Assembly: GCA_013214945.1 (NCBI GenBank)
Contig: JABSRT010000020.1
Coordinates: 1 to 64,000, forward strand
Direction of reading: 5' to 3'
Length of the DNA: 64,000 nucleotides
DNA from: Gammaproteobacteria bacterium
Lineage (GTDB): Bacteria; Pseudomonadota; Gammaproteobacteria; Enterobacterales; Psychrobiaceae
Shown here: positions 1-64,000 of the stretch, piece by piece
How positions within the stretch are numbered: the stretch's first letter is position 1
Layout: every line of letters begins with the position of its first letter
The notes under the pieces: generated by a model
What the model was told of the DNA's origin: nothing
Database searches by the model: none
The model's input: only the letters and a program-made list of their open reading frames with translations
Made by a program: the position numbers and the translations under genes

Positions 1-2
1 TG

Positions 3-983
3 GCTGAAACAGATGAGTTGACTGATACTGGCGAAGAGCAAGTTGATGCCGCTGCTGCTGCAGTAGACATTGATGATATAGACGCGTTATTGGCAGAAAC
101 GGATGAATTGACTGATACAAGTGAAGAACAAATAGATGACGCAGCTGCGGTAGACATCGACGATATAGATGACTTATTAGCTCAAGCTGATGAGTTAGCC
201 GATCTACGTGACGAGCAAGCTGAAATAACACAAGCAGACGACATCGAAGATATCGATGACTTATTAGCTCAGGCTAATGAATTAGCAGATGATAACATTA
301 CCGACATTGAACAGTCGCTCAATGATACCGCTAGCTTTACTGATGAGGCTAATTTAGCACCAGCTCCTCTTGATCCTGCAACGGCAAGTGCCATTTATAA
401 TGCTGACATTATAGATCAACCCTACTTATTGACGAGAGATGAGCAAGACTCTTTAATGGAAACTGGTGCAGCACAGCATTTAGTTAACGCGCTTGACCAA
501 ATGATCGGTTCTTCAGCTACGAACACCGGTCAGATAGCAAGTAGTAGTGTTGCTGAGTTGAATCAGTTAGATGAAATTCTTGCCTCAACCTTATCGACAG
601 ACAAACCAATTGCAGTCGCAAGCGAAATAAAAGAACAGCAACTTAGTTCGCAACTTGACAAATTTGAGCAAGAAAATAGTTATATCGATATCGATAAGTT
701 ACTTGATGCTTCTGCGAGCTCAGAGAATAAGACTGAGCCATACCACAACGTAGATTTAGATATTGGTCTTGATGAATTTCCTGAGGTAATTCCTGTGGGT
801 GAGCATGTTGATGTCGATGTTGATCCCAATGATTCGTCAAAAAAACTAGACCTGGCACGAGCATATTTAGAAATTGATGACCATGACAGTGCACGAGAAA
901 TACTTGAACAAATAGAGATAATAGGTGACAAACAGCAGCAAAAAGAAGCGCGAAAATTAATGATGAAACTTGAAAAACAATAG
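3..983 (+). CDS. fimV: FimV-like polar hub protein, C-terminal part (cut by window edge)
   Basis: The reading frame is open to the left edge, so the gene starts upstream and only the last 326 codons are visible. FimV proteins are inner-membrane, peptidoglycan-binding scaffolds for polar machinery and type IV pili. What is seen is the cytoplasmic tail: a very acidic segment with about four copies of a roughly 29-residue repeat (core DIDDIDDLLAQADELAD), then a less repetitive acidic linker. It ends in a single TPR-like helix pair (LDLARAYLEIDDHDSAREIL), which is the family's conserved C-terminal domain. The internal TTG near position 18 is not a credible start because the repeat continues on both sides of it. 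In related genomes fimV lies directly upstream of truA; here three genes separate them. Assignment rests on the acidic repeats, the C-terminal domain and the neighbourhood. Confidence 0.85.
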   Translation, partial: AETDELTDTGEEQVDAAAAAVDIDDIDALLAETDELTDTSEEQIDDAAAVDIDDIDDLLAQADELADLRDEQAEITQADDIEDIDDLLAQANELADDNITDIEQSLNDTASFTDEANLAPAPLDPATASAIYNADIIDQPYLLTRDEQDSLMETGAAQHLVNALDQMIGSSATNTGQIASSSVAELNQLDEILASTLSTDKPIAVASEIKEQQLSSQLDKFEQENSYIDIDKLLDASASSENKTEPYHNVDLDIGLDEFPEVIPVGEHVDVDVDPNDSSKKLDLARAYLEIDDHDSAREILEQIEIIGDKQQQKEARKLMMKLEKQ

Positions 984-1000
984 TGAACTCTCGCCGTATA

Positions 1001-1033
1001 ATATCTCGTAGTAATTAAAATACTACGGGATAT
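1001..1033 (+). terminator. Hairpin after fimV
   Basis: A 13-bp inverted repeat with one G-T wobble (1001-1013 with 1021-1033) and a 7-nt A-rich loop starts 18 nt after the fimV stop. There is no U-tract afterwards, so it may be a 3'-end stabilising stem rather than a classical intrinsic terminator. Confidence 0.45.
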
Positions 1034-1576
1034 ATAGGCTATTACATCCCCCTCAAACACATTAAACCCAGCCATTTATAATTAAAAATATACTCCTAAT
1101 TTATTATTTTGATTGAAAGTAAACCATAAAATAAATAAAAAAATTTAATTATTTCAGCTATTAGGCTGTTATTTTGGTCACGTTTAATACTATAGTAGTT
1201 ATTAAATAACCTAAAAGGTTGATTAATGTTCAATATAAAATTGTATTAGACATTAGCAGCATATTAACCAACCGTTGCATCGTTATAATTATATTTATAG
1301 ATCTGACGGCGTTAATCAGGTTAAAGATCGCTAGCCATGGCAAATGAACTTTCCGATGTCATGGCGTCCAATACCAAATTTGTAGTCATTTAAATGTAAC
1401 AAATAGTATGCATAATTTGATAACCATTTTATAAATCACATAGCCAGAGCCCGTGTAATGAGCGGGAGATAATCTGTAACCAACATTTGTTAGGCTCTTA
1501 ACATGGAGTTAATGCTTGGCAGATGAACAAAGCAACTTTATTTAGAAAACCCTGAATAAATATTTTTCAAATGAGT

Positions 1577-1602
1577 AACAAACGACCATAAACGTCGTTG
1601 TT
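1577..1602. promoter_or_regulatory. Inverted repeat upstream of phaB-like gene
   Basis: AACGAC (1581-1586), a 7-nt spacer, then GTCGTT (1594-1599). Flanking AACA and TGTT extend the symmetry with one bulged base. It lies about 40 nt before the ATG, where a repressor site or leader hairpin would fit. No known regulator motif was recognised. Confidence 0.3.
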
Positions 1603-1638
1603 AAGGATTTACTACCAACTGGCTGGGAGGCCGATACT

Positions 1639-2385
1639 ATGATTGAGAAGAAAATTGCATTAGTCACCGGTGCTATGGGTGGAATAGGAACAGCGATCTG
1701 TCGTCGGTTAGTACAAGATGGCTACACAGTGCTAGCAACGCACCGTCCGGGTAAAGAAGATATAGCTAATAAATGGCTTGAAGATCAAGCATGCGACACC
1801 GATACGTTAAAACCATTAGCGCTCGATGTTTGTGATACGCAAGCATGTCAAACGGTCTTAAAATCTGTACTTGAAACTTATGGCCGGGTTGATGTTTTAG
1901 TTAACAATGCTGGCATCACTCGCGATGTTCCATTTAAGCGGATGAATATTGAGCAATGGAATGATGTTATTAATACCAACTTAAACAGCATGTTTAATGT
2001 AACACAGCCTTTGTTCCAACCGATGTGTGAACAAGGCAGCGGTCGGATTATTAATATCACGTCAATTAATGGTTTAAAAGGGCAATTTGGCCAGGCAAAT
2101 TACGCCGCTGCTAAAGCTGGTATGATCGGGTTTACCAAGTCGTTAGCGCTTGAGTCTGCACGCTATGGTGTTACCGCTAATACTATTGCTCCGGGTTATA
2201 CCGCGACGCCAATGGTTACGGCACTTAAAGATGAAATATTAGAATCTATCAAAGCCCAAATTCCGCTACGCCGTTTGGCTACACCTGAAGAAATTGCTAA
2301 TTCAGTTGGTTATTTGGCCAGCGATGAAGCCGGTTTTATCACCGGTGAAACACTAAACATCAACGGTGGCCAATACATGCATTAG
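1639..2385 (+). CDS. phaB: Acetoacetyl-CoA reductase-like short-chain dehydrogenase
   Basis: A 248-residue classical SDR, expected to reduce acetoacetyl-CoA to (R)-3-hydroxybutyryl-CoA with NADPH in the cytoplasm. Visible motifs are the dinucleotide-binding TGAMGGIG near residues 10-17, NNAG near 89-92, and the catalytic set Ser142, Tyr155 and Lys159 in YAAAKAG. The TGxMGGIG form is typical of PhaB rather than of FabG proteins. A good ribosome site, GGGAGG, sits 8 nt before the ATG. The next gene is a thiolase 82 nt downstream in the same direction, the usual PhaA/PhaB partnership. No polyester synthase (phaC) lies in the window, so the end product (polyhydroxybutyrate or another acyl-CoA) cannot be fixed here. 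A housekeeping FabG is the main alternative. Confidence 0.8.
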   Translation: MIEKKIALVTGAMGGIGTAICRRLVQDGYTVLATHRPGKEDIANKWLEDQACDTDTLKPLALDVCDTQACQTVLKSVLETYGRVDVLVNNAGITRDVPFKRMNIEQWNDVINTNLNSMFNVTQPLFQPMCEQGSGRIINITSINGLKGQFGQANYAAAKAGMIGFTKSLALESARYGVTANTIAPGYTATPMVTALKDEILESIKAQIPLRRLATPEEIANSVGYLASDEAGFITGETLNINGGQYMH

Positions 2386-2467
2386 CCTTAATGCTTAGGT
2401 CAACGATTTTTATCTTGGATTTTTTAAGTAATTAAATATCTATTAAAATAAATAGAAGGGTTTAGTA

Positions 2468-3676
2468 ATGAGTAAAGTATATATAGTAGCAGCAAAACGT
2501 ACCGCTATTGGAACATTCGGTGGTGCCTTGAAGTCTGTTGCTGCTCCTCAGCTAGCTGCAGAGGCAATTAAAGGTGTGTTAAGTCAGGCTAACGTTGATC
2601 CATCAGCTATTGACGAAGTTATCATGGGTAATGTAATCGCGGCTGGCCAAGGGATGGGCCCAGGACGTCAAGCGGCGATTGCCGCTGGTATTCCAGTTGA
2701 AGTACCCGCTTATACCGTCAATATGATTTGTGGTAGTGGCATGAAAGTTGTGATGGACGGTGCCGCGCATATCAAAGCTGGCGATGCTGAGCTTGTAGTA
2801 GCTTGTGGTGGCGAGAATATGTCTCGTTACCCTTATGTAGTGACTTCTGATATTCGATTTGGCAGTAAAATGGGTAATTTGGAACTTAGCGATTCGCTAA
2901 TTACCGATGGTCTAACCGATGTTTTCAATGATTACCACATGGGTATTACGGCAGAGAATGTTGCAGAAAAAATTGGAGTCAGCCGCGAAGAGCAAGATAA
3001 TTTTGCGTTGCAAAGCCAATTACGCGCTGTGAGTGCGGTTGAGTCTGGCAGATTTTCCGATGAAATCGTGCCAGTTGAAGTCACCGTCCGCCGTAAAACA
3101 AATACCTTTGAGACCGATGAGTATCCAAAAGCTGATGCGACTTCTGAAGGTTTAGCTAAAATGCGTGCGGCATTTAAAAAAGATGGCACGGTGACGGCAG
3201 CAAATGCATCAGGTTTAAATGACGGTGGTTCAGCGATTCTTTTAGCAAGTGAAGCAGCCGTTGCTAAATATGATTTAAAACCTATTGCTGAAATCTTAAG
3301 TTATGCGCAAGCAGGCATCGACCCGTCTGTGATGGGACTAGGCCCAGTACCTGCGGTAGCGAAAGCTCTTAGTAAAGCCAATTTATCATTACAAGATATT
3401 GAGTTGTTAGAATTAAATGAAGCTTTTGCCGCTCAGGCACTTGGTGTGATGAAGCAACTTTGTACTGATCATGACGAGACACTTGAAGCTTTAATTGAAC
3501 GTACTAATGTCAACGGTGGCGCCATTGCACTAGGACATCCGCTGGGTGCTTCCGGTAATCGAATTTTAGTTACCTTGCTGCATGAAATGAAAAAACGCGG
3601 TAATAAGCTTGGTCTGGCATCACTTTGTATTGGTGGTGGTATGGGCACGGCTGTTGTTGTTAAGTCACTCGATTAA
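2468..3676 (+). CDS. phaA: Acetyl-CoA C-acetyltransferase (thiolase)
   Basis: A 402-residue biosynthetic-type thiolase that condenses two acetyl-CoA to acetoacetyl-CoA, or runs the reverse thiolysis. The nucleophilic Cys88 is in ICGSGM, His357 is in ALGHPLGASG, and the acid/base Cys387 is in LCIGGGMG. All three catalytic residues are therefore present and the length is normal. The start is supported by an AGAAGGG purine run just upstream of the ATG. It follows the reductase gene on the same strand and a strong hairpin lies behind it, so the two probably form one transcription unit. phaA and atoB members cannot be told apart by sequence alone; the partner gene favours phaA. Confidence 0.85.
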   Translation: MSKVYIVAAKRTAIGTFGGALKSVAAPQLAAEAIKGVLSQANVDPSAIDEVIMGNVIAAGQGMGPGRQAAIAAGIPVEVPAYTVNMICGSGMKVVMDGAAHIKAGDAELVVACGGENMSRYPYVVTSDIRFGSKMGNLELSDSLITDGLTDVFNDYHMGITAENVAEKIGVSREEQDNFALQSQLRAVSAVESGRFSDEIVPVEVTVRRKTNTFETDEYPKADATSEGLAKMRAAFKKDGTVTAANASGLNDGGSAILLASEAAVAKYDLKPIAEILSYAQAGIDPSVMGLGPVPAVAKALSKANLSLQDIELLELNEAFAAQALGVMKQLCTDHDETLEALIERTNVNGGAIALGHPLGASGNRILVTLLHEMKKRGNKLGLASLCIGGGMGTAVVVKSLD

Positions 3677-3718
3677 CATTAAGTTATATTTGACTTATTC
3701 CAATGCGTGTTGGTAATA

Positions 3719-3747
3719 AAGAGCTCGGCTGCCTCGGCCGAGCTCTT
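3719..3747 (+). terminator. Terminator hairpin after thiolase
   Basis: A perfect 11-bp GC-rich stem (3719-3729 with 3737-3747) and 7-nt loop, 42 nt after the thiolase stop. The U-tract is short, so efficiency is uncertain, but it cleanly separates the pair from the antiporter gene. Confidence 0.65.
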
Positions 3748-3871
3748 ACTCGCAATCCAAATCAATAAACCCGGACAAATAACCTGCTATTTCTAAGATC
3801 CCTTCTTTTTTACTGTATAAAAGCTAATGATTTAGTTAACATATTTACAAATTAATTATTGATATTATTTT

Positions 3872-5446
3872 ATGGAACTTATCTTTTTCTCAACCGCTTT
3901 TGTTTGTGGTTTTATCCTACATTTATTTAAATTACCCCCGCTAATAGGTTTTCTTGCTGCTGGTTTTATTCTCAACCTTACTGGATATCAAAGCACAGCA
4001 CTGCTGGAAAGTATCGCTGGGTTAGGGGTAACATTACTGTTATTTAGTATCGGTTTGAAACTAAGAGTGAGTAACTTAACTAAAACTCATGTTTGGGCGC
4101 CTGCTAGCCTTCATCTCATTATCAGTACGGCATTATTTGGTGCCTTTATGCAATTAATGGGTTTACTAGGCTTACCGTTATTTGTCGATTTATCGCTTGA
4201 AAACTGCATGTTACTAGGTTTTGCATTTAGCTTTTCCAGTACCGTATTCGCGGTCAAAGTATTAGAACAACGTGGAGAGATGAACAGTCTACATGGTAAA
4301 GTGTCGATTGGAATATTAGTGATGCAAGATGTATTTGCCGTGATATTTTTAGCCATCAGCACCGGTAAAGTTCCCAACATCTGGGCCTTGGTGTTACTGA
4401 TAGTATTGCCCCTGATCCGTCCATTGTTTTATTGGATATTTAACCGCTCCAAGCATGGTGAATTATTACCGTTGTTTGGTTTTTTCTTTGCCTTGTTAAT
4501 TGGCTACCAGGCGTTTGAGTTTGCTGGTTTGAAAGGTGACCTTGGTGCCCTAATTATCGGGATGATATTTGCGCCGCATAATAAAGCCAAAGAATTAGCT
4601 AAGTCATTGTTAACCTTTAAAGACCTTATGCTAGTTGGCTTTTTCCTTAGCATTGGCCTCAATGCCAATTTAACCGTTGAAGCGTTATTAATCGCGTTGT
4701 TGTTGATGGCGATATTACCGATAAAAGTCCTGTTGTATTATGTGTTGACTAACATATTTAAATTACGCGCTAGAACATCCTTATTAAGTGCATTTTCATT
4801 AGCTAATTTCAGTGAATTTGGTTTAATCGTTTGCGCATTAGCGGCAACTAATTTATGGATTTCACCTGAGTGGTTAGCGGTACTTGCTATTGCCTTATCC
4901 TTGAGTTTCATGATTGCATCGCCTTTAAATACGCATGCCAATAGTTTGTATGTTAAAGCTGAACATTGGTTATTGAATTATGAAACGGCTAAGCGCTTAC
5001 CCGAGGAAATGCCGGTTAACCTCGGTGATGCCCAGATATTAATTTTTGGCATGGGACGAATTGGTACTGGTGCGTATGAAACAATTGCCCAAACCTATCC
5101 AAAATTGGTGACCGGTGTCGACATTAATCCTGAAAGCGTGATAAGGCATGCAAAGCGTGGACGTTTTGTAATTGTGGCTGACGCGACAGATCCAGATTTT
5201 TGGCAACGAATTAACCATTCCAGTGTCAAAGTTATCATGCTGGCGATGCCCAAACATGTGCAAAACCTGCTGGCGCTAGAACAGTTAAATGCCTCGGGGT
5301 TTTCCGGTCAGGTTACTGCAATTGCGAACTATCCCGACCAACAACAAGAGCTCGAACGTCTTGGCGTTCATTCAACCTACAATTTCTATCTTGAGGCAGG
5401 CACTGGGTTTGCAGAACATGTTAAAGCAGAAGTCGTCGATAATTAA
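3872..5446 (+). CDS. CPA2-family cation/proton antiporter with TrkA-N domain (Kef-like)
   Basis: A 524-residue inner-membrane protein. Residues 1-370 are almost wholly hydrophobic with about a dozen membrane segments, as in Na+/H+ exchanger-type CPA2 proteins. Residues from about 388 form a cytoplasmic RCK/TrkA-N domain opening with the nucleotide-binding loop FGMGRIGTG. There is no RCK-C domain and no KefF/KefG-like ancillary gene nearby, so it is Kef-like rather than a proven glutathione-gated KefB or KefC. The likely role is potassium or sodium efflux in exchange for protons, gated by NAD(H). No strong ribosome site precedes the ATG. It lies between the thiolase and truA and is probably transcribed alone. 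Confidence 0.8.
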   Translation: MELIFFSTAFVCGFILHLFKLPPLIGFLAAGFILNLTGYQSTALLESIAGLGVTLLLFSIGLKLRVSNLTKTHVWAPASLHLIISTALFGAFMQLMGLLGLPLFVDLSLENCMLLGFAFSFSSTVFAVKVLEQRGEMNSLHGKVSIGILVMQDVFAVIFLAISTGKVPNIWALVLLIVLPLIRPLFYWIFNRSKHGELLPLFGFFFALLIGYQAFEFAGLKGDLGALIIGMIFAPHNKAKELAKSLLTFKDLMLVGFFLSIGLNANLTVEALLIALLLMAILPIKVLLYYVLTNIFKLRARTSLLSAFSLANFSEFGLIVCALAATNLWISPEWLAVLAIALSLSFMIASPLNTHANSLYVKAEHWLLNYETAKRLPEEMPVNLGDAQILIFGMGRIGTGAYETIAQTYPKLVTGVDINPESVIRHAKRGRFVIVADATDPDFWQRINHSSVKVIMLAMPKHVQNLLALEQLNASGFSGQVTAIANYPDQQQELERLGVHSTYNFYLEAGTGFAEHVKAEVVDN

Positions 5447-5701
5447 CGTAACCCGTGATTTTGTCGACATTTAAGTAAAAGCTAAGAACGATAGCCGGCC
5501 CTTTATCGCGGCGACCTTAGTATAACAACTGCAACTTGATTAATTACGGCTATATAGTCAATGTCAGTTTGATTGCTCCGTGGCTGGTCACAAGCTAAAT
5601 TCACTATGTTACACTACGCGACTTTGTTAGCTTGGTGCCGTTTACGGCGGTAGATATCGACTAAGCATTTAACTTGTGATTATATTTTGGTACGTAAAAT
5701 T

Positions 5702-6481
5702 ATGCGGATAGCTTTAGGAATTGAATACGATGGCTCGCGCTATTACGGCTGGCAACGTCAAAGCGATGTCATCTCAGTGCAGCAGGTTTTAGAAGAAGCC
5801 TTATCAAAGGTAGCCAATGAACCGATCAGAGTCCATTGTGCCGGGCGGACCGATTGTGGCGTTCATGGCACTGGTCAAGTAGTTCATTTTGATACTACTG
5901 CGCACCGAAGAGATTCAGCCTGGACACTGGGCATTAATGCGCTGTTACCTGATTCGGTTTCAGTGCGCTGGTTCAAAAATGTTCCCGACGAATTTCATGC
6001 CCGTTTTAGTGCGACAGCAAGACGTTATCGCTATATATTGTGTAACTCACGATTGCGTCCGGCTATCTTGGCTAAAGGCTTAAGTCATTATTATCAGCCG
6101 TTGGACGAGAAATTGATGCAGCAGGGGGCTGATTTACTGATTGGTGAGCACGACTTTACTTCTTACCGAGCTAAACATTGCCAAGCGCATTCCCCCGTAA
6201 GAACAATTCACCACTTAGACATCAAACGCCAAGGTGATTTTATTATTATTGATGCTAAAGCCAATGGTTTCTTGCACCACATGGTCCGAAACATTGTCGG
6301 TTCATTAATAGAGGTGGGTAAGGGCGACCAACGTCCTGACTATATAACCGAGATTTTACTGGCCAAAGATCGGGCGGTTGCTCCAGCTACTTCTAAGCCT
6401 GGCGGTTTGTATCTGGTTGCGGTGGATTATCCCGCAGAGTTTGATTTACCGATCCCGCAAACAGGGCCACTTTTTTTGTAA
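5702..6481 (+). CDS. truA: tRNA pseudouridine(38-40) synthase TruA
   Basis: TruA converts uridines 38-40 of the tRNA anticodon stem-loop to pseudouridine. The conserved catalytic aspartate is in [16 protein letters not shown], near residue 52, and the RNA-binding [10 protein letters not shown] stretch opens the protein. I take the ATG at 5702 (259 residues, [11 protein letters not shown]...) because this matches where family members begin; an in-frame TTG at 5687 would add only five residues. No clear Shine-Dalgarno site was found for either. It heads the conserved truA-accD-folC-dedD-cvpA-purF block. Confidence 0.95.
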
Positions 6482-6494
6482 CATAAAACCAACA

Positions 6495-6557
6495 TCTTAA
6501 CGCTGTACGGGGCTCTGCCAAGGGTAAGACCAGTTTTTATTTTTAATGGCGTTAAGA
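6495..6557 (+). terminator. Long inverted repeat with T-tract after truA
   Basis: TCTTAACGC at 6495-6503 is exactly repeated in inverse at 6549-6557. Inside lies a weak bulged stem (GGCTCT with AGACC, about 6511-6531) followed by TTTTTATTTTT. The inner part could be the truA terminator; the outer repeat would enclose it. Function is inferred from shape only. Confidence 0.35.
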
Positions 6558-6727
6558 CTGTGTTTTAATGTCGCCAGCTGATCAATATTATTAATATTTT
6601 ATCATTATTAGGTCGTCTTAGGTGCATTGCTATTTTATTGAGCAATTGTTACGTTAATCACCTAAACTACTAGCTATTATGCAAGGCTGACTTTAATGAT
6701 ATTTAAGTTACTCATGGGACAAGATTT

Positions 6728-7606
6728 ATGAGCTGGATAGAAAAGATAGAAAAAATGCTGCCAACAGGCATCGCAAGTCAACGCCGTGCTAGTATTCCTG
6801 AAGGAGTATGGAGCAAATGTGGTAGTTGTGATCAGATTATATATCGTGCCGAACTCGAACGCAGTCTCGAAGTGTGTCCAAAGTGTGATCATCACATGCG
6901 GATTACGGCGCGCGCACGTTTAACGTCATTTTTAGATTATGATTCGATGACGGAATTGGCCGCTGACCTTGAGCCTAAAGATTTACTAAAATTTAAAGAT
7001 ACTAAAAAATATAAAGATCGTATTTCTGCTGCGCAAAAGTCGAGTAACGAAAAAGATGCACTGATTGCAATGTCGGGCACGCTTAAGGGCATGCCTGTTG
7101 CTGCGGTATCTTTCGAATTCGCCTTTATGGGTGGTTCAATGGCTTCGGTTGTTGGTGCCCGTTTTGTCGCTGCCGCAGAGCAATGTTTAGAGCACAACAT
7201 GCCACTTATCTGTTTCTCTACCAGTGGTGGGGCGCGGATGCAAGAAGCATTAATGTCGTTAATGCAAATGGCTAAAACGAGTGCGGTATTACACCGGATG
7301 AGCGAGCGTGGTTTACCTTATATATCTGTTTTAACGGATCCAACCATGGGTGGTGTATCGGCCAGCCTTGCGATGTTAGGCGACGTTAATATCGCAGAGC
7401 CTAAAGCACTGATTGGTTTTGCTGGCCCGCGCGTGATTGAGCAGACGGTTCGTGAAACGTTACCTGAAGGCTTCCAGCGCAGTGAGTTCTTGTTAGAAAA
7501 AGGCGCTATCGACATGATTGTTGACCGCAGAGAAATGCGTAATACCATTGCGCGTTTACTGGCTAAAATGACTCACCATGTTGCAGTTGCAGAAGAAGTT
7601 GAATAA
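6728..7606 (+). CDS. accD: Acetyl-CoA carboxylase carboxyltransferase subunit beta
   Basis: The beta subunit of the carboxyltransferase moves the carboxyl group from biotin to acetyl-CoA, giving malonyl-CoA, the first committed step of fatty acid synthesis; it pairs with AccA. The 292-residue protein has the N-terminal zinc ribbon with Cys31, Cys34, Cys50 and Cys53, then the crotonase-fold carboxyltransferase domain (SGGARMQE and MGGVSASLA segments near residues 165-215). Length is normal. folC follows after 34 nt, as in most gammaproteobacteria, so co-transcription is likely. Confidence 0.97.
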
Positions 7607-7640
7607 CAGCGACTAACCGCAATCAATAAAAGAAAAATAT

Positions 7641-8882
7641 ATGTCAAATTTTTCAGTTCAAAGCCAGTCATTAAATGACTGGCTTTGCTATTTAGAATCT
7701 ATCCATCCGAGCGAAATTGAACTTGGTTTGACTCGGGTTAAAAAAGTTGCCGAGCAATTGGGACTGTTAGCGCCGCGCGGTAAAATCGTGTTAGTTGCTG
7801 GTACCAATGGTAAAGGCTCAACTTGTGCTTTTTTAGAGCGAATGATCTTGGCCACGGGGGCGACTACCGGGGTCTTTAGTTCACCGCACATTATTCGTTA
7901 TAACGAACGTGTCAGAATTAACGGCTTAGAATTAGCCGATAATTATCACGTTGACGCTTTGCGGTACGTTAATCACGGACGCGATGATACCGAACTCACC
8001 TATTTTGAGTTCAATACATTAGCCGCACTTAAACTGATGAGCGATCATGACGTTGATTACTTAATTTTAGAAGTAGGGCTGGGCGGGCGGCTCGACTCGA
8101 CCAATATTGTCGATGCTGATGTCGCCGTGATAACGTCGATTGCTTTAGACCATCAAGCTTGGTTAGGTGATACCGTTGAGCAAGTTGGTTTTGAAAAGGC
8201 TGGGATCTTCAGAGAGAATCAGCTCGTTATCTGTGGTGAACCAACCCCCCCGAATAGCTTGAAAAATCATGCACAGCAACTCAATTGTCAGATTGCTTAT
8301 AAAGGGCAAGACTTTAACTTCAGTGTTGAAAATGATAGCTGGACCTGGCATAGCACCAGCAAGATTAAATCGTCATTACCTAACACTAAGTTACCAATGA
8401 CCAATGCTGCTACGGCCATCGCGGTTTTAGAGGCACTTGATTTATCGTTAAACGAGCAAGCAATGCGACAGGTCATTGCTAATACTGGTTTGCCAGGGCG
8501 ATTACAATCAATCGCCTCAAGTCCCGAAATTGTGCTTGATGTTGCGCACAATCCACAGGCGGGTGGCTACCTTGCTAATTGGCTCAAGCATCAAAATTTC
8601 ACTAAAGTCCATTGTGTGTGTGCGATGTTAGGAGACAAGGATAGTAAGTCGACCCTTAGCGTCGTTGCGCCCCAAATTGATCACTGGTATTTTGCTGATT
8701 TGGATTGTGCACGTGGTGCTAAGGCTGAACAGTTAGCTAACCATGTCGTAGCGGATACTGTCGCTGGGTGTTACTCTCGTGTTAGTGATGCGCTGGTCGA
8801 AGCAAAACAGCAGGCTAATTCAGATGACTTAATCTTGGTTTTTGGTTCGTTTTTTACGGTCGCGGAAATTTTAAGTCATTAA
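7641..8882 (+). CDS. folC: Bifunctional folylpolyglutamate/dihydrofolate synthase
   Basis: FolC adds L-glutamate to dihydropteroate to make dihydrofolate and extends folate polyglutamate tails, using ATP. The 413-residue protein has the Mur-ligase-type P-loop GTNGKGST near residue 54, the folate-synthase stretch LEVGLGGRLDSTN near 145, and a C-terminal ligase domain with LDVAHNPQA. It follows accD closely. A small hairpin lies between it and dedD. Confidence 0.96.
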   Translation: MSNFSVQSQSLNDWLCYLESIHPSEIELGLTRVKKVAEQLGLLAPRGKIVLVAGTNGKGSTCAFLERMILATGATTGVFSSPHIIRYNERVRINGLELADNYHVDALRYVNHGRDDTELTYFEFNTLAALKLMSDHDVDYLILEVGLGGRLDSTNIVDADVAVITSIALDHQAWLGDTVEQVGFEKAGIFRENQLVICGEPTPPNSLKNHAQQLNCQIAYKGQDFNFSVENDSWTWHSTSKIKSSLPNTKLPMTNAATAIAVLEALDLSLNEQAMRQVIANTGLPGRLQSIASSPEIVLDVAHNPQAGGYLANWLKHQNFTKVHCVCAMLGDKDSKSTLSVVAPQIDHWYFADLDCARGAKAEQLANHVVADTVAGCYSRVSDALVEAKQQANSDDLILVFGSFFTVAEILSH

Positions 8883-8908
8883 TTAAATTACCGTTTTCAT
8901 ATCATAGA

Positions 8909-8929
8909 TTAGCCGTCCCAGGCGGCTAA
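8909..8929 (+). terminator. Small hairpin between folC and dedD
   Basis: TTAGCCG (8909-8915) pairs with CGGCTAA (8923-8929) around a 7-nt loop, 27 nt after folC. No U-tract follows, so it may attenuate rather than end transcription into dedD. Confidence 0.35.
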
Positions 8930-9039
8930 CTCTAACGGGCAAAACTAGATTTTTTGGGTTAATTACATTATCCTATGGGATTAAATTTAGTGCTGGCCTA
9001 CCTCCTACGAATGTGCCGGCGAGTTAAAGGATTTTGACC

Positions 9040-9717
9040 TTGACCGATCAAATAAAAAACCGTGTTGTTGGCACTGTCGTCATTTTTGCCTTGGCAATTA
9101 TTTTTCTTCCCGATATTCTAGATGGTAAAAAACAACAAACGAGCACCGAATTTGTCTCCATACCGGTGAAGCCTGTAGCAGCCACCGTTGCACAGATAAT
9201 AGCTGAGCCATCACAGCAAGTTTTAGCACCGAAATCTCCAACCATTGATCCCAAAACTTCGGGAACTCAAAAGTCATCTACAGCCGTTCAGGCTGTTGCT
9301 CAACTCAATGATAAAAAAGTGACCCAGCGTAAGCCAATTGCGTCTAGCGCTAAACCTAAACCTAAACCTAAACCAGCGGCCTCGAGCACGAGCCCTGTGG
9401 TTGCCACATCAGCAGTACCTAAACCAAAAGCGGCAACTTGGCGCAAGCAACCATCAACTAAACCCACGATTAATGCTTGGGCTATTGCAGTGGGCAGTTT
9501 CAATGACCCCGCCAATGCAAAATCCTTATTGGTTAAACTACGTACCAAAGGCTTTACAGCGTTTAGCGTGCCAGCTAAGCCAAGAAAAGGGGATATCAGC
9601 AAGGTTTATGTCGGTCCTTCAACCAGCAAAGCAAAATTGACTAGCTTGCAACCGAAGCTTAAAGCAGCAATTAATGAATCTGGCTACATCACAGTCTATA
9701 ATCCGACTGAAAAATAA
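9040..9717 (+). CDS. dedD: Cell division protein DedD (SPOR domain)
   Basis: DedD is a bitopic inner-membrane protein whose periplasmic SPOR domain binds denuded glycan strands at the septum and supports cell constriction. The 225-residue product has one N-terminal membrane segment (VVGTVVIFALAIIFLPDIL), a Lys/Pro/Ala-rich linker with a KPKPKP run, and a C-terminal SPOR domain (WAIAVGSFNDPANAKSL...). Two in-frame TTG codons compete as start. I prefer 9040: AGGA lies 8 nt upstream and the product then lines up with the E. coli DedD N-terminus, while the TTG at 9034 almost touches the ribosome site. It stands in its usual place before cvpA. Confidence 0.9.
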   Translation: MTDQIKNRVVGTVVIFALAIIFLPDILDGKKQQTSTEFVSIPVKPVAATVAQIIAEPSQQVLAPKSPTIDPKTSGTQKSSTAVQAVAQLNDKKVTQRKPIASSAKPKPKPKPAASSTSPVVATSAVPKPKAATWRKQPSTKPTINAWAIAVGSFNDPANAKSLLVKLRTKGFTAFSVPAKPRKGDISKVYVGPSTSKAKLTSLQPKLKAAINESGYITVYNPTEK

Positions 9718-9815
9718 TCAAAGTCTCCCTCGTTCCACAAAATAGGTAAATTTATGCTAGAAATTTCAAAAAATCTTGGTAGAATTCGCGCAAATTCGTT
9801 AACGGTGTCACACTA

Positions 9816-10316
9816 ATGGCTTTAGTTTGGGTTGATTATGCGATATTGATCATCATTGGGTTATCGACATTGATCAGTTTAACGCGAGGCTTTGTTAAAG
9901 AAGCGCTGTCGCTGGTCGTCTGGGTGATTGCATTTTTTGTTGCCAGTCAATTTTATGGTGATTTAGCGGTCTACTTTACCCAAATCAACGACCAAATGCT
10001 CCGTAATGGCGTTGCTGTGGTGACCTTATTTATCTGTTGCTTAATATTGGGCGCGATCGTTAATTATATTATCGGTCAACTGGTCATAAAAACCGGGCTA
10101 TCAGGCACTGACAGGGTATTAGGCTTAGTTTTTGGTGGTATTAGAGGGGTACTGATTGTTGCCGCACTATTATTTGCTATTGATTCGTTTACGACATTCT
10201 CAAATTCTCAATGGTGGCGACAGTCTCAGCTAATATCTGAGTTTAGCGTTGTCATTGAATGGTTTTTCGAGTACCTGAAACAAAACTCGAGTTTTTTACC
10301 AAATCCAAGTGCCTAA
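9816..10316 (+). CDS. cvpA: CvpA family membrane protein
   Basis: A 166-residue inner-membrane protein with about four hydrophobic segments and the conserved start [20 protein letters not shown]. CvpA is needed for colicin V production in E. coli and is linked to envelope and bile-salt tolerance, but its molecular activity is not settled. It lies 50 nt upstream of purF, a pairing conserved across gammaproteobacteria. The ATG at 9816 gives the expected N-terminus; the ribosome site is weak. Confidence 0.93.
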
Positions 10317-10366
10317 AACAGGGCACTTAAATTATACTCGAAACTAGATTCGAGCGAGGAATTACT

Positions 10367-11881
10367 ATGTGTGGTGTTGTTGGTGTTGTTGCTTATTCGG
10401 CGGTCAACCAAGCTCTTTATGATGCATTAACTGTGTTACAGCATCGTGGTCAAGATGCCGCGGGTATTTGTACTGTTGATAATGGAAATTTCCGGTTACG
10501 TAAAGCCAACGGCTTGGTTAGAGACGTTTTTCAAGCGAAACACATGCAGCGCCTACAGGGCACTACGGGCATTGGTCATGTCCGTTATCCTACTGCGGGC
10601 ACTTCTACTTCAGCTGAAGCGCAACCATTTTACGTCAATTCACCATTTGGGATTTCACTGGCACATAACGGTAACTTGACCAACGCCGAAGAACTCCAAG
10701 ACTATTTGTTTAATGTGGCCCGTCGTCATATTAATACCAACTCTGATTCTGAGATTTTACTTAATGTCTTTGCTCACGAGTTATCGGTTATTCCTGCGAT
10801 GGAACTTAAAGCGGTTGATGTTTTTAAAGCCGTAGCACGCACTCATAGCTTGGTTAAAGGCGCGTATGCTGCTGTTGCATTAATCATTGGCCACGGCATG
10901 GTCGCATTTCGTGATCCTTATGGTATTCGACCTCTAGTGCTTGGGCAACGTCAGGCGGGTGATAAAACTGAGTACATGGTCGCCTCTGAAAGTGTTGCCC
11001 TTGATACACTTGGTTTTAGCTTTACCCGTGATATTGGGCCTGGCGAAGCCATTTATGTTGATAATAAAGGTCAACTGCATAGCAAGCAGTGTGCTGAAAA
11101 TCCAAGTTTTTCTCCTTGTATCTTTGAATACGTTTATTTCGCTCGTCCCGATTCATTTATTGATGGGATCTCTGTTTATCAGGCGCGGTTAAATATGGGA
11201 CGGATGCTAGGCAAGAAAATCGCTAAGCAGTGGGAAGACTTAGACATCGATGTGGTGATCCCAATTCCTGAAACATCTTGTGACATTGCGCTTGAAATTG
11301 CCGACGAATTAAATATCCCATACCGTCAGGGTTTTGTTAAAAATCGTTACATTGGTCGCACGTTTATAATGCCAGGCCAGGTCATGCGCCGTAAATCTGT
11401 TAGACAAAAACTCAATGCAATTGCCAGTGAATTTGCGGGTAAAAACGTTTTATTAGTTGATGATTCTATCGTTCGTGGCACGACCTCAGAACAAATCATC
11501 GACATGGCACGTGAATCAGGTGCAGCAAAAGTGTATTTTGCCTCAGCAGCTCCTGAAATAAGATTCCCTAATGTCTACGGTATTGACATGCCGACAGCCA
11601 ATGAACTGATCGCTCACGGTCGAGACGTTGACGAAGTCGCCAAGTTAATCGGTGCTGATGCGCTAATTTACCAAGATATTTCTGACTTGGTTGATGCAGT
11701 CGGTAGGGATAACAAATCAATTATCCAATTCGAAACGTCAGTATTTAATGGTAATTACGTCACGGGTGATATTAGCCAAAGTTATTTAGACCGAGTAACA
11801 GGTCTACGTAATGATTCAGCGAAAGATCCCCAGGGCAATGCTGAAATAACCAATATAGACCTGCATAACGAAGAGGCATAA
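10367..11881 (+). CDS. purF: Amidophosphoribosyltransferase
   Basis: PurF makes 5-phosphoribosylamine from PRPP and glutamine, the first committed step of purine synthesis. After removal of Met1 the N-terminal nucleophile is Cys2 (MCGVVGVV), heading the Ntn-type glutaminase domain. The C-terminal phosphoribosyltransferase domain carries the PRPP loop [14 protein letters not shown] near residue 361. At 504 residues the length equals the E. coli enzyme. GAGGAA just before the ATG is a good ribosome site. A strong terminator closes the truA-to-purF block. Confidence 0.98.
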
Positions 11882-11917
11882 CCACCGCGCTTTTTGTTCG
11901 GTGATATTCGATAGCTC

Positions 11918-11953
11918 AAAGACCACAAACGTACAAAGTTTGTGGTCTTTTTT
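11918..11953 (+). terminator. Intrinsic terminator after purF
   Basis: A perfect 13-bp stem (11918-11930 with 11938-11950), a 7-nt loop and a run of T to 11953: a textbook Rho-independent terminator 37 nt after purF. Confidence 0.92.
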
Positions 11954-12525
11954 ATGCCTGTTATTAACTGATTAATCCGTTATTTATCAAGGTTACTAAC
12001 CTGAGTGCCGGATAAGCGAATTTGCCCAATAGCCAGCTATTTATTCGTAAAAATGCCTTGATATCTACTAAAATTTCGTCACTGGGAGTTGACTATATTT
12101 GTATTCTTTTTTTTCATAGTGTTACAAAACCTTTATCCAGAAATCAGGTTAACTACAAGATCAGCCTACTGTTCCACGTCACTAATTCGACCACTTGGTG
12201 GTAATAATATTTTGGATCTGACGCTAAAACTGTCTTAGTTTTGCTTTGTTTTAAAATCAAACAACGTGGTAGAGGTTTACCTGTCGCTTGATGTGAGAGA
12301 AATCGGTCGACTATTATACAAATAAGCCGCACATATACTTGTTATTAAATGTTAAAAATGTTAAAAATTAATTAGGTGTATTACTCTAATGGTTTTTCAC
12401 TGGTTCAAAGGTGAAACAATTAGTTGCTACAGCAGCGAGATTGCGGTAACAATTATATATATATCAATAGAGTTATGTAATCTAACTACAAAAAACAATA
12501 ACAATAATAATTACGGGAAGCAGAG
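11954..12525. other. 572-bp gene-free leader upstream of the DUF1302 gene
   Basis: No convincing gene; a 60-codon frame at 12022-12204 has no ribosome site and a low-complexity product. The DNA is AT-rich with a direct repeat of ATGTTAAAA near 12347-12365 and an ATATATATAT tract near 12455. The promoter of the DUF1302-DUF1329 pair must lie here, but no regulator motif was recognised. Confidence 0.5.
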
Positions 12526-14676
12526 ATGAATAAAATGAATGTTTTTAACAAGTCTGTCTTAGCCGCTGGTATCAGCGTTGCGCTTAGTGCGCTGGCGATA
12601 CCTGCAGCCCATGCTGTCAGTATCAATTGGGGTGAAATTGAAGGAAGTTTTGACTCGACTTTTTCTGCGGGCATCTCATGGCGCACCGAAAGTCGCGATT
12701 ACGATAACCTAATAGGTAAGTCCAATAATCCTAATAATGGATTAGACTGGTCCAACTACACCGCCTTTGGAAATAGCAAATACTTAAGCAGTGAGATCTT
12801 CGCTAAAGATGGCGGTTATTCAACAAATGGTGATTTAGCCAATTTGGCCTGGGCCAAAGGTGATGCTTTTAGTCAAACCCTAAAAGGGCTACACGAACTC
12901 GATTTGTCATATCGCAACTATGGTTTGTTTGTCCGCGGCATGTATTATAAAGATTTTGCGCTTGATTCTGCGCTTAATTATACCCGCGAGTTAGACATAG
13001 GTACTGATACTGAACGTTCAATTGATGTTTGTCGCGATGATGACGCGGCTGATACTGCTTGTTCTGACATTCGGTTACTCGATGCCTATGTTACCGCTGA
13101 TTATGACTGGGGCGATGTGCCTGTGTCATTCCGGGTTGGTCAACAAGTGATAAGTTGGGGCGAAAGCGCACTTATTTCTCATGGTATCTCTTCAATTAAC
13201 GCAGTAGATGTTGGCCGTTTACGAACGCCTGGTGCAGAACTTAAAGAAGCCTTTATTCCCCAAGGCATGGTGTCTTTCTCGGCCGGTTTAACCGATAACT
13301 TGTCAATGGAAGTATTTTACCAATACCAATGGGAGCCAATTGTGGTCCCGGTCGGTGGTACTTATTTTGCCAGCAATGATTTTGTCAGTGAAGGTGGTCA
13401 ATTTAATGCAGTGCAATTAGGGTTTAGTGGTAATCCAGATATTGATCGTGATTTTATTGTTGCACAATACGCTGGTCTGGTCGGAAGTAACCAGCTAGGC
13501 GCTGTGTTAGCCGGGGCACAAGATCCTACCGCCACTGCAGCAGAAAGAGCAGCTTCAGCAGCATTATTTGGTCAGATGATGTTAGCTTACCCGACTAAAG
13601 TCACACTCAAAGTTGAAAATGAGGAAGCAGAAGACGATGGTCAATATGGCATAAAGTTTTCTTATTTTGTTGACGATACCGAATTTGGTTTTTATCACAT
13701 GAACTACCACAGCCGCCGCCCGATTATTTCAGGCCAAGCCGCTAACTTTACCACTGGTGCAATACAAAGGGATGCCGCTATACTTCTTACTGCGGCTGAG
13801 ATTGATGCTGATGTGATCAATAGTCTAGAAACCTTCTCTAAAGCGAAAATCGTTTACCCTGAGGATATTAAACTCTATGGCTTTAGTTTTAATACCACTA
13901 TTGGTAATACTTCAGTCGCGGGTGAAATTGCTCACCGGGTAGATGAGCCATTGCAAATTGATGATGTTGAATTGTTATTTGCGGCAATGCCACAACAATT
14001 AGCAAACGCAGCAGCTGCTTCTTATAATGCGATAAATGGCACTTCATTAACTTGTGCTGATGCTGCAGTTCAAGCAGATCCACGCTGTTTCTATGAAGGT
14101 ATTTCGCAAATGGACACCGTTGATCCTGGTGGCGTTGCAGACGGTTATGTTTTATTAGATACCACACAGGCACAAGTTAACTTCACTCACTTATTTGGGC
14201 CAACGCTTGGCGCCGACAATCTCATCGTTTTTGCTGAAATCGGTGGTGTTTGGATCCATGGCATGCCAAATCAAGAAGAGTTACGCTTAAATGGGCCTGG
14301 TACTTCACGCTCAGCTAGCTATGAAGGTCTTGAGTCGGTAATTGTAGCGACCCATAATGGTCCTGAAACTAACCCTTTCCCAACCGATTTTGCTTGGGGC
14401 TACCGCCTAGTGGTAAAAACCGAACATAATAATGTTTTTGCAGGCATTAACGCATCAACTCAACTGGTTTTCTCGCATGATGTTGACGGCATCACTCCTG
14501 ATCCAATTTACTTATTTGCAGAAGGGTCGAAATCGATCGGCGCGTCACTTACCTTTGATTATCAAAACCGTTGGTCGGCAACCGTTGGCTACAATGCATT
14601 CTGGGGTGGTAAAGGTACGATAAACGCAATGGAAGACAAAGACTTTGCATCATTTAGCATTAAATATTCAATTTAA
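12526..14676 (+). CDS. DUF1302 family outer-membrane barrel protein
   Basis: A 716-residue exported protein. Residues 1-30 are a Sec signal peptide ending at AHA. The mature part begins INWGEIEGSFDSTFSAGISW, the usual opening of DUF1302 proteins, and consists of alternating aromatic/polar strands, as in a large beta-barrel, ending in a strand with an aromatic residue near the C-terminus (FASFSIKYSI). DUF1302 proteins nearly always sit beside a DUF1329 gene, as here 15 nt downstream. The substrate is unknown; proposals for the family centre on hydrophobic or lipid-like compounds. The ribosome site GGGAAG precedes the ATG, and a second in-frame ATG three codons later is possible. The barrel assignment is from pattern, not structure. 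Confidence 0.8.
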   Translation: MNKMNVFNKSVLAAGISVALSALAIPAAHAVSINWGEIEGSFDSTFSAGISWRTESRDYDNLIGKSNNPNNGLDWSNYTAFGNSKYLSSEIFAKDGGYSTNGDLANLAWAKGDAFSQTLKGLHELDLSYRNYGLFVRGMYYKDFALDSALNYTRELDIGTDTERSIDVCRDDDAADTACSDIRLLDAYVTADYDWGDVPVSFRVGQQVISWGESALISHGISSINAVDVGRLRTPGAELKEAFIPQGMVSFSAGLTDNLSMEVFYQYQWEPIVVPVGGTYFASNDFVSEGGQFNAVQLGFSGNPDIDRDFIVAQYAGLVGSNQLGAVLAGAQDPTATAAERAASAALFGQMMLAYPTKVTLKVENEEAEDDGQYGIKFSYFVDDTEFGFYHMNYHSRRPIISGQAANFTTGAIQRDAAILLTAAEIDADVINSLETFSKAKIVYPEDIKLYGFSFNTTIGNTSVAGEIAHRVDEPLQIDDVELLFAAMPQQLANAAAASYNAINGTSLTCADAAVQADPRCFYEGISQMDTVDPGGVADGYVLLDTTQAQVNFTHLFGPTLGADNLIVFAEIGGVWIHGMPNQEELRLNGPGTSRSASYEGLESVIVATHNGPETNPFPTDFAWGYRLVVKTEHNNVFAGINASTQLVFSHDVDGITPDPIYLFAEGSKSIGASLTFDYQNRWSATVGYNAFWGGKGTINAMEDKDFASFSIKYSI

Positions 14677-14691
14677 CGGGTGAATAATAAT

Positions 14692-16053
14692 ATGAAAAAA
14701 CTCACACTCATTTCAGCAGTATCGTTGGCATTAATTACGCAAGCGGCAACCGCTAAAGTAACAGAGCAACAGGCACAACAACTGGGAACTACCTTAACGC
14801 CATCGGGTGCTGTCGCTGCAGCGAATGCCGATGGCTCTATTCCTGCTTGGACCGGAGGTATCACTAAACCAGTTGCTGGTTATGTTAAGGGTGAGCACCA
14901 TGTTGATCCTTTCGCGAGCGACCAAGTGCTAATGACCTTAACCAAAGATAATTATTTGCAATATAAAGATAATTTAACCGCTGGTCAGATCAAATTATTT
15001 GAGTCTTACCCTGATAGCTTTAAAATGAATATTTACCCAAGTCGTCGTAGTGCATCGGTGCCTGAGCATGTGTATGCCGCCACTAAAAAGAATGCGACAT
15101 CAGCCGAATTGATCCTTGGCGGTAATGGCCTTAAAAATGCCATTATGGGCGTACCATTTCCAATTCCACAAACCGGTTTAGAGGTTATTTGGAATCATAT
15201 TACCCGTTATCGTGGCGTTAATGTTGATACCAGAGCATCACAGGCTGCGCCGACGGCTTCGGGTGATTTCACTGTTATAAAGATGAAAAACATTATCAGC
15301 TTTAAGTATACTCAGCCGGGAATGACAGCAGAAAAGCTTACTGCTGATAATAATATCTTCTTATTTAGACAAACGGTGACCCAACCTGCACGTTTAGCCG
15401 GTACTTCACTACTAGTTCATGAAACACTAAACCAAAACTCAGAGCCGCGTAAAGCGTGGACATATAATACTGGCCAGCGTCGCGTACGTCGTGCACCCAA
15501 TGTTGCATTTGATACGCCGGGCACTGCGTCTGACGGCTTAAGAACCACTGATGATTTTGACATGTACAACGGATCGCCATCGCGTTATGACTGGAAACTG
15601 GTTGGCAAAAAAGAAATATACATTCCGTATAACTCTTATAAGTTACATGCCAAAGGCGTAGATTATGACGACTTACTTCAGCCTGGACATTTAAACCAAG
15701 ACTTCGTACGTTACGAAAAGCACCGTGTTTGGCAAGTTGAGGCCACGCTAAAAGAGGGCATGCGTCACACGTATAAGAAACGCGTTTTCTTTATTGACGA
15801 AGATAATTGGCAAGTATCAATCGCTGATATATATGACAACCGCGATCAACTTTATCGGGTAGCAATGGCTCATGAGTTAAACTATTACGAAGTACCAGTA
15901 TCGTGGTCAACGCTTGAAGTATTCCACGATTTCCAGTCTCGTCGTTATATCGCGATTGGCTTGGATAACAATGATAAAATGTTTAATTTCGATGCGCCAT
16001 TAAAGGACAAAGATTTTACTCCGCAAGCATTACGACGAGCGGGACGCCGCTAA
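14692..16053 (+). CDS. DUF1329 family periplasmic protein (LolA-like superfamily)
   Basis: A 453-residue secreted protein with signal peptide MKKLTLISAVSLALITQAATA and the family hallmark LTPSGAVAAANADGSIPAWTG just after it. DUF1329 is placed among LolA/LolB-like folds, which carry lipidated or hydrophobic cargo across the periplasm; that link is from family knowledge. I choose the ATG at 14692 over the GTG at 14680 because it gives a clean signal peptide. It follows the DUF1302 gene by 15 nt and is closed by a terminator, so the two are probably one transcript. Length is normal and no truncation is visible. Confidence 0.85.
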   Translation: MKKLTLISAVSLALITQAATAKVTEQQAQQLGTTLTPSGAVAAANADGSIPAWTGGITKPVAGYVKGEHHVDPFASDQVLMTLTKDNYLQYKDNLTAGQIKLFESYPDSFKMNIYPSRRSASVPEHVYAATKKNATSAELILGGNGLKNAIMGVPFPIPQTGLEVIWNHITRYRGVNVDTRASQAAPTASGDFTVIKMKNIISFKYTQPGMTAEKLTADNNIFLFRQTVTQPARLAGTSLLVHETLNQNSEPRKAWTYNTGQRRVRRAPNVAFDTPGTASDGLRTTDDFDMYNGSPSRYDWKLVGKKEIYIPYNSYKLHAKGVDYDDLLQPGHLNQDFVRYEKHRVWQVEATLKEGMRHTYKKRVFFIDEDNWQVSIADIYDNRDQLYRVAMAHELNYYEVPVSWSTLEVFHDFQSRRYIAIGLDNNDKMFNFDAPLKDKDFTPQALRRAGRR

Positions 16054-16060
16054 CCACATT

Positions 16061-16084
16061 AAGCCGGTTTCGACCGGCTTTTTT
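16061..16084 (+). terminator. Intrinsic terminator with UUCG tetraloop
   Basis: AAGCCGGT (16061-16068) and ACCGGCTT (16073-16080) enclose a TTCG loop, followed by TTTT. This very stable stem lies 8 nt after the DUF1329 stop and splits the four-gene cluster into two transcripts. Confidence 0.92.
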
Positions 16085-16105
16085 AGGTTTATAGCGGATG
16101 TTCAA

Positions 16106-16203
16106 ACGCATGTTTATAAGCGTCAGAAAAATCAGGACCTTAGGTCCGATGTATAATACCATTTGGTATAAATTGGTAGTTGTCAACTTAGTGTAAGTTG
16201 ACG
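16106..16203. repeat. Array of short hairpins, possible REP-like element
   Basis: Within about 100 bp there are four inverted repeats. ACGC/GCGT is at 16106-16123. ATC-A-GGACC/GGTCC-GAT is at 16131-16150 with one bulged A. ATACC/GGTAT is at 16156-16169. A perfect 9-bp GTCAACTTA/TAAGTTGAC is at 16182-16202 with a 3-nt loop. The spacing and density exceed what the terminator upstream needs. It could be a dispersed repeat or a structured leader for the downstream YCF48 gene. Confidence 0.4.
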
Positions 16204-16289
16204 TTTAGCTAGTTAGCACCACATAACCATGCTTGAACAGCTATTGTTATGATGGTTACCGTAGCAGCTAGTGAAGAGGAATCGTATAT

Positions 16290-17306
16290 ATGAGTAACAA
16301 GTTTACATCACTCACTTTGGCCTTGTGTTTAACCAGTACGGCGCAAGCAGCCATTGAATCAGGCTCGGTAGCTGCCCAAACCGTTAGGCTGGCCGCAACA
16401 GCGCCGATAATGGCAATCAGTACCACTGAGGAACATACCTTAGCCGTTGGCGATCGCGGCACCATTTTAAGCCGCAACGCCCAGCATTGGCAGCAAGCGG
16501 CTGTGCCAGTTAACGTGTTATTAACCGACATTAGCTGGGGCGATAAAAACACGGCGTGGGTCGTCGGTCACGACGCCACCATTGTAACAACTGCCGATGG
16601 CGGTAATTCATGGCAGTTGCAACAATATATTCCTTCATTAGATCGGCCCTTATTAGACGTGTATTTCGCCAATGCTCGCCAAGGAATAGCTGTCGGGGCT
16701 TACGGTTTGTATTTTTCGACTAATGACGGTGGTAAGCAATGGCAGCAGCAGTTTTTGATGAGCTTATTACCCCAAGACGATATTGATTATTTACAAGAAG
16801 TTAAACTTGAAAGTGAAGAAGAATACCAGTTCGAAATTGCGTCAATTTTACCGCATTTCAATCAAGTTATTGCGTTAAACGACCAGCAACTGCTGATGGT
16901 TGGCGAGCTCGGGTTAATTGCGTTGTCAGATGATATGGGACAAAACTGGCGTCGTTTGGACGATATTTATGCCGGCTCATTTTTTAGTGCGTTAAAGACC
17001 AAGCAACAGACTATCTTGATTGGCGGTTTACGTGGCAATGTATTTCGTTCAACGGATACTGGTCATTCGTGGCAGCAAGTAACGTTGGACAATAACTACA
17101 GTGTTAATAAATTTCATCAGTTAGCCGATGGCACGATTTATATAGCCCAAAACAATGGGGTGCTACTTAAGTCAACTGACGACGGTCGCACGTTTGAGCA
17201 AGCGGCCTTATATAAAGGCAAAGACCTTGTTGGCATTACTCAGGTTGGCGAGCAGCTTTGGTTAGCCAGCAGTAAAGGCTTAACTAAACATCTGATAACA
17301 CAGTAG
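16290..17306 (+). CDS. YCF48/BNR-repeat beta-propeller protein, exported
   Basis: A 338-residue protein with a short signal peptide ending near AQA and five to six Asp-box type repeats (DGGNSWQ, NDGGKQWQ, DMGQNWRR, DTGHSWQQ, DDGRTFEQ), the signature of YCF48/photosystem II stability factor-like propellers. There is no photosynthesis here: bacterial homologues are commonly found next to MMPL/RND transporter genes and DUF1302/DUF1329 genes. It probably acts as a periplasmic scaffold or cargo-binding partner. Its stop is 6 nt before the transporter start, so translation is likely coupled. Confidence 0.8.
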   Translation: MSNKFTSLTLALCLTSTAQAAIESGSVAAQTVRLAATAPIMAISTTEEHTLAVGDRGTILSRNAQHWQQAAVPVNVLLTDISWGDKNTAWVVGHDATIVTTADGGNSWQLQQYIPSLDRPLLDVYFANARQGIAVGAYGLYFSTNDGGKQWQQQFLMSLLPQDDIDYLQEVKLESEEEYQFEIASILPHFNQVIALNDQQLLMVGELGLIALSDDMGQNWRRLDDIYAGSFFSALKTKQQTILIGGLRGNVFRSTDTGHSWQQVTLDNNYSVNKFHQLADGTIYIAQNNGVLLKSTDDGRTFEQAALYKGKDLVGITQVGEQLWLASSKGLTKHLITQ

Positions 17307-17312
17307 GACTTC

Positions 17313-19625
17313 ATGGATAATTTTGTAAAAAAAATCGAACTATTTATCTTTCGTCAGCGGCCATTGATTCTGTTATTTTTTATTGTGGTTACCGCTTTCT
17401 TGGCGTTTCAAGCAACCCAGTTAAAAATGGATGCAGCTTTTACTAAAAACATTCCTTTAAATCACCAGTATATGAAAACTTATACCAAGCACGCCAAAGA
17501 CTTTGGCGGTGCTAACAGCATTATGGTGGCAATACGGGCGAAGCAGGGCGATATATTCACCCCGCAATTTTTTGAATCGTTAAAAGGGGTGCACGATCAG
17601 CTGTTTTTCATTCCTGGTGTTGACCGTACTACGGTAAAGTCGCTATTTTCACCCACAACGCGTTTCACCGAAGTGGTTGAAGATGGTTTTGCCGGTGGTC
17701 CGGTGATCCCGGCAGATTTTGTTGCCGATCCGTTGGGTTTAAACAATGTCCGTTCAAATGTTGAAAAAGCCGGGATCGTTGGACGTTTGGTAGCCAATGA
17801 CTATTCGACCGCCATGGTGAGTGCACGGTTACTCGATATTAATCCTGATACCGGGCAGGCGCTTGATACCCTCAAGTTTGCGGCCAAATTAGAATCTGAA
17901 ATCCGAGACAAATTTGTCAACCAAGATATCGACATTCATATTATCGGTTTTGCCAAAATGGCTGGAGATGTTGCTGACGGTGCTAAAGGTGTTGTTCAGT
18001 TCTTTTTGGTGGCAATAGCCTTCACCGCAATCATGGTGTATCTATTTTGCCGTTCTATCACGTTAACGGTGCTGCCAGTTGTTTGCTCGTTAATGGCCGT
18101 TATCTGGCAAATGGGCCTGCTAACCGTCTTAGGTTTTGGGCTTGATCCAATGTCAATTTTGGTGCCTTTCTTAGTGTTTGCGGTTGGGGTTAGCCACAGC
18201 GTGCAAATGATTAATGGCGTCAATAAAAAATTGTTGCTCGGTATGGCGTCAAAAGAAGCTGCCGCCGCCACATTTAGAGCCTTGCTAATACCTGGCGGCG
18301 TCGCGTTATTATCAGATACCATTGGTTTTATAACGCTGCTCTCGATTGATATTGGTATTATTCGCGAGCTGGCCATTTCAGCCAGTATTGGTGTTGGCAT
18401 TATCATTTTAACTAACCTTGTATTACTGCCGATTATTATTTCGTATTGTAAGCTTAAGGCACCGGCTAAGCGTGAATCAGGACGCATTGATAAATTTTGG
18501 GTTAGCTTATCGCAGTTTGCCACGCGTAAAGTTGCTGTTGTGACGTTAGTATTTACCAGCGTGTTATTTGGTTTTGGTTATATTCAGTCACAACAGTTAA
18601 AAATTGGCGATCTGAATGCCGGAGCCGCAGCTCTGCATTCGTGGTCTCGTTATAACCAAGATACGGCTTTAATCACTGAAAAATTCTCTATCACCACTGA
18701 TGTCATGTCGATAATTGTTGAAGGGGCCGCTGATAGTTGTACCGACTACGACAGTTTAGCCATCATTGAACAGTTCCAGTGGCGCCTAGCTAATGTTGAA
18801 GGTGTGCAATCAACGGCAAGTCTGGCCAGTGTGGTTAAACTTGTCACCGGTGGTTTTAACGAAGGCAACCCTAAATGGCGAGTATTGTCGCGGACTCAGG
18901 CAACCTTAGTTCAGTCAATATCGCAAATCCCAACCACCTCAGGGCTACTTAATACGAGCTGTAATGTGATGCCCGTATATTTGTTCTTGGTTGACCATAA
19001 AGCAGAAACAATTGAACGTGTCATTGCTGCGGTTAAACAAGCAAGTTCGGTGCTTAATACGGACCAACTACAGTTTAAGCTAGCGTCTGGTCCGGTAGGT
19101 GTTATGGCCGCGACAAATGAAGCCGTTGAGTCAGCGCAAACCCCGATGATGTTTTATGTCTACGGCGCGGTGTTTATCTTGTGTTTAATAAGCTTTAGGT
19201 CGCTGCGTGCAACATTGGCGGTCATCGTGCCACTTTTTGTCGTATCGACACTGGCTCAAGCGTTAATGACCTATTTAAATATTGGCTTAACTGTTTCTAC
19301 CTTGCCGGTTATTGCACTAGGGGTTGGTATTGGCGTTGATTACGGCATTTATATCCTGGCAACCATGGCTATAATGCTTAATCAAGGAAAAACGGTTAGC
19401 GAAGCCTATCTTGTGGCCTTGCAAGAGCGTGGTAGTGCAGTGATCTTTACCGGTGCTACTTTAGCCATTGGGGTTAGTACCTGGTTTTTCTCGGCGTTAA
19501 AGTTCCAAATGGATATGGGCATATTACTGACGTTTATGTTCCTCGTGAATATGCTTGGGGCAATAATCGTGTTGCCTGCACTGGCAAATCTGTTGTGGTT
19601 TAAGCAAGGTAAAGCCGCTGAATGA
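17313..19625 (+). CDS. MMPL/RND superfamily transporter
   Basis: A 770-residue inner-membrane protein in two similar halves. Each half has one membrane segment, a large periplasmic loop and five further segments (first half about residues 15-35 and 225-370; second half about 405-425 and 610-760). The TM4-like motif ALGVGIGVDYGIYIL in the second half and LVFAVGVSHSVQM in the first are typical of MMPL-type pumps for lipids and other hydrophobic molecules, driven by proton flow. No membrane-fusion protein gene is present, unlike drug efflux RND systems. The ribosome site AGGA overlaps the stop of the preceding YCF48 gene. It ends the envelope cluster. Confidence 0.88.
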   Translation: MDNFVKKIELFIFRQRPLILLFFIVVTAFLAFQATQLKMDAAFTKNIPLNHQYMKTYTKHAKDFGGANSIMVAIRAKQGDIFTPQFFESLKGVHDQLFFIPGVDRTTVKSLFSPTTRFTEVVEDGFAGGPVIPADFVADPLGLNNVRSNVEKAGIVGRLVANDYSTAMVSARLLDINPDTGQALDTLKFAAKLESEIRDKFVNQDIDIHIIGFAKMAGDVADGAKGVVQFFLVAIAFTAIMVYLFCRSITLTVLPVVCSLMAVIWQMGLLTVLGFGLDPMSILVPFLVFAVGVSHSVQMINGVNKKLLLGMASKEAAAATFRALLIPGGVALLSDTIGFITLLSIDIGIIRELAISASIGVGIIILTNLVLLPIIISYCKLKAPAKRESGRIDKFWVSLSQFATRKVAVVTLVFTSVLFGFGYIQSQQLKIGDLNAGAAALHSWSRYNQDTALITEKFSITTDVMSIIVEGAADSCTDYDSLAIIEQFQWRLANVEGVQSTASLASVVKLVTGGFNEGNPKWRVLSRTQATLVQSISQIPTTSGLLNTSCNVMPVYLFLVDHKAETIERVIAAVKQASSVLNTDQLQFKLASGPVGVMAATNEAVESAQTPMMFYVYGAVFILCLISFRSLRATLAVIVPLFVVSTLAQALMTYLNIGLTVSTLPVIALGVGIGVDYGIYILATMAIMLNQGKTVSEAYLVALQERGSAVIFTGATLAIGVSTWFFSALKFQMDMGILLTFMFLVNMLGAIIVLPALANLLWFKQGKAAE

Positions 19626-19691
19626 ATTTAAGCTGGAAGCCCAGTCTCAAATGAGTTAAGTTTTAGTTAGCAACTTGTTAATTTTAACGGT

Positions 19692-19719
19692 AAAAAAGGT
19701 CGCTTAGTGACCTTTTTTT
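19692..19719 (+). terminator. Intrinsic terminator after MMPL transporter
   Basis: An A-run plus GGTC pairs with GACC plus seven T around a 7-nt loop (19692-19701 with 19709-19718). A good bidirectional-looking terminator 66 nt after the stop. Confidence 0.85.
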
Positions 19720-19905
19720 ATGAGTTATGCATAACAATTCATAATTAGTGATTGAAATTCACACTTGGGCTATATCAGGGGCTTTTAGAGTGTTTTTTTC
19801 CTAAATAATGCTCGAAATATTCAGATAATAATAATAAACTTAGCCCCAATTAAAATAAGAAACAGGTTAGGCAGGAAGCTTGACCTTCAGTTCAGAGCTA
19901 ACAAC

Positions 19906-19918
19906 GACCCTTAGGGTC
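19906..19918. promoter_or_regulatory. Palindrome in the gdhB leader
   Basis: GACCC-TTA-GGGTC lies just 5' of the gdhB ribosome site. Its centre resembles the GGACC-TTA-GGTCC palindrome at 16135-16147. It could be an operator or a small leader hairpin. The rest of the 310-bp gap 19626-19935 holds the terminator and AT-rich DNA. Confidence 0.25.
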
Positions 19919-19935
19919 AATAAGGAATCGAGATA

Positions 19936-22900
19936 ATGGCATTAAAAGATGCAAACTCCTCTGTACTTCTAGAAAACGTGGCTGCGATGATTAAAGACAA
20001 AGTTAGTGATGCACAAGCTGCATTAGTAACCTCTTTTACCCAAGTATTATACCGCGATATTTCAGAGTCAGACATTTCGGGCCGAAGTGATAGTGACCTT
20101 TATGGTGCTGCACTGAGTTTATGGGGCGCGTTAAATGAACGTAAGCCTTATGAGCAAGTAGTCAAAGTGTTTAACCCGGTATTATCCCAACATGGTTGGC
20201 AACCAACGCGCACTATTATTGAAATTGTGCACGAAGACATGCCATTTTTGGTTGACTCGATCAACATGGCGCTTAACCGTTTAGGCATAAGTTCACATTT
20301 AACCTTGCATCACCCTATGAGTGTGAGCCGTAACACTGATGGCAATGTTACGGCCATTTCACGCCTGACTAATGAGACTGCTGACACTGAAAATGTGACT
20401 ATATTTTTATTAGAGGTTGACCGCTTAGAAGATCAAACGGCCTTAGACAACGTCAAAGAAAAATTAGAAAGTGTTTTAAATGAAGTAAGCCTGTCAGTGC
20501 ATGACTGGGCGCCGATGCGTAAAAAACTTAAGCAAATTATTACTGAGTTACCGAATAAGCCATTTCCAGGTAATGAACAAGAGCTAGAAGAAACAACCAA
20601 TTTTCTTAATTGGATCGCTGAAGGTAACTTCACCTTACTAGGTTATCGTTCATATGCGTTAAATGCGATTGAAGGCGATATTGAACTTGTGCCAGAGGGC
20701 GATACTAGCCTTGGTATGATGGCCAAAGACCATTTACATAAAACCCGCCGTTTATCTGAGTTTTCAGATGGTGCACGTCGTCAAGCCTTATCACCTCGTT
20801 TGATGCTGCTAACGAAAAGCAATCACGTTAGTTTGGTCCATCGTCCGACCAAAACCGATTATATTGGGATCAAGCGTTTTGATAAAGCGGGCCGAGTGAT
20901 TGGTGAAGACCGTTTCATTGGTTTATACAGTTCAACTATTTATAATAATAGTGTGTTCCAAATTCCATACCTAGGTGACAAGTTACGCCGGATCATTGCT
21001 TCTTCAGATTACATGGCGGGCAGTCACGACCATAAAGCGCTACAAAATGTGCTTGAAACCTATCCACGTGATGAGCTGATTCAATCAAGTGAAAAACAGT
21101 TATTAGAAACCTCGATTGGGGTGCTTAATATTCAAGATCGCGACAGCGTAAAATTGTTTACCCGCGAAGATGACTTTGGTCGTTACTGTTCTTGTATTGT
21201 GTATGTTTCTAAAGACAGATATAACACGCGTTTGCGTCAAAAGTCGCAAGAAGTGTTAGCAAAACATTTCGGCAGCACTGAAGAAGTACAGTTTACGACT
21301 TACTTCTCTGAGTCTAATCTTGCTCGTACCCACTATATTGTCATGTTGAACGAGCAACAGAGAACGGAAATTGACGTGAAAGCTATTGAAAACGATCTTA
21401 TTGAAGCAGCACGCTCATGGGATGATAAATTAGACAATGCCTTAATTGCTCATCATGGTGAAGCAAAGGCCAAATCGCTTAGCAACAAATATAATGCTGC
21501 ATTCTCTAATAGCTATAAATCTGATGTGTTACCAGGTCTTGCTGTTGTCGATATTGCGAAACTTGAGTCACTAAGCGACGACAATAAACTGGGCATGATT
21601 TTCTATCGGGCGCAAGAAGAAGCGATTGGCAGCAAAAAAGTTAAACTAAAACTATTTAGTCTTGACGAGCCATTGTACTTGTCAGATGTATTACCAATGC
21701 TTGAAAACTTTGGTTTGCGCATTGTTGGTGAACGACCATACGAATTAACCTTCGCTAACGGTCACACTGCTTGGGTACTTGATTTCCAAATGCTGCACAC
21801 GGGTAGCAATGAATTTGAGATCAATGAAATTCAGCAGACCTTCCAAGATGCCTTTGCCAATGTTTGGTTTAAGAAATTAGAAGATGATGGCTTTAACCGT
21901 CTGTTGTTGGCTTCTGGTCTTAGTGGTCGTCAAATTACTATTTTACGGATGTACGCGAAGTATATGCGTCAAATCGGCAGCACCTTCAACCAGTCTTACG
22001 TTGAAGAAACGATGTCACGCTATCCTGAAATTGCTAACTTATTGGTTGAACTATTTGTTCGTAAGTTCAACCCAGCAACTAAGTTTAACCAGAAGAAATT
22101 AGATGGTGTCGAGAAAAACATTATTGAACGTCTTGATCTGGTAGCAAATTTAGATGATGACCGAATTATTCGTCGTTACTTAGATTTAATCTTGGCCACG
22201 ATCCGTACTAACTTCTATCAAACAGACGATAAGGGTGCGAGCAAAGAATACGTTTCATTTAAGGTTCGCCCAGAACTTATTCCTGAAATGCCACTGCCGT
22301 TACCTAAATTCGAAATTTTCGTTTATTCTCCACGTGTTGAAGGCGTGCACTTACGAGGCGGTAAAGTAGCCCGTGGTGGTTTACGTTGGTCTGATCGTCG
22401 TGAAGACTTTAGAACCGAAGTACTAGGTTTAGTGAAAGCACAGCAAGTTAAGAACACCGTTATCGTGCCTGTTGGCGCTAAAGGTGGCTTCGTTTGTAAG
22501 CAACTGCCGACTACTGGTGGCCGCGATGCATTCTTTAGCGAAGGCCAAGAATGTTACAAAACCTTCATTCGTGGTTTACTTGATATTACCGATAACATTG
22601 TTGAAGGCGACCTAGTGCCACCTGTTAACGTGGTACGTCATGATGAAGACGATCCGTATTTAGTTGTAGCTGCAGATAAAGGTACTGCAACCTTCTCTGA
22701 TATCGCTAATGGCATTTCAGATGAATACAATTTCTGGATGGGTGACGCTTTTGCTTCTGGTGGCAGTGTTGGTTACGATCACAAGAAAATGGGCATCACT
22801 GCTCGTGGTGGCTGGGAGGCGGTTAAACGTCATTTCCGCGAAATGGGCGTTGACTGTCAAACCACTGATTTTACCTGTATAGCCGTTGGCGATATGGCGG

Positions 22901-24783
22901 GTGATGTATTTGGTAACGGCATGTTGCTGTCAAAGCACACGTGTTTACAAGTCGCTTTTAACCACATGCATATCTTTATTGACCCAACGCCAGACTCAGC
23001 AGCCACTTGGCCTGAACGTAAGCGTTTGTTTGATCTTCCACGTTCATCGTGGGACGACTACAATACTGATCTTATTTCTGCTGGTGGTGGTATTTTCTCT
23101 CGCAGTGCTAAGTCGATTGCATTGTCGCCAGAAATTAAAAAAATGTTAGGCACTAAAAAATCTAGCATGACCCCAAATGATTTAATTAAAGCCATTTTAA
23201 TCATGAAAGTTGATTTGTTCTGGAACGGCGGCATCGGTACTTACATTAAATCAGCGCAAGAAACTCACGCTGAAGTTGGCGATCGTGCCAATGACAGTTT
23301 ACGAATTAACGGCAGCCAATTACAGGCTAAAGTTGTTGGTGAGGGCGGTAACCTAGGTTGTACTCAGTTAGGTCGTATTGAGTATTGTACTAATGGCGGT
23401 CGTATTAATACTGACTTTATTGATAATGTTGGTGGTGTTGATTGTTCAGATAACGAAGTTAACATTAAAATCTTGCTTAATAGCTTAGTTGCTTCGGGTG
23501 ATATGACGGTTAAACAGCGTAATGAACTGCTGTATTCAATGACCGATGAAGTTGGAACAATTGTAATTGATAACCATAATCGTCAGACACAATCTCTGTC
23601 TATTAGCCGCTTTGGCGGTGGTTCAATGCTTAAAGAGCAAATTCGCTTTATGCACGGCCTCGAAAAAGCGGGCAGCTTAGACCGCGCGTTAGAATTTTTA
23701 CCGACCGAAGAAGACCTAGCCGAGCGTCAAGCTAATGGTAATGGCTTTACTCGTCCAGAATTAGCGGTATTACTTGCCTACGGTAAAATGGTGCTTAAAG
23801 AGCAGCTGTGTATTCCTGAAATTACCAGCAATCCTTACCACAGCCAACTGCTACAATCGGCGTTTCCTAAAGTGTTGCAAGAACGTTATGCAGCAGAAAT
23901 GGAAAATCACCCATTACGTAGCGAAATTATCGCAACGCAACTGGCTAACCGTTTAGTTGATGATATGGGGCTTAACTTTGTGCACCGTATGATCGATGAA
24001 ACAGGTTCAACGGTTGATGAAATTGCGCATTGTTACGCTATTGCTAGCAAAATATTTGATCTTGAAGCTATCTTCGTTGAAATTGATAGCTTAAATAACG
24101 TGATGTCTGCTGATTTGCAGATTAAAATGTTGTATCAAACACGTCGCACAGTACGCCGTGCCACACGTTGGTTCTTACGTAACCGCGATAGCTCAATGGG
24201 CATTGCTCAGACCATCGAATTTTATAAGCCAAAATTTGAACGTCTTGACTCTGCGTTGTTTGATCTAATGGTTAAAGAAGATGTTACTAGCGTTAAGGCT
24301 AGTATTACCGCCTTAACAGAGCAAGGCGTTCCTGCCTCTATCGCTCAATTCGTTGGTAAAGCTTCATCGATGTTCTCGTTAATGGATATCGCTCAGGTTG
24401 CTCACTCATCGGACAAGGATTTGTGTTTAGTTGCGCAAGTTTACTTCCAACTGGGCGCAGAAGTAGAATTACATTGGTTCTTAGATCAGATTTCTGCTCA
24501 ACCAGTAGCTAACCATTGGCAAGCACTTGCTCGTGCTTCATTTAGAGAAGAACTCGATTGGCAACAACGTGTTTTAACTGAATGTGTACTTAAAGGCTGT
24601 GACGATACTTGTGAATCAGATGCAATTGTTGCCAAATGGCTTGAAAGTAATGCTAAGTTATTACAGCGTTGGGAAAGTATGCTAGCGGACTTTAAAGCGA
24701 CAAAAACCCATGAGTTTGCTAAATTCTCGGTTGCATTACGAGAATTAAACCTCTTAAGTCATCATGCTTCCATAGTTGCTTAA
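19936..24783 (+). CDS. gdhB: NAD-specific glutamate dehydrogenase, large (180-kDa) class
   Basis: A 1615-residue enzyme of the L_180 class, which oxidatively deaminates glutamate to 2-oxoglutarate with NAD+ and serves mainly in amino acid catabolism. The N-terminal half carries ACT-like regulatory segments. The catalytic region is near residues 800-1250, with RGGKVARGGLRWSDRREDFR and the lysine-containing VPVGAKGGFVCK stretch, followed by the dinucleotide-binding part around VGEGGNLGCTQLGR. Length is normal for the class. AAGGAA precedes the ATG and a strong terminator follows. In Shewanella-type genomes this gene also sits upstream of pyrD. Confidence 0.96.
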   Translation: MALKDANSSVLLENVAAMIKDKVSDAQAALVTSFTQVLYRDISESDISGRSDSDLYGAALSLWGALNERKPYEQVVKVFNPVLSQHGWQPTRTIIEIVHEDMPFLVDSINMALNRLGISSHLTLHHPMSVSRNTDGNVTAISRLTNETADTENVTIFLLEVDRLEDQTALDNVKEKLESVLNEVSLSVHDWAPMRKKLKQIITELPNKPFPGNEQELEETTNFLNWIAEGNFTLLGYRSYALNAIEGDIELVPEGDTSLGMMAKDHLHKTRRLSEFSDGARRQALSPRLMLLTKSNHVSLVHRPTKTDYIGIKRFDKAGRVIGEDRFIGLYSSTIYNNSVFQIPYLGDKLRRIIASSDYMAGSHDHKALQNVLETYPRDELIQSSEKQLLETSIGVLNIQDRDSVKLFTREDDFGRYCSCIVYVSKDRYNTRLRQKSQEVLAKHFGSTEEVQFTTYFSESNLARTHYIVMLNEQQRTEIDVKAIENDLIEAARSWDDKLDNALIAHHGEAKAKSLSNKYNAAFSNSYKSDVLPGLAVVDIAKLESLSDDNKLGMIFYRAQEEAIGSKKVKLKLFSLDEPLYLSDVLPMLENFGLRIVGERPYELTFANGHTAWVLDFQMLHTGSNEFEINEIQQTFQDAFANVWFKKLEDDGFNRLLLASGLSGRQITILRMYAKYMRQIGSTFNQSYVEETMSRYPEIANLLVELFVRKFNPATKFNQKKLDGVEKNIIERLDLVANLDDDRIIRRYLDLILATIRTNFYQTDDKGASKEYVSFKVRPELIPEMPLPLPKFEIFVYSPRVEGVHLRGGKVARGGLRWSDRREDFRTEVLGLVKAQQVKNTVIVPVGAKGGFVCKQLPTTGGRDAFFSEGQECYKTFIRGLLDITDNIVEGDLVPPVNVVRHDEDDPYLVVAADKGTATFSDIANGISDEYNFWMGDAFASGGSVGYDHKKMGITARGGWEAVKRHFREMGVDCQTTDFTCIAVGDMAGDVFGNGMLLSKHTCLQVAFNHMHIFIDPTPDSAATWPERKRLFDLPRSSWDDYNTDLISAGGGIFSRSAKSIALSPEIKKMLGTKKSSMTPNDLIKAILIMKVDLFWNGGIGTYIKSAQETHAEVGDRANDSLRINGSQLQAKVVGEGGNLGCTQLGRIEYCTNGGRINTDFIDNVGGVDCSDNEVNIKILLNSLVASGDMTVKQRNELLYSMTDEVGTIVIDNHNRQTQSLSISRFGGGSMLKEQIRFMHGLEKAGSLDRALEFLPTEEDLAERQANGNGFTRPELAVLLAYGKMVLKEQLCIPEITSNPYHSQLLQSAFPKVLQERYAAEMENHPLRSEIIATQLANRLVDDMGLNFVHRMIDETGSTVDEIAHCYAIASKIFDLEAIFVEIDSLNNVMSADLQIKMLYQTRRTVRRATRWFLRNRDSSMGIAQTIEFYKPKFERLDSALFDLMVKEDVTSVKASITALTEQGVPASIAQFVGKASSMFSLMDIAQVAHSSDKDLCLVAQVYFQLGAEVELHWFLDQISAQPVANHWQALARASFREELDWQQRVLTECVLKGCDDTCESDAIVAKWLESNAKLLQRWESMLADFKATKTHEFAKFSVALRELNLLSHHASIVA

Positions 24784-24820
24784 TATTTGTTGTATAATAT
24801 TTTATAGTGATTAACTTAAA

Positions 24821-24847
24821 AACCTCGGCCAGTCCGAGGTTTTTTTT
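24821..24847 (+). terminator. Intrinsic terminator after gdhB
   Basis: AACCTCGG (24821-24828) pairs with CCGAGGTT (24834-24841) around a 5-nt loop and is followed by a T-run, 37 nt after the stop. Confidence 0.93.
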
Positions 24848-24893
24848 AACCTCAATCAGCTCAAGTCAATCGTAATCAATAATCGGAGTTTTA

Positions 24894-25904
24894 ATGTTTT
24901 TTTCTTTGTCACAAAAATTGATGTTTCAATTAGATCCTGAACGCGCACACGAAATGGCCATTGCGGCATTTAAGCATACAGCTAATACGCCATTGCAATG
25001 TGCTTACGCCCAAACGATCAATAACAAAGCCGTTACTGTAATGGGCTTAGAGTTTAAAAACCCAGTGGGCTTAGCCGCGGGTTTAGACAAAAATGGTGAA
25101 TGTGTTGATGCTTTTGATGCGATGGGTTTTGGGTTCGTTGAAGTTGGCACAGTGACGCCTCGTGCCCAATCAGGCAATGACAAACCTAGAATTTTCAGAT
25201 TAAAAGAACAGCAAGCAATAATTAATCGTATGGGCTTCAACAATTACGGTGTTGACTACTTGGTTGATCAAGTTTCTCGGCGTAAATCACGCGGGATTTT
25301 AGGCATTAACATTGGCAAGAACATTGATACAGCCGTCGAAAATGGTAAAGATGATTATTTACTGTGCATGGACAAAGTTTATGATCACGCGTCTTATATC
25401 ACGGTAAATATCTCTTCGCCAAATACGCCTGGTTTACGCAGCTTGCAATACGGCGAAGCGCTTGACGACTTATTGGCTTCTCTTAAAGAACGCCAAACAA
25501 AATTGTCTCAGCAATACAACAAAACCGTGCCATTACTGCTCAAAATTGCCCCAGATTTGACCGAGCAAGAAGTCGTACAAATTAGTGATAGCTTAGTTCG
25601 CTATGAAATTGACGGTGTCATTGCGACCAACACGACGTTAAGCCGTGAAGGTGTAGAGAATTCGACTTACGGCAATCAAGCTGGTGGCTTAAGTGGCCGA
25701 CCGGTTGCAGAAAAATCAACCTTGGTCGTACGTACCTTAAGTCGTGAACTTAACGGTCGTTTACCAATTATTGGGGTAGGGGGTATCGACAGCGCTGCGC
25801 AAGCACAAGAGAAATTGTCTGCTGGTGCATCACTAATCCAAGTTTACACCGGCTTTATTTACAATGGACCCAAACTGATTAAAAACATAGTCGATAGCTT
25901 GTAA
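24894..25904 (+). CDS. pyrD: Dihydroorotate dehydrogenase (quinone), class 2
   Basis: Membrane-associated FMN enzyme that oxidises dihydroorotate to orotate and passes electrons to quinone, in pyrimidine synthesis. The 336-residue length and the N-terminal amphipathic helix (about residues 1-30) are those of class 2. FMN and substrate motifs are visible: [11 protein letters not shown], the catalytic serine in [14 protein letters not shown], and [11 protein letters not shown] near the C-terminus. CGGAG precedes the ATG. It opens the conserved pyrD-zapC-rlmL block. Confidence 0.97.
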
Positions 25905-25906
25905 AC

Positions 25907-26245
25907 TTGAACTTGAGCTTTATAGATTTTTTCGCGCATGGACGCGCGCTAATTACTGAGCATAGTTCGCTAAAACGTTACCTACAAAGCCCCGTTACCA
26001 TTGTGCATCATATAAAGTAGATGTTGCATCAGAGATCCCCGCTGACGCCACTAACTATCGTTATTTTCGTCTCGAAAACACCTCTGCACCGCCCTGAACG
26101 AGCCCTCCATGCCAAAAGGTTAAAAATACGACTTAATCAACAGCTACCAATACCTCAGCAATCGTCTATAGTTAATCCACTGTTGCAGTGGTTTAAAACT
26201 TGCGAAAGAAAAATATTACTTCCAAACAGGATGGAATTGGGTTAA
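25907..26245 (+). pseudogene. Possible broken small gene with in-frame amber stop
   Basis: Immediately after pyrD a frame opens at a TTG (25907), runs 37 codons, meets a single TAG at 26018, and continues in the same frame from an ATG at 26021 for 74 more codons to 26245. No family was recognised in either part; the second is rich in Leu, Pro, Arg and Lys. It may be a decayed gene, a short real protein from 26021, or chance in AT-rich DNA. No good ribosome site was seen. Confidence 0.2.
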
Positions 26246-26291
26246 GTTGTCCAGTTAATTTGGCCTTAGCTATATGTTCGTGATCGAGCGT

Positions 26292-26324
26292 TATTAATAA
26301 TTAACATGATGTTAATTATTAATA
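26292..26324. repeat. 33-bp perfect AT-rich palindrome
   Basis: Sixteen-base arms (26292-26307 and 26309-26324) around a single G, with no mismatch. There is no T-tract and no nearby stop codon, so a terminator is unlikely. It lies 118 nt upstream of the zapC start and could be an operator or cruciform. Confidence 0.6.
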
Positions 26325-26374
26325 TTTGTAATTTTAGCTATTTATTCCTACAGTTACACCAGTCGTTTAATATA

Positions 26375-26406
26375 GTGGCGCTTTTTGTACTTTTAATGTG
26401 GCGCTT
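26375..26406. promoter_or_regulatory. Direct repeat upstream of zapC
   Basis: GTGGCGCTT occurs at 26375-26383 and again at 26398-26406, 23 bp apart, about two helical turns. It could be a tandem activator or repressor site in the zapC promoter. No known motif matches. Confidence 0.25.
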
Positions 26407-26441
26407 AATATCGAAGTTAAGTTAAATAATAAGGTCTTAAT

Positions 26442-26981
26442 GTGTTAATTAAACCCGGTAAAGATTGGCAATGGATATTTTGCCCTGACAAAGATCGCCT
26501 AACCTTGGATTTAGGTGCCGACATGGTTTTCGTTTCTGCTTTCTCTGCACGGGTGCTAGTCGCTGGTGCGCGCAAGCCACAATTTTTTTCTATTGAACAA
26601 TCACAGAGCTTTTATCATTATATTGAACAGATCGAACAGCAACTATCGTTACCTGAAGAAATGGTCAATCATATTGCGCTCAATGCTATCGCTGCAAAAG
26701 ATTTTTATAAAGCACTGACACCAAAAAGTTGGTTTTTTAATACCGCCACTAGTGTGTCAAGTGCCCAAGCCGGCAAAATTGTGTTGTTACAATCTCAATA
26801 TGGCGGACGTCATTATCTGATTGTTGAAAGCAACACTAAAGCATCAACTTTATTGCTCATTGAACGATGCCATCAATTGGCCGAGGGCAAAAGCCTTGAT
26901 CAGTTTGGTTTAATTAAGGTAATGAATGACCGTTTAATGCCTGTACAGCAAAGGAAAGCCGCTACTAGCTCCGCCGCTTAA
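26442..26981 (+). CDS. zapC: Cell division protein ZapC
   Basis: ZapC binds FtsZ in the cytoplasm and bundles its filaments to stabilise the Z ring. The 179-residue product begins MLIKPGKDWQWIFCPDKDRL, closely following the E. coli ZapC opening, and has the family's length. The start is a GTG; AAGG lies 7 nt upstream, and the ATG two bases earlier is out of frame and meets a stop at once. It occupies the conserved slot between pyrD and rlmL. Confidence 0.92.
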   Translation: MLIKPGKDWQWIFCPDKDRLTLDLGADMVFVSAFSARVLVAGARKPQFFSIEQSQSFYHYIEQIEQQLSLPEEMVNHIALNAIAAKDFYKALTPKSWFFNTATSVSSAQAGKIVLLQSQYGGRHYLIVESNTKASTLLLIERCHQLAEGKSLDQFGLIKVMNDRLMPVQQRKAATSSAA

Positions 26982-27089
26982 CACTTTTCGTTAAAATTTG
27001 ACAAATCTTGAGCAACAAAGGCTGTAAATCTTGCACCCTGTGGCCTAATCTAGGATAATCTCGGCCTTTATACCTATCCAGAGACCACC

Positions 27090-29192
27090 ATGCAAAAATT
27101 TTTTGCCGCTTGCCCTAAAGGGCTTGAATACCTCCTTGTTACCGAATTAGAGCAACTTGGCGCTACCGAGGTCCGCGAGTCACTTGCTGGTGTCCGTTTT
27201 AGTGCTGATATTGAACAAGCCTATCGGATTTGTCTGTGGTCACGTTTAGCCAGTCGTATTTTATTGTCGTTACACACCGACGAAGTCAATTCTGCGCAAG
27301 ATATTTATGACGTAGTATATCGAGTTAACTGGCATGTATTTTTCAGTAATCGTAAATCGATTGCGGTTGAATTTAACGGCACCAATACCTTCATTAATAA
27401 CACCCAATTTGGTGCTTTAAAAGTTAAAGATGCGATTGTTGATAAGTTTCGTGATAATGGCTTTGATCGTCCTAACGTTGACAAAAAAGGCGCGCAAATC
27501 CGCATTGAATGTCGAATGGTTAATAACAAATTAACCTTGGCGATAAACTTTTCAGGACGTTCGTTACAGCAACGTGGTTACCGAACGAACGCCGGTGAAG
27601 CGCCAATGCGTGAAAACTTAGCGGCCGCGGTATTATTGCGTAGTGGTTGGGATGTTTCGAAACCTTTGCTCGACCCTTTCTGTGGTAGTGGTACGTTAGT
27701 GATCGAAGCGGCGTTAATGGCCGCAAATATTGCACCATCATTAACCCGCACTAGCTTTGCCTTTGAAGAGCTAATGTCATTTAAACCAGATGCTTGGGCT
27801 GAGATCAAAGAGCAGGCCCAGCAAGCTGCTGATGAAGCTAAAGATCACAAGCAACTGTGTATTCGTGGTTCTGATTTTAATTCTAGTGTGCTGAACATTG
27901 CCCGCGATAATGCCCGTCGTGCTGGTGTTGGTCATTTGGTTTCTTTTGAAGTGGGTGACGCTACTGAGATTAGCCCACCATTTGGCAGCCAGAAAGGCCA
28001 TATCGTTACTAACCCGCCATACGGTGAGCGTTTAGGCGAGCTTATTTCGCTTATATTTGTTTACCATCGTTTTGCTAAAGCCGTTAAGGCTAAGTTTACT
28101 GGCTGGCAGTTAAGTGTGTTTAGCTCATCAATTGAGTTATTAACCGCGATTCGTTTGGCACCTGATCATAAATACAAGCTATATAATGGTCAATTAGAGG
28201 CTTTGCTGTGTAATTACATGATTGGTGATGGTGAGTTACGCTCAGTATCTCGCCAATCAGAACCCTTTGCGAACAGAATTAAGAAAAATGATAAGTTGTT
28301 AGCCAAATGGGCTAAAAGTGAAGGCATTGACGCTTACCGTGTTTATGACGCTGATTTACCTGATTATAACTTAGCGATTGACCGTTATCAGGAGCAGTGG
28401 ATCATTCAAGAATACGCCGCACCTAAATACATGGATCCAAGCAAAACCATGCGTCGTTTGATTGAAGCATTTATTGTTCTCGATTACGTGTTTGACATTG
28501 ATCCTAAGAATATTAAATACAAGGTACGTGAAGTTCAAAAAGGCGAAAATCAATACGAAAAGCTTAATGAGTCGGCCAACAAGTTCGTAATAAACGAATA
28601 TAACGCTAAGTTTTTGGTCAATACCACTGATTACTTAGATAATGGCTTGTTCTTGGATCATCGCTTGACCCGTAAGAAAATTCAAACACTGGCCAAAGAT
28701 ACCGACTTCCTTAATTTGTTTTGTTATACCGCGTCGGCGTCAGTGCATGCCGCGCTAGGTGATGCTATTTCAACCACCAGTGTTGATATGTCTAAAACTT
28801 ACCTTAATTGGGGTAAAGAAAACTTTAGACTAAATGGCTTAACTGGACCAGAGCATCAGTTTATCCAAATGGATGTACTGACTTGGCTAGCTTATTGTCA
28901 ATCGAGTTATGACTTGATCTTTATTGATCCTCCCACGTTCTCGAACTCGAAACGCATGGCGCAAACACTAGATATTAATCGTGATTACATTCAGTTGCTG
29001 AAAAACCTTAAGCGAATTTTACGTCCTGACGGCTTAATTATTTTCTCAAATAATTCACGCCAGTTTAAAATGGATATCGAGCAACTCGAACGATGTGGAT
29101 TTTCGGTCAAAGATATCAGCGCCGAGACGATTCCTCGTGACTTTAAAGGTAATCAAAAAATTCATAACTGCTGGGAAGTCACGCACAAATGA
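27090..29192 (+). CDS. rlmL: Bifunctional 23S rRNA methyltransferase RlmKL (m2G2445/m7G2069)
   Basis: A 700-residue fusion that methylates G2445 (N2) with its N-terminal half and G2069 (N7) with its C-terminal half, using S-adenosylmethionine. A THUMP RNA-binding domain lies near residues 45-155. The RlmL domain has DPFCGSGTLVIEA near 193 and the catalytic NPPYGERLG near 307. The RlmK domain has FCYTASASVHAA near 547 and FIDPPTFSNSK near 611. Its last four bases overlap the ATG of the next gene, giving translational coupling. Confidence 0.97.
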   Translation: MQKFFAACPKGLEYLLVTELEQLGATEVRESLAGVRFSADIEQAYRICLWSRLASRILLSLHTDEVNSAQDIYDVVYRVNWHVFFSNRKSIAVEFNGTNTFINNTQFGALKVKDAIVDKFRDNGFDRPNVDKKGAQIRIECRMVNNKLTLAINFSGRSLQQRGYRTNAGEAPMRENLAAAVLLRSGWDVSKPLLDPFCGSGTLVIEAALMAANIAPSLTRTSFAFEELMSFKPDAWAEIKEQAQQAADEAKDHKQLCIRGSDFNSSVLNIARDNARRAGVGHLVSFEVGDATEISPPFGSQKGHIVTNPPYGERLGELISLIFVYHRFAKAVKAKFTGWQLSVFSSSIELLTAIRLAPDHKYKLYNGQLEALLCNYMIGDGELRSVSRQSEPFANRIKKNDKLLAKWAKSEGIDAYRVYDADLPDYNLAIDRYQEQWIIQEYAAPKYMDPSKTMRRLIEAFIVLDYVFDIDPKNIKYKVREVQKGENQYEKLNESANKFVINEYNAKFLVNTTDYLDNGLFLDHRLTRKKIQTLAKDTDFLNLFCYTASASVHAALGDAISTTSVDMSKTYLNWGKENFRLNGLTGPEHQFIQMDVLTWLAYCQSSYDLIFIDPPTFSNSKRMAQTLDINRDYIQLLKNLKRILRPDGLIIFSNNSRQFKMDIEQLERCGFSVKDISAETIPRDFKGNQKIHNCWEVTHK

Positions 29193-29413
29193 AGCAATTG
29201 ACCTTGTATAGCACCGATGGTTGTCACTTATGTGATGAAGCAATGATGTTGCTTGACCAAATCGGCGCTATTTACCAGGTACAAGATATTATTGATGATG
29301 CCAGTTTGGTTGAAAAATACGGGATAAAAATTCCTGTGTTAGCAAAGCCAACTGGTGATGAATTAGATTGGCCATTTGACGTGGCCGCACTTACGCAATT
29401 TATGGAACAATAA
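29189..29413 (+). CDS. Glutaredoxin-like small thiol protein (DUF836)
   Basis: A 74-residue protein starting LTLYSTDGCHLCDEA, a thioredoxin-fold opening with a CHLC motif (a CXXC pair). It also has the cis-proline loop KIPVLAKP expected for a glutaredoxin-like fold. The electron partner and target are unknown. It overlaps the rlmL stop as ATGA and lies 2 nt before uup, an arrangement conserved in Vibrio and Shewanella relatives. Confidence 0.88.
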   Translation: MKQLTLYSTDGCHLCDEAMMLLDQIGAIYQVQDIIDDASLVEKYGIKIPVLAKPTGDELDWPFDVAALTQFMEQ

Positions 29414-29415
29414 AG

Positions 29416-31317
29416 ATGTTAATACGTTTAACCAATGCGCAACTAGCTTTTGGCGATCATGTAATTCTTGACCATGCTGATTTTCAAATTAATGCTGGCG
29501 AACGCGTGTGTTTGGTCGGTAAAAATGGTACCGGTAAATCAACGTTAATGAAGATTATTGCCAAGCAAATGGAGGTTGATGGCGGTGAATTAAATTACAA
29601 TTCAGGTATTGTGGTCGCACGTTTAGAGCAAGATCCGCCAGAGAAAGATCAACAGACCGTATTCGACTTTGTTGCATCTGGCATCGCCAGCGTTGGTCAA
29701 TTGCTTAAAGATTACCACCATATTCTGCACGAACTCGAAACAGACTACAGCGACGCTGTCATGAAAAGACTTGAGCGTGTTCAAGCTGATATGGATCACA
29801 GCAATGCGTGGTCATTTGAAGACAGAATCACTAAAGTTTTAACCCAGTTATCGTTACCTGCAGAAAAAAGCTTAAGTGAATTATCGGGTGGTTGGTTACG
29901 TAAAGCAGCGTTGGCTAAAGCTTTAGTTCAAGACCCAGACGTATTATTACTTGATGAGCCCACCAACCACCTTGACCTTAATGCGATTGCTTGGCTTGAA
30001 AAAGTTCTGCTAGATTTTAATGGTTCAATTGTATTTATCAGTCACGACAGAGCATTTATTCGTGCGATGGCAACCCGAGTTATTGATTTAGACCGCGGAA
30101 AATTAAGCTCATGGCCTGGTACTTACAATGAATATATAATCGCCAAAGAAGAAGCTTTGCGCGTTGAAGCGGATCAAAACGCATTGTTTGACAAACGTCT
30201 TGCGCTAGAAGAAGTGTGGATCCGTCAAGGTGTTAAGGCCAGACGTACTCGTAACGAAGGCCGAGTTCGCGCCCTAGAACAATTACGCCGTGACCGTTCT
30301 GACCGCCGTGAAGTGGTCGGAAAAGCTAATATGTCGCTTGCAAGCACCAGTAAATCAGGCAAATTGGTCTTTGAAATTAATGATCTTGGCTACGGGTTTG
30401 AAAACAAACTTATCGTTAAAGATTTCTCAAACCAAGTTATGCGTGGTGACAGAATTGCGCTAGTTGGACCCAACGGTTGTGGTAAGTCGACCGTGCTTAA
30501 GCTAATGCTTGGGCAACTTGAAGCGCAGCACGGTGAAGTTAAATGTGGTACCAAGTTAGAGGTGGCCTATTTTGACCAGCATCGTACGGGCTTAGATCTT
30601 GACAAAACAGTGCAAGAAAATGTCGGCGATGGCAAAGATGATGTGATGCACAATGGCCGTGAACGTCATGTATTAGGTTACTTACAAGATTTCTTGTTTT
30701 CACCTAAACGTGCTCGTACTCCGGTTCGTGCGCTATCTGGTGGTGAAAAGAATCGTTTATTATTAGCTAAGTTGTTTTTAAAGCCTAATAACTTGCTTAT
30801 TCTCGATGAGCCAACCAACGATCTAGACATTGAAACGCTAGAACTGTTGGAATCACTGGTTCATGACTACAAAGGTACCTTGTTATTGGTTAGTCACGAT
30901 CGTGAATTTATCAATAACACCGTGACTGCGAGTTGGTGGTTTGGTGCTAATGGTCAGATAGACCCATACGTTGGTGGTTTTGACGATGCAATGGCCCAAG
31001 GCGCCAGTTTGTATGATCCTGAAGCCAAGAAGCCAAAAGAAGCGGCTGTGGTAGAAAAAGCTGCTCCAGTGGCCGTTGTTGCAGAAAAGCCTAAGAAATT
31101 AAGTTTTAAACTGCAACGCGAGTTAGACGAATTGCCGGCTAAAATGGAAAAAATGGAACAATCGATTGAGTCACTGCAAGCAACCGTAAGTGACGCTGAT
31201 TTCTTTAGCAAGCCTAACGATCAAACTCAGCCAGTTTATCAGCAGCTAAGTGAGCAGGAAGCTCAACTTGAGCAGTTGATTGAACGCTGGGAAGAACTTG
31301 AATCGATGATTGATTAA
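29416..31317 (+). CDS. uup: ABC-F family ATPase Uup
   Basis: Uup is a soluble ABC-F protein without membrane segments, tied to ribosome function and to precise excision of transposons. Two ATPase cassettes are visible. Cassette 1 has Walker A GKNGTGKST near residue 36, signature LSGGW near 156 and LLLDEPTNHLD near 178. Cassette 2 has GPNGCGKST near 351, signature LSGGEKNR near 439 and LILDEPTNDLD near 460. An Arg-rich linker follows cassette 1. A C-terminal coiled-coil domain (about 565-633), diagnostic of Uup among ABC-F types, ends the 633-residue protein. Confidence 0.96.
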   Translation: MLIRLTNAQLAFGDHVILDHADFQINAGERVCLVGKNGTGKSTLMKIIAKQMEVDGGELNYNSGIVVARLEQDPPEKDQQTVFDFVASGIASVGQLLKDYHHILHELETDYSDAVMKRLERVQADMDHSNAWSFEDRITKVLTQLSLPAEKSLSELSGGWLRKAALAKALVQDPDVLLLDEPTNHLDLNAIAWLEKVLLDFNGSIVFISHDRAFIRAMATRVIDLDRGKLSSWPGTYNEYIIAKEEALRVEADQNALFDKRLALEEVWIRQGVKARRTRNEGRVRALEQLRRDRSDRREVVGKANMSLASTSKSGKLVFEINDLGYGFENKLIVKDFSNQVMRGDRIALVGPNGCGKSTVLKLMLGQLEAQHGEVKCGTKLEVAYFDQHRTGLDLDKTVQENVGDGKDDVMHNGRERHVLGYLQDFLFSPKRARTPVRALSGGEKNRLLLAKLFLKPNNLLILDEPTNDLDIETLELLESLVHDYKGTLLLVSHDREFINNTVTASWWFGANGQIDPYVGGFDDAMAQGASLYDPEAKKPKEAAVVEKAAPVAVVAEKPKKLSFKLQRELDELPAKMEKMEQSIESLQATVSDADFFSKPNDQTQPVYQQLSEQEAQLEQLIERWEELESMID

Positions 31318-31373
31318 GTTATATTCTGGTCGTGCGATCTTTTAGTAAAAAATAGCCGAAAGTTTAATTGAGC

Positions 31374-31481
31374 AGGATCAATTGCTTATAAAACGCACAA
31401 TTAAATTGGTTATTTTTTGCTTGATCCTAGGCTCAAGATCCTTTAGAAATTAGATGTCGTTACTTAAAAAAAATGACATCT
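31374..31481 (+). promoter_or_regulatory. Structured leader of rmf
   Basis: Two nested elements precede rmf. AGGATCAA (31374-31381) can pair with TTGATCCT (31421-31428). A 10-bp stem with one G-T pair joins 31452-31461 to 31472-31481 around a 10-nt A-rich loop, ending about 10 nt before the AGAGGAAA ribosome site. The proximal stem could affect rmf mRNA stability or translation; rmf messages are known to be long-lived in stationary phase. It could also serve as the 3' end of the uup transcript. Confidence 0.4.
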
Positions 31482-31505
31482 TGCTAAATCAAAGAGGAAA
31501 TCTTG

Positions 31506-31682
31506 ATGAATAGACAGAAAAGAGATCGTAGCACTAGAGCGTATAGCAAAGGCCATAAAGCTGGTACCTATGGCCATAGTAAAGACAGTTGTCCCTATAA
31601 TACCACTGAACAGCGACAGGTCTGGTTAGGTGGTTGGCGCGAAGGTTGCGAAGAAGCCGCTGCAGGATTTATGGTCAGATAA
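31506..31682 (+). CDS. rmf: Ribosome modulation factor
   Basis: RMF binds the 30S subunit in stationary phase and helps dimerise 70S ribosomes into inactive 100S particles. The 58-residue product shares with E. coli RMF the opening RQKRDR, the middle CPY and the near-invariant WLGGWRE. AGAGGAAA lies a few bases before the ATG. It is preceded by a structured leader and followed by a strong terminator. In relatives uup-rmf-fabA is the usual order; fabA is missing here. Confidence 0.96.
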   Translation: MNRQKRDRSTRAYSKGHKAGTYGHSKDSCPYNTTEQRQVWLGGWREGCEEAAAGFMVR

Positions 31683-31709
31683 TCAAGGAGCAATCCAACA
31701 GATTTAGTA

Positions 31710-31736
31710 AAGCACTGCCCTTGGCAGTGCTTTTTT
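31710..31736 (+). terminator. Intrinsic terminator after rmf
   Basis: A perfect 10-bp stem (31710-31719 with 31723-31732) with a 3-nt loop and a T-run, 27 nt after the stop. It also separates rmf from the convergent fghA. Confidence 0.95.
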
Positions 31737-31771
31737 ATTGTTACAACAAAAACAGTCAGTTAACCGCAACG

Positions 31772-32620
31772 TTAGCCTTTTAAGTATTTGGCGTGGAAAT
31801 CCAAATGATCTTCTATAAAGCTCGAGATAAAGAAGTAGCTATGGTTATAACCTTGATGCTGACGAATGTCGCACGGGAATTTAGCAGCCTCGGTCGCCGC
31901 AATAAAGTTGTCGAGTAGTAACTCTTCAGCTAAAAACTGATCGTCTAGCCCTTGGTCGATCAACATCGGAATAGTGCCTGTGGCATTTGCGACCAATTCA
32001 CAACTATCGTACTGTTTCCAAGCTGGCAGGTAATCACCCAGGTAATTGAAAAAGGCCTTTTGACCCCAAGGAGTTTCAATTGGGTTGGTTATTGGGCTAA
32101 ACGCAGAAACACTGCAATAGCTCGTGATATTACGCAGTGCCACGACCAAGGCTCCGTGCCCACCCATTGAATGACCAAAGATAGATTTTTTCGCTGTAAC
32201 CGGTAAATGCTGTTCAATCAATTTTGGTAATTCACTAACCACATAATCATACATGTTGAAATGCTGACTCCATGGCTTTTCAGTCGCGTTGACATAAAAG
32301 CCAGCACCTTGACCAAAGGCATAATCATCTTCTAAATCATCGGGCACATCTTCACCGCGTGGGCTGGTGTCGGGCATGATAAGCGCTATACCATGCTTAG
32401 CGGCAAAACGTTGAGCGCCAGCTTTAACCGAAAAGTTTTCGTCGGTACAGGTTAACCCCGATAAAAAATATAATGCCGGTACTTTATTGTCAGCACTTGC
32501 TCCTGGTGGTAAGTACACTGAAAAGGTCATTAAGCAGTTATTAACGCTTGATTGATGCTGGTACTGAATGTGCTGTCCGCCAAATAGCGTTTGGCTAGAC
32601 AATTGGGTAATGGCTGTCAT
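31772..32620 (-). CDS. fghA: S-formylglutathione hydrolase
   Basis: An esterase-D family alpha/beta hydrolase that splits S-formylglutathione to formate and glutathione in formaldehyde detoxification. The nucleophile is Ser151 in FGHSMGGHGALV; the Asp (DQGLDDQFL) and His (HQGYNHSYFF) of the triad are in the C-terminal part. The frame can extend to 32704, but I take the ATG at 32620 because it gives 282 residues, the family's usual size, and begins MTAITQLSSQTLFGG in register with homologues. No glutathione-dependent alcohol dehydrogenase (adhC/frmA) is adjacent, which is its usual partner, so the pathway must be completed elsewhere. It is divergent from hrpA. Confidence 0.93.
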   Translation of the reverse strand: MTAITQLSSQTLFGGQHIQYQHQSSVNNCLMTFSVYLPPGASADNKVPALYFLSGLTCTDENFSVKAGAQRFAAKHGIALIMPDTSPRGEDVPDDLEDDYAFGQGAGFYVNATEKPWSQHFNMYDYVVSELPKLIEQHLPVTAKKSIFGHSMGGHGALVVALRNITSYCSVSAFSPITNPIETPWGQKAFFNYLGDYLPAWKQYDSCELVANATGTIPMLIDQGLDDQFLAEELLLDNFIAATEAAKFPCDIRQHQGYNHSYFFISSFIEDHLDFHAKYLKG

Positions 32621-32802
32621 GTGGGTCACTGTTATTTCACAAAACGGTAGTTTAACAAAATATGCAGCGACGGTTTTGTTTTTTTTATCGCAAGTGTGCC
32701 ACAACCTTCGAGTTGTGCATTGTTTGAGCGAATAAGTTCGCTTGCCTACTTTAGCGTGCGCTTTGCTTGGCTGTGTCGTGGTTTTATTGGTGGTAATTTG
32801 TT

Positions 32803-35800
32803 ATGATTTCGGCATTATTTTCCAATGAATTTAGCCCCTTGACCAGTCAAAAGAACCCAGAGCAAACCACTGATCTTGCTGTTACTCCACAGCAAATTAA
32901 TATTCTTGTTAAGCAGAGCAAGCAGTGTATGTTGCTTGACGGCATAAAATTGCGCGCTCGCTTACGTGGGCTTGTCAAAATTAAGCAGCCAACGCGTAAG
33001 GCTGCAACCTATCAAAAGATATCAGCAGATCTAGAAAGGGCGATGGCACGCCTACAGCGCCGTAAAAACACTGTGCCAGCGTTAAATTTTCCGCCGCAGT
33101 TGCCTGTCACCCAGCTTAAAGACGACATCGCTAAGGCGATATCACTGCATCAGGTTGTGATAGTTGCTGGTGAAACTGGCTCAGGTAAAACAACCCAGCT
33201 ACCTAAAATCTGTTTAGAGCTCGGCCGTGGGATCAGTGGCTTGATAGGTCATACTCAGCCACGTCGTTTAGCGGCTCGCAGTGTTGCTGACCGCATCGCC
33301 AGTGAAATGAATACCGAGTTGGGACAAGCGGTAGGTTTTAGGGTTCGTTTTGCGGATAAGTTAAATGAAAATAGCTTAATAAAATTAATGACCGACGGTA
33401 TTTTGTTGGCCGAGATTGCACACGATCCATTACTTAATCGGTATGACACAATTATTATCGATGAAGCGCATGAGCGCAGTTTAAATATCGATTTTTTATT
33501 AGGTTACCTCAAGCGCCTGTTGCCTAAGCGTCCAGATTTGAAGATTATTATTACGTCGGCCACCATTGATACGCAGCGTTTCTCGAGCCACTTTAATAAC
33601 GCCCCAGTTATCGAAGTGAGCGGACGAACCTTTCCGGTTGAAGTAAGGTATCATCTTGACGAACACAACCAAGATAAAGACCAACTGCAATCAATATTTG
33701 ATGCGGTCGATGAGCTGTGCGCTGAAGGTCCTGGTGACATTTTAATTTTTATGAATGGTGAGCGAGAAATTCGCGATACCAGTGATGCACTGTCTAAACG
33801 TAACTTACGTGACACTGAAATTTTACCTTTGTACGCGCGTTTGAGTTATACCGAGCAAGCGAAAATATTTAAACTAGGGCGCGGGCGACGGATTATATTG
33901 GCGACCAATGTCGCAGAAACATCATTGACTGTGCCGGGCATCCGTTATGTTATCGATCCCGGTACCGCGCGGATTAGTCGCTACAGTTACCGGACCAAAG
34001 TGCAACGCTTGCCGATTGAGCCTGTATCACAAGCGAGTGCAAATCAGCGGATGGGCCGTTGTGGTCGTGTTGCTGATGGTATTTGTATTCGCCTGTACAG
34101 TGAAAGTGATTTTGATACGCGAGTTGCATTTACCGATCCCGAAATTTTAAGAACCAATTTAGCGTCAGTTATTCTACAGATGGTGTCTTTAGGCTTAGGA
34201 GAGATCGAGGCCTTTCCATTCGTACAGCCACCTGATAGCCGTAATATAAAAGATGGCATTAGTTTGCTCGAAGAAATTGGCGCGTTAGCGAAAGACAAAA
34301 CCCGTGATGGTCGCGAACTTCAATTGTCAGAGATTGGCAGTCAAATTGCAGCGTTACCTATTGATCCGCGCTTGGCCAGAATGGTGATTGAAGCCAAAGG
34401 CAACGGGTCATTAGTGCAGTTGCTGGTGATAACATCGGCTTTAAGTATTCAAGATCCCCGCGAGCGCCCACTGGACTATCAACAAAAATCAAGCCTGTGC
34501 CATCAACGTTTTCTCGACAAAGAATCTGACTTTATCGCGTTTTTAAACTTGTGGAATTACATCAAGGAACGCCAAGTCGAATTGTCCAATAGCCAATTTC
34601 GAAAAATGTGTCGCGATGAGTTTTTGTCCTACATGCGAATTCGAGAATGGCAAGATTTGTACGCGCAACTAGAGCAGGTTTTAACCGAACGCGGCATTGC
34701 CGTGGTTGGTGGCGAAGCCGACTGGGACAATGTTCATCAAGCTATTTTGTCCGGATTGTTGAGCCATATTGGTTTTAAAGATCAAAATAATGAATTTACT
34801 GGTGCGCGTAACTCGAAGTTTTTCGTTTTCCCCGGTTCTGCATTGGCCAAAAAGTCACCTAAATGGGTGATGGTGTCTGAGCTTGTCGAAACCTCACGTT
34901 TATTTGGGCGGGTTGCCGCTAAAATTGATCCATTGTGGATTGAACCGCTAGCCGAACATTTGGTTAAGCGCAATTACAGTGAACCGCATTTTGAGAAAAA
35001 ACGTGGGCAAGTGGTTGGCTTTGAACAAGTGTCATTATTTGGCCTAATTATCGTTGCTAAACGTAAGATTAATTACGAACTGATAAATAGGGTAGAAGCC
35101 CGCGAGATATTTATTCGCCAAGGGTTGGTCGAAGGTCAGTTGAGCTTAAAAGATAAATTTTATCGCCATAACTTGCAATTAGTCGAGCAAGTCGAAGAGC
35201 TTGAGCATAAATCTCGACGTCGAGACATCTTAGTCGATGAAGAAACACTCTATGCGTTTTATGATGACAAGCTGCCAGAACATATTTGCAGTGAAAAGCA
35301 GTTAACGAGTTGGTGGAAAAAAACCATCCAACAAACTCCCGACTTACTTAACTTTGAGCTTGAGCAACTGACCCGCGATGGCGCGGGCACAGTCAGTGAC
35401 AACGACTTTCCCGATCGATGGAACCAAGGCAACCTGACCTTTAAACTGAGCTATAACTTTGAGCCGGGCGCTGTTGATGATGGGGTTAGCGTTCATATTC
35501 CGATTGAATTATTAAATCAGGTAACCGCCGACGATTTTGATTGGTTAGTCACGGGCCTACGCCGTGAAAAAGTAATTGCATTAATTAAGTCGTTACCAAA
35601 ATCAATACGACGTAACTTTGTGCCTGCGCCTAATTATGCCGATGCTTGCCTTGACGCGATGCCGATGATGCAAGACAGCTTAATTAATGCCATGAGCAAA
35701 CAGTTACTGCGGATGTCGGGTATTAGAATTGACGCCCAAAGTTGGGATTTGGGGCAATTGACCGCTCATTTACTGATTAATTTTAAAATTGAGCAACAGC

Positions 35801-36783
35801 AAGGTCGCAACAATGACCAATTAATTGAGCAAGGGCGTAATTTGACGGCGCTACAACAAAAACTCAGTGGTAAAGTGCAACAATCGCTGGTCAATGTTGC
35901 CGAAACAGGGATTGAAAAGCAGGGCTTAATTGAATGGGATTTTGGAAATTTACCCGCGAGCTACACCCGTAAACGTGGCCAATTCGAAGTTAAAGCTTAT
36001 CCTGCTTTGGTTGCGGCTAAAGCCAGCGTCGAAATTAAACTGTTCGATAACTTAGCGCTTGCACAAGAACACAACCGGATTGGTTTACGTCAACTTATCT
36101 TGTTAAATGTGCCGTCGCCAGTGGCTCATATGCAGCGCACTTTACCCAATAAGGCAAAGCTAGGGCTCTATTATCATAGTTTTGGTCAAGTAAATCTGTT
36201 AATCGACGACATTATCGCTGCCGCCGTTGATACCATCATTGGTCAGCATAAAATGGAAGTATCGCAAGCCGAGCAGTTTAGTCAATTACGCGATATTGTG
36301 CGCACAGAACTGGCCGATACCGTGGTTGAAATTGCCCAGCAAGTTGAGCAGTGTTTAAGCTTGGTTAATGGCATCAATAAGAAACTAAAAGGGCGGGTCT
36401 CGCTGGATATGGTGATGGCTCATGGCGACATTAAATCGCAGCTAGCTGGTTTAATCTTTAAAGGCTTTGTTGCGGCCAATGGCAGTGATAAATTGAGTGA
36501 TATTGCGCGTTACCTTAAAGCCATTGAACGCCGGCTTGAGAAGTTACCTGTTGACACTAACCGCGACCGATTAGCCCAGATAAGCATTGAGAACGTTGCT
36601 AAACCTTATCAACAATTGGTCACGCAACTGGGTAAAGTACCTGTTATTCCTGCTGAGTTAACGTTTATTCGCTGGATGATTGAAGAACTGCGTGTGTCAT
36701 TGTTTGCTCAAACCCTTGGCACAAAATTTGCCATTTCAGAAAAGCGGATCAAACAAAAATTAGCTGACTATAAAGTTAGCTAA
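32803..36783 (+). CDS. hrpA: ATP-dependent RNA helicase HrpA
   Basis: A 1326-residue DEAH-box helicase; E. coli HrpA rescues stalled or collided ribosomes and processes some mRNAs. Walker A GETGSGKTTQLPK lies near residue 125, DEAHERS near 220, the SAT motif (TSATID) near 250, and motif VI QRMGRCGR near 415. These are followed by the helicase-associated and OB regions and the long HrpA-specific C-terminal domain (DUF3418). Length is normal. No clear ribosome site precedes the ATG; the protein begins just inside the divergent fghA spacer. A strong terminator follows. Confidence 0.97.
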   Translation: MISALFSNEFSPLTSQKNPEQTTDLAVTPQQINILVKQSKQCMLLDGIKLRARLRGLVKIKQPTRKAATYQKISADLERAMARLQRRKNTVPALNFPPQLPVTQLKDDIAKAISLHQVVIVAGETGSGKTTQLPKICLELGRGISGLIGHTQPRRLAARSVADRIASEMNTELGQAVGFRVRFADKLNENSLIKLMTDGILLAEIAHDPLLNRYDTIIIDEAHERSLNIDFLLGYLKRLLPKRPDLKIIITSATIDTQRFSSHFNNAPVIEVSGRTFPVEVRYHLDEHNQDKDQLQSIFDAVDELCAEGPGDILIFMNGEREIRDTSDALSKRNLRDTEILPLYARLSYTEQAKIFKLGRGRRIILATNVAETSLTVPGIRYVIDPGTARISRYSYRTKVQRLPIEPVSQASANQRMGRCGRVADGICIRLYSESDFDTRVAFTDPEILRTNLASVILQMVSLGLGEIEAFPFVQPPDSRNIKDGISLLEEIGALAKDKTRDGRELQLSEIGSQIAALPIDPRLARMVIEAKGNGSLVQLLVITSALSIQDPRERPLDYQQKSSLCHQRFLDKESDFIAFLNLWNYIKERQVELSNSQFRKMCRDEFLSYMRIREWQDLYAQLEQVLTERGIAVVGGEADWDNVHQAILSGLLSHIGFKDQNNEFTGARNSKFFVFPGSALAKKSPKWVMVSELVETSRLFGRVAAKIDPLWIEPLAEHLVKRNYSEPHFEKKRGQVVGFEQVSLFGLIIVAKRKINYELINRVEAREIFIRQGLVEGQLSLKDKFYRHNLQLVEQVEELEHKSRRRDILVDEETLYAFYDDKLPEHICSEKQLTSWWKKTIQQTPDLLNFELEQLTRDGAGTVSDNDFPDRWNQGNLTFKLSYNFEPGAVDDGVSVHIPIELLNQVTADDFDWLVTGLRREKVIALIKSLPKSIRRNFVPAPNYADACLDAMPMMQDSLINAMSKQLLRMSGIRIDAQSWDLGQLTAHLLINFKIEQQQGRNNDQLIEQGRNLTALQQKLSGKVQQSLVNVAETGIEKQGLIEWDFGNLPASYTRKRGQFEVKAYPALVAAKASVEIKLFDNLALAQEHNRIGLRQLILLNVPSPVAHMQRTLPNKAKLGLYYHSFGQVNLLIDDIIAAAVDTIIGQHKMEVSQAEQFSQLRDIVRTELADTVVEIAQQVEQCLSLVNGINKKLKGRVSLDMVMAHGDIKSQLAGLIFKGFVAANGSDKLSDIARYLKAIERRLEKLPVDTNRDRLAQISIENVAKPYQQLVTQLGKVPVIPAELTFIRWMIEELRVSLFAQTLGTKFAISEKRIKQKLADYKVS

Positions 36784-36793
36784 GGATAAAACT

Positions 36794-36824
36794 AAACAGC
36801 CACGCCAATTAAGCGTGGCTGTTT
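36794..36824 (+). terminator. Terminator after hrpA
   Basis: A perfect 12-bp stem (36794-36805 with 36813-36824) with a 7-nt loop, followed by GGTTTTATT. It begins 10 nt after the hrpA stop. Confidence 0.85.
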
Positions 36825-36943
36825 GGTTTTATTGTGGCCATTAATGTCTAGCGTACTCAATGTTTTTACTTACTAATTTAACCATGGCATGATTAAACTT
36901 CAGCAGTAAAGCAACCCAACCAATTTATCATAAGTGAGAGAAG

Positions 36944-39013
36944 ATGAAATCAACGACTGCCAACATGGCAGCGGCATTGTTATGTCTAACAGCGGCTTTG
37001 CCACTGACAGCCAAACCCGTTGCCGTGACCGATATAATGCATTTATCGCGCATTCACTCTGCCGCAGTTTCACCCAATGGTGACTTATTAGTTTACGGGA
37101 TTGCAGTTAACAGCGATTTGGAGAAATCGTCAAATCTATATCTTAAAGATTTGAACCAGCCACAACAACCAGCCATGCAGTTAACCTCAAGTCAAAGTAT
37201 CGAGCATGACGTTGTGTGGTCAGCTGACAGTAAATCGATATATTTCATTGCCGAGCGTCCAGTCAGCTCCCAAGCGAGTGCACGAGTTAGTGAACAAGTT
37301 TGGCGGCTAAATTTAGCCGGCGGCGAAGCGATGCCAATTACCCAATTAGGCCTGCCGGTGTTAGGACTAAAATTGTCTCCAGACAACAGTAAAATTGCGT
37401 TATCACTGCCTGCTTTTTCTGGCTGTCAAAATCTTGAATGCAATATCAGTCGTTACACCGCTAACTTTCAGCAGAAGCAACAATCAGCTGACTCTACCAA
37501 TGACTGGCTCATTAGAACCAATAATCGGTGGCAAGACTTAAGCTCTCGCCATATATATGTTGGCGACCTAGCGGCAGGCAAAGTGAGTCACTTAGTTGAC
37601 ATCGCAGCGCCCGAGGCAGGTGCAGCTGACCTGACATTGGCGGGACTAGACGATTTTAGCTTTAGCGCAGATGGACAATCTATTGTTTATGCAGCTAAGG
37701 TCGCGCAAGCGACGTCAAACAACTACGATTTATGGCAGCTACCACTGTCGTCTGGCCCTGCGATAAACCTAACGCCAACCAATATTGGCACAGATCTACA
37801 GCCGATATTTTCAAGTGATGGTCGTTTTATGGCTTATTTAGCGCAAGACTATCAAGGGAACGGCACCCAGAACCGCTCTATTATTTTGGTTGATTTAATA
37901 ACAACCAAAGCTAAAGAACTGGCACCACTGTGGGATCGCTCAGCAACCAGTATTGCCTTTGCAGCCGACAGTCGAAACATTTATGTCACGGCTAATGATA
38001 TGGGCCAGCATGGCGTTTTTGTCGTCAACAGCCAATTTGGCGACATTAAGCGACTTTATAGCGAGGGGAATTCGCAAGTTATTGGTCTTAGTCATGACAA
38101 CCTTGTGATTGACCATAGCAGTTTGAATCACCCGCGTGAATTATTTTTACTTAATCGAGCTGGCGGGAATTTGCAGCCTGTCTCGGCTGTTAACCAAGCG
38201 AAGCTTAACCAGCTTAGCTTTGGTGAGTTCTCTCAGTTTTCGTACCGCGGCTGGAATGACGAGTTGGTTTATGGCTATTGGATTAAACCTAGCAATTACC
38301 AGCAAGGTAAAAAATATCCAATGGTGGTATTGGTTAATCATAATTCTGATCGGCCATTAAATAGATTTTCAGCACAAGGCCAGCCACAAATTTGGGCTGG
38401 CGCAGGTTATGGTGTAGTGACTATCGACTTGCACGGCGCCGTTGGTTATGGCCATAAATTTGCTGATTCAACTGTTGAAGATTGGGGCGGTAAACCATTA
38501 GAAGATTTACAAAAAGGCTTAGCCGCTGTGGTTAAGCAACAACCCTGGTTAGATAACGAAAAAACGTGCGCCATCGGCTCTGGCTTAGGTGGATATTTAG
38601 TTAACTGGATTGCAGGGCAGTGGCCGGATCAATTTGACTGTTTAGTGAATCATGGCGGCATTTTTGATTTGCGAATGCACTATCAACTGACTTCTCAGGT
38701 GTGGCATGTCCAGCGTCAATTTGGCGGTAGCTATAATGAGGTGCCAGATAATTACCAAAACTACAATCCGGCCAACTTTACCAGTAACTGGACCACACCT
38801 ATTATTTTTAGTCATGGCGGCCACGATCCTATTATTTCACCAGCACAAAGTACGGCAGGTTTTAATGCCCTGAAACGCAATAACGTCGCAACCAAATTAA
38901 TGGTATTTCCGCAAGAAAGTCAGCAAGTAACCGCTACCAATAACCTGTCAGCTTGGTATCAGCAGGTATTTGCTTGGGTAGCACAATACACCCAACCTAA
39001 TGTGGCTAAATAA
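36944..39013 (+). CDS. S9 prolyl oligopeptidase-family protein, catalytic residues lost
   Basis: A 689-residue exported protein with a signal peptide ending near TAK, a WD40/TolB-like propeller (about residues 30-400) and a C-terminal alpha/beta hydrolase domain (about 425-685) of the acylaminoacyl-peptidase/dipeptidyl-peptidase type. The domain aligns well with active relatives (VNHGGIFDL, YNPANF, FNALKR, FPQES). The nucleophile motif, normally GxSxGG, reads GSGLGGY, so the position of the serine is Gly547, with Ser546 displaced by one. The His position, normally in FPdEgH, is Gln660. Only Asp628 (HGGHDPIIS) is kept. The gene is otherwise intact, so it looks like a maintained pseudoenzyme, perhaps a binding or chaperone-like protein. 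The ribosome site GAGAGAAG precedes the ATG. Confidence 0.85.
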   Translation: MKSTTANMAAALLCLTAALPLTAKPVAVTDIMHLSRIHSAAVSPNGDLLVYGIAVNSDLEKSSNLYLKDLNQPQQPAMQLTSSQSIEHDVVWSADSKSIYFIAERPVSSQASARVSEQVWRLNLAGGEAMPITQLGLPVLGLKLSPDNSKIALSLPAFSGCQNLECNISRYTANFQQKQQSADSTNDWLIRTNNRWQDLSSRHIYVGDLAAGKVSHLVDIAAPEAGAADLTLAGLDDFSFSADGQSIVYAAKVAQATSNNYDLWQLPLSSGPAINLTPTNIGTDLQPIFSSDGRFMAYLAQDYQGNGTQNRSIILVDLITTKAKELAPLWDRSATSIAFAADSRNIYVTANDMGQHGVFVVNSQFGDIKRLYSEGNSQVIGLSHDNLVIDHSSLNHPRELFLLNRAGGNLQPVSAVNQAKLNQLSFGEFSQFSYRGWNDELVYGYWIKPSNYQQGKKYPMVVLVNHNSDRPLNRFSAQGQPQIWAGAGYGVVTIDLHGAVGYGHKFADSTVEDWGGKPLEDLQKGLAAVVKQQPWLDNEKTCAIGSGLGGYLVNWIAGQWPDQFDCLVNHGGIFDLRMHYQLTSQVWHVQRQFGGSYNEVPDNYQNYNPANFTSNWTTPIIFSHGGHDPIISPAQSTAGFNALKRNNVATKLMVFPQESQQVTATNNLSAWYQQVFAWVAQYTQPNVAK

Positions 39014-39030
39014 CGCGCATAAAGTTTCAT

Positions 39031-39056
39031 GGCTTACCACATGAGTTGCGTAAGCC
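39031..39056 (+). terminator. Hairpin after S9 gene
   Basis: GGCTTAC (39031-39037) pairs with GTAAGCC (39050-39056); CTGTTTT follows. A weak intrinsic terminator candidate 18 nt after the stop. Confidence 0.45.
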
Positions 39057-39269
39057 CTGTTTTAAACATCAGCTTGATAATCGTATGCTATTCAGACCAC
39101 TGGTAAAAAAAAATATGTTACTATTGCAATCTGTCAATGTTAATTGGTCTGGCATGCTGATTGGGTGATTTAAATGTTAGACAAATAGCTGTTTATTATA
39201 AGATCGTCCATTTTATATGCGTTCTAAAAACAAGATCGCTTGACAGATAATGCCAACAGGTTATATTTA

Positions 39270-39281
39270 AAACATTCGTTT
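39270..39281. promoter_or_regulatory. PsrA-like operator upstream of psrA
   Basis: AAAC-ATTC-GTTT, within the wider symmetry TTAAAAC..GTTTAA, lies 19 nt before the psrA GTG. This is the half-site and 4-nt spacer arrangement described for PsrA sites in Pseudomonas and Shewanella, and PsrA is known to repress itself. Confidence 0.6.
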
Positions 39282-39300
39282 AATAAAGGGCTCATTTAGG

Positions 39301-39930
39301 GTGCAAAAAATAGACACAAAAACAAAAATTCTTAATGCCGCAGAACAATTGTTTGCTGAGCGCGGTTATGCTGATACCTCATTGCGTTTAATCACCAGTC
39401 AAGCCGAAGTTAACTTGGCGTCTGTTAATTATCATTTTGGATCTAAAAAAGAACTTATTCAGGCGGTACTGGCGCGATATTTAGATGTATTTACGCCCAA
39501 ACTTACCGTAGCGATTGAAGAATTAAATGGACGTGAAGCTAAATATAATCAAACAGATGTATTTAATAGTTTAATGGAACCATTATTAGAACTTAATGCT
39601 TTTCGCCACCGTGGAACCACAATTTTCTTGCAATTATTAGGTCGCGGTTATGTCGAAACTCAAGGCCACTTACGTTGGTTTATGACAACCCATTACGGTG
39701 ACATAATGGGTGCGTTTAATGCCGCTGTGCAGCAAGCTAATCCTCATTTGTCGAAAGCTGAAGTGTTTTGGCGCTTACACTTTACGCTTGGCAGCGTAGT
39801 GTTTACGATGGCATCGAGTAATGCGTTGTCCGATATCGCAAAGTCTGATTTCAATCAGGATGTTGATATCGAAAATTTGATTAAACGTTTAATTCCATTC
39901 ATCTCTGCTGGTGTTAGCGCGCCAGAATAA
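39301..39930 (+). CDS. psrA: TetR-family fatty-acid-responsive regulator PsrA
   Basis: A 209-residue TetR protein closely resembling Pseudomonas PsrA throughout: AAEQLFAERGYADTSLRLIT, then NLASVNYHFGSKKELIQAV in the DNA-binding helix-turn-helix (about residues 28-50), and WRLHFTLGS in the ligand domain. PsrA senses long-chain acyl-CoA or fatty acids and controls beta-oxidation and, in pseudomonads, rpoS. In Shewanella-type bacteria it takes the place of FadR. The start is a GTG, with AAAGGG about 12 nt upstream. A matching operator lies just upstream. An 11-bp hairpin follows the gene. Confidence 0.88.
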   Translation: MQKIDTKTKILNAAEQLFAERGYADTSLRLITSQAEVNLASVNYHFGSKKELIQAVLARYLDVFTPKLTVAIEELNGREAKYNQTDVFNSLMEPLLELNAFRHRGTTIFLQLLGRGYVETQGHLRWFMTTHYGDIMGAFNAAVQQANPHLSKAEVFWRLHFTLGSVVFTMASSNALSDIAKSDFNQDVDIENLIKRLIPFISAGVSAPE

Positions 39931-39972
39931 GCGCTCGAACATGTCCTTAACCTTGGATTTAGAGTCAAGCGA

Positions 39973-40005
39973 ACGGTCAGGGTCTATAAGAAAAACCCTG
40001 ACCGT
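39973..40005 (+). terminator. 11-bp hairpin between psrA and zapE
   Basis: Perfect arms 39973-39983 and 39995-40005 with an 11-nt A-rich loop. No U-tract follows, so it may be a Rho-protecting 3' stem or an operator rather than an intrinsic terminator. Confidence 0.5.
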
Positions 40006-40052
40006 CCAACACATTCAACAACATCGTTGAACACTATTTGTTGTCGTTAATT

Positions 40053-41234
40053 ATGCCTACCAATTTATTTGAACGTTATCAACAATTCATCAATCAACCG
40101 AACGGGGTTGTCGATCCGGCGCAATTAGCGGCGGTTGCATTACTGTCTGACCTTGCGACTAAGCTCAATGCTGGGCCAAGCAAAGCTGTAACAGGCATAT
40201 ATTTATGGGGCGATGTTGGCCGTGGCAAAACATTTCTAATGGATTTGTTTTATGACAGCATTACCGATCAGCCTAAGTTGCGCTTGCACTTCCATCATTT
40301 TATGGCGCGAATGCATCGTGAACTTAATCTCGAGTCGGGCCATAGCGAACCGCTAAGACGTATTGCCCAACGCTTATCTACTCAATGCCGGGTTTTATGT
40401 TTCGATGAGTTTTTTGTCTCAGACATTGGCGATGCGATGATCTTAGGCCGACTGTTTGAAGCGCTATTCGATTGTGGCGTTACCTTGGTTGCCACATCAA
40501 ATATCCCAATTGAGAACTTATATCAAGGTGGTTTGCAACGTCAGCGGTTCGAGCCAACCATTGAGTTGTTACATCAAAACACGATTAGCTGTCACTTAAA
40601 TGGCGATCATGACCACCGCTTGCGACACTTAACTTATCAGCAAACCTATTTTGAACTTGATCATCAACGCGCGCAGGTTAAATTCAATGAACTGTTTAAG
40701 CAAATAAATCACCAGGGTGATTCAGTTAATGATGCCTTAACTATTTTAGGTCGTAGTATCAAGGTGATCCGAAAGAGTGAAACTGTGGTGTGGTTACATT
40801 TTGACGCTATCTGTAATGGCCCGCGCAGTGCGCTCGATTATATCGAACTAGCGCGCCAGTTTACAACGATATTGATTAGTGAGGTGCCGATCTTAGGGGG
40901 GCAATGTCGATCTTGGATCCGAGCTCGAGGTACTGAAGACGGCAGCGAAGCAACGGCGACCGGTGAGCGACAATTGAGTTACGCCGGTCAAGACGATCCT
41001 GCCCGGCGATTTATCAGCTTGGTTGACGAACTGTACGATCAAAACGTCCAGCTCTATTTAAGTGCTGATGTTCCACTTAACCAACTCTACAGTGGTGGCG
41101 CCTTAAGCTTTGAGTTTAGGCGAACCTTAAGCCGGCTAACAGAAATGCAATCGTTACAATATCTTGAACGTAAACCGGCCATAACATCTATCACCAAGCT
41201 AGCCGTAACTCCGAGTTGCTTGGCCAAGAGTTAA
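40053..41234 (+). CDS. zapE: Cell division protein ZapE (AFG1-like ATPase)
   Basis: ZapE is an AFG1/LACE1-type P-loop ATPase that acts at the Z ring under low-oxygen or heat stress in E. coli. Walker A GDVGRGKTFLMDLF lies near residue 55, Walker B LCFDEFFVSDIGDAM near 118, and the arginine-rich tail LSFEFRRTLSRL near 360. I use the ATG at 40053 (393 residues, MPTNLFERYQQF); a TTG at 40038 would add five unusual residues. In many relatives zapE lies near rplM and rpsI, which are absent here. Confidence 0.93.
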   Translation: MPTNLFERYQQFINQPNGVVDPAQLAAVALLSDLATKLNAGPSKAVTGIYLWGDVGRGKTFLMDLFYDSITDQPKLRLHFHHFMARMHRELNLESGHSEPLRRIAQRLSTQCRVLCFDEFFVSDIGDAMILGRLFEALFDCGVTLVATSNIPIENLYQGGLQRQRFEPTIELLHQNTISCHLNGDHDHRLRHLTYQQTYFELDHQRAQVKFNELFKQINHQGDSVNDALTILGRSIKVIRKSETVVWLHFDAICNGPRSALDYIELARQFTTILISEVPILGGQCRSWIRARGTEDGSEATATGERQLSYAGQDDPARRFISLVDELYDQNVQLYLSADVPLNQLYSGGALSFEFRRTLSRLTEMQSLQYLERKPAITSITKLAVTPSCLAKS

Positions 41235-41236
41235 GA

Positions 41237-41284
41237 CTAATACCTCAAGATGCTAATACCTTAAGATGCTTATACCTTAAGAGT
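41237..41284. repeat. Three tandem copies of a 16-bp repeat
   Basis: Units at 41237-41252, 41253-41268 and 41269-41284 share the core CTAATACCTTAAGATG with one to three differences. They fill the convergent gap between zapE and ptrB, and the third copy supplies the ptrB stop codon (complement at 41277-41279). Confidence 0.75.
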
Positions 41285-43340
41285 TTAATAAACTGATAAA
41301 GAATGACATTTCTTGTGCTTTTTCATGTAGATGACTAAAACGACCCGACGCACCGCCATGCCCGGTCTTCATATCGGTCTTAAACACCAACATATTGTCA
41401 TCTGTTTTGTATTCGCGTAATTTGGCGACCCATTTCATCGGTTCAAAGTACTGTACCTGTGAGTCATGCAAACCTGTGGTGACTAATAGGTGAGGGTAGT
41501 TTTGTGCCGTGATATTGTCGTAGGGTGAATAGCTCAGCATGTAATCGTAATAGACTTTGTCATTAGGATTACCCCACTCGTCATATTCATTGGTGGTCAG
41601 TGGAATTGTTTCATCGAGCATAGTCGTTACTATGTCTAAAAACGGTACATGAATGCCAACACCTAGGTATAACTCGGGCGCCAGATTGACCACCGTACCC
41701 ATCAGCAATCCACCGGCGCTGCCACCGCTGGCAAAAATCTTGTCGCGTGCACCATAACCTTGGTCAGCTAAGTAGTGGGTGACGTCGATAAAATCATTAA
41801 ACGAGTTTTGTTTATTAAGTTTTTTGCCATCTTCATACCAGCTACGGCCTAACATTTCACCGCCGCGCACGTGAGCAATAACATAAACAAAGCCACGATC
41901 TAATAAACTTAAGGTCTGACTGCAGAAGCTCGGATCTACAGTTAACCCGTAAGCACCATAGCCATATTGTAACAGCGGGTTGGTACCATCTTGTTTGAAC
42001 ATGTCCAGGCGATACACTAACGACACCGGAATGCTAACACCATCACGCGCCGTGATATGTAATCGTTCTGCTTGATAGTTTTTAGCGTCAAAATCGCCAA
42101 CAACTTGGTTTTGTTTTAACAAGGTTCTATTTGTTGTGGCTAAATCAAACTGATAAACAGAACCAGGGGTGGTTAAACTCGAGTAGTATATTCTGACATT
42201 ATCGCTTTGCGGTTCAGGGTTATCACCAAGACAGGCATAATAACATGGGTCGTCAAAGACCAGTGTTTGAGTGCCATTGTGCTGATTATGGATCACAAAC
42301 CGAATTTGGCCTTGCTCACGCTCAGTAACAACCAAATAATTATCGAACAGTTCAACATGTTCAAGCAATACTTCGCTACGATGCCCGATCACCTCTTGCC
42401 ACTTTTCACGCTCAAAGATATCTTCGCTACTGGCTTTCATTAACCTAAAGTTAGGTGCTTGCCAATTAGTGACGATATAAAACCACTGCCCAAGCTTATC
42501 AACTTGATATTCGTGCTGCTCATGAAAATCAATCAGACTTAAAAACTCGCCGCTGGGATCATTGGCATCGAGCACTAGCGTGTCAGTTTCTTCGGTTGCA
42601 TCAAGACTAATAAATAATAGCGATTGGTCGCGGCTTTTACCCAAACTTAAATAGAAGCTAGGATCTTCCTCCTCAAACACTAATACGTCATCACTTTGAT
42701 TAGTGCCTAAGTAATGTCTAAAAACTTGACTGCCGAGCAAGGTTTCGGGGTCTTTTTTGACATAAAACACGGTCTTGTTGTCATTAGCCCACATTAACTG
42801 ACCTTCAGTTTGCTCAAGCACGTCATCTAATAACTGCTCGGTATTAAGGTCTTTAATATAAATGGTATAAATACGGCGGCCTTGGGTATCTTGGCTATAA
42901 CTCATCAACTGGTCATTGGGACTTATCGAACAGTCACCGAGCTCATAATAATCATGCCCAGATGCACACCGATTAATATCTAATAACAACTGTTTATTGT
43001 CACCAAGATTGTCAGTTGCGCGATAAAAGCAGTGATATTCGTCATCGCCTTTAATTTCACTGTGGTACCAATAATCACCATCTTTGGTTGGCAAACTGTT
43101 GTCGTCTTTGACTATTCTAGATTTTAATTCATCAAATAGTTGTTGTTGCAGCGCTGCTTGTGGTTGAAGCACGTTGTGGCAAAATTCATTTTCGGCAGTC
43201 AAATGAGCAATCACCTGTGGATCTTGGCGTTGGTCATCGCGCATCCAATAATAATTGTCAATTCGGCTATCTTGATGCTGGTCTAATTGATGCGGTATTT
43301 TTGGTGCAACGGGCGGGGTCAGTTTAGTTACTTGGGTCAC
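41277..43340 (-). CDS. ptrB: Oligopeptidase B
   Basis: A 687-residue S9A serine peptidase that cuts peptides after Arg or Lys, probably in the cytoplasm as no signal peptide is seen. An N-terminal beta-propeller (about residues 75-410) precedes the alpha/beta hydrolase domain. The full triad is present: Ser in GGSAGGLLMG near 538, Asp in GLHDSQVQYFEP near 624, and His in GHGGASGR near 659. This contrasts with the inactive S9 homologue at 36944-39013. Its 3' end lies in a tandem repeat, convergent with zapE. Confidence 0.95.
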   Translation of the reverse strand: MTQVTKLTPPVAPKIPHQLDQHQDSRIDNYYWMRDDQRQDPQVIAHLTAENEFCHNVLQPQAALQQQLFDELKSRIVKDDNSLPTKDGDYWYHSEIKGDDEYHCFYRATDNLGDNKQLLLDINRCASGHDYYELGDCSISPNDQLMSYSQDTQGRRIYTIYIKDLNTEQLLDDVLEQTEGQLMWANDNKTVFYVKKDPETLLGSQVFRHYLGTNQSDDVLVFEEEDPSFYLSLGKSRDQSLLFISLDATEETDTLVLDANDPSGEFLSLIDFHEQHEYQVDKLGQWFYIVTNWQAPNFRLMKASSEDIFEREKWQEVIGHRSEVLLEHVELFDNYLVVTEREQGQIRFVIHNQHNGTQTLVFDDPCYYACLGDNPEPQSDNVRIYYSSLTTPGSVYQFDLATTNRTLLKQNQVVGDFDAKNYQAERLHITARDGVSIPVSLVYRLDMFKQDGTNPLLQYGYGAYGLTVDPSFCSQTLSLLDRGFVYVIAHVRGGEMLGRSWYEDGKKLNKQNSFNDFIDVTHYLADQGYGARDKIFASGGSAGGLLMGTVVNLAPELYLGVGIHVPFLDIVTTMLDETIPLTTNEYDEWGNPNDKVYYDYMLSYSPYDNITAQNYPHLLVTTGLHDSQVQYFEPMKWVAKLREYKTDDNMLVFKTDMKTGHGGASGRFSHLHEKAQEMSFFISLLNS

Positions 43341-43619
43341 TTTGGCAGTCCACGATTTTCATGAGCGCTAAGTCTAACGAATAGTCAGATGGAGATCCAT
43401 TTATTGTGGTCAGCGGCATAATCTGAGCAATAGCTATTACGCCTAATTGATGGGACTGGCGCTGTTGTACTATACACAAGGGCGCCAAGTTGTTGCCATT
43501 TGAGCAGGAGGTCGCTGTAACTCCAGCTAGCCACGCTGCTCAAACTTGCTTTATCACACAGCAACACTTTCAATCAATTGTGAAGCTAGCTACATTTAAG
43601 GTGAACCGAGCCAATGGTA

Positions 43620-46196
43620 TTAGCTGGGCGCCGTAATATTTTCCTGCTGTAATAGCAAAGACTTCGCGTCCTGCGCAGTGACTGGGCACGAATAGTAGAA
43701 ACCTTGCCCAAAAGATGCCGACAGCGTGCGTAAATAGTTAGCTTCAACATCAGACTCAATACCTTCGGCGATCACTTTCATATTGAGGTTCTTGGCTAAA
43801 GATACAATGGTTTTAACAATGGCTTTATGACTAGAATTATGCTCGATATTATAAATAAATGAGCGATCGATTTTTAAAATATCGATTGGGTAACGATGCA
43901 GATAGCTTAATGATGAATAGCCAGTGCCAAAATCATCCAATGCCAGTTTTACCCCGATCTGTTTCAGAGCTTCCATATTTTGTTGGACGGATATTTCGTC
44001 TTCAAGCAAACCGCGTTCGGTTAACTCTAAAATTAAACAGCTTGGCTCGAGTTTGATCAATCTTAATAAACTTGCGACAAAACCAGGCATCGATTTATCG
44101 AAAAATTGACTGCAATCGAAGTTTGAACTGACATAAAGCGCTGGCATTGACAATTGGGTTTGCCATATTTTTAATTGGCGGGCTGCCTTGGCCAAAATCT
44201 GTAAATCGATGTCACCAATTAAACCGCTTTCTTCAGCCTGTGGAATAAAATCATCAGGCATCACTAAACCCCGTTTAGTTGAATTCCAACGAGCTAAGGC
44301 CTCAAAGCCGACAATTTTGTCAGTAGCAAGATCGACAATTGGCTGAAAATAGGGAATAAACTCGCCTTGCTCAAGGCCCTCGCGAATTTCGACTTCAAGA
44401 TTATAGGTATCAATAACCCGCTGATGCATACTGGTATCGAATATTTCGAAACAGCCGCGACCAGAATCTTTTGCTTGATACAAGGCCGTATCGGCATCAC
44501 GCAGCATGATTAACGCATTATCATATCGATGAGCGCCATAAAGGATGCCAATACTGGTGCCTATTTGCACTTGTTGCGATAGCAGTGAATAGGGGTGGGC
44601 TAACTTCGTGGTCATGCGATCGGCGATATCGACGGCTTCACTGTCATTTTCAATATTGGTGATGATCACGACAAACTCATCACCGCCCAAGCGGGCGACC
44701 ATGTCGGTTTCTCGCACCATCGATTTTAGGTCAGCCGCAACTTGTTGTAACAACAAATCGCCAGCGTGGTGACCCAAGGTATCGTTAACGATTTTAAACC
44801 GATCTAAATCGAGAAATAATACGGCAAAGTGCTCTGCTGGGTCCGATTTCCTAGCGCTGATTGCATGGTTTAGCGTTTCGATGAAAAATGCGCGGTTAGG
44901 CAATCCGGTCAGGGCGTCATGAGAGGCCGTATGTTGCAGTTTTTTCTCGGCCAAATGACGTTGTGCTATTTGACGCTTTAACTCTGCGGTTCTGTCTTCA
45001 ACTTTTTGCTCAAGAATTTCGTGCGCAGCCTCTTTATATTCAGCGGCTTCACGACGTTTGATTGCCATTGATACATGATGAGAAACAAATTTCAAGATGT
45101 CAGCGTCTTGCTCGGTAAAGATAATGTCTGGATTGTAACTTTGCACCACCATAGCACCGATGATTTCACCTTGGCTGATTAACGGTACCCCGAGCCACGA
45201 AAAATATTTGGTGGCAGTTGGTGCTATTTCGCCGGATGAGATTAGTTTACTGATTTCACTTTGCGACAATAAAATTGGCTTTGCCTGTTTTATCACATAA
45301 TCGATTAAACTATTGCCGACTGCAACGCGCTTGCCGAGCTGATTATCTAAATCAGTTTCAGTGAATTGGTCTACATGGTAAACCAACTCAATTGTTTGTT
45401 CTGTTTGATAATATTTGGCGACATAGAAATTCGAACAGCTAAGTAATTGACCAATAATATTACGCACTTGATCGTAAAACACTTCGATGGTCAATTTTTT
45501 ACTGTTGAGCTCTGAGATATGTAATAAAGACTCTTGCAACAATTCGCTATTTTCATGCTCCCTAATTTGCTCGCGCAATTCACTGGTATGAAATTCTACT
45601 GCCTGTTGCAATTGGCTTTTATGATCCAGAATCTGCAAAGCTAACACTATTTGTTGGGCTGACAAATTTAGTAATGATTGATCTTGTTCACTGTAACTAG
45701 GCAAGTCAAGACAATGGCTAACTGCCACTATGCCGATCGTATTGCCATTTTTTATTAATGGCACGCCTAACCAATGGATGTCCGGATAAATAGGAGCAAT
45801 AAGCTGATCATTGACCATTTTTTTTAATGTTTGCGGATTGATCCGCAGCTGTTGTTGATTTTCAATGACATAAGCGGTTAAAGAACCGTCTAATTCAGTT
45901 AATGAAATTTTTCGCTGCGGCTTTGTTAAATTCTGATCAACCATGTAGACATATTCTAACTGGCGTGATGCCGGCGCGAATAGTGCAATAAAAAAATGCT
46001 CTGCTTTTAATACCGTATTAACCAGCTGGTGCAGCTGTTTATAGAAGTGCTCAATGTCTTGGCAACCTTCAATAAGTTGATTGAGTTTGGTATGGAATTC
46101 ATTTAGTTTTTGATATTTAGCTTCCAGTTGTGCAATTGGTTGGGCCAATTGGGCATCGATAGCAGACAACTTTGATTTTGATTCTACAATATTCAT
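43620..46196 (-). CDS. GAF-GAF-GGDEF-EAL cyclic-di-GMP turnover protein
   Basis: An 858-residue cytoplasmic protein without membrane segments. Domains in order: GAF 1 (about 35-190), GAF 2 (about 225-385), a coiled-coil linker (about 390-425), GGDEF (about 430-590) and EAL (about 605-850). The synthase motif ARLGGDEF is intact near residue 502, with an RxxD product-inhibition site (RETD) five residues before it. The EAL domain keeps GFEALARW, DDFGTGYSSLSYL, ILKIDRSF and VIAEGIES. Both diguanylate cyclase and phosphodiesterase activities are therefore possible; the two GAF domains would sense a small ligand. It is monocistronic by position. Confidence 0.93.
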   Translation of the reverse strand: MNIVESKSKLSAIDAQLAQPIAQLEAKYQKLNEFHTKLNQLIEGCQDIEHFYKQLHQLVNTVLKAEHFFIALFAPASRQLEYVYMVDQNLTKPQRKISLTELDGSLTAYVIENQQQLRINPQTLKKMVNDQLIAPIYPDIHWLGVPLIKNGNTIGIVAVSHCLDLPSYSEQDQSLLNLSAQQIVLALQILDHKSQLQQAVEFHTSELREQIREHENSELLQESLLHISELNSKKLTIEVFYDQVRNIIGQLLSCSNFYVAKYYQTEQTIELVYHVDQFTETDLDNQLGKRVAVGNSLIDYVIKQAKPILLSQSEISKLISSGEIAPTATKYFSWLGVPLISQGEIIGAMVVQSYNPDIIFTEQDADILKFVSHHVSMAIKRREAAEYKEAAHEILEQKVEDRTAELKRQIAQRHLAEKKLQHTASHDALTGLPNRAFFIETLNHAISARKSDPAEHFAVLFLDLDRFKIVNDTLGHHAGDLLLQQVAADLKSMVRETDMVARLGGDEFVVIITNIENDSEAVDIADRMTTKLAHPYSLLSQQVQIGTSIGILYGAHRYDNALIMLRDADTALYQAKDSGRGCFEIFDTSMHQRVIDTYNLEVEIREGLEQGEFIPYFQPIVDLATDKIVGFEALARWNSTKRGLVMPDDFIPQAEESGLIGDIDLQILAKAARQLKIWQTQLSMPALYVSSNFDCSQFFDKSMPGFVASLLRLIKLEPSCLILELTERGLLEDEISVQQNMEALKQIGVKLALDDFGTGYSSLSYLHRYPIDILKIDRSFIYNIEHNSSHKAIVKTIVSLAKNLNMKVIAEGIESDVEANYLRTLSASFGQGFYYSCPVTAQDAKSLLLQQENITAPS

Positions 46197-46303
46197 TACT
46201 ACAATGATCCCTTTAACCTCAAGGTTATACGATTATGTTTAACAAAGGACGATAGCATACTAAGATATTGTCGGCTAGTAAGTTATCGGCACGATTATAA
46301 AAT

Positions 46304-46319
46304 ATTGTTCTATAACAAT
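46304..46319. promoter_or_regulatory. Small inverted repeat upstream of the GGDEF-EAL gene
   Basis: ATTGTT-CTAT-AACAAT lies 108 nt before the GGDEF-EAL start, reading leftward. It could be an operator; no known motif was matched. Confidence 0.2.
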
Positions 46320-46396
46320 TTTAACGCTCGAATTTAGCACTATATTGACAATTTTAGATTAGAGTTGAGCAAAATAGGAATTTTGGAGCAGGCATA

Positions 46397-46431
46397 AAAA
46401 AGCCCACTTCACCAGGTGAAGTGGGCTTTTA
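46397..46431 (-). terminator. Intrinsic terminator after icd
   Basis: A 15-bp stem (46398-46412 with 46416-46430) with a 3-nt loop. The A-run on the plus strand gives a U-tract on the icd transcript, and T bases on the other side make it potentially bidirectional. Confidence 0.92.
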
Positions 46432-46459
46432 ATTAGGAAATAATAAGAGAATTACTTAA

Positions 46460-48688
46460 TTATTGCTTCGCGGCTGCAATTGCAGCGTTGAAGGTTTTAC
46501 TTGGACGCATAATTTTCTTAACTGCATCACGGTTAGGGTGGAAGTAACCACCAGGTACAGTAGGACGACCTTGTACAGCACTCATCTCAGCAATGATTTT
46601 TTGTTCGTTGTCTGACAGAGTTTGTGCAAACTCTTTAAACTTAGCGGCCAATTCTACATCGTCAGTTTGAGCTGCAACTTCTTGAGCCCAGTACAATGCA
46701 AGATAGAAGTGGCTGCCACGGTTATCAAGTTCGCCAGTGCGACGTGATGGTGACTTATTATTTTGTAATAAGGTTGTCGTTGCTGCATCTAGGGTGTTAG
46801 CTAAGATAGTTGCGGACGCGTTATTTTGCTTACGGCCCATATCTTCTAAAGAAACTGCAATCGCCATAAATTCACCGAGTGAATCCCAACGTAAATGGTT
46901 TTCTTCAACAACCTGTTGCACATGGCGTGGAGCTGAACCACCAGCACCCGTTTCATACATACCGCCGCCTGAAAGCATCGGCACAATTGACAGCATTTTA
47001 GCTGACGTACCAAGTTCCATAATTGGGAATAGATCAGTTAGGTAATCACGTAATACGTTACCAGTAACAGAAATAGTATCTAAGCCACGACGTTGACGTT
47101 CCATAGAAACACGGATCGCTTGGTTATAATCCATCTTAGAAATACTAAGACCTTCAGTATCGTGCTCTTGAAGATAGAAATCGACTTTCTTCATTAGTTC
47201 CATGTCGTGAGCACGCTCAGGATCTAACCAGAAAATAGCTGGAGTATTAGAATTACGAGCACGTGTTACGCCAAGTTTAACCCAATCACGCACTGGTGCA
47301 TCTTTAGTTTGACAAGCACGCCAAATATCGCCTTTCTCAACGTGGTGCTCAGTTAGCACTGTGCCATCAGTGGTTACGATACGCATAACGCCATCACATT
47401 CCATTTCGAATGTCTTGTCGTGAGAACCGTATTCTTCAGCTTTTTTAGCCATTAGACCAACGTTAGGTACCGTACCCATAGTGGTTGGATCGAATGCGCC
47501 GTGAGTTTTACAAAAATCAATCATTTCTTGGTAAATACGGGCATAAGTACTTTCAGGCATAATGGCCTTAGTATCTTTTAGCTTACCGTCAGCACCCCAC
47601 ATTTGCCCAGAGCTACGGATCATTGCTGGCATAGAAGCATCAACGATAACATCACTAGGTACGTGCAGGTTAGAAACACCTTTAACTGAATCAACCATCG
47701 CCATTTCAGGACGGGTTACATAACAAGCTTGAATATCACGCTCGATCTGTTCACGTTGAGTTCGTGGCAAAGTCTGAATTTTGTCATAGATGTTGCCTAA
47801 ACCAAGGTTCGGGTTAACTTCTAACTTTTCGAAAATTGCAGCATGCTTATCAAACACGTCGCGGTAAAATACTTTAACAGCATGACCGAATACGATTGGG
47901 TGAGAAACTTTCATCATGGTTGCTTTTACGTGCAGCGACCACATCACACCAGTTTCTTTACAGTCTTGTAAGGTTTTTTCAAAAAACTTGTCTAAAGCTT
48001 TGCTGCTCATGAACATGCCGTCGATGATTTCACCTTGCTCAAGTGATAATTCTTTCATCACTTTTACATTGCCACCCGTTGGGGTAAATTCAATTCGGAC
48101 ATCTGTTGCATTTTCAACGGTAGCAGACTGCTCACTTGAGAAGAAATCGCCTTCACGCATGAAATCAGCATGAGTACGTGAAGCTTGGCTCCACTTACCC
48201 ATCGAGTGTGGGAATTTTTTAACGTAAGCCTTTACCGCCGGTGGAGCACGACGATCAGAATTACCTTCACGCAATACTGGGTTTACCGCACTACCAAGAA
48301 TTTTCGAATAACGAGCAGCGATCGCTGCTTCTTCTTCAGTATGTGGGTTAAGGCTTAAATCAGGAATATGGTAACCTTGGCTTTGCAACTCTTTAATACA
48401 ATCAACTAACTGTGGAACAGAAGCACTGATATTAGGTAATTTGATGATGTTAGCATCAGAATCTTGAGTTAATTGACCTAAAAATATAAGACCATCTTCA
48501 ACCTGTTGCTGAGCTGTTAAATTCTCTGGGAATGCTGCTAATACACGCGCACCGAGTGAAATGTCACTTAGTTTTACATCAATGTCGGCCGCTGAGGCGA
48601 AAGTGCGGAAAATTGGTAACAGTGAACAGGTCGCTAATGAAGGAGCTTCATCAGTCAGTGTGTAATAGATAGTTTTTTTATTTGACAT
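46460..48688 (-). CDS. icd2: Isocitrate dehydrogenase (NADP), monomeric type
   Basis: A 742-residue monomeric isocitrate dehydrogenase, which converts isocitrate to 2-oxoglutarate with NADP+ in the citric acid cycle. The monomeric type is unrelated in length to the 45-kDa dimeric Icd and is common in Vibrio, Colwellia and Shewanella. Recognisable segments include EGNSDRRAPPAVKAYVKK near residue 140, HVKATMMKVSHPIVFGH near 255 and GNVLRDYLTDLFPIMELGTS near 555. The family is noted for cold-active isozymes in psychrophiles. AGGGAAAT lies before the ATG (complement), and a strong terminator follows. Confidence 0.96.
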   Translation of the reverse strand: MSNKKTIYYTLTDEAPSLATCSLLPIFRTFASAADIDVKLSDISLGARVLAAFPENLTAQQQVEDGLIFLGQLTQDSDANIIKLPNISASVPQLVDCIKELQSQGYHIPDLSLNPHTEEEAAIAARYSKILGSAVNPVLREGNSDRRAPPAVKAYVKKFPHSMGKWSQASRTHADFMREGDFFSSEQSATVENATDVRIEFTPTGGNVKVMKELSLEQGEIIDGMFMSSKALDKFFEKTLQDCKETGVMWSLHVKATMMKVSHPIVFGHAVKVFYRDVFDKHAAIFEKLEVNPNLGLGNIYDKIQTLPRTQREQIERDIQACYVTRPEMAMVDSVKGVSNLHVPSDVIVDASMPAMIRSSGQMWGADGKLKDTKAIMPESTYARIYQEMIDFCKTHGAFDPTTMGTVPNVGLMAKKAEEYGSHDKTFEMECDGVMRIVTTDGTVLTEHHVEKGDIWRACQTKDAPVRDWVKLGVTRARNSNTPAIFWLDPERAHDMELMKKVDFYLQEHDTEGLSISKMDYNQAIRVSMERQRRGLDTISVTGNVLRDYLTDLFPIMELGTSAKMLSIVPMLSGGGMYETGAGGSAPRHVQQVVEENHLRWDSLGEFMAIAVSLEDMGRKQNNASATILANTLDAATTTLLQNNKSPSRRTGELDNRGSHFYLALYWAQEVAAQTDDVELAAKFKEFAQTLSDNEQKIIAEMSAVQGRPTVPGGYFHPNRDAVKKIMRPSKTFNAAIAAAKQ

Positions 48689-49005
48689 TTTATTTCCCTA
48701 AAATTTTCAGTAAAAACGCAATGACTCAAACTAAAGTAACGTTTGGTTAACTTTATTCCAGCATTTAAGTCATCGGATGAAACATTTTATAAACGTGGGC
48801 CGTAGTATACCCAAATATTTGAAATACTGTAGTGCCCAAAACCGAATATTTAACCAAAATAGACTAAAGTTTGTGCTTTAAGCGACTATTTTACGTAATA
48901 AAATGACGAAAAATATAAATAACTATTCAGTCGCTGTGGAATGGCAAGACTAAAGCAGCAATAACAGGTCTGACCAACCGACCTAAAATTGCTGCTTTAT
49001 TAGCA
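48689..49005. other. 317-bp intergenic region upstream of icd
   Basis: No gene seen. The right end holds the nested hairpin behind the lipoprotein gene; the left end is the icd ribosome site and presumably its promoter, rich in AT, without a recognised operator. Confidence 0.5.
48952..48998 (-). terminator. Nested hairpin after LEA14-type lipoprotein gene
   Basis: An 11-bp outer stem AAAGCAGCAAT/ATTGCTGCTTT (48952-48962 with 48988-48998) encloses a smaller AGGTC/GACCT stem (48966-48970 with 48980-48984). It begins 7 nt after the leftward gene's stop and is followed in that direction by TTTAGT, a modest U-tract. Confidence 0.6.
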
Positions 49006-49806
49006 CTATTTAAATAATTGACCTAAATTGATGGTCTGTTGTTTTTTTACCGAAAATAACGGACTATTTATCTCAATCGTTAATGGCACATTGGGCTTGC
49101 TCAGAAGACTAAATATATTTGAAAATAACATATTGGGTTTTATTTTTATTGGTAAACTAATCTTTTGGCTTCCTGAGTCTAGTGCTGTTTTTTGTAAAGC
49201 GCCCTCAAATAAAGCGGTTGCATTGCTCGACACGCGGTAACTTAAATTATCTAAGGGTAAGTTAAAATCATTTTTGTTGTCGATCTCGAGCTCGATAGTT
49301 AGCGCTACCTCTTTAAAATTAGCTTTGCCAACAGTAATGTTGCTAACACTTACCTTAGGTAGATATAAAGTATCTTGTTTTTCAAATGGAATGTCGAAGC
49401 CAACAACATTAATGCTGCCGCTGATCTGATAATCAACTTGACCGTTTTTAAACAACAACTGCTGCAACGCAGATAATGATTTATTGGTTAGTGCTAGCGC
49501 CAGGGTGACATCTTTGGTGCCATTAGCGGGCAGGGTGCCGATATCTTTTGACATGCCATTGAGCAGTTGTTGGTTATTGAGACTTAATTGGTAATTAATA
49601 CTATTAACGGGGATCGGTAGCATACTGTTGTTAGTAATCGCTATAACGGGCAATAATTCGATTGATTTAGCTGAAACTTTGCCAACTGATAACGATTTAA
49701 ATGCCGCTTGAGGTTTAAGTATTTGGCTAGACATTTGTTGTAGAGAGCTACAGCCAGCCAAGATAATAACCATCGAGGCGACGGCTAGGTGTTTGATCCT
49801 ATTCAT
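49006..49806 (-). CDS. LEA14/WHy-domain lipoprotein
   Basis: A 266-residue lipoprotein. The lipobox is LAGC with the lipidated Cys19, and Ser at +2 predicts the outer membrane. Two LEA2-type (WHy) beta domains follow (about residues 35-145 and 150-265), as in desiccation-related LEA14-like proteins. They show the usual pattern of 'ITNNSMLPIPVNSINYQLSLN' and 'EIDNKNDFNLPLDNLSYRVS'. The function is not known; proteins of this type may bind hydrophobic ligands or stabilise partners. The frame extends to 49848, but the ATG at 49806 has AGGAA 5 nt upstream and gives the lipoprotein signal directly. Confidence 0.8.
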   Translation of the reverse strand: MNRIKHLAVASMVIILAGCSSLQQMSSQILKPQAAFKSLSVGKVSAKSIELLPVIAITNNSMLPIPVNSINYQLSLNNQQLLNGMSKDIGTLPANGTKDVTLALALTNKSLSALQQLLFKNGQVDYQISGSINVVGFDIPFEKQDTLYLPKVSVSNITVGKANFKEVALTIELEIDNKNDFNLPLDNLSYRVSSNATALFEGALQKTALDSGSQKISLPIKIKPNMLFSNIFSLLSKPNVPLTIEINSPLFSVKKQQTINLGQLFK

Positions 49807-50149
49807 AGGTGTTCCTGTAATAAATGAGTAAAGAAAGATTAACAGCACAGCGCTGACGGCATTAACTGTAGATGACTTTACACGAGAACACCATGCACTT
49901 TACACTTGAACAACATAGACTTTGTAGTCAAATAAGCTCGCCAAGAGTAAGCTAATCAACAGCAGTATTAGGTAATGCTAGTATTTGATAATGGCAGGAA
50001 CTAATAGTGTTGGCTCTGTTCAAATGGCAACACTTTAGTACAACAGAGAAAATAATGTTAAAAAATCCTGGTTTAATACATGACTAAACCCATCACCGTT
50101 ACTTTGTTTGATGGGCTTAATTGCTCAAGGTTGTGACTAATTAGTCCAG
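49807..50149. other. 343-bp intergenic region between lipoprotein and bacterioferritin genes
   Basis: No gene seen. A CCCATCA/TGATGGG hairpin (50089-50095 with 50109-50115) with T bases on the leftward side is a weak terminator for the bacterioferritin operon. The remainder should carry the lipoprotein promoter. Confidence 0.45.
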
Positions 50150-50629
50150 CTAGATACTCGGGCTCATTTGAGATTGGATGTAGTTTTGCAAGCCAACTCT
50201 GTCTATTAAACCCAGTTGTTGTTCGAGCCAATATATATGGTCCATTTCGGTGTCATCGAGTAAATCAACCAAGATGTCACGGCTTACATAATCTTGCTGC
50301 TGCTCGCAAACACCAATTATTTTACGTAAGCTCGCAGCAACCACTTGTTCTGCTCCGAGATCATTTTCGAGCATTTCTTTGACATTACTGCCTACCTTAA
50401 TCGGTACTCTAGAGGCGGTATCAGCGTCGCCCTCTAAAAATAGGATCCGTTCGGCTAAGCGTTTAGCATGGCCAAGTTCCTCTTCATATTCATGCGCTAA
50501 ATGATCATGTAATTTTACAATGCCCCAATCTTCATACATTTTCGAATGAGCTAGATATTGATCCATAGAGGACAATTCTAGTGTTAACTGCTTGTTGAGG
50601 TGGTCAACGACCACTTGAATACCTTTCAT
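50150..50629 (-). CDS. bfrB: Bacterioferritin, ferroxidase-type subunit
   Basis: A 159-residue bacterioferritin subunit for iron storage and detoxification in the 24-mer shell. By E. coli numbering the ferroxidase ligands are present: Glu18, Glu51, His54 and Glu94, with the last Glu-x-x-His pair at 128/131 after a one-residue insertion. The heme ligand Met52 is replaced by Leu. It should therefore oxidise iron but not bind heme at the dimer interface. It starts 1 nt after the stop of the upstream paralogue, so the two are translated together. The symbol is given by analogy. Confidence 0.9.
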   Translation of the reverse strand: MKGIQVVVDHLNKQLTLELSSMDQYLAHSKMYEDWGIVKLHDHLAHEYEEELGHAKRLAERILFLEGDADTASRVPIKVGSNVKEMLENDLGAEQVVAASLRKIIGVCEQQQDYVSRDILVDLLDDTEMDHIYWLEQQLGLIDRVGLQNYIQSQMSPSI

Positions 50630-50630
50630 G

Positions 50631-51101
50631 TTAATCCTCCATCATTGATTGTTGATAGTTTTCGATACCGGTGTTATCGATCAGGAATTGTTGCGACTCA
50701 ATCCAATCGACATGTTCCTCTTCTTGCTCAAGGATTTTCTCTAAGATTTCACGGCTGACATAATCTTCACTCTTTTCACATAATTCAATTGCACTGCGCA
50801 GCGCGGCAATTTGTTCTAGCTCAAAGTCATAATCGCATTGCAACATCTCTGCGGTATGCTCACCAATACGCAAGCGACCAAGTTGTTGCAAGTTAGGTAA
50901 GCCCTCAAGGAATAAAATCCGTTCAATTAGCTTATCTGCTTGTTTCATATCTAAAATAGATTTCTTGTAATCTTTTTCATCTAACTCATTAAGACCCCAA
51001 TTCTTAAATATACGAGCATGTAAAAAGAATTGATTAATAGACGTCAATTCCAAGGTTAACATTTGATTTAATACACTAAGTATATTGCTCGAGCTTTTCA
51101 T
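50631..51101 (-). CDS. bfrA: Bacterioferritin, heme-binding subunit
   Basis: A 156-residue bacterioferritin subunit, the first gene of the pair. Met52, the axial heme ligand, is kept, as are Glu18, Glu94, Glu127 and His130. However Glu51 is Asp and the ferroxidase bridge His54 is Gln, and Tyr25 is Phe. It should bind heme but have an impaired ferroxidase centre, the reverse of its partner. Such complementary subunits form mixed 24-mers in Pseudomonas putida and Neisseria. A Fur-box-like site lies about 130 nt upstream. Confidence 0.9.
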   Translation of the reverse strand: MKSSSNILSVLNQMLTLELTSINQFFLHARIFKNWGLNELDEKDYKKSILDMKQADKLIERILFLEGLPNLQQLGRLRIGEHTAEMLQCDYDFELEQIAALRSAIELCEKSEDYVSREILEKILEQEEEHVDWIESQQFLIDNTGIENYQQSMMED

Positions 51102-51470
51102 CGTTTAATACCTTGTTTGAGGTTATGGATATTGACTCATTATAGGGCGTTTTTTAACCAGCACAAAGACCAATTAAGCATAACCGTTCTGCCTATATAC
51201 TTGATAATTATAAGTAAGTTGTAATAGCAGTGAGAGTCATTATTATTATCACAACGATTAATACACTGCGCTTGGTCAGTGATTTTTCTCAAATCAACCA
51301 TTCTACAATTCAGGATCAATATTATCGGATCGCTCGTTGCGCATGGCAGGTCACGAATGAATTGAGCTAACAATGTGAGGTTGTCAGCAATAAAATACGC
51401 GCTAGCAATTGAATAACCCGCATAAAGTATTTAAGATCAACGTAATTTTTCCATCTTACGGAACCTCGTC
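51102..51470. other. 369-bp divergent region, bacterioferritin / DsbA-family gene
   Basis: No gene seen beyond chance frames. It contains the Fur-box-like site (51232-51250) and, on the minus strand below it, a TATAAT-like -10 near 51205 that could serve the bacterioferritin operon. The promoter of the rightward gene is not evident. Confidence 0.5.
51232..51250 (-). promoter_or_regulatory. Fur-box-like site upstream of bacterioferritin operon
   Basis: Read on the minus strand, GATAATAATAATGACTCTC matches the 19-bp Fur consensus at 15 positions by eye. It lies about 130 nt upstream of the first bacterioferritin start and just upstream of a TATAAT-like sequence. Fur control of bacterioferritin is well known in other bacteria; here it is inference from the site. 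Confidence 0.55.
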
Positions 51471-52070
51471 ATGTCTGCTCAATTATATTTTGTCTACGAC
51501 TCTCATTGCCCATGGAGTTATGCATCAACCTCATTGGTCAACGCTATCGCCAAAGCTTACCCTGAATTTACGATTAACTTATGGCACTGTGGCCATTATG
51601 ATGGCACCGACAGTGCAGGTTTGCAGCAAGCAGAAGCTGTGGTTGACCAAAGTACCGTCAAGTTCGGTAAAGCTTACATAAGCCAAGCTAATAAGCCTCA
51701 AGATTCGACGCTTAGTGCCAATCTGATGGCGTGGATGATTAGCAAACAACCAGCTAATGCCTTAGCGGTGTTAAATGCGTTGCAACATGCTCACTTTATA
51801 GAAGGTAACCCATTACGTGACCAGCAAGACTTCGCTGCCATCATCGAGCAATTTAAATTGTCACCACCAACCAAGGTATTTAAGGACAGTATTAGTAAAG
51901 ATGCTGATCACGTGTTGTCAGAAGTTGCAGAGTTGCAAGAACATATCGGGACGACAGCATTCCCGGCGCTTTTGTTGCTAACCGAAGACAAAGCCGTGTT
52001 GTTAAATCACTCGTTATACCTTGAAAAACCAACGGCCATTGTTGAAGCAGTTCAGTTAGAACTAAACTAA
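51471..52070 (+). CDS. DsbA-family thioredoxin-fold protein with CPWS motif
   Basis: A 199-residue cytoplasmic protein (no signal peptide) of the DsbA/FrnE-like fold. The active-site motif near the N-terminus is Cys13-Pro-Trp-Ser16, so it has a single cysteine where classic DsbA has CXXC. This is common in glutathione S-transferase-like and isomerase members of the fold. A cis-proline loop, TAFPALLLL, is present near residue 163. The substrate is unknown. ACGGA lies 9 nt before the ATG. It converges on the methionine gamma-lyase gene. Confidence 0.8.
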   Translation: MSAQLYFVYDSHCPWSYASTSLVNAIAKAYPEFTINLWHCGHYDGTDSAGLQQAEAVVDQSTVKFGKAYISQANKPQDSTLSANLMAWMISKQPANALAVLNALQHAHFIEGNPLRDQQDFAAIIEQFKLSPPTKVFKDSISKDADHVLSEVAELQEHIGTTAFPALLLLTEDKAVLLNHSLYLEKPTAIVEAVQLELN

Positions 52071-52104
52071 TGCGCTTGGTATAGCTGCACTTAATGGTAT
52101 TGGC

Positions 52105-52124
52105 GCTGCGCCCCCAAGCGCAGC
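52105..52124. terminator. GC-rich hairpin between convergent genes
   Basis: GCTGCGC (52105-52111) pairs with GCGCAGC (52118-52124) around a 6-nt loop in the 74-bp convergent gap between the DsbA-family and methionine gamma-lyase genes. There is no T-tract on either side, so termination is only likely, not certain. Confidence 0.5.
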
Positions 52125-52144
52125 ACAATAACATAGGGTCGCGG

Positions 52145-53350
52145 CTAACTACCTACTTGCTGTAACGGTGCAGCCATTGCTTTGATTAATGCTTGATCTA
52201 AATCTGTGATTAAATCGTCCGGATGTTCAAGACCCACCGAAATTCTGATTAACGAATCACTGATGCCCGCGGCTGCTCTTTCTTGCGCAGTATAGGGGCT
52301 GTGAGTCATTGACGCTGGATGCTGGATTAAAGATTCAGCATCGCCTAAGCTTACGGCTATGGCGAACAACTCAGTCGAATCAATCATCTTCATGCCTTGG
52401 TTTAAATCGCCCTTGATCTCAAAAGAAACAACGCCACCAGCCCCAGACATTTGCTTACCGATAAATTTATGCCCTTGATGGCCTGTTAACCCAGGATAAT
52501 ATACTTGCGTAATCATCGGATGTTGTTCTAGGTACTGCGCCACCTTTTGGGCGTTTTCGCAGTGCGCCTTCATTCTAATATGCAAGGTTTTCAAGCCCCG
52601 TAGAATAAGCCAAGCGTCATGGGGGCTAATGGTGCCACCAATGTCTTTAAGGGCGGTTAGTTTAATGGTTTCGATCATCGATTGGGTGCCACAAATAATG
52701 CCAGCGACGACATCGCCATGACCATTAAGGTATTTTGTCGCGCTATGCACCACGATATCAAAACCAAATTGAGCAGGACGCTGTAATATAGGGGTCAGGA
52801 AAGTATTGTCACAAATTGAAATTAAGTTATGTTTTTTAGCGAAGGTGGCAACCATCGCTAAATCGATGACCAGCAGGGTTGGATTAATCGGTGTTTCAAG
52901 AAATATTAATTTGGTATTGGGTTTGACCGCCGCGTCTAGTTCACTTTGCACCGTCATATCGACAAAGGTCACTTCCACTGCAAATTTAGTTAACATATGA
53001 CTAAACAAGGCAAAACTGCAGCCATATAACGCTCTTGATGCAATGATATGGTCTCCAGCTTGAACATTTGTCATCACCGCGGCAGAAATTGCTGCCATGC
53101 CCGTAGCTGTCGCAGCTGCGTCTTCCATGCCTTCTAATACCGCAAGTTTTTGCTCTAATTGTCGGGTCGTTGGGTTGCCTAGTCGGGTATATATATAACC
53201 GGGTTCATCGCCGTTAAAACGCGCAGCACCTTGGGCAGCATCTTTAAAAATAAAAGTAGACGTTTGGTAAAGAGGTGTCGCTAGTGAACCAAATTGTTGG
53301 TCGTCAATTCTGCCAGCGTGTACTACTTGCGTTTCAATTTTATAACTCAT
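52145..53350 (-). CDS. mdeA: Methionine gamma-lyase
   Basis: A 401-residue PLP enzyme of the Cys/Met metabolism family. It splits L-methionine to methanethiol, 2-oxobutyrate and ammonia. The PLP lysine is Lys206 in SATKYLNGHGD. The Tyr109-Gly-Cys111 motif near ASRALYGCSF is the feature that marks methionine gamma-lyases from cystathionine lyases and synthases, because Cys116 of the Pseudomonas putida enzyme occupies this place. AAGGGAAA lies before the ATG (complement). It is divergent from tyrR across a region with two palindromes, so TyrR may regulate it. Confidence 0.9.
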   Translation of the reverse strand: MSYKIETQVVHAGRIDDQQFGSLATPLYQTSTFIFKDAAQGAARFNGDEPGYIYTRLGNPTTRQLEQKLAVLEGMEDAAATATGMAAISAAVMTNVQAGDHIIASRALYGCSFALFSHMLTKFAVEVTFVDMTVQSELDAAVKPNTKLIFLETPINPTLLVIDLAMVATFAKKHNLISICDNTFLTPILQRPAQFGFDIVVHSATKYLNGHGDVVAGIICGTQSMIETIKLTALKDIGGTISPHDAWLILRGLKTLHIRMKAHCENAQKVAQYLEQHPMITQVYYPGLTGHQGHKFIGKQMSGAGGVVSFEIKGDLNQGMKMIDSTELFAIAVSLGDAESLIQHPASMTHSPYTAQERAAAGISDSLIRISVGLEHPDDLITDLDQALIKAMAAPLQQVGS

Positions 53351-53508
53351 TATTTTCCCTTATTATTATAGTCGGTCACCAAAATCCTGTGCCGTTCGAA
53401 CTGATAATGCAACTGCGCATTACTTTACCAAGCATAAAGCTTGCCAAAACAATAAGTGACCAAATTACAATAAGTTACAAGGAGGTTGAGTGCTGTTGGT
53501 CTAACGAA

Positions 53509-53526
53509 CGTTACATTTTTGTAACG
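53509..53526. promoter_or_regulatory. TyrR-box-like palindrome, distal copy
   Basis: CGTTAC-ATTTTT-GTAACG: six-base arms that are exact inverse complements, with a 6-nt spacer, the geometry of the TyrR box (TGTAAA-N6-TTTACA). It lies about 160 nt from the mdeA start and about 140 nt from the tyrR start. Confidence 0.55.
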
Positions 53527-53621
53527 GCTTGTGTAGTAGGTGTGTGGCAAATCCTGTAATAGATTGTTTGCGGTGTTAGCGAGAGTGCTTATTAGCTACG
53601 CTTGGTCGTCTTTAATTACTG

Positions 53622-53639
53622 TGTTACATTTTGGTAACA
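53622..53639. promoter_or_regulatory. TyrR-box-like palindrome, tyrR-proximal copy
   Basis: TGTTAC-ATTTTG-GTAACA: perfect six-base arms with a 6-nt spacer. It ends 24 nt before the tyrR ATG, where binding would block tyrR expression. A further half-site TGTTACA follows at once. Confidence 0.6.
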
Positions 53640-53663
53640 TGTTACATATATGATAAAGAGACG

Positions 53664-55181
53664 ATGCGATTAGATATTCACTGTCAAGATCGACCAGGCA
53701 TGACCCAAGAGATCCTCAATAGCATTGGCTGCCAAGGCTGGGATCTGACTGCGCTTGAGATGGTTAGCAAGAAAATATTTGTCCATTTTGATCCCCAGGG
53801 TGCTAGTTTCAATCAAGTCAGCACGCTGCTGCATAACATCGCTGGGGTTAAGCAAGTTGTCGAAATAGACTTGTTACCGAGCGAATTAAAGCGTAAACAT
53901 CTTGATGCATTATTATCAAAGTTGCCTGATCCGCTGTTAGATATCGATATGTGTGGCACCATTTTAGTTGCAAATAGTGCTGCCCAGCGAGCCTTTGAGC
54001 TTGATAAAGATCAGATTGCCGGTTGTAATATCACCGAGTTAATCGCTGTGCCATTGGCACGATTATTACCTAATGACGGTGAGTGTTTTGAGGTGTGTTG
54101 CGCCAATAAACAGTATTTAATGGATATAAGCCCCGTTAGAACCCATGATACAACGACTGGCGCGGTAATCGTTTTACGTAGCCCACAACGATTAGGGCAG
54201 CAAATTTCGGCGATCGGTCACCAACCTGATACCAACATTGAGTCGATGGTTGGCCAATGCCAGCAGATGAAACTGATTGGTCAACAAACTATTCGTTTTG
54301 CTCAATTAGACTTACCGGTGCTGGTGGTTGGGGAGACTGGCACCGGTAAAGAATTGCTCGCGAGGGCACTGCATGACGCAGGTCCCCGGGCCAAAGCGCC
54401 ATTTTTAGCGATTAACTGCGCGAGTTTAGCCGAGAACCTGTTAGAAAGTGAATTGTTCGGTTATGCCCCCGGCGCGTTTACTGGCGCCAAACGTGGTGGT
54501 AAACCCGGATTGTTTGAATTGGCCGAAGCTGGCACGATTTTTTTAGACGAAATTGGTGAAATGTCAGTATATTTGCAAGCAAAGCTATTACGATTTTTGC
54601 AAGAATTCAGTTTTCGACGCATTGGTGGCAGCCGTGAAATTAACGTTAATGTCCGAATTGTCTGCGCGACTCATCGTGATTTGAATATGATGATGCAGCA
54701 AGGCAGTTTTAGAGAAGATCTATTTTACCGCCTGAACGTGCTTAGTTTGAGTTTACCGCCATTAAGGCAGCGATCGGAGGATATTCCGGCTTTAATTGAA
54801 CGCTTTTGTTTAAATGCCGCCCACCAAATAAATATCAGCCCACCACATTTCTCCAATGAGGCGATTGCGCTGCTAAAAAAAGCACCGTGGCCAGGTAATA
54901 TTAGGCAGTTACAAAATGTGATATTTAGGACCTTGGCATTAACGGATTGCCCCACAATTACCCCACAAGAGCTGTGTTTATCCCAATTCACTAATGAATT
55001 GACTGTGCCATTGGGCGATGCTAAGTCAATAAATTCATTGGAACACGCGGTGGGCCAGTATGAAAAAGAGCTCTTGGCCCAGCTGTACAACCATTACCCG
55101 TCGACCCGAAAATTAGCTGAGCGCCTTGGGGTATCTAATGCGACTATTTCGCGTAAATTAACCAAACATGGTTTGAACTAA
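53664..55181 (+). CDS. tyrR: Transcriptional regulator TyrR
   Basis: A 505-residue aromatic-amino-acid-responsive regulator. Domains: ACT (about 1-70, opening MRLDIHCQDRPGMTQEIL as in E. coli TyrR), PAS (about 78-140), AAA+ (about 200-430) with Walker A GETGTGKE near 224, and a C-terminal helix-turn-helix (about 470-503). The frame can start at a TTG at 53631, but the ATG at 53664 matches the E. coli start and has AAAGAG upstream. Unlike E. coli TyrR, the AAA+ domain keeps the sigma-54 contact loop GAFTGA (residues 270-275), so it could activate sigma-54 promoters like Pseudomonas PhhR. A palindrome just upstream suggests self-repression. Confidence 0.92.
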   Translation: MRLDIHCQDRPGMTQEILNSIGCQGWDLTALEMVSKKIFVHFDPQGASFNQVSTLLHNIAGVKQVVEIDLLPSELKRKHLDALLSKLPDPLLDIDMCGTILVANSAAQRAFELDKDQIAGCNITELIAVPLARLLPNDGECFEVCCANKQYLMDISPVRTHDTTTGAVIVLRSPQRLGQQISAIGHQPDTNIESMVGQCQQMKLIGQQTIRFAQLDLPVLVVGETGTGKELLARALHDAGPRAKAPFLAINCASLAENLLESELFGYAPGAFTGAKRGGKPGLFELAEAGTIFLDEIGEMSVYLQAKLLRFLQEFSFRRIGGSREINVNVRIVCATHRDLNMMMQQGSFREDLFYRLNVLSLSLPPLRQRSEDIPALIERFCLNAAHQINISPPHFSNEAIALLKKAPWPGNIRQLQNVIFRTLALTDCPTITPQELCLSQFTNELTVPLGDAKSINSLEHAVGQYEKELLAQLYNHYPSTRKLAERLGVSNATISRKLTKHGLN

Positions 55182-55201
55182 TCTGTAACCTAGCTTTTGA
55201 T

Positions 55202-55507
55202 TTAGTCGCTGGTTAATTTGGAATTCACACTGGTGATTTTGTCGAGCATAGTTTGCTCGCGGTCAGTGCGAGTCCCAATTTTTAGGTGGCTGGTGATCCG
55301 TACAGCGCCCGACTGATGCAGCGTTTTATGGCATTGTTTGACCGCCGCCATTACCTCGTCCCATTCGCCTTCGACATTAGTGCCAAATCCGTGCATGGTA
55401 TGGGTTAAGCCTGACCGTTCAAAAATTTTTTGGCACATGGCGACATAAGGAGACACTGAAATTCCAACGCCACTAGGTGACACCATGATATCGATGAGTA
55501 CGTACAT
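55202..55507 (-). CDS. MTH1187/YkoF family thiamine-binding protein
   Basis: A 101-residue small alpha/beta protein of the family whose members bind thiamine or its precursors, often as part of salvage or transport. The opening IDIMVSPSGVGISVSPYVA and the central HGFGTNVEGEWDEVMAAVKQCH are typical. No thiamine transport or synthesis gene is adjacent, and it converges on tyrR with a 20-bp gap. Its role here is therefore open. Confidence 0.85.
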   Translation of the reverse strand: MYVLIDIMVSPSGVGISVSPYVAMCQKIFERSGLTHTMHGFGTNVEGEWDEVMAAVKQCHKTLHQSGAVRITSHLKIGTRTDREQTMLDKITSVNSKLTSD

Positions 55508-55636
55508 TGTTTTGCCTTGTAGCTAAGGTCGAGCTTACATGTTTGATTATCTAATCCACGTATAACACGACTATTAAATGAGAATAGCTATTTGACCTCG
55601 TTGCAGTCCGTGGCGCAAGGTCCAATTACAGTCATT

Positions 55637-57376
55637 TTATATAGCCATCAGATTACTCGCCATTAATTTTGTCAATGCATTGATATCGACAGGTTTAGCC
55701 ATGCAATTATTGGCACCAGAGTCAATTGCTTCTAATTGGTCAGCCCGGCTTGCCTTAGCGGTAATCGCAATAACGGGTAACATGGCGTAGTTTGATTGTT
55801 CTCGAATTTTTTTAATCGCGGTATTACCGTCCATGATAGGCATCATAATGTCCATCAGCACGATATCGATGGTAGGGTTAGTATTTAACTTATCTAAGGC
55901 GTCTTGGCCATTCTCTGCCACCGTAATTTTCATATTAAAGGGCTTTAACCCTTGGATTAAGGAAAAGACGTTGCGCGGATTATCGTCAACAATTAAAACC
56001 TCCTTACCGACCATTGCCGGGTGATCAATTACCCGAGTGCTTTGGGCCTGGATGGTTTTATTGGGCAGTGTAAATTCTTTTAATGGTAAGGTCAGGGTAA
56101 AAGTGCTGCCGCTGTCTAATTGGCTAGTTACGGTCAACGTGCCTTGTATAAGCTTGACGATCTCTTTAGAAATAGCTAAGCCTAATCCGGTACCGCCATA
56201 TTGCCTCGATGTCGAGCCGTCGACTTGCTGAAAGCTTTTAAAAATACCCTCGAGCTGATCTTCCGCAATGCCAATGCCCGTATCTACGACTTTAAAAACA
56301 ATTGATTTGCGAGGGTGTTCACGATATTCCATGAACAAAGAAACACTGCCATTATTGGTGAATTTAATTGCGTTGCCAATTAAATTGCTCAAAACTTGCT
56401 TAACCTTTTGCAGATCAACCCGAAACATCTCGGGTAAATCCCCCTTTAATGTCAGATTAAATTCTAATGCTTTATTGTGTGCTAAGACGCTAAATTCTTG
56501 TTTAAGCACCTCGGTTAGATCGCTAATATAGAAATTGTCATAGTTGACACTTAATTGACCCGTTTCAAGTTGTGAAAGCTCTAGAATATCCTCAATTAAC
56601 GCCAAAAGTTCGGCGCCGCTGTTATTTATAATTTTGGCCGACTCAATTTGATCTGGTTCTAAGTTGGCTTCATCGTTGTCGGCTAACAAGCGCGACAAAA
56701 TTAAAATAGAGTTCAGTGGTGTTCGTAACTCGTGTGACATATTGGCCAAAAACTGAGATTTATAGCGATTTGAAAGCTCAAGTGCTTTGACATTTTCTTC
56801 TATTTGCAATGCGACCTCGGCCATTTCAGCGTTGATCTCTTCAACCGCTTCCTTTTCAATCATTAACTGTATTTTAGATTGTTCTAACGAGACTAAATCC
56901 TGGTATGAGCGCACTGCCGTAACGATTGAACAAAACAACTTACTGGCGGTCAGCTCATTCTTTTCTTTGTAATCGTTAATCCGATATTTTAAAATAACTT
57001 CTTCTTCCGGGGTGCTGCCCGGTTGTCCTGTCCGTAGAATAATACGCACCGTGTTTAGCGCGAGCTCTTCGCGAATAATCCGACAAGCGTCGAGGCCGGC
57101 TTGGTCACTTTCCATCACAACGTCTAGTAAGATAACCGCAAAATCAGATTGTGTTTTTAACAATTGGGTCGCTTCGTAACCACTGAAAACACTGTGAAAA
57201 CGCAATTTTCTACCATCAATTTCTTTTGACCTAAGCACCGTTTTTGTAATGTTATGGACAGCAGCATCGTCATCTACTATTAATATATCCCAATACTGGT
57301 GCGGTGTTTGCGCTTCAGCAGGTTGTGGTTGTGTTACGTTATCCGGTGCTTCTTCAGCAAACAAAAATTCACTCAT
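55637..57376 (-). CDS. REC-histidine kinase-REC hybrid
   Basis: A 579-residue soluble hybrid kinase. Order: receiver 1 (about 18-145, phospho-acceptor Asp85 in LLDVVM), coiled coil (about 150-205), HisKA with His215 in MSHELRTPLNS, HATPase_c (about 320-430, DTGIGIAEDQLEGIF and GGTGLGLAIS), and receiver 2 (about 450-575, Asp509 in LMDIMMPIMDG). I use the ATG at 57376 because GGAG lies 6 nt upstream; the ATG at 57388 overlaps that site. Its first receiver and N-terminus (MSEFLFAEE) resemble those of the gene upstream in the operon. It is probably the last step of the phosphorelay. No output DNA-binding domain is present. Confidence 0.92.
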   Translation of the reverse strand: MSEFLFAEEAPDNVTQPQPAEAQTPHQYWDILIVDDDAAVHNITKTVLRSKEIDGRKLRFHSVFSGYEATQLLKTQSDFAVILLDVVMESDQAGLDACRIIREELALNTVRIILRTGQPGSTPEEEVILKYRINDYKEKNELTASKLFCSIVTAVRSYQDLVSLEQSKIQLMIEKEAVEEINAEMAEVALQIEENVKALELSNRYKSQFLANMSHELRTPLNSILILSRLLADNDEANLEPDQIESAKIINNSGAELLALIEDILELSQLETGQLSVNYDNFYISDLTEVLKQEFSVLAHNKALEFNLTLKGDLPEMFRVDLQKVKQVLSNLIGNAIKFTNNGSVSLFMEYREHPRKSIVFKVVDTGIGIAEDQLEGIFKSFQQVDGSTSRQYGGTGLGLAISKEIVKLIQGTLTVTSQLDSGSTFTLTLPLKEFTLPNKTIQAQSTRVIDHPAMVGKEVLIVDDNPRNVFSLIQGLKPFNMKITVAENGQDALDKLNTNPTIDIVLMDIMMPIMDGNTAIKKIREQSNYAMLPVIAITAKASRADQLEAIDSGANNCMAKPVDINALTKLMASNLMAI

Positions 57377-57449
57377 CACATACTCCATTTGTGCTTAACA
57401 CTTCAAACAAGCAAGTGTTTTCCGTCTTAATCTGGTCGATTACAGTTGT

Positions 57450-58958
57450 TTAATAAGCGTGGTCAAAAAACTGTAATCGATGATAAATTTCAATGTTTTT
57501 AATTAATAAAGCCACAAGTTTGGGATCATAATGGGCTAGGTGTTGCTTGGTTAACAAGTCCGCTACGTCACCATTAGGCCAAGCTTTCTCATGATCATAG
57601 CGATGACTTAAGCTATCAAATACTCGGACTAACGCCACAATTCGAGTTTCGATTGCTATTTCAGTGCCGCTCAGTTGTTTGGGTTGGCCACTGCCATCAA
57701 AATTTTCACCTTGTTGTTGCAATATGTTTTGTAAAATCAACAATTGGCTATCATTTAATGGATGCATATTGTCGACTACATCATGAGTATCAGCGGGTTG
57801 GCGTTGATAATTACCCAGCAGTTGAGCATCACGATTAAACAACAGGGCGTGTTTGATATCCGTTGCTACACTTGGCTCTAATCCAAAGTCTAACGCTAAC
57901 TGATAAGCTAACTTGGCGACGTTATGCAATTGATCATTTTGCGGGATGTTGGCTCGATTCAATATATTAATGCAATGCGTTATATTATCTTGCTGTGATT
58001 GTGTTTGTTGTTGATATGCGCAAAGATTATCAACCGCCACTTGAATGTTACTCGAGAATATTGCTAACAGTTCTAAATCTAAGCGGGTCAGCGGACGACC
58101 AGCTTCTAAATAGAGAATGTATTGATCTTGTGGTCCAAAATAAAACCGAGCTAAATACTCTTTTTTCTTGCTCAATGATTGCTCTGGGCTATTGCTGATA
58201 ATAACGCGCTGTTTCAATGCGGTTATATATGCGTCCAAATCGGCTATATCGTCACCGCCAAAACAGGACATTAAGCTAACATTTTCAATGTCGACCTTGT
58301 TATTAGGCTGGCCGTTACTCTTTACTTCAAAAACAAATGAGCGCTCACAGTAATCGATCAGTGTAACCAGCTGACTTAAGACGCCGTCCATTAATAATGG
58401 CACTGAATTGACTTTGCTTAACTGCTGGGTTGCGACAATAATTTTATTTAGCCCAGCTTTGTTTTGTTTAACTTTGACTAAATTTTGATAAGAGCGCAGG
58501 GCACTGACTAGGCAAGTAAAAAGTTTTTGAGCTGAAATCTCCGTTTTTTCTTTATAATCATTGATTTTATATTTTAAAATCACTTCATTTTCAGGGTTAG
58601 CACCAGGCTGTCCGGTGCGGATAATGATTTGAACCATGTCATTGTTAAGATCTTCACGAATAGTCTTGCACAGTCTTAATCCGGCGTCTTCAGTTTCCAT
58701 CACTACATCGAGGAATATGACGGCAATATCATCGTGGGTGGTGAGCTGTTCCAAAGCCTCTTTAGCAGTGTAGGCGCTGATTAGGTTAACATTACGGCCA
58801 TCGATGACGACATTACCCAGCACAGCTTTTGTGACTTTATGGACTAAAAGTTCATCGTCAACAATAAGTACTTTCCAGCTCGATTTATTGCTGGCAATAT
58901 CGGGTTGCTGTGTCGCTGGTTCGATGGCCAGCTCACCGGCAAACAAATAATTGTCCAT
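57450..58958 (-). CDS. Response regulator with DUF3369 and degenerate HD-GYP-like domain
   Basis: A 502-residue cytoplasmic protein. A receiver domain (about 25-150, Asp84 in IFLDVVM) is followed by a DUF3369 sensor segment (about 175-330) and a C-terminal region that follows the HD-GYP layout. The metal-binding HD pair is missing (ALLFNRD where ALLHDIGK is expected), HHE is QGE, and GYP is GQP (FDGSGQP near residue 420). DVFDSL-like and YDPKLV landmarks remain. It should not hydrolyse cyclic-di-GMP and may be a binding or protein-interaction module. It is 21 nt downstream of the kinase gene. Confidence 0.88.
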   Translation of the reverse strand: MDNYLFAGELAIEPATQQPDIASNKSSWKVLIVDDELLVHKVTKAVLGNVVIDGRNVNLISAYTAKEALEQLTTHDDIAVIFLDVVMETEDAGLRLCKTIREDLNNDMVQIIIRTGQPGANPENEVILKYKINDYKEKTEISAQKLFTCLVSALRSYQNLVKVKQNKAGLNKIIVATQQLSKVNSVPLLMDGVLSQLVTLIDYCERSFVFEVKSNGQPNNKVDIENVSLMSCFGGDDIADLDAYITALKQRVIISNSPEQSLSKKKEYLARFYFGPQDQYILYLEAGRPLTRLDLELLAIFSSNIQVAVDNLCAYQQQTQSQQDNITHCINILNRANIPQNDQLHNVAKLAYQLALDFGLEPSVATDIKHALLFNRDAQLLGNYQRQPADTHDVVDNMHPLNDSQLLILQNILQQQGENFDGSGQPKQLSGTEIAIETRIVALVRVFDSLSHRYDHEKAWPNGDVADLLTKQHLAHYDPKLVALLIKNIEIYHRLQFFDHAY

Positions 58959-58979
58959 CTTTATGACTCCAATAAATGA

Positions 58980-61028
58980 TTAGCTGTTAACATTGGCTGA
59001 AAGTGTTTCTGGTGAAGTCACCTCAGCATGACTACTCTGCGCTTTTAAAGGCAGGGTTAAGGTATACTGGGTGCCTTCACCCAGCTCAGATGTTAGCTTT
59101 ATTACACCATGCAGTTTATCGTTGACTAAGGCCTGAACAATATTCATGCCGAGCCCGGTTCCGCCTCTAGCACGTTTAGTGGTAAAAAAAGCTTCGTACA
59201 GGTTGTTCTGGGTTTGCTTATCCATGCCAATGCCATCGTCGCGATAATCTAGAATTAAATTCTCCCCGTCAATCACGGCACTAATCGTAATTTCACCCTG
59301 ATCTAGACCATCAAATCCATGTAATATCGAGTTATTCATGAAGTTGGTATAAATTTGGTAAAAGACGCCTGGGTAACTATCAATCACAATATCATCAGCA
59401 ATTAGGTTGCTGATATGAAACTTTTTATCAATACTGCGCCGCATGCTGGCCAATAAATTATTTAAATGATCTTTAAGATTGAATTGTTGCAGATGCTCTT
59501 GGTGTTCATTTACCGACACTAACTTAAATGATTTAATCAGTTGGGCGGCTTTTTCAAGGCTAGTCGACATTGAATCGGTTAAGCTTATCGTCGAGTCTAA
59601 ATACTCGGTTAATGAATCTTTGGTTAACTTACCATCTTTAACTTTGTCCGCCATGATGTTGCTGTCCGAATAGATATGAGTTGCAGCGGTTAGTGCTAAT
59701 CCGACCGGCGTATTAAGCTCATGAGCGACGCCTTGTACCATGTTACCTATGGTCGCCATCCGTTCTGACTTTGCCAGCTGCGTTTGGGTTTCCTTTAAGG
59801 TCACAATACTTTGTTCAAGTTGTTGCGTCCTTTGGTGAACCATCTCTTCGAGGTTTTCTTGATGTAGCTTTAATTCTTGGCGATTTTCAAGTAATACTTG
59901 CGCCGTTTGCTTTGCTTCAATTAACAATTGCTCGGTTTGATTATTTTTCTCTTTAAATATTTGGGCTGATTTGGCCATTGCGCCAATTTCATTTTTATAT
60001 TGTAAACCGGGGATTTGTTCAACATCCAACCCTTTAGATAATGAGCTTAATGTCGTGGTAATTTGATGTAATGGGTCGACAATACCACGCGCAGTATACC
60101 AGGCGAAAAATAATCCCATGATGACAGACAGTGCCGCGGAAATTTTTAAGGTATCTGAAAACTTATTGACCCGTTGGTTAAACTCCAAAAACAACAGCTC
60201 GCGTTGATTTAATGAAATGTTTTTTAGTTCGTTAGAGCTACGTGAAAACTCACTGGCTTGACCTGCTATTACACCATTGAAGATAAACAGATAACCTCGA
60301 GTAAGGCGAAAAATTTGAGCCGACTTACTTTTATAACTACGTAGGTCGGCAATCATACCCTGAGCAATGCCCTGTTTGCCGAGCTGTTCTAATTGTGGTT
60401 TTACTGAAATTAGTAGCTGCAGTGCTTGATATAGCCGTTTGCGGCTGTCTTTTGAGCGTTTAGAATCAGGACTCGTCACATATAACAGCATTGATTTCTG
60501 CGCACTAAGCACGTTCATCTGACTGGCCAATAATTGATACTTTAGCTGTTCAGACAATTGTTCATCACCGATTAGTTTAGCAAAGGCGAGTTCAAGGCGG
60601 TCAATCAGCGCTAAAGAAGTGCCATGTAGTAACAGGTCCCGTTCACTTCGGTCCTCTGCTGCCCTGACAAATTGTTCGGTCAACAGAACGATAGATTGCT
60701 GCATATTCAACAAAATTTTATTTTGTTGTGCAGTATTGGCCTGGGCACGATTTATAAAGGCTAATTTTTCGGTTAACTCGACGGATAAATGGGTCACCTT
60801 ATCGAAAATAGAAGACATACCAGCATCAGCATATAAAATAATGTAACGCTGCAGCTGTTCGATCATCGAATCAACCTCGGCAATTTCATTATAAAATTTT
60901 GATGAGGACTTTAATGTCTGCTGGGTATTGTTCATTCGTTGCAGTGAAAAATGACTGATAAAGAATGTCGTTAATATCACTAAGATGATGCCGCCAAACC
61001 CAAAATTTAATCGTGTTCCTATTTTCAT
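58980..61028 (-). CDS. Membrane histidine kinase with periplasmic helical sensor
   Basis: A 682-residue inner-membrane kinase. Membrane segments at about 13-32 and 292-312 flank a long, mostly helical periplasmic domain (about 33-290) resembling TorS/HBM-type four-helix sensors. A HAMP-like region (about 313-365) and a coiled coil (about 370-420) lead to the dimerisation helix with His436 in QGVAHELNTPVG, and HATPase_c (about 545-665; DDGIGMDKQTQ and RGGTGLGMNIV). It has no receiver of its own, so it must pass phosphate to the two downstream proteins. It lies 35 nt after the binding protein gene, which probably senses the ligand for it. Confidence 0.9.
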   Translation of the reverse strand: MKIGTRLNFGFGGIILVILTTFFISHFSLQRMNNTQQTLKSSSKFYNEIAEVDSMIEQLQRYIILYADAGMSSIFDKVTHLSVELTEKLAFINRAQANTAQQNKILLNMQQSIVLLTEQFVRAAEDRSERDLLLHGTSLALIDRLELAFAKLIGDEQLSEQLKYQLLASQMNVLSAQKSMLLYVTSPDSKRSKDSRKRLYQALQLLISVKPQLEQLGKQGIAQGMIADLRSYKSKSAQIFRLTRGYLFIFNGVIAGQASEFSRSSNELKNISLNQRELLFLEFNQRVNKFSDTLKISAALSVIMGLFFAWYTARGIVDPLHQITTTLSSLSKGLDVEQIPGLQYKNEIGAMAKSAQIFKEKNNQTEQLLIEAKQTAQVLLENRQELKLHQENLEEMVHQRTQQLEQSIVTLKETQTQLAKSERMATIGNMVQGVAHELNTPVGLALTAATHIYSDSNIMADKVKDGKLTKDSLTEYLDSTISLTDSMSTSLEKAAQLIKSFKLVSVNEHQEHLQQFNLKDHLNNLLASMRRSIDKKFHISNLIADDIVIDSYPGVFYQIYTNFMNNSILHGFDGLDQGEITISAVIDGENLILDYRDDGIGMDKQTQNNLYEAFFTTKRARGGTGLGMNIVQALVNDKLHGVIKLTSELGEGTQYTLTLPLKAQSSHAEVTSPETLSANVNS

Positions 61029-61063
61029 AATCTATTTGGTCACCGTTGATTGCTCAGCTGGAA

Positions 61064-62320
61064 TTAAGACACGATAAATTCATACCAACGTGCCAGGCTA
61101 TATTCATAGGTATCCATTACCGTATTCCACACGGCGACATTACTTAAGCGTTGTTGATATGAACCACCAGAGCGAAAAGCGCCTTTGGCAACGACAATGC
61201 TGCCATCTGTGCCCATTAAGTCTGTTCTTGCCGGTTTGCCATCGTACCAATAGTCCCACTCATCTTGACTGAGGTGAGCGCGTGAACGCTCGGGATTTGA
61301 AATGTAATATCCTTGGCGAGCGATAAAGGCACCAGCCCAACCAGACAACCACCAATTCATGTACTCATACGCGATGTCTTTAACCTCGTCATCTGCTTCA
61401 CTCGACAGACACATCACACCATGCCATGCGCGGAATCCTTCTTTGGGCGCCGCATAAGCAACGGGAATATTCATTTTGTTAAGTGTCGATACCGCGGGGG
61501 AGAACATGCTTTCGATCACCACATTATTACTGCTCATTAAATTGACCGACTCAGGCACACTGTTCCAAATTCCATTAAAGTGGCCGCGTTTTTTATAACC
61601 AATCAGAATGTCGAATAATTTATCGACTTCGGGTCGGGTCATTTGTCCGATATCTTTGAATGTCATCAGGCCTTTTGCTTGTGCCGCTAGTGCCATATCG
61701 AAGATGCCAATGGTTGGCGCATTGACCAAACCGACCTTGCCATGCCATCGTTCATCAAGCAGCCAAGCCCAGCTCTCGGTTTCATAGGCAATGCCGCGTT
61801 CAATATGACGGGTGTTATAACCGAACGAGTCAACATTATGGACGTAAGGCAAGAAGGATATTTTACCGGTGTGTTTTTCGCCTAGGGTGCCGTCTTCTTG
61901 TACATTGAGGATTTTAAAGGGCGCATCACCGGCCCCAATTCTGGCATTAGGGGTTATTCGACCGGTTTTGGTTAGGTTATTAATTTCATCCCAGTGAGTT
62001 AAGCGCGATACATCAATAGGCTGAATGGCATCTGCTTCCCACAATATGTTGATACTGTCTGACCATTGTTCGTATAAATCAAAAGAACCGGGTCGTGAAG
62101 CAGCTTTTTGTAATACATGCGAGCTGCCGCCGGGTTCAAATTCGAGCGTAATACCTAAATCTTTTTCGGCTTGCTTACGGATTTCATCTTGCAAGGTGAC
62201 ATGGGTGCCTAAGATCCGTAAGGTTCTTTTCTTGGGGGCTGCATAAATAGCACTACTGGCTAAGGCATACGAAGCGCCCATTGCTGAAACTGATTTAATA
62301 AACTTTCTGCGACTAATCAT
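61064..62320 (-). CDS. Tat-exported PotD-like substrate-binding protein (likely kinase co-receptor)
   Basis: A 418-residue periplasmic binding protein of the spermidine/putrescine (PotD) type. The N-terminus has a twin-arginine signal: SRRKFIKS, a hydrophobic stretch, then SSAIYAA. Folded export through Tat is unusual for this family and suggests a cofactor or early folding. The start is the ATG at 62320, with AGGG 6 nt upstream; a TTG at 62341 only extends the frame. No permease or ATPase gene follows. Instead a membrane histidine kinase and two response regulators do, which suggests signalling rather than uptake. The ligand is unknown; a polyamine, amino acid or small anion is possible. Confidence 0.85.
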   Translation of the reverse strand: MISRRKFIKSVSAMGASYALASSAIYAAPKKRTLRILGTHVTLQDEIRKQAEKDLGITLEFEPGGSSHVLQKAASRPGSFDLYEQWSDSINILWEADAIQPIDVSRLTHWDEINNLTKTGRITPNARIGAGDAPFKILNVQEDGTLGEKHTGKISFLPYVHNVDSFGYNTRHIERGIAYETESWAWLLDERWHGKVGLVNAPTIGIFDMALAAQAKGLMTFKDIGQMTRPEVDKLFDILIGYKKRGHFNGIWNSVPESVNLMSSNNVVIESMFSPAVSTLNKMNIPVAYAAPKEGFRAWHGVMCLSSEADDEVKDIAYEYMNWWLSGWAGAFIARQGYYISNPERSRAHLSQDEWDYWYDGKPARTDLMGTDGSIVVAKGAFRSGGSYQQRLSNVAVWNTVMDTYEYSLARWYEFIVS

Positions 62321-62640
62321 ATTTATCCCTAAATTTACCAAGTCATTAATCGTGTAAACAAATGAACCGGGGGTTTAGCTGTTATCAAAACTTTATGTGT
62401 TAAAACGGTGTGCTAATGCCAAGGATGGCTTAACAACGCATAAGAATGATGATAACGAGTTATAATTTATGGAGTATGAGCTTAGAGATACAACGTAAGA
62501 GGGGTCGCTCTAAAATCCTTATTAGTGCTCAACTACTATCCATGTAGTTCATTTAATTTAAGCACTGCCACTATCTCAATGCAAGATCTAATCTTATATA
62601 TTTAGTCCTATTCATTTAGTAATACAAAGGGGTGAGCAGG
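62321..62640. other. 320-bp divergent region upstream of the signalling operon
   Basis: No gene seen. It must hold the promoter of the four-gene leftward operon; no inverted repeat or known operator stood out. The rightward side ends in an AAAGGGG ribosome site for the binding-protein fragment. Confidence 0.4.
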
Positions 62641-63144
62641 ATGGCTAGTCAGTGTTTAGTCATAAAAGATTGTGCCCAAGCAGCAATTGATAGAGGTATC
62701 ACCGATGGCATGACTAACAGCGCTCAAGACCAAGGCATTTGGAAAAGTTCATTTGGCTGTCCACTGAGACATTTTGGTGATTATGACCGAGCACTAAGAC
62801 AGATGGTGAGAACGATAGATGTGTTCAAGGTTAACATTTTCATTAGCACTGGCGGCGGCGGTCAATTTTTGCCTGCGAAATATCGAAAAGTAATAACACC
62901 TTTTAAAGCTGCTATTAAATCAGGGGAATTAATTATAGCGAATATTGATACTACTTTTTTGGCGCAACTAGAGTTTCTGACCGAAGGACTAGCAACGCTT
63001 AATGTCGGACAAAGACCCTATGAAATGGGGAAACGCAGTGCCATTGTGCTAAAGATGTTAACCGACGGCGAAGAAGTGCCGAAGATAATAAATACAGGGC
63101 TAACGTATTGTTTGCCCCAGACAGTTAAAACCTGTACTCAATAG
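62641..63144 (+). pseudogene. C-terminal fragment of a sugar-type periplasmic-binding protein
   Basis: A 167-codon frame whose second half reads like the end of a type-1 periplasmic-binding protein (Peripla_BP_4): ISTGGGGQFLP, then NVGQRPYEMGKRSAIVLKML and a TGLTY-type tail. Such proteins are normally about 310-330 residues with a signal peptide. Here the N-terminal lobe and any signal are missing, and the first 40 residues are not recognised. An AAAGGGG purine run precedes the ATG at 62641 (GTG at 62632 also in frame), so it may still be translated. It could be a decayed gene or a stand-alone lobe. Confidence 0.5.
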
Positions 63145-63187
63145 CTGTTACTAATTTTCGTGGTGTCGTCGTAATGAGAGTATTGAC

Positions 63188-63520
63188 TTATACCCAATAA
63201 TTCTTTGCTAATATAACCGCCACAGACACTAGGGTTATCATAGTGATCGCTTCATAGCGACTAAACGAAATATGATTGCTAGGCGTATCACAAAGGCGTT
63301 CCATTACTTTTCTTGCATCATCGAGTTGCTGATCTTGATCTTTATGTTCGGCTTCATAGGCTGAGATAGCCATGGTTAACTGCCGCTCTACTAGGGGGTT
63401 ATAATCAGCCGTTGTTACTAAAATCAACGCTTGTTTGTATTGTTCATTACTTGTAATGCCGTTAGCGCCAAAGGGCAATATGTCCTGCAATGGGGCGGTA
63501 TTGGCGTTTGTAACAGTCAT
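63188..63520 (-). CDS. Small protein with C-terminal membrane anchor
   Basis: A 110-residue protein not recognised as a known family. The first 85 residues are hydrophilic and helical in character; the last 24 (AITMITLVSVAVILAKNYWV) form one membrane segment, so it looks tail-anchored with its bulk in the cytoplasm. The frame extends to 63550, but the ATG at 63520 has AAGGAA 5 nt upstream (complement), which decides the start. Neighbours do not suggest a role. Confidence 0.6.
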   Translation of the reverse strand: MTVTNANTAPLQDILPFGANGITSNEQYKQALILVTTADYNPLVERQLTMAISAYEAEHKDQDQQLDDARKVMERLCDTPSNHISFSRYEAITMITLVSVAVILAKNYWV

Positions 63521-63852
63521 TAATGTTCCTTGAATATCTAAACCACACAAATATTAATGGGCTGATTAGATGGACTTCGTTAAATATTGTGCTTAAATAA
63601 TTAGCAATAATATCATGTAAGCGCGATTGTCCTGTGACTCATTAGTTATTAGATAGAACTAAACTGGCTAAAAGCTAACTCGATACATCGCTAAATAATG
63701 ACGGCGTTGATTGAAGATTTATCCAGCTGTAGGTAAACTGCTTGTTACAGGATAAATCATGGTGATGTTATATTCTTGGTGTAATTAGTCCCTTTGAAGG
63801 TGGTTATTTACTTGTAGTATTTAGTTGTGTTTATTTAATTAATGGATAATTT
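63521..63852. other. 332-bp divergent intergenic region
   Basis: AT-rich DNA between the small membrane protein and the gene at the window edge. No gene, RNA or clear operator was seen. Confidence 0.4.
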
Positions 63853-64000
63853 ATGTATTTTGCCACCAAAAACCCAGTTGCTGCCAACGAAACGGTAATC
63901 CTTAAAGATCAACTGGAGCTGTTAACTCGCAAAGCCGCGTTGTTAGATCTGTTAATTGCAAGCCCGGTTCAACAGAACATTCGTCAAATCACTGATAATG
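63853..64000 (+). CDS. Unrecognised protein, 5' part only (cut by window edge)
   Basis: The first 49 codons of a gene that runs off the right edge. The start ATG gives MYFATKNPVAANETVILKDQ, followed by a helical, Leu-rich segment with LLTRKAALLDLLIASPVQQN. No signal peptide or membrane segment is visible. It looks like the helical lead-in of a larger cytoplasmic protein, but the family cannot be named from this piece. Confidence 0.55.
   Translation, partial: MYFATKNPVAANETVILKDQLELLTRKAALLDLLIASPVQQNIRQITDN

Follow-up and report, generated by a model that had tools for sequence, protein, structure and literature searches.

A probable lineage-specific, apparently exported pseudopeptidase of the S9 family in a gammaproteobacterium

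The DNA analyzed here, a stretch of 64,000 nucleotides from a gammaproteobacterium referred to below as the window, encodes a 689 amino acid homolog of the S9 peptidases. The open reading frame (positions 36944-39013, forward strand) runs from an ATG to a stop codon with zero internal stops. The relevant features are:

36944..39013, forward strand: gene of the putative S9 pseudopeptidase, 689 aa (open reading frame, profile matches and alignments)
36944..37012, forward strand: signal peptide-like N-terminus, residues 1-23 (by eye from the sequence)
37016..38233, forward strand: beta-propeller domain, approximately residues 25-430 (Pfam PD40 at residues 78-106 and alignments; limits by eye)
38234..39010, forward strand: alpha/beta-hydrolase domain, approximately residues 431-689 (Pfam Peptidase_S9 at residues 479-684; limits by eye)
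38336..38356, forward strand: former oxyanion motif, residues 465-471, HGGPQGS in the relatives from the genus and NHNSDRP here
38576..38593, forward strand: former nucleophile elbow, residues 545-550, G-A/G-S-Y-G-G in the relatives and GSGLGG here (Ser547 to Gly)
38825..38833, forward strand: residues 628-630, catalytic Asp628 retained, Arg630 to Ile
38915..38926, forward strand: former catalytic His loop, residues 658-661, ENHW in the relatives and ESQQ here (His660 to Gln)
39301..39930, forward strand: TetR-family regulator (Pfam), a conserved downstream neighbor that fixes positional orthology, with no joint action claimed
41277-43340, minus strand: oligopeptidase B-like gene, a two-domain S9 protein by Pfam with no signal peptide by eye

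Of the neighbors, the TetR and oligopeptidase B-like genes were searched with Pfam; the names hrpA, ZapE-like and oligopeptidase B were assigned by eye.

By descent, the window protein belongs to the S9 family: its match to Peptidase_S9 (PF00326) scores 143.2 bits, where the curated cut-off is 22.6, and the order of PD40 followed by Peptidase_S9 corresponds, at the sequence level, to the S9 layout of a propeller with a C-terminal alpha/beta-hydrolase domain. It is apparently exported. The NCBIfam equivalog model of Dpp5 (NF053518) gives it 327.1 bits, under the curated cut-off of 900; because three canonical orthologs tested also miss this cut-off (500-522 bits), we describe the protein as Dpp5-related and do not file it as Dpp5. 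Its relatives in the PDB, as found by sequence, are S9 peptidases, of which 8wt1 is the best match. Two AlphaFold2 models built from 5-row alignments reached a mean pLDDT of 50.0 and 39.7, too low to place Ser546 or the new histidines discussed below. A Foldseek search with the first of these low-confidence models again put S9 enzymes at the top (8wt1), with TM-scores of only 0.24-0.40 among the matches listed, so that little was gained beyond sequence comparison. A propeller loop carries 8 extra residues in frame (37271-37294, approximately residues 110-117), an insertion absent from the 10 relatives displayed. The protein also contains less Lys+Arg (6.7% versus 9.3-10.3% in the orthologs from the genus) and more Gln+Asn (14.5% versus 10.5-13.4%). 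The composition of hrpA from the same genome lies inside the range of its relatives, and that of TetR is ordinary in Lys+Arg and slightly the highest in Gln+Asn (10.5 versus 7.1-10.1).

The first-pass annotation of this locus described a complete and well conserved hydrolase domain with Gly547 at the serine position, Gln660 at the histidine position and, of the catalytic triad, only Asp628 retained. Alignment with 19 homologs bears out all three assignments: position 547 is Ser and position 660 is His in 19/19, and Asp628 is present in all 19 as well as here. The domain is complete as described; its good conservation, however, does not hold, the Peptidase_S9 score being 143 bits compared with 210 for the sister protein and residues 625-684 matching the genus consensus at only 30-35%. 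The underlying observation is confirmed, and was understated, given that the losses extend beyond the two triad residues to the oxyanion motif and Arg630. For the Aeropyrum acylpeptide hydrolase, Gly369 is described as an oxyanion residue and Arg526 as a substrate-recognition residue (PMC4394528), and we assign the role of Arg630 after this account by its place, two residues after the Asp. The RW pair at 478-479 is lost as well, and the propeller motif RHW (191-193) reads RTN here. Two residue pairs altered in the window protein, EE at 584-585 and HW at 192-193, are invariant in the 19 rows and not invariant in the wider set, where Glu occurs at 584 and at 585 in 85/104 rows each (duplicates included). 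Altogether, the window protein departs from the other 19 rows at 40 of the 109 sites on which these all agree, compared with 0-9 when any other row is left out in the same manner, so that the loss is not due to chance. Within the hydrolase domain, 17/25 invariant sites are altered in the motif windows versus 13/62 elsewhere (Fisher p 5e-5, for windows that were picked after viewing the alignment).

We then turn to a wider set of 135 other loci, comprising all the survey matches listed, the genomes of the genus and four sphingomonad loci, with the window gene excluded and the duplicates L070 and L081 taken out. The survey accepted profile matches at E <= 1e-120, scored at most two candidates per genome and covered two overlapping samples, one of the order (394 genomes, 78 with a match) and one of the phylum (397 genomes, 38 with a match). 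All 135 loci have Ser547, Asp628, His660, Arg630, Gly466, Gly467 and Trp661, and 130 of them have His465; the HGG at 465-467 is NHN in the window protein. The profile was built from mostly canonical members (17 rows, the window gene among them), and very divergent dead copies may escape it; the window gene itself scored 7e-294, aided by being one of the 17 rows. There are 37 sites invariant across 102 full-length rows (100 of them distinct, after removal of two partial rows), of which 12 differ in the window protein, namely, 466-468, 478, 479, 510, 547, 630, 632 and 659-661. Nearly all of these lie in or beside catalytic motifs (by position, the oxyanion loop, the nucleophile, the Arg two residues after the Asp and the His loop), and a leave-one-out count over the 37 sites yields at most one difference in any other row. 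A scan of viral contigs found no relatives. It had been proposed that conservation of the Gly and the Gln among orthologs would make the new role an old one; this combination is shared by 0/135 other rows, the nearest relatives are canonical, and the catalytic loss is thus recent on the scale of the genus.

Within the genus, Ser, Asp and His are retained in seven of the eight other genomes. The eighth (G003) provides a C-terminal fragment only, as its contig starts within the last codons of the gene (PNENHWIL, with the His present) and continues into the same TetR gene. A canonical gene followed by this TetR gene is found at the six genus loci where both were read (G001, G002, G004, G005, G006 and G008), and the contig of G007 ends beside the S9 gene. 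In the phylogenetic tree, the window gene groups within the genus (97/94); its terminal branch measures 1.47 changes per site, about seven times the 0.20 of the sister G004, and the tree tool warned that the exact placement of so long a branch is unsure. Identity to G004 is 81% for hrpA, 78% for TetR and 50% for the S9 gene; the corresponding values between G004 and G002 are 75%, 80% and 76%. With its neighbors at 78-81% and the S9 gene at 50%, the acceleration is specific to the S9 gene on the window branch. Since the window gene is the positional ortholog, the catalytic change belongs to this branch as well and, judging from these comparisons, postdates the split from the relatives that were read (for G003, from the C-terminal fragment only).

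The S9-TetR pair has changed its location in the window lineage. It follows a fumarase gene in G002 (by Pfam) and G004 (as a homolog), and frames of similar size occupy the place of the fumarase in G001, G005, G006 and G007; the fumarase gene of the window genome lies on another contig, with the usual neighbors before it and different genes after it. Here, the pair is located between hrpA and a ZapE-like gene (window 32803-36783 and 39301-41234; both by eye). Consensus scans detected a terminator-like hairpin between hrpA and the S9 gene (36794-36824, minus strand) and a promoter-like site before TetR (39240-39267), with totals for promoters (7 versus 6.5, sd 2.4) and terminators (5 versus 2.9, sd 1.9) that are near those of shuffled sequences. 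A role exerted through the TetR neighbor or an operon was considered and set aside, given these totals and that the neighborhood alone was seen. Frames of 552-553 aa follow TetR in five relatives (G001, G002, G005, G006 and G008; Na_Ala_symp by Pfam, for that of G002 only), and a link to this symporter gene was dropped because there is none in the stretch of G003 that was read.

To what extent the gene is kept under selection depends on how synonymous change is calibrated. A free-branch codon model was saturated on the window branch (dS at the bound, w 0.018), so dS was anchored on hrpA of the same species, and w depends on the anchor. With the hrpA anchor, w is 0.271 on the window branch versus 0.055 in the background (LRT versus w=1, 497); by domain, it increases from 0.072 to 0.281 in the propeller and from 0.026 to 0.26 in the hydrolase domain. 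When the scale is fitted (2.55 times), w is 0.103 on the window branch versus 0.021 in the background; halving the anchor gives 0.565 (LRT 99) and multiplying it by 2.5 gives 0.105, w being <1 under all three anchors tried. At the same hrpA anchor, G004, G002, G008 and G005 taken as foreground show w of 0.03-0.08.

By arithmetic from the codon-model results, the excess change corresponds to approximately 600-730 neutral substitutions over the three anchors. Neutral simulation from the G004 sequence leaves only a 6% chance of zero stops after 65 substitutions; after 660, which bring identity to 50%, the mean is 18 stops, and 0/300 simulations are stop-free. Among the positions that are hydrophobic in all 19 other rows, 131/143 are still hydrophobic in the window protein, compared with a neutral mean of 107 and maximum of 119 at 660 substitutions (n=300), 115 and 128 at 460, and 123 and 136 at 300. 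This test bites only at the higher levels that match the divergence: 300 substitutions are too few for it, and the maximum there, 136, exceeds the observed 131. The gene is not simply decaying, having no stop, a dN/dS of about 0.27 and a hydrophobic core kept beyond the matched neutral simulations.

Constraint has nevertheless been relaxed as well as changed, and not at the active site alone, as the loss is spread across all conservation classes. With the classes ranked by decreasing conservation, 63, 63, 57 and 28% of the majority residues are kept here versus 98, 94, 80 and 38% in the sister. All four invariant Cys are kept, and invariant Gly, Cys, Trp and Pro together are kept at 33/42 sites versus 36/67 for the others (p 0.014, with the grouping picked afterwards). 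Compared with the genus consensus, residues 85-104, 325-344, 425-444 and 485-564 are the least changed, and the greatest change is found at 165-244, 405-424 (a stretch that also varies in the sister), 465-484 and 625-684. Of the properties that characterize a pseudoenzyme of the DPP6/DPP10 kind, two are seen here: catalytic residues lost from a homologous fold that is kept, for the fold predicted from the sequence, and purifying selection on the gene, as an anchor-dependent w of 0.27. What the sequences themselves establish is that the catalytic apparatus is gone, that the gene is orthologous to those of active-type enzymes, that its evolution has accelerated and that purifying selection still acts on it.

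The other S9 genes of the genome bear on possible partners. PF00326 has 6 matches in the window genome. The eight others from the genus, which include less complete ones, have 9-17; the window genome thus has the fewest, which suggests loss of S9 peptidases in its lineage. Three matches are strong: the window gene, the oligopeptidase B-like gene and a 264-codon hydrolase-only frame (approximately C25:10755-11546, in locus L157, G000:C25:7000-16000). The latter has a GMSYGG elbow and no propeller frame before it, adjoins an 826-aa TonB-receptor-like gene (by eye) and may be a shortened gene. Examination of the PF00326 matches, and hence of partners within S9 only, revealed no other full-length exported S9 protein in the window genome, which makes a heteromer with an active S9 paralog unlikely. 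Of the two roles suggested by the first-pass annotation, regulation of another S9 peptidase is weakened, the only other full-length candidate being the oligopeptidase B-like protein that seems to lack a signal peptide, and it is doubtful that the former pocket binds peptides, since Arg630, EE 584-585 and HW 192-193 have changed too.

We favor, with a probability of roughly 0.6, the interpretation that the window protein is a lineage-specific pseudopeptidase retained as a scaffold or binder, with a mode of working like that of DPP6/DPP10. The ancestor would have been a Dpp5-like/S9C-type serine peptidase, and the window protein its catalytically dead, apparently exported descendant; of the lineages read, only that of the window genome has lost the catalytic Ser and His together with the oxyanion motif and the Arg that binds substrate. 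The two-domain body of propeller and alpha/beta-hydrolase, still upheld by selection, would most likely perform non-hydrolytic work in the periplasm as a scaffold or binding protein, the propeller and the hydrolase core contacting a partner. That the protein is inactive in vitro, that it is exported and that it serves as a binder or scaffold are inferences. The idea of a kept pseudoenzyme, already put forward in the earlier annotation, gains from the catalytic loss in one lineage, a reading frame still intact along a very long branch, dN/dS <1 and the kept hydrophobic core; its overall interpretation is partly supported. Against the favored reading, the protein is seen in one genome only, and the excess loss is nearly even over the conservation classes, as general relaxation would give.

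Broad loss of constraint leaves room for two rivals in particular. The gene could be a relic, an enzyme that became useless in a lineage that has shed most of its S9 peptidases, drifting to loss with no stop yet. The smallest number of PF00326 matches among the nine genomes of the genus, the reduction of another S9 gene to a 264-codon hydrolase-only frame, a dN/dS 5-fold above background, loss over all conservation classes and the move of the gene pair from its ancestral place beside the fumarase all fit such a course, which is nonetheless unlikely in our estimate: 689 codons contain no stop, where about 65 neutral substitutions already leave 6% stop-free and hundreds are needed for the excess change, the hydrophobic core is retained beyond neutral expectation at matching divergence, and w is <1 with all three anchors. 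Alternatively, the protein could be expressed and functionless, with selection acting only against misfolding or toxicity of an exported protein, so that the core is preserved and there is no new role. A preserved core and frame with freely changing functional sites would be expected in this case; however, shutting off or deleting a gene is an easy escape in bacteria, and S9 genes are fewer in the window lineage, with one apparently shortened. We consider this quite improbable.

The remaining alternatives concern the active site and the identity of the gene. The cleft might have been remodeled to accommodate a novel ligand or activity, as five new histidines (466, 504, 579, 588 and 627, positions where at most 1/19 other rows has His) lie in the hydrolase domain, 466, 588 and 627 of them within or beside motifs of the old active site. 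Combined with the new sequence of the oxyanion loop, they could form a new binding or metal site; the total of 17 His is ordinary for the family (10-22), and we regard a rebuilt cleft as rather doubtful. The same histidines, and a serine adjoining the old nucleophile position, could be taken to indicate that the protein is still a hydrolase, with Ser546 as the nucleophile and another His. This is very hard to reconcile with the elbow, which has no indel (C542 to W555 are equal in length to the relatives), so that Ser546 is one position off, at the first x of GxSxGG; moreover, the whole sequence contains no His between 628 and the C-terminus, and HGGP and Arg630 are lost too. There is likewise very little to be said for a paralog, a horizontally acquired gene or an artefact of assembly or contamination in place of an ortholog. 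The low identity of 50% to the sister gene, outer neighbors unlike those of the relatives and the uncertain placement of the long branch would agree with such an origin, against which stand the tree position inside the genus, the same TetR gene downstream, the score of only 47 bits for the sole other match in the genome, and the 80-81% identity of hrpA on this contig to its nearest relatives.

Dead enzymes are a known kind, of which the window protein is a striking case, so far from one lineage. Pseudoenzymes are often old, so that the step from enzyme to non-enzyme is hard to reach. A dead copy, complete in its catalytic loss and preserved in frame and core, and canonical orthologs within one genus make a good pair for testing whether and how a peptidase becomes a binding protein. 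They also call for caution in annotating S9 proteins as peptidases by profile score alone, considering that the window protein passes the Pfam cut-off by 120 bits.

The canonical orthologs from the genus, which are Dpp5-like/S9C-type (e.g., G004:C55:2539-4575), resemble the window protein in domain order and the downstream TetR gene and can be aligned with it end to end at 44-50% identity; they keep Ser547, His660, HGGP, Arg630 and the EE pair, all of which the window protein has lost. Among structures, the Geobacillus S9 carboxypeptidase 8wt1, the best match both by sequence and by the low-confidence model, has a GGSYGG elbow versus GSGLGG here, and a Deinococcus S9 peptidase (5yzm/5yzo) is among the matches listed in both searches. 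All of these are peptidases by title, and 5yzo is, by title, an engineered S514A mutant and not a natural loss. A search of the open-access literature, covering titles and the starts of abstracts with subscription papers mostly outside it, listed no paper on a bacterial S9 pseudopeptidase, which is no proof of absence. Putative inactive serine protease homologs do occur in prokaryotes, amounting to 42 of 966 proteins in one survey (PMC2605481), and these have lost catalytic residues in an otherwise intact protein, as the window protein has; the survey deals with families S1, S8, S12, S14 and S16 and not with S9. The precedent for the mode of working, without a claim of membership, is offered by the human S9B pseudopeptidases DPP6 and DPP10 (DPPY), which are reported to be inactive and to have kept the S9 body with the nucleophile gone (PMC4350108). 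DPP10 shows the same Ser to Gly replacement as the window protein and is an inactive modulator of Kv4 channels (PMC4350108). The human proteins are membrane-anchored, whereas the window protein is bacterial and apparently exported; and DPP10, in the same account, keeps the His, the Asp and the Glu pair, whereas the window protein has also lost the His, the oxyanion motif and the Arg.
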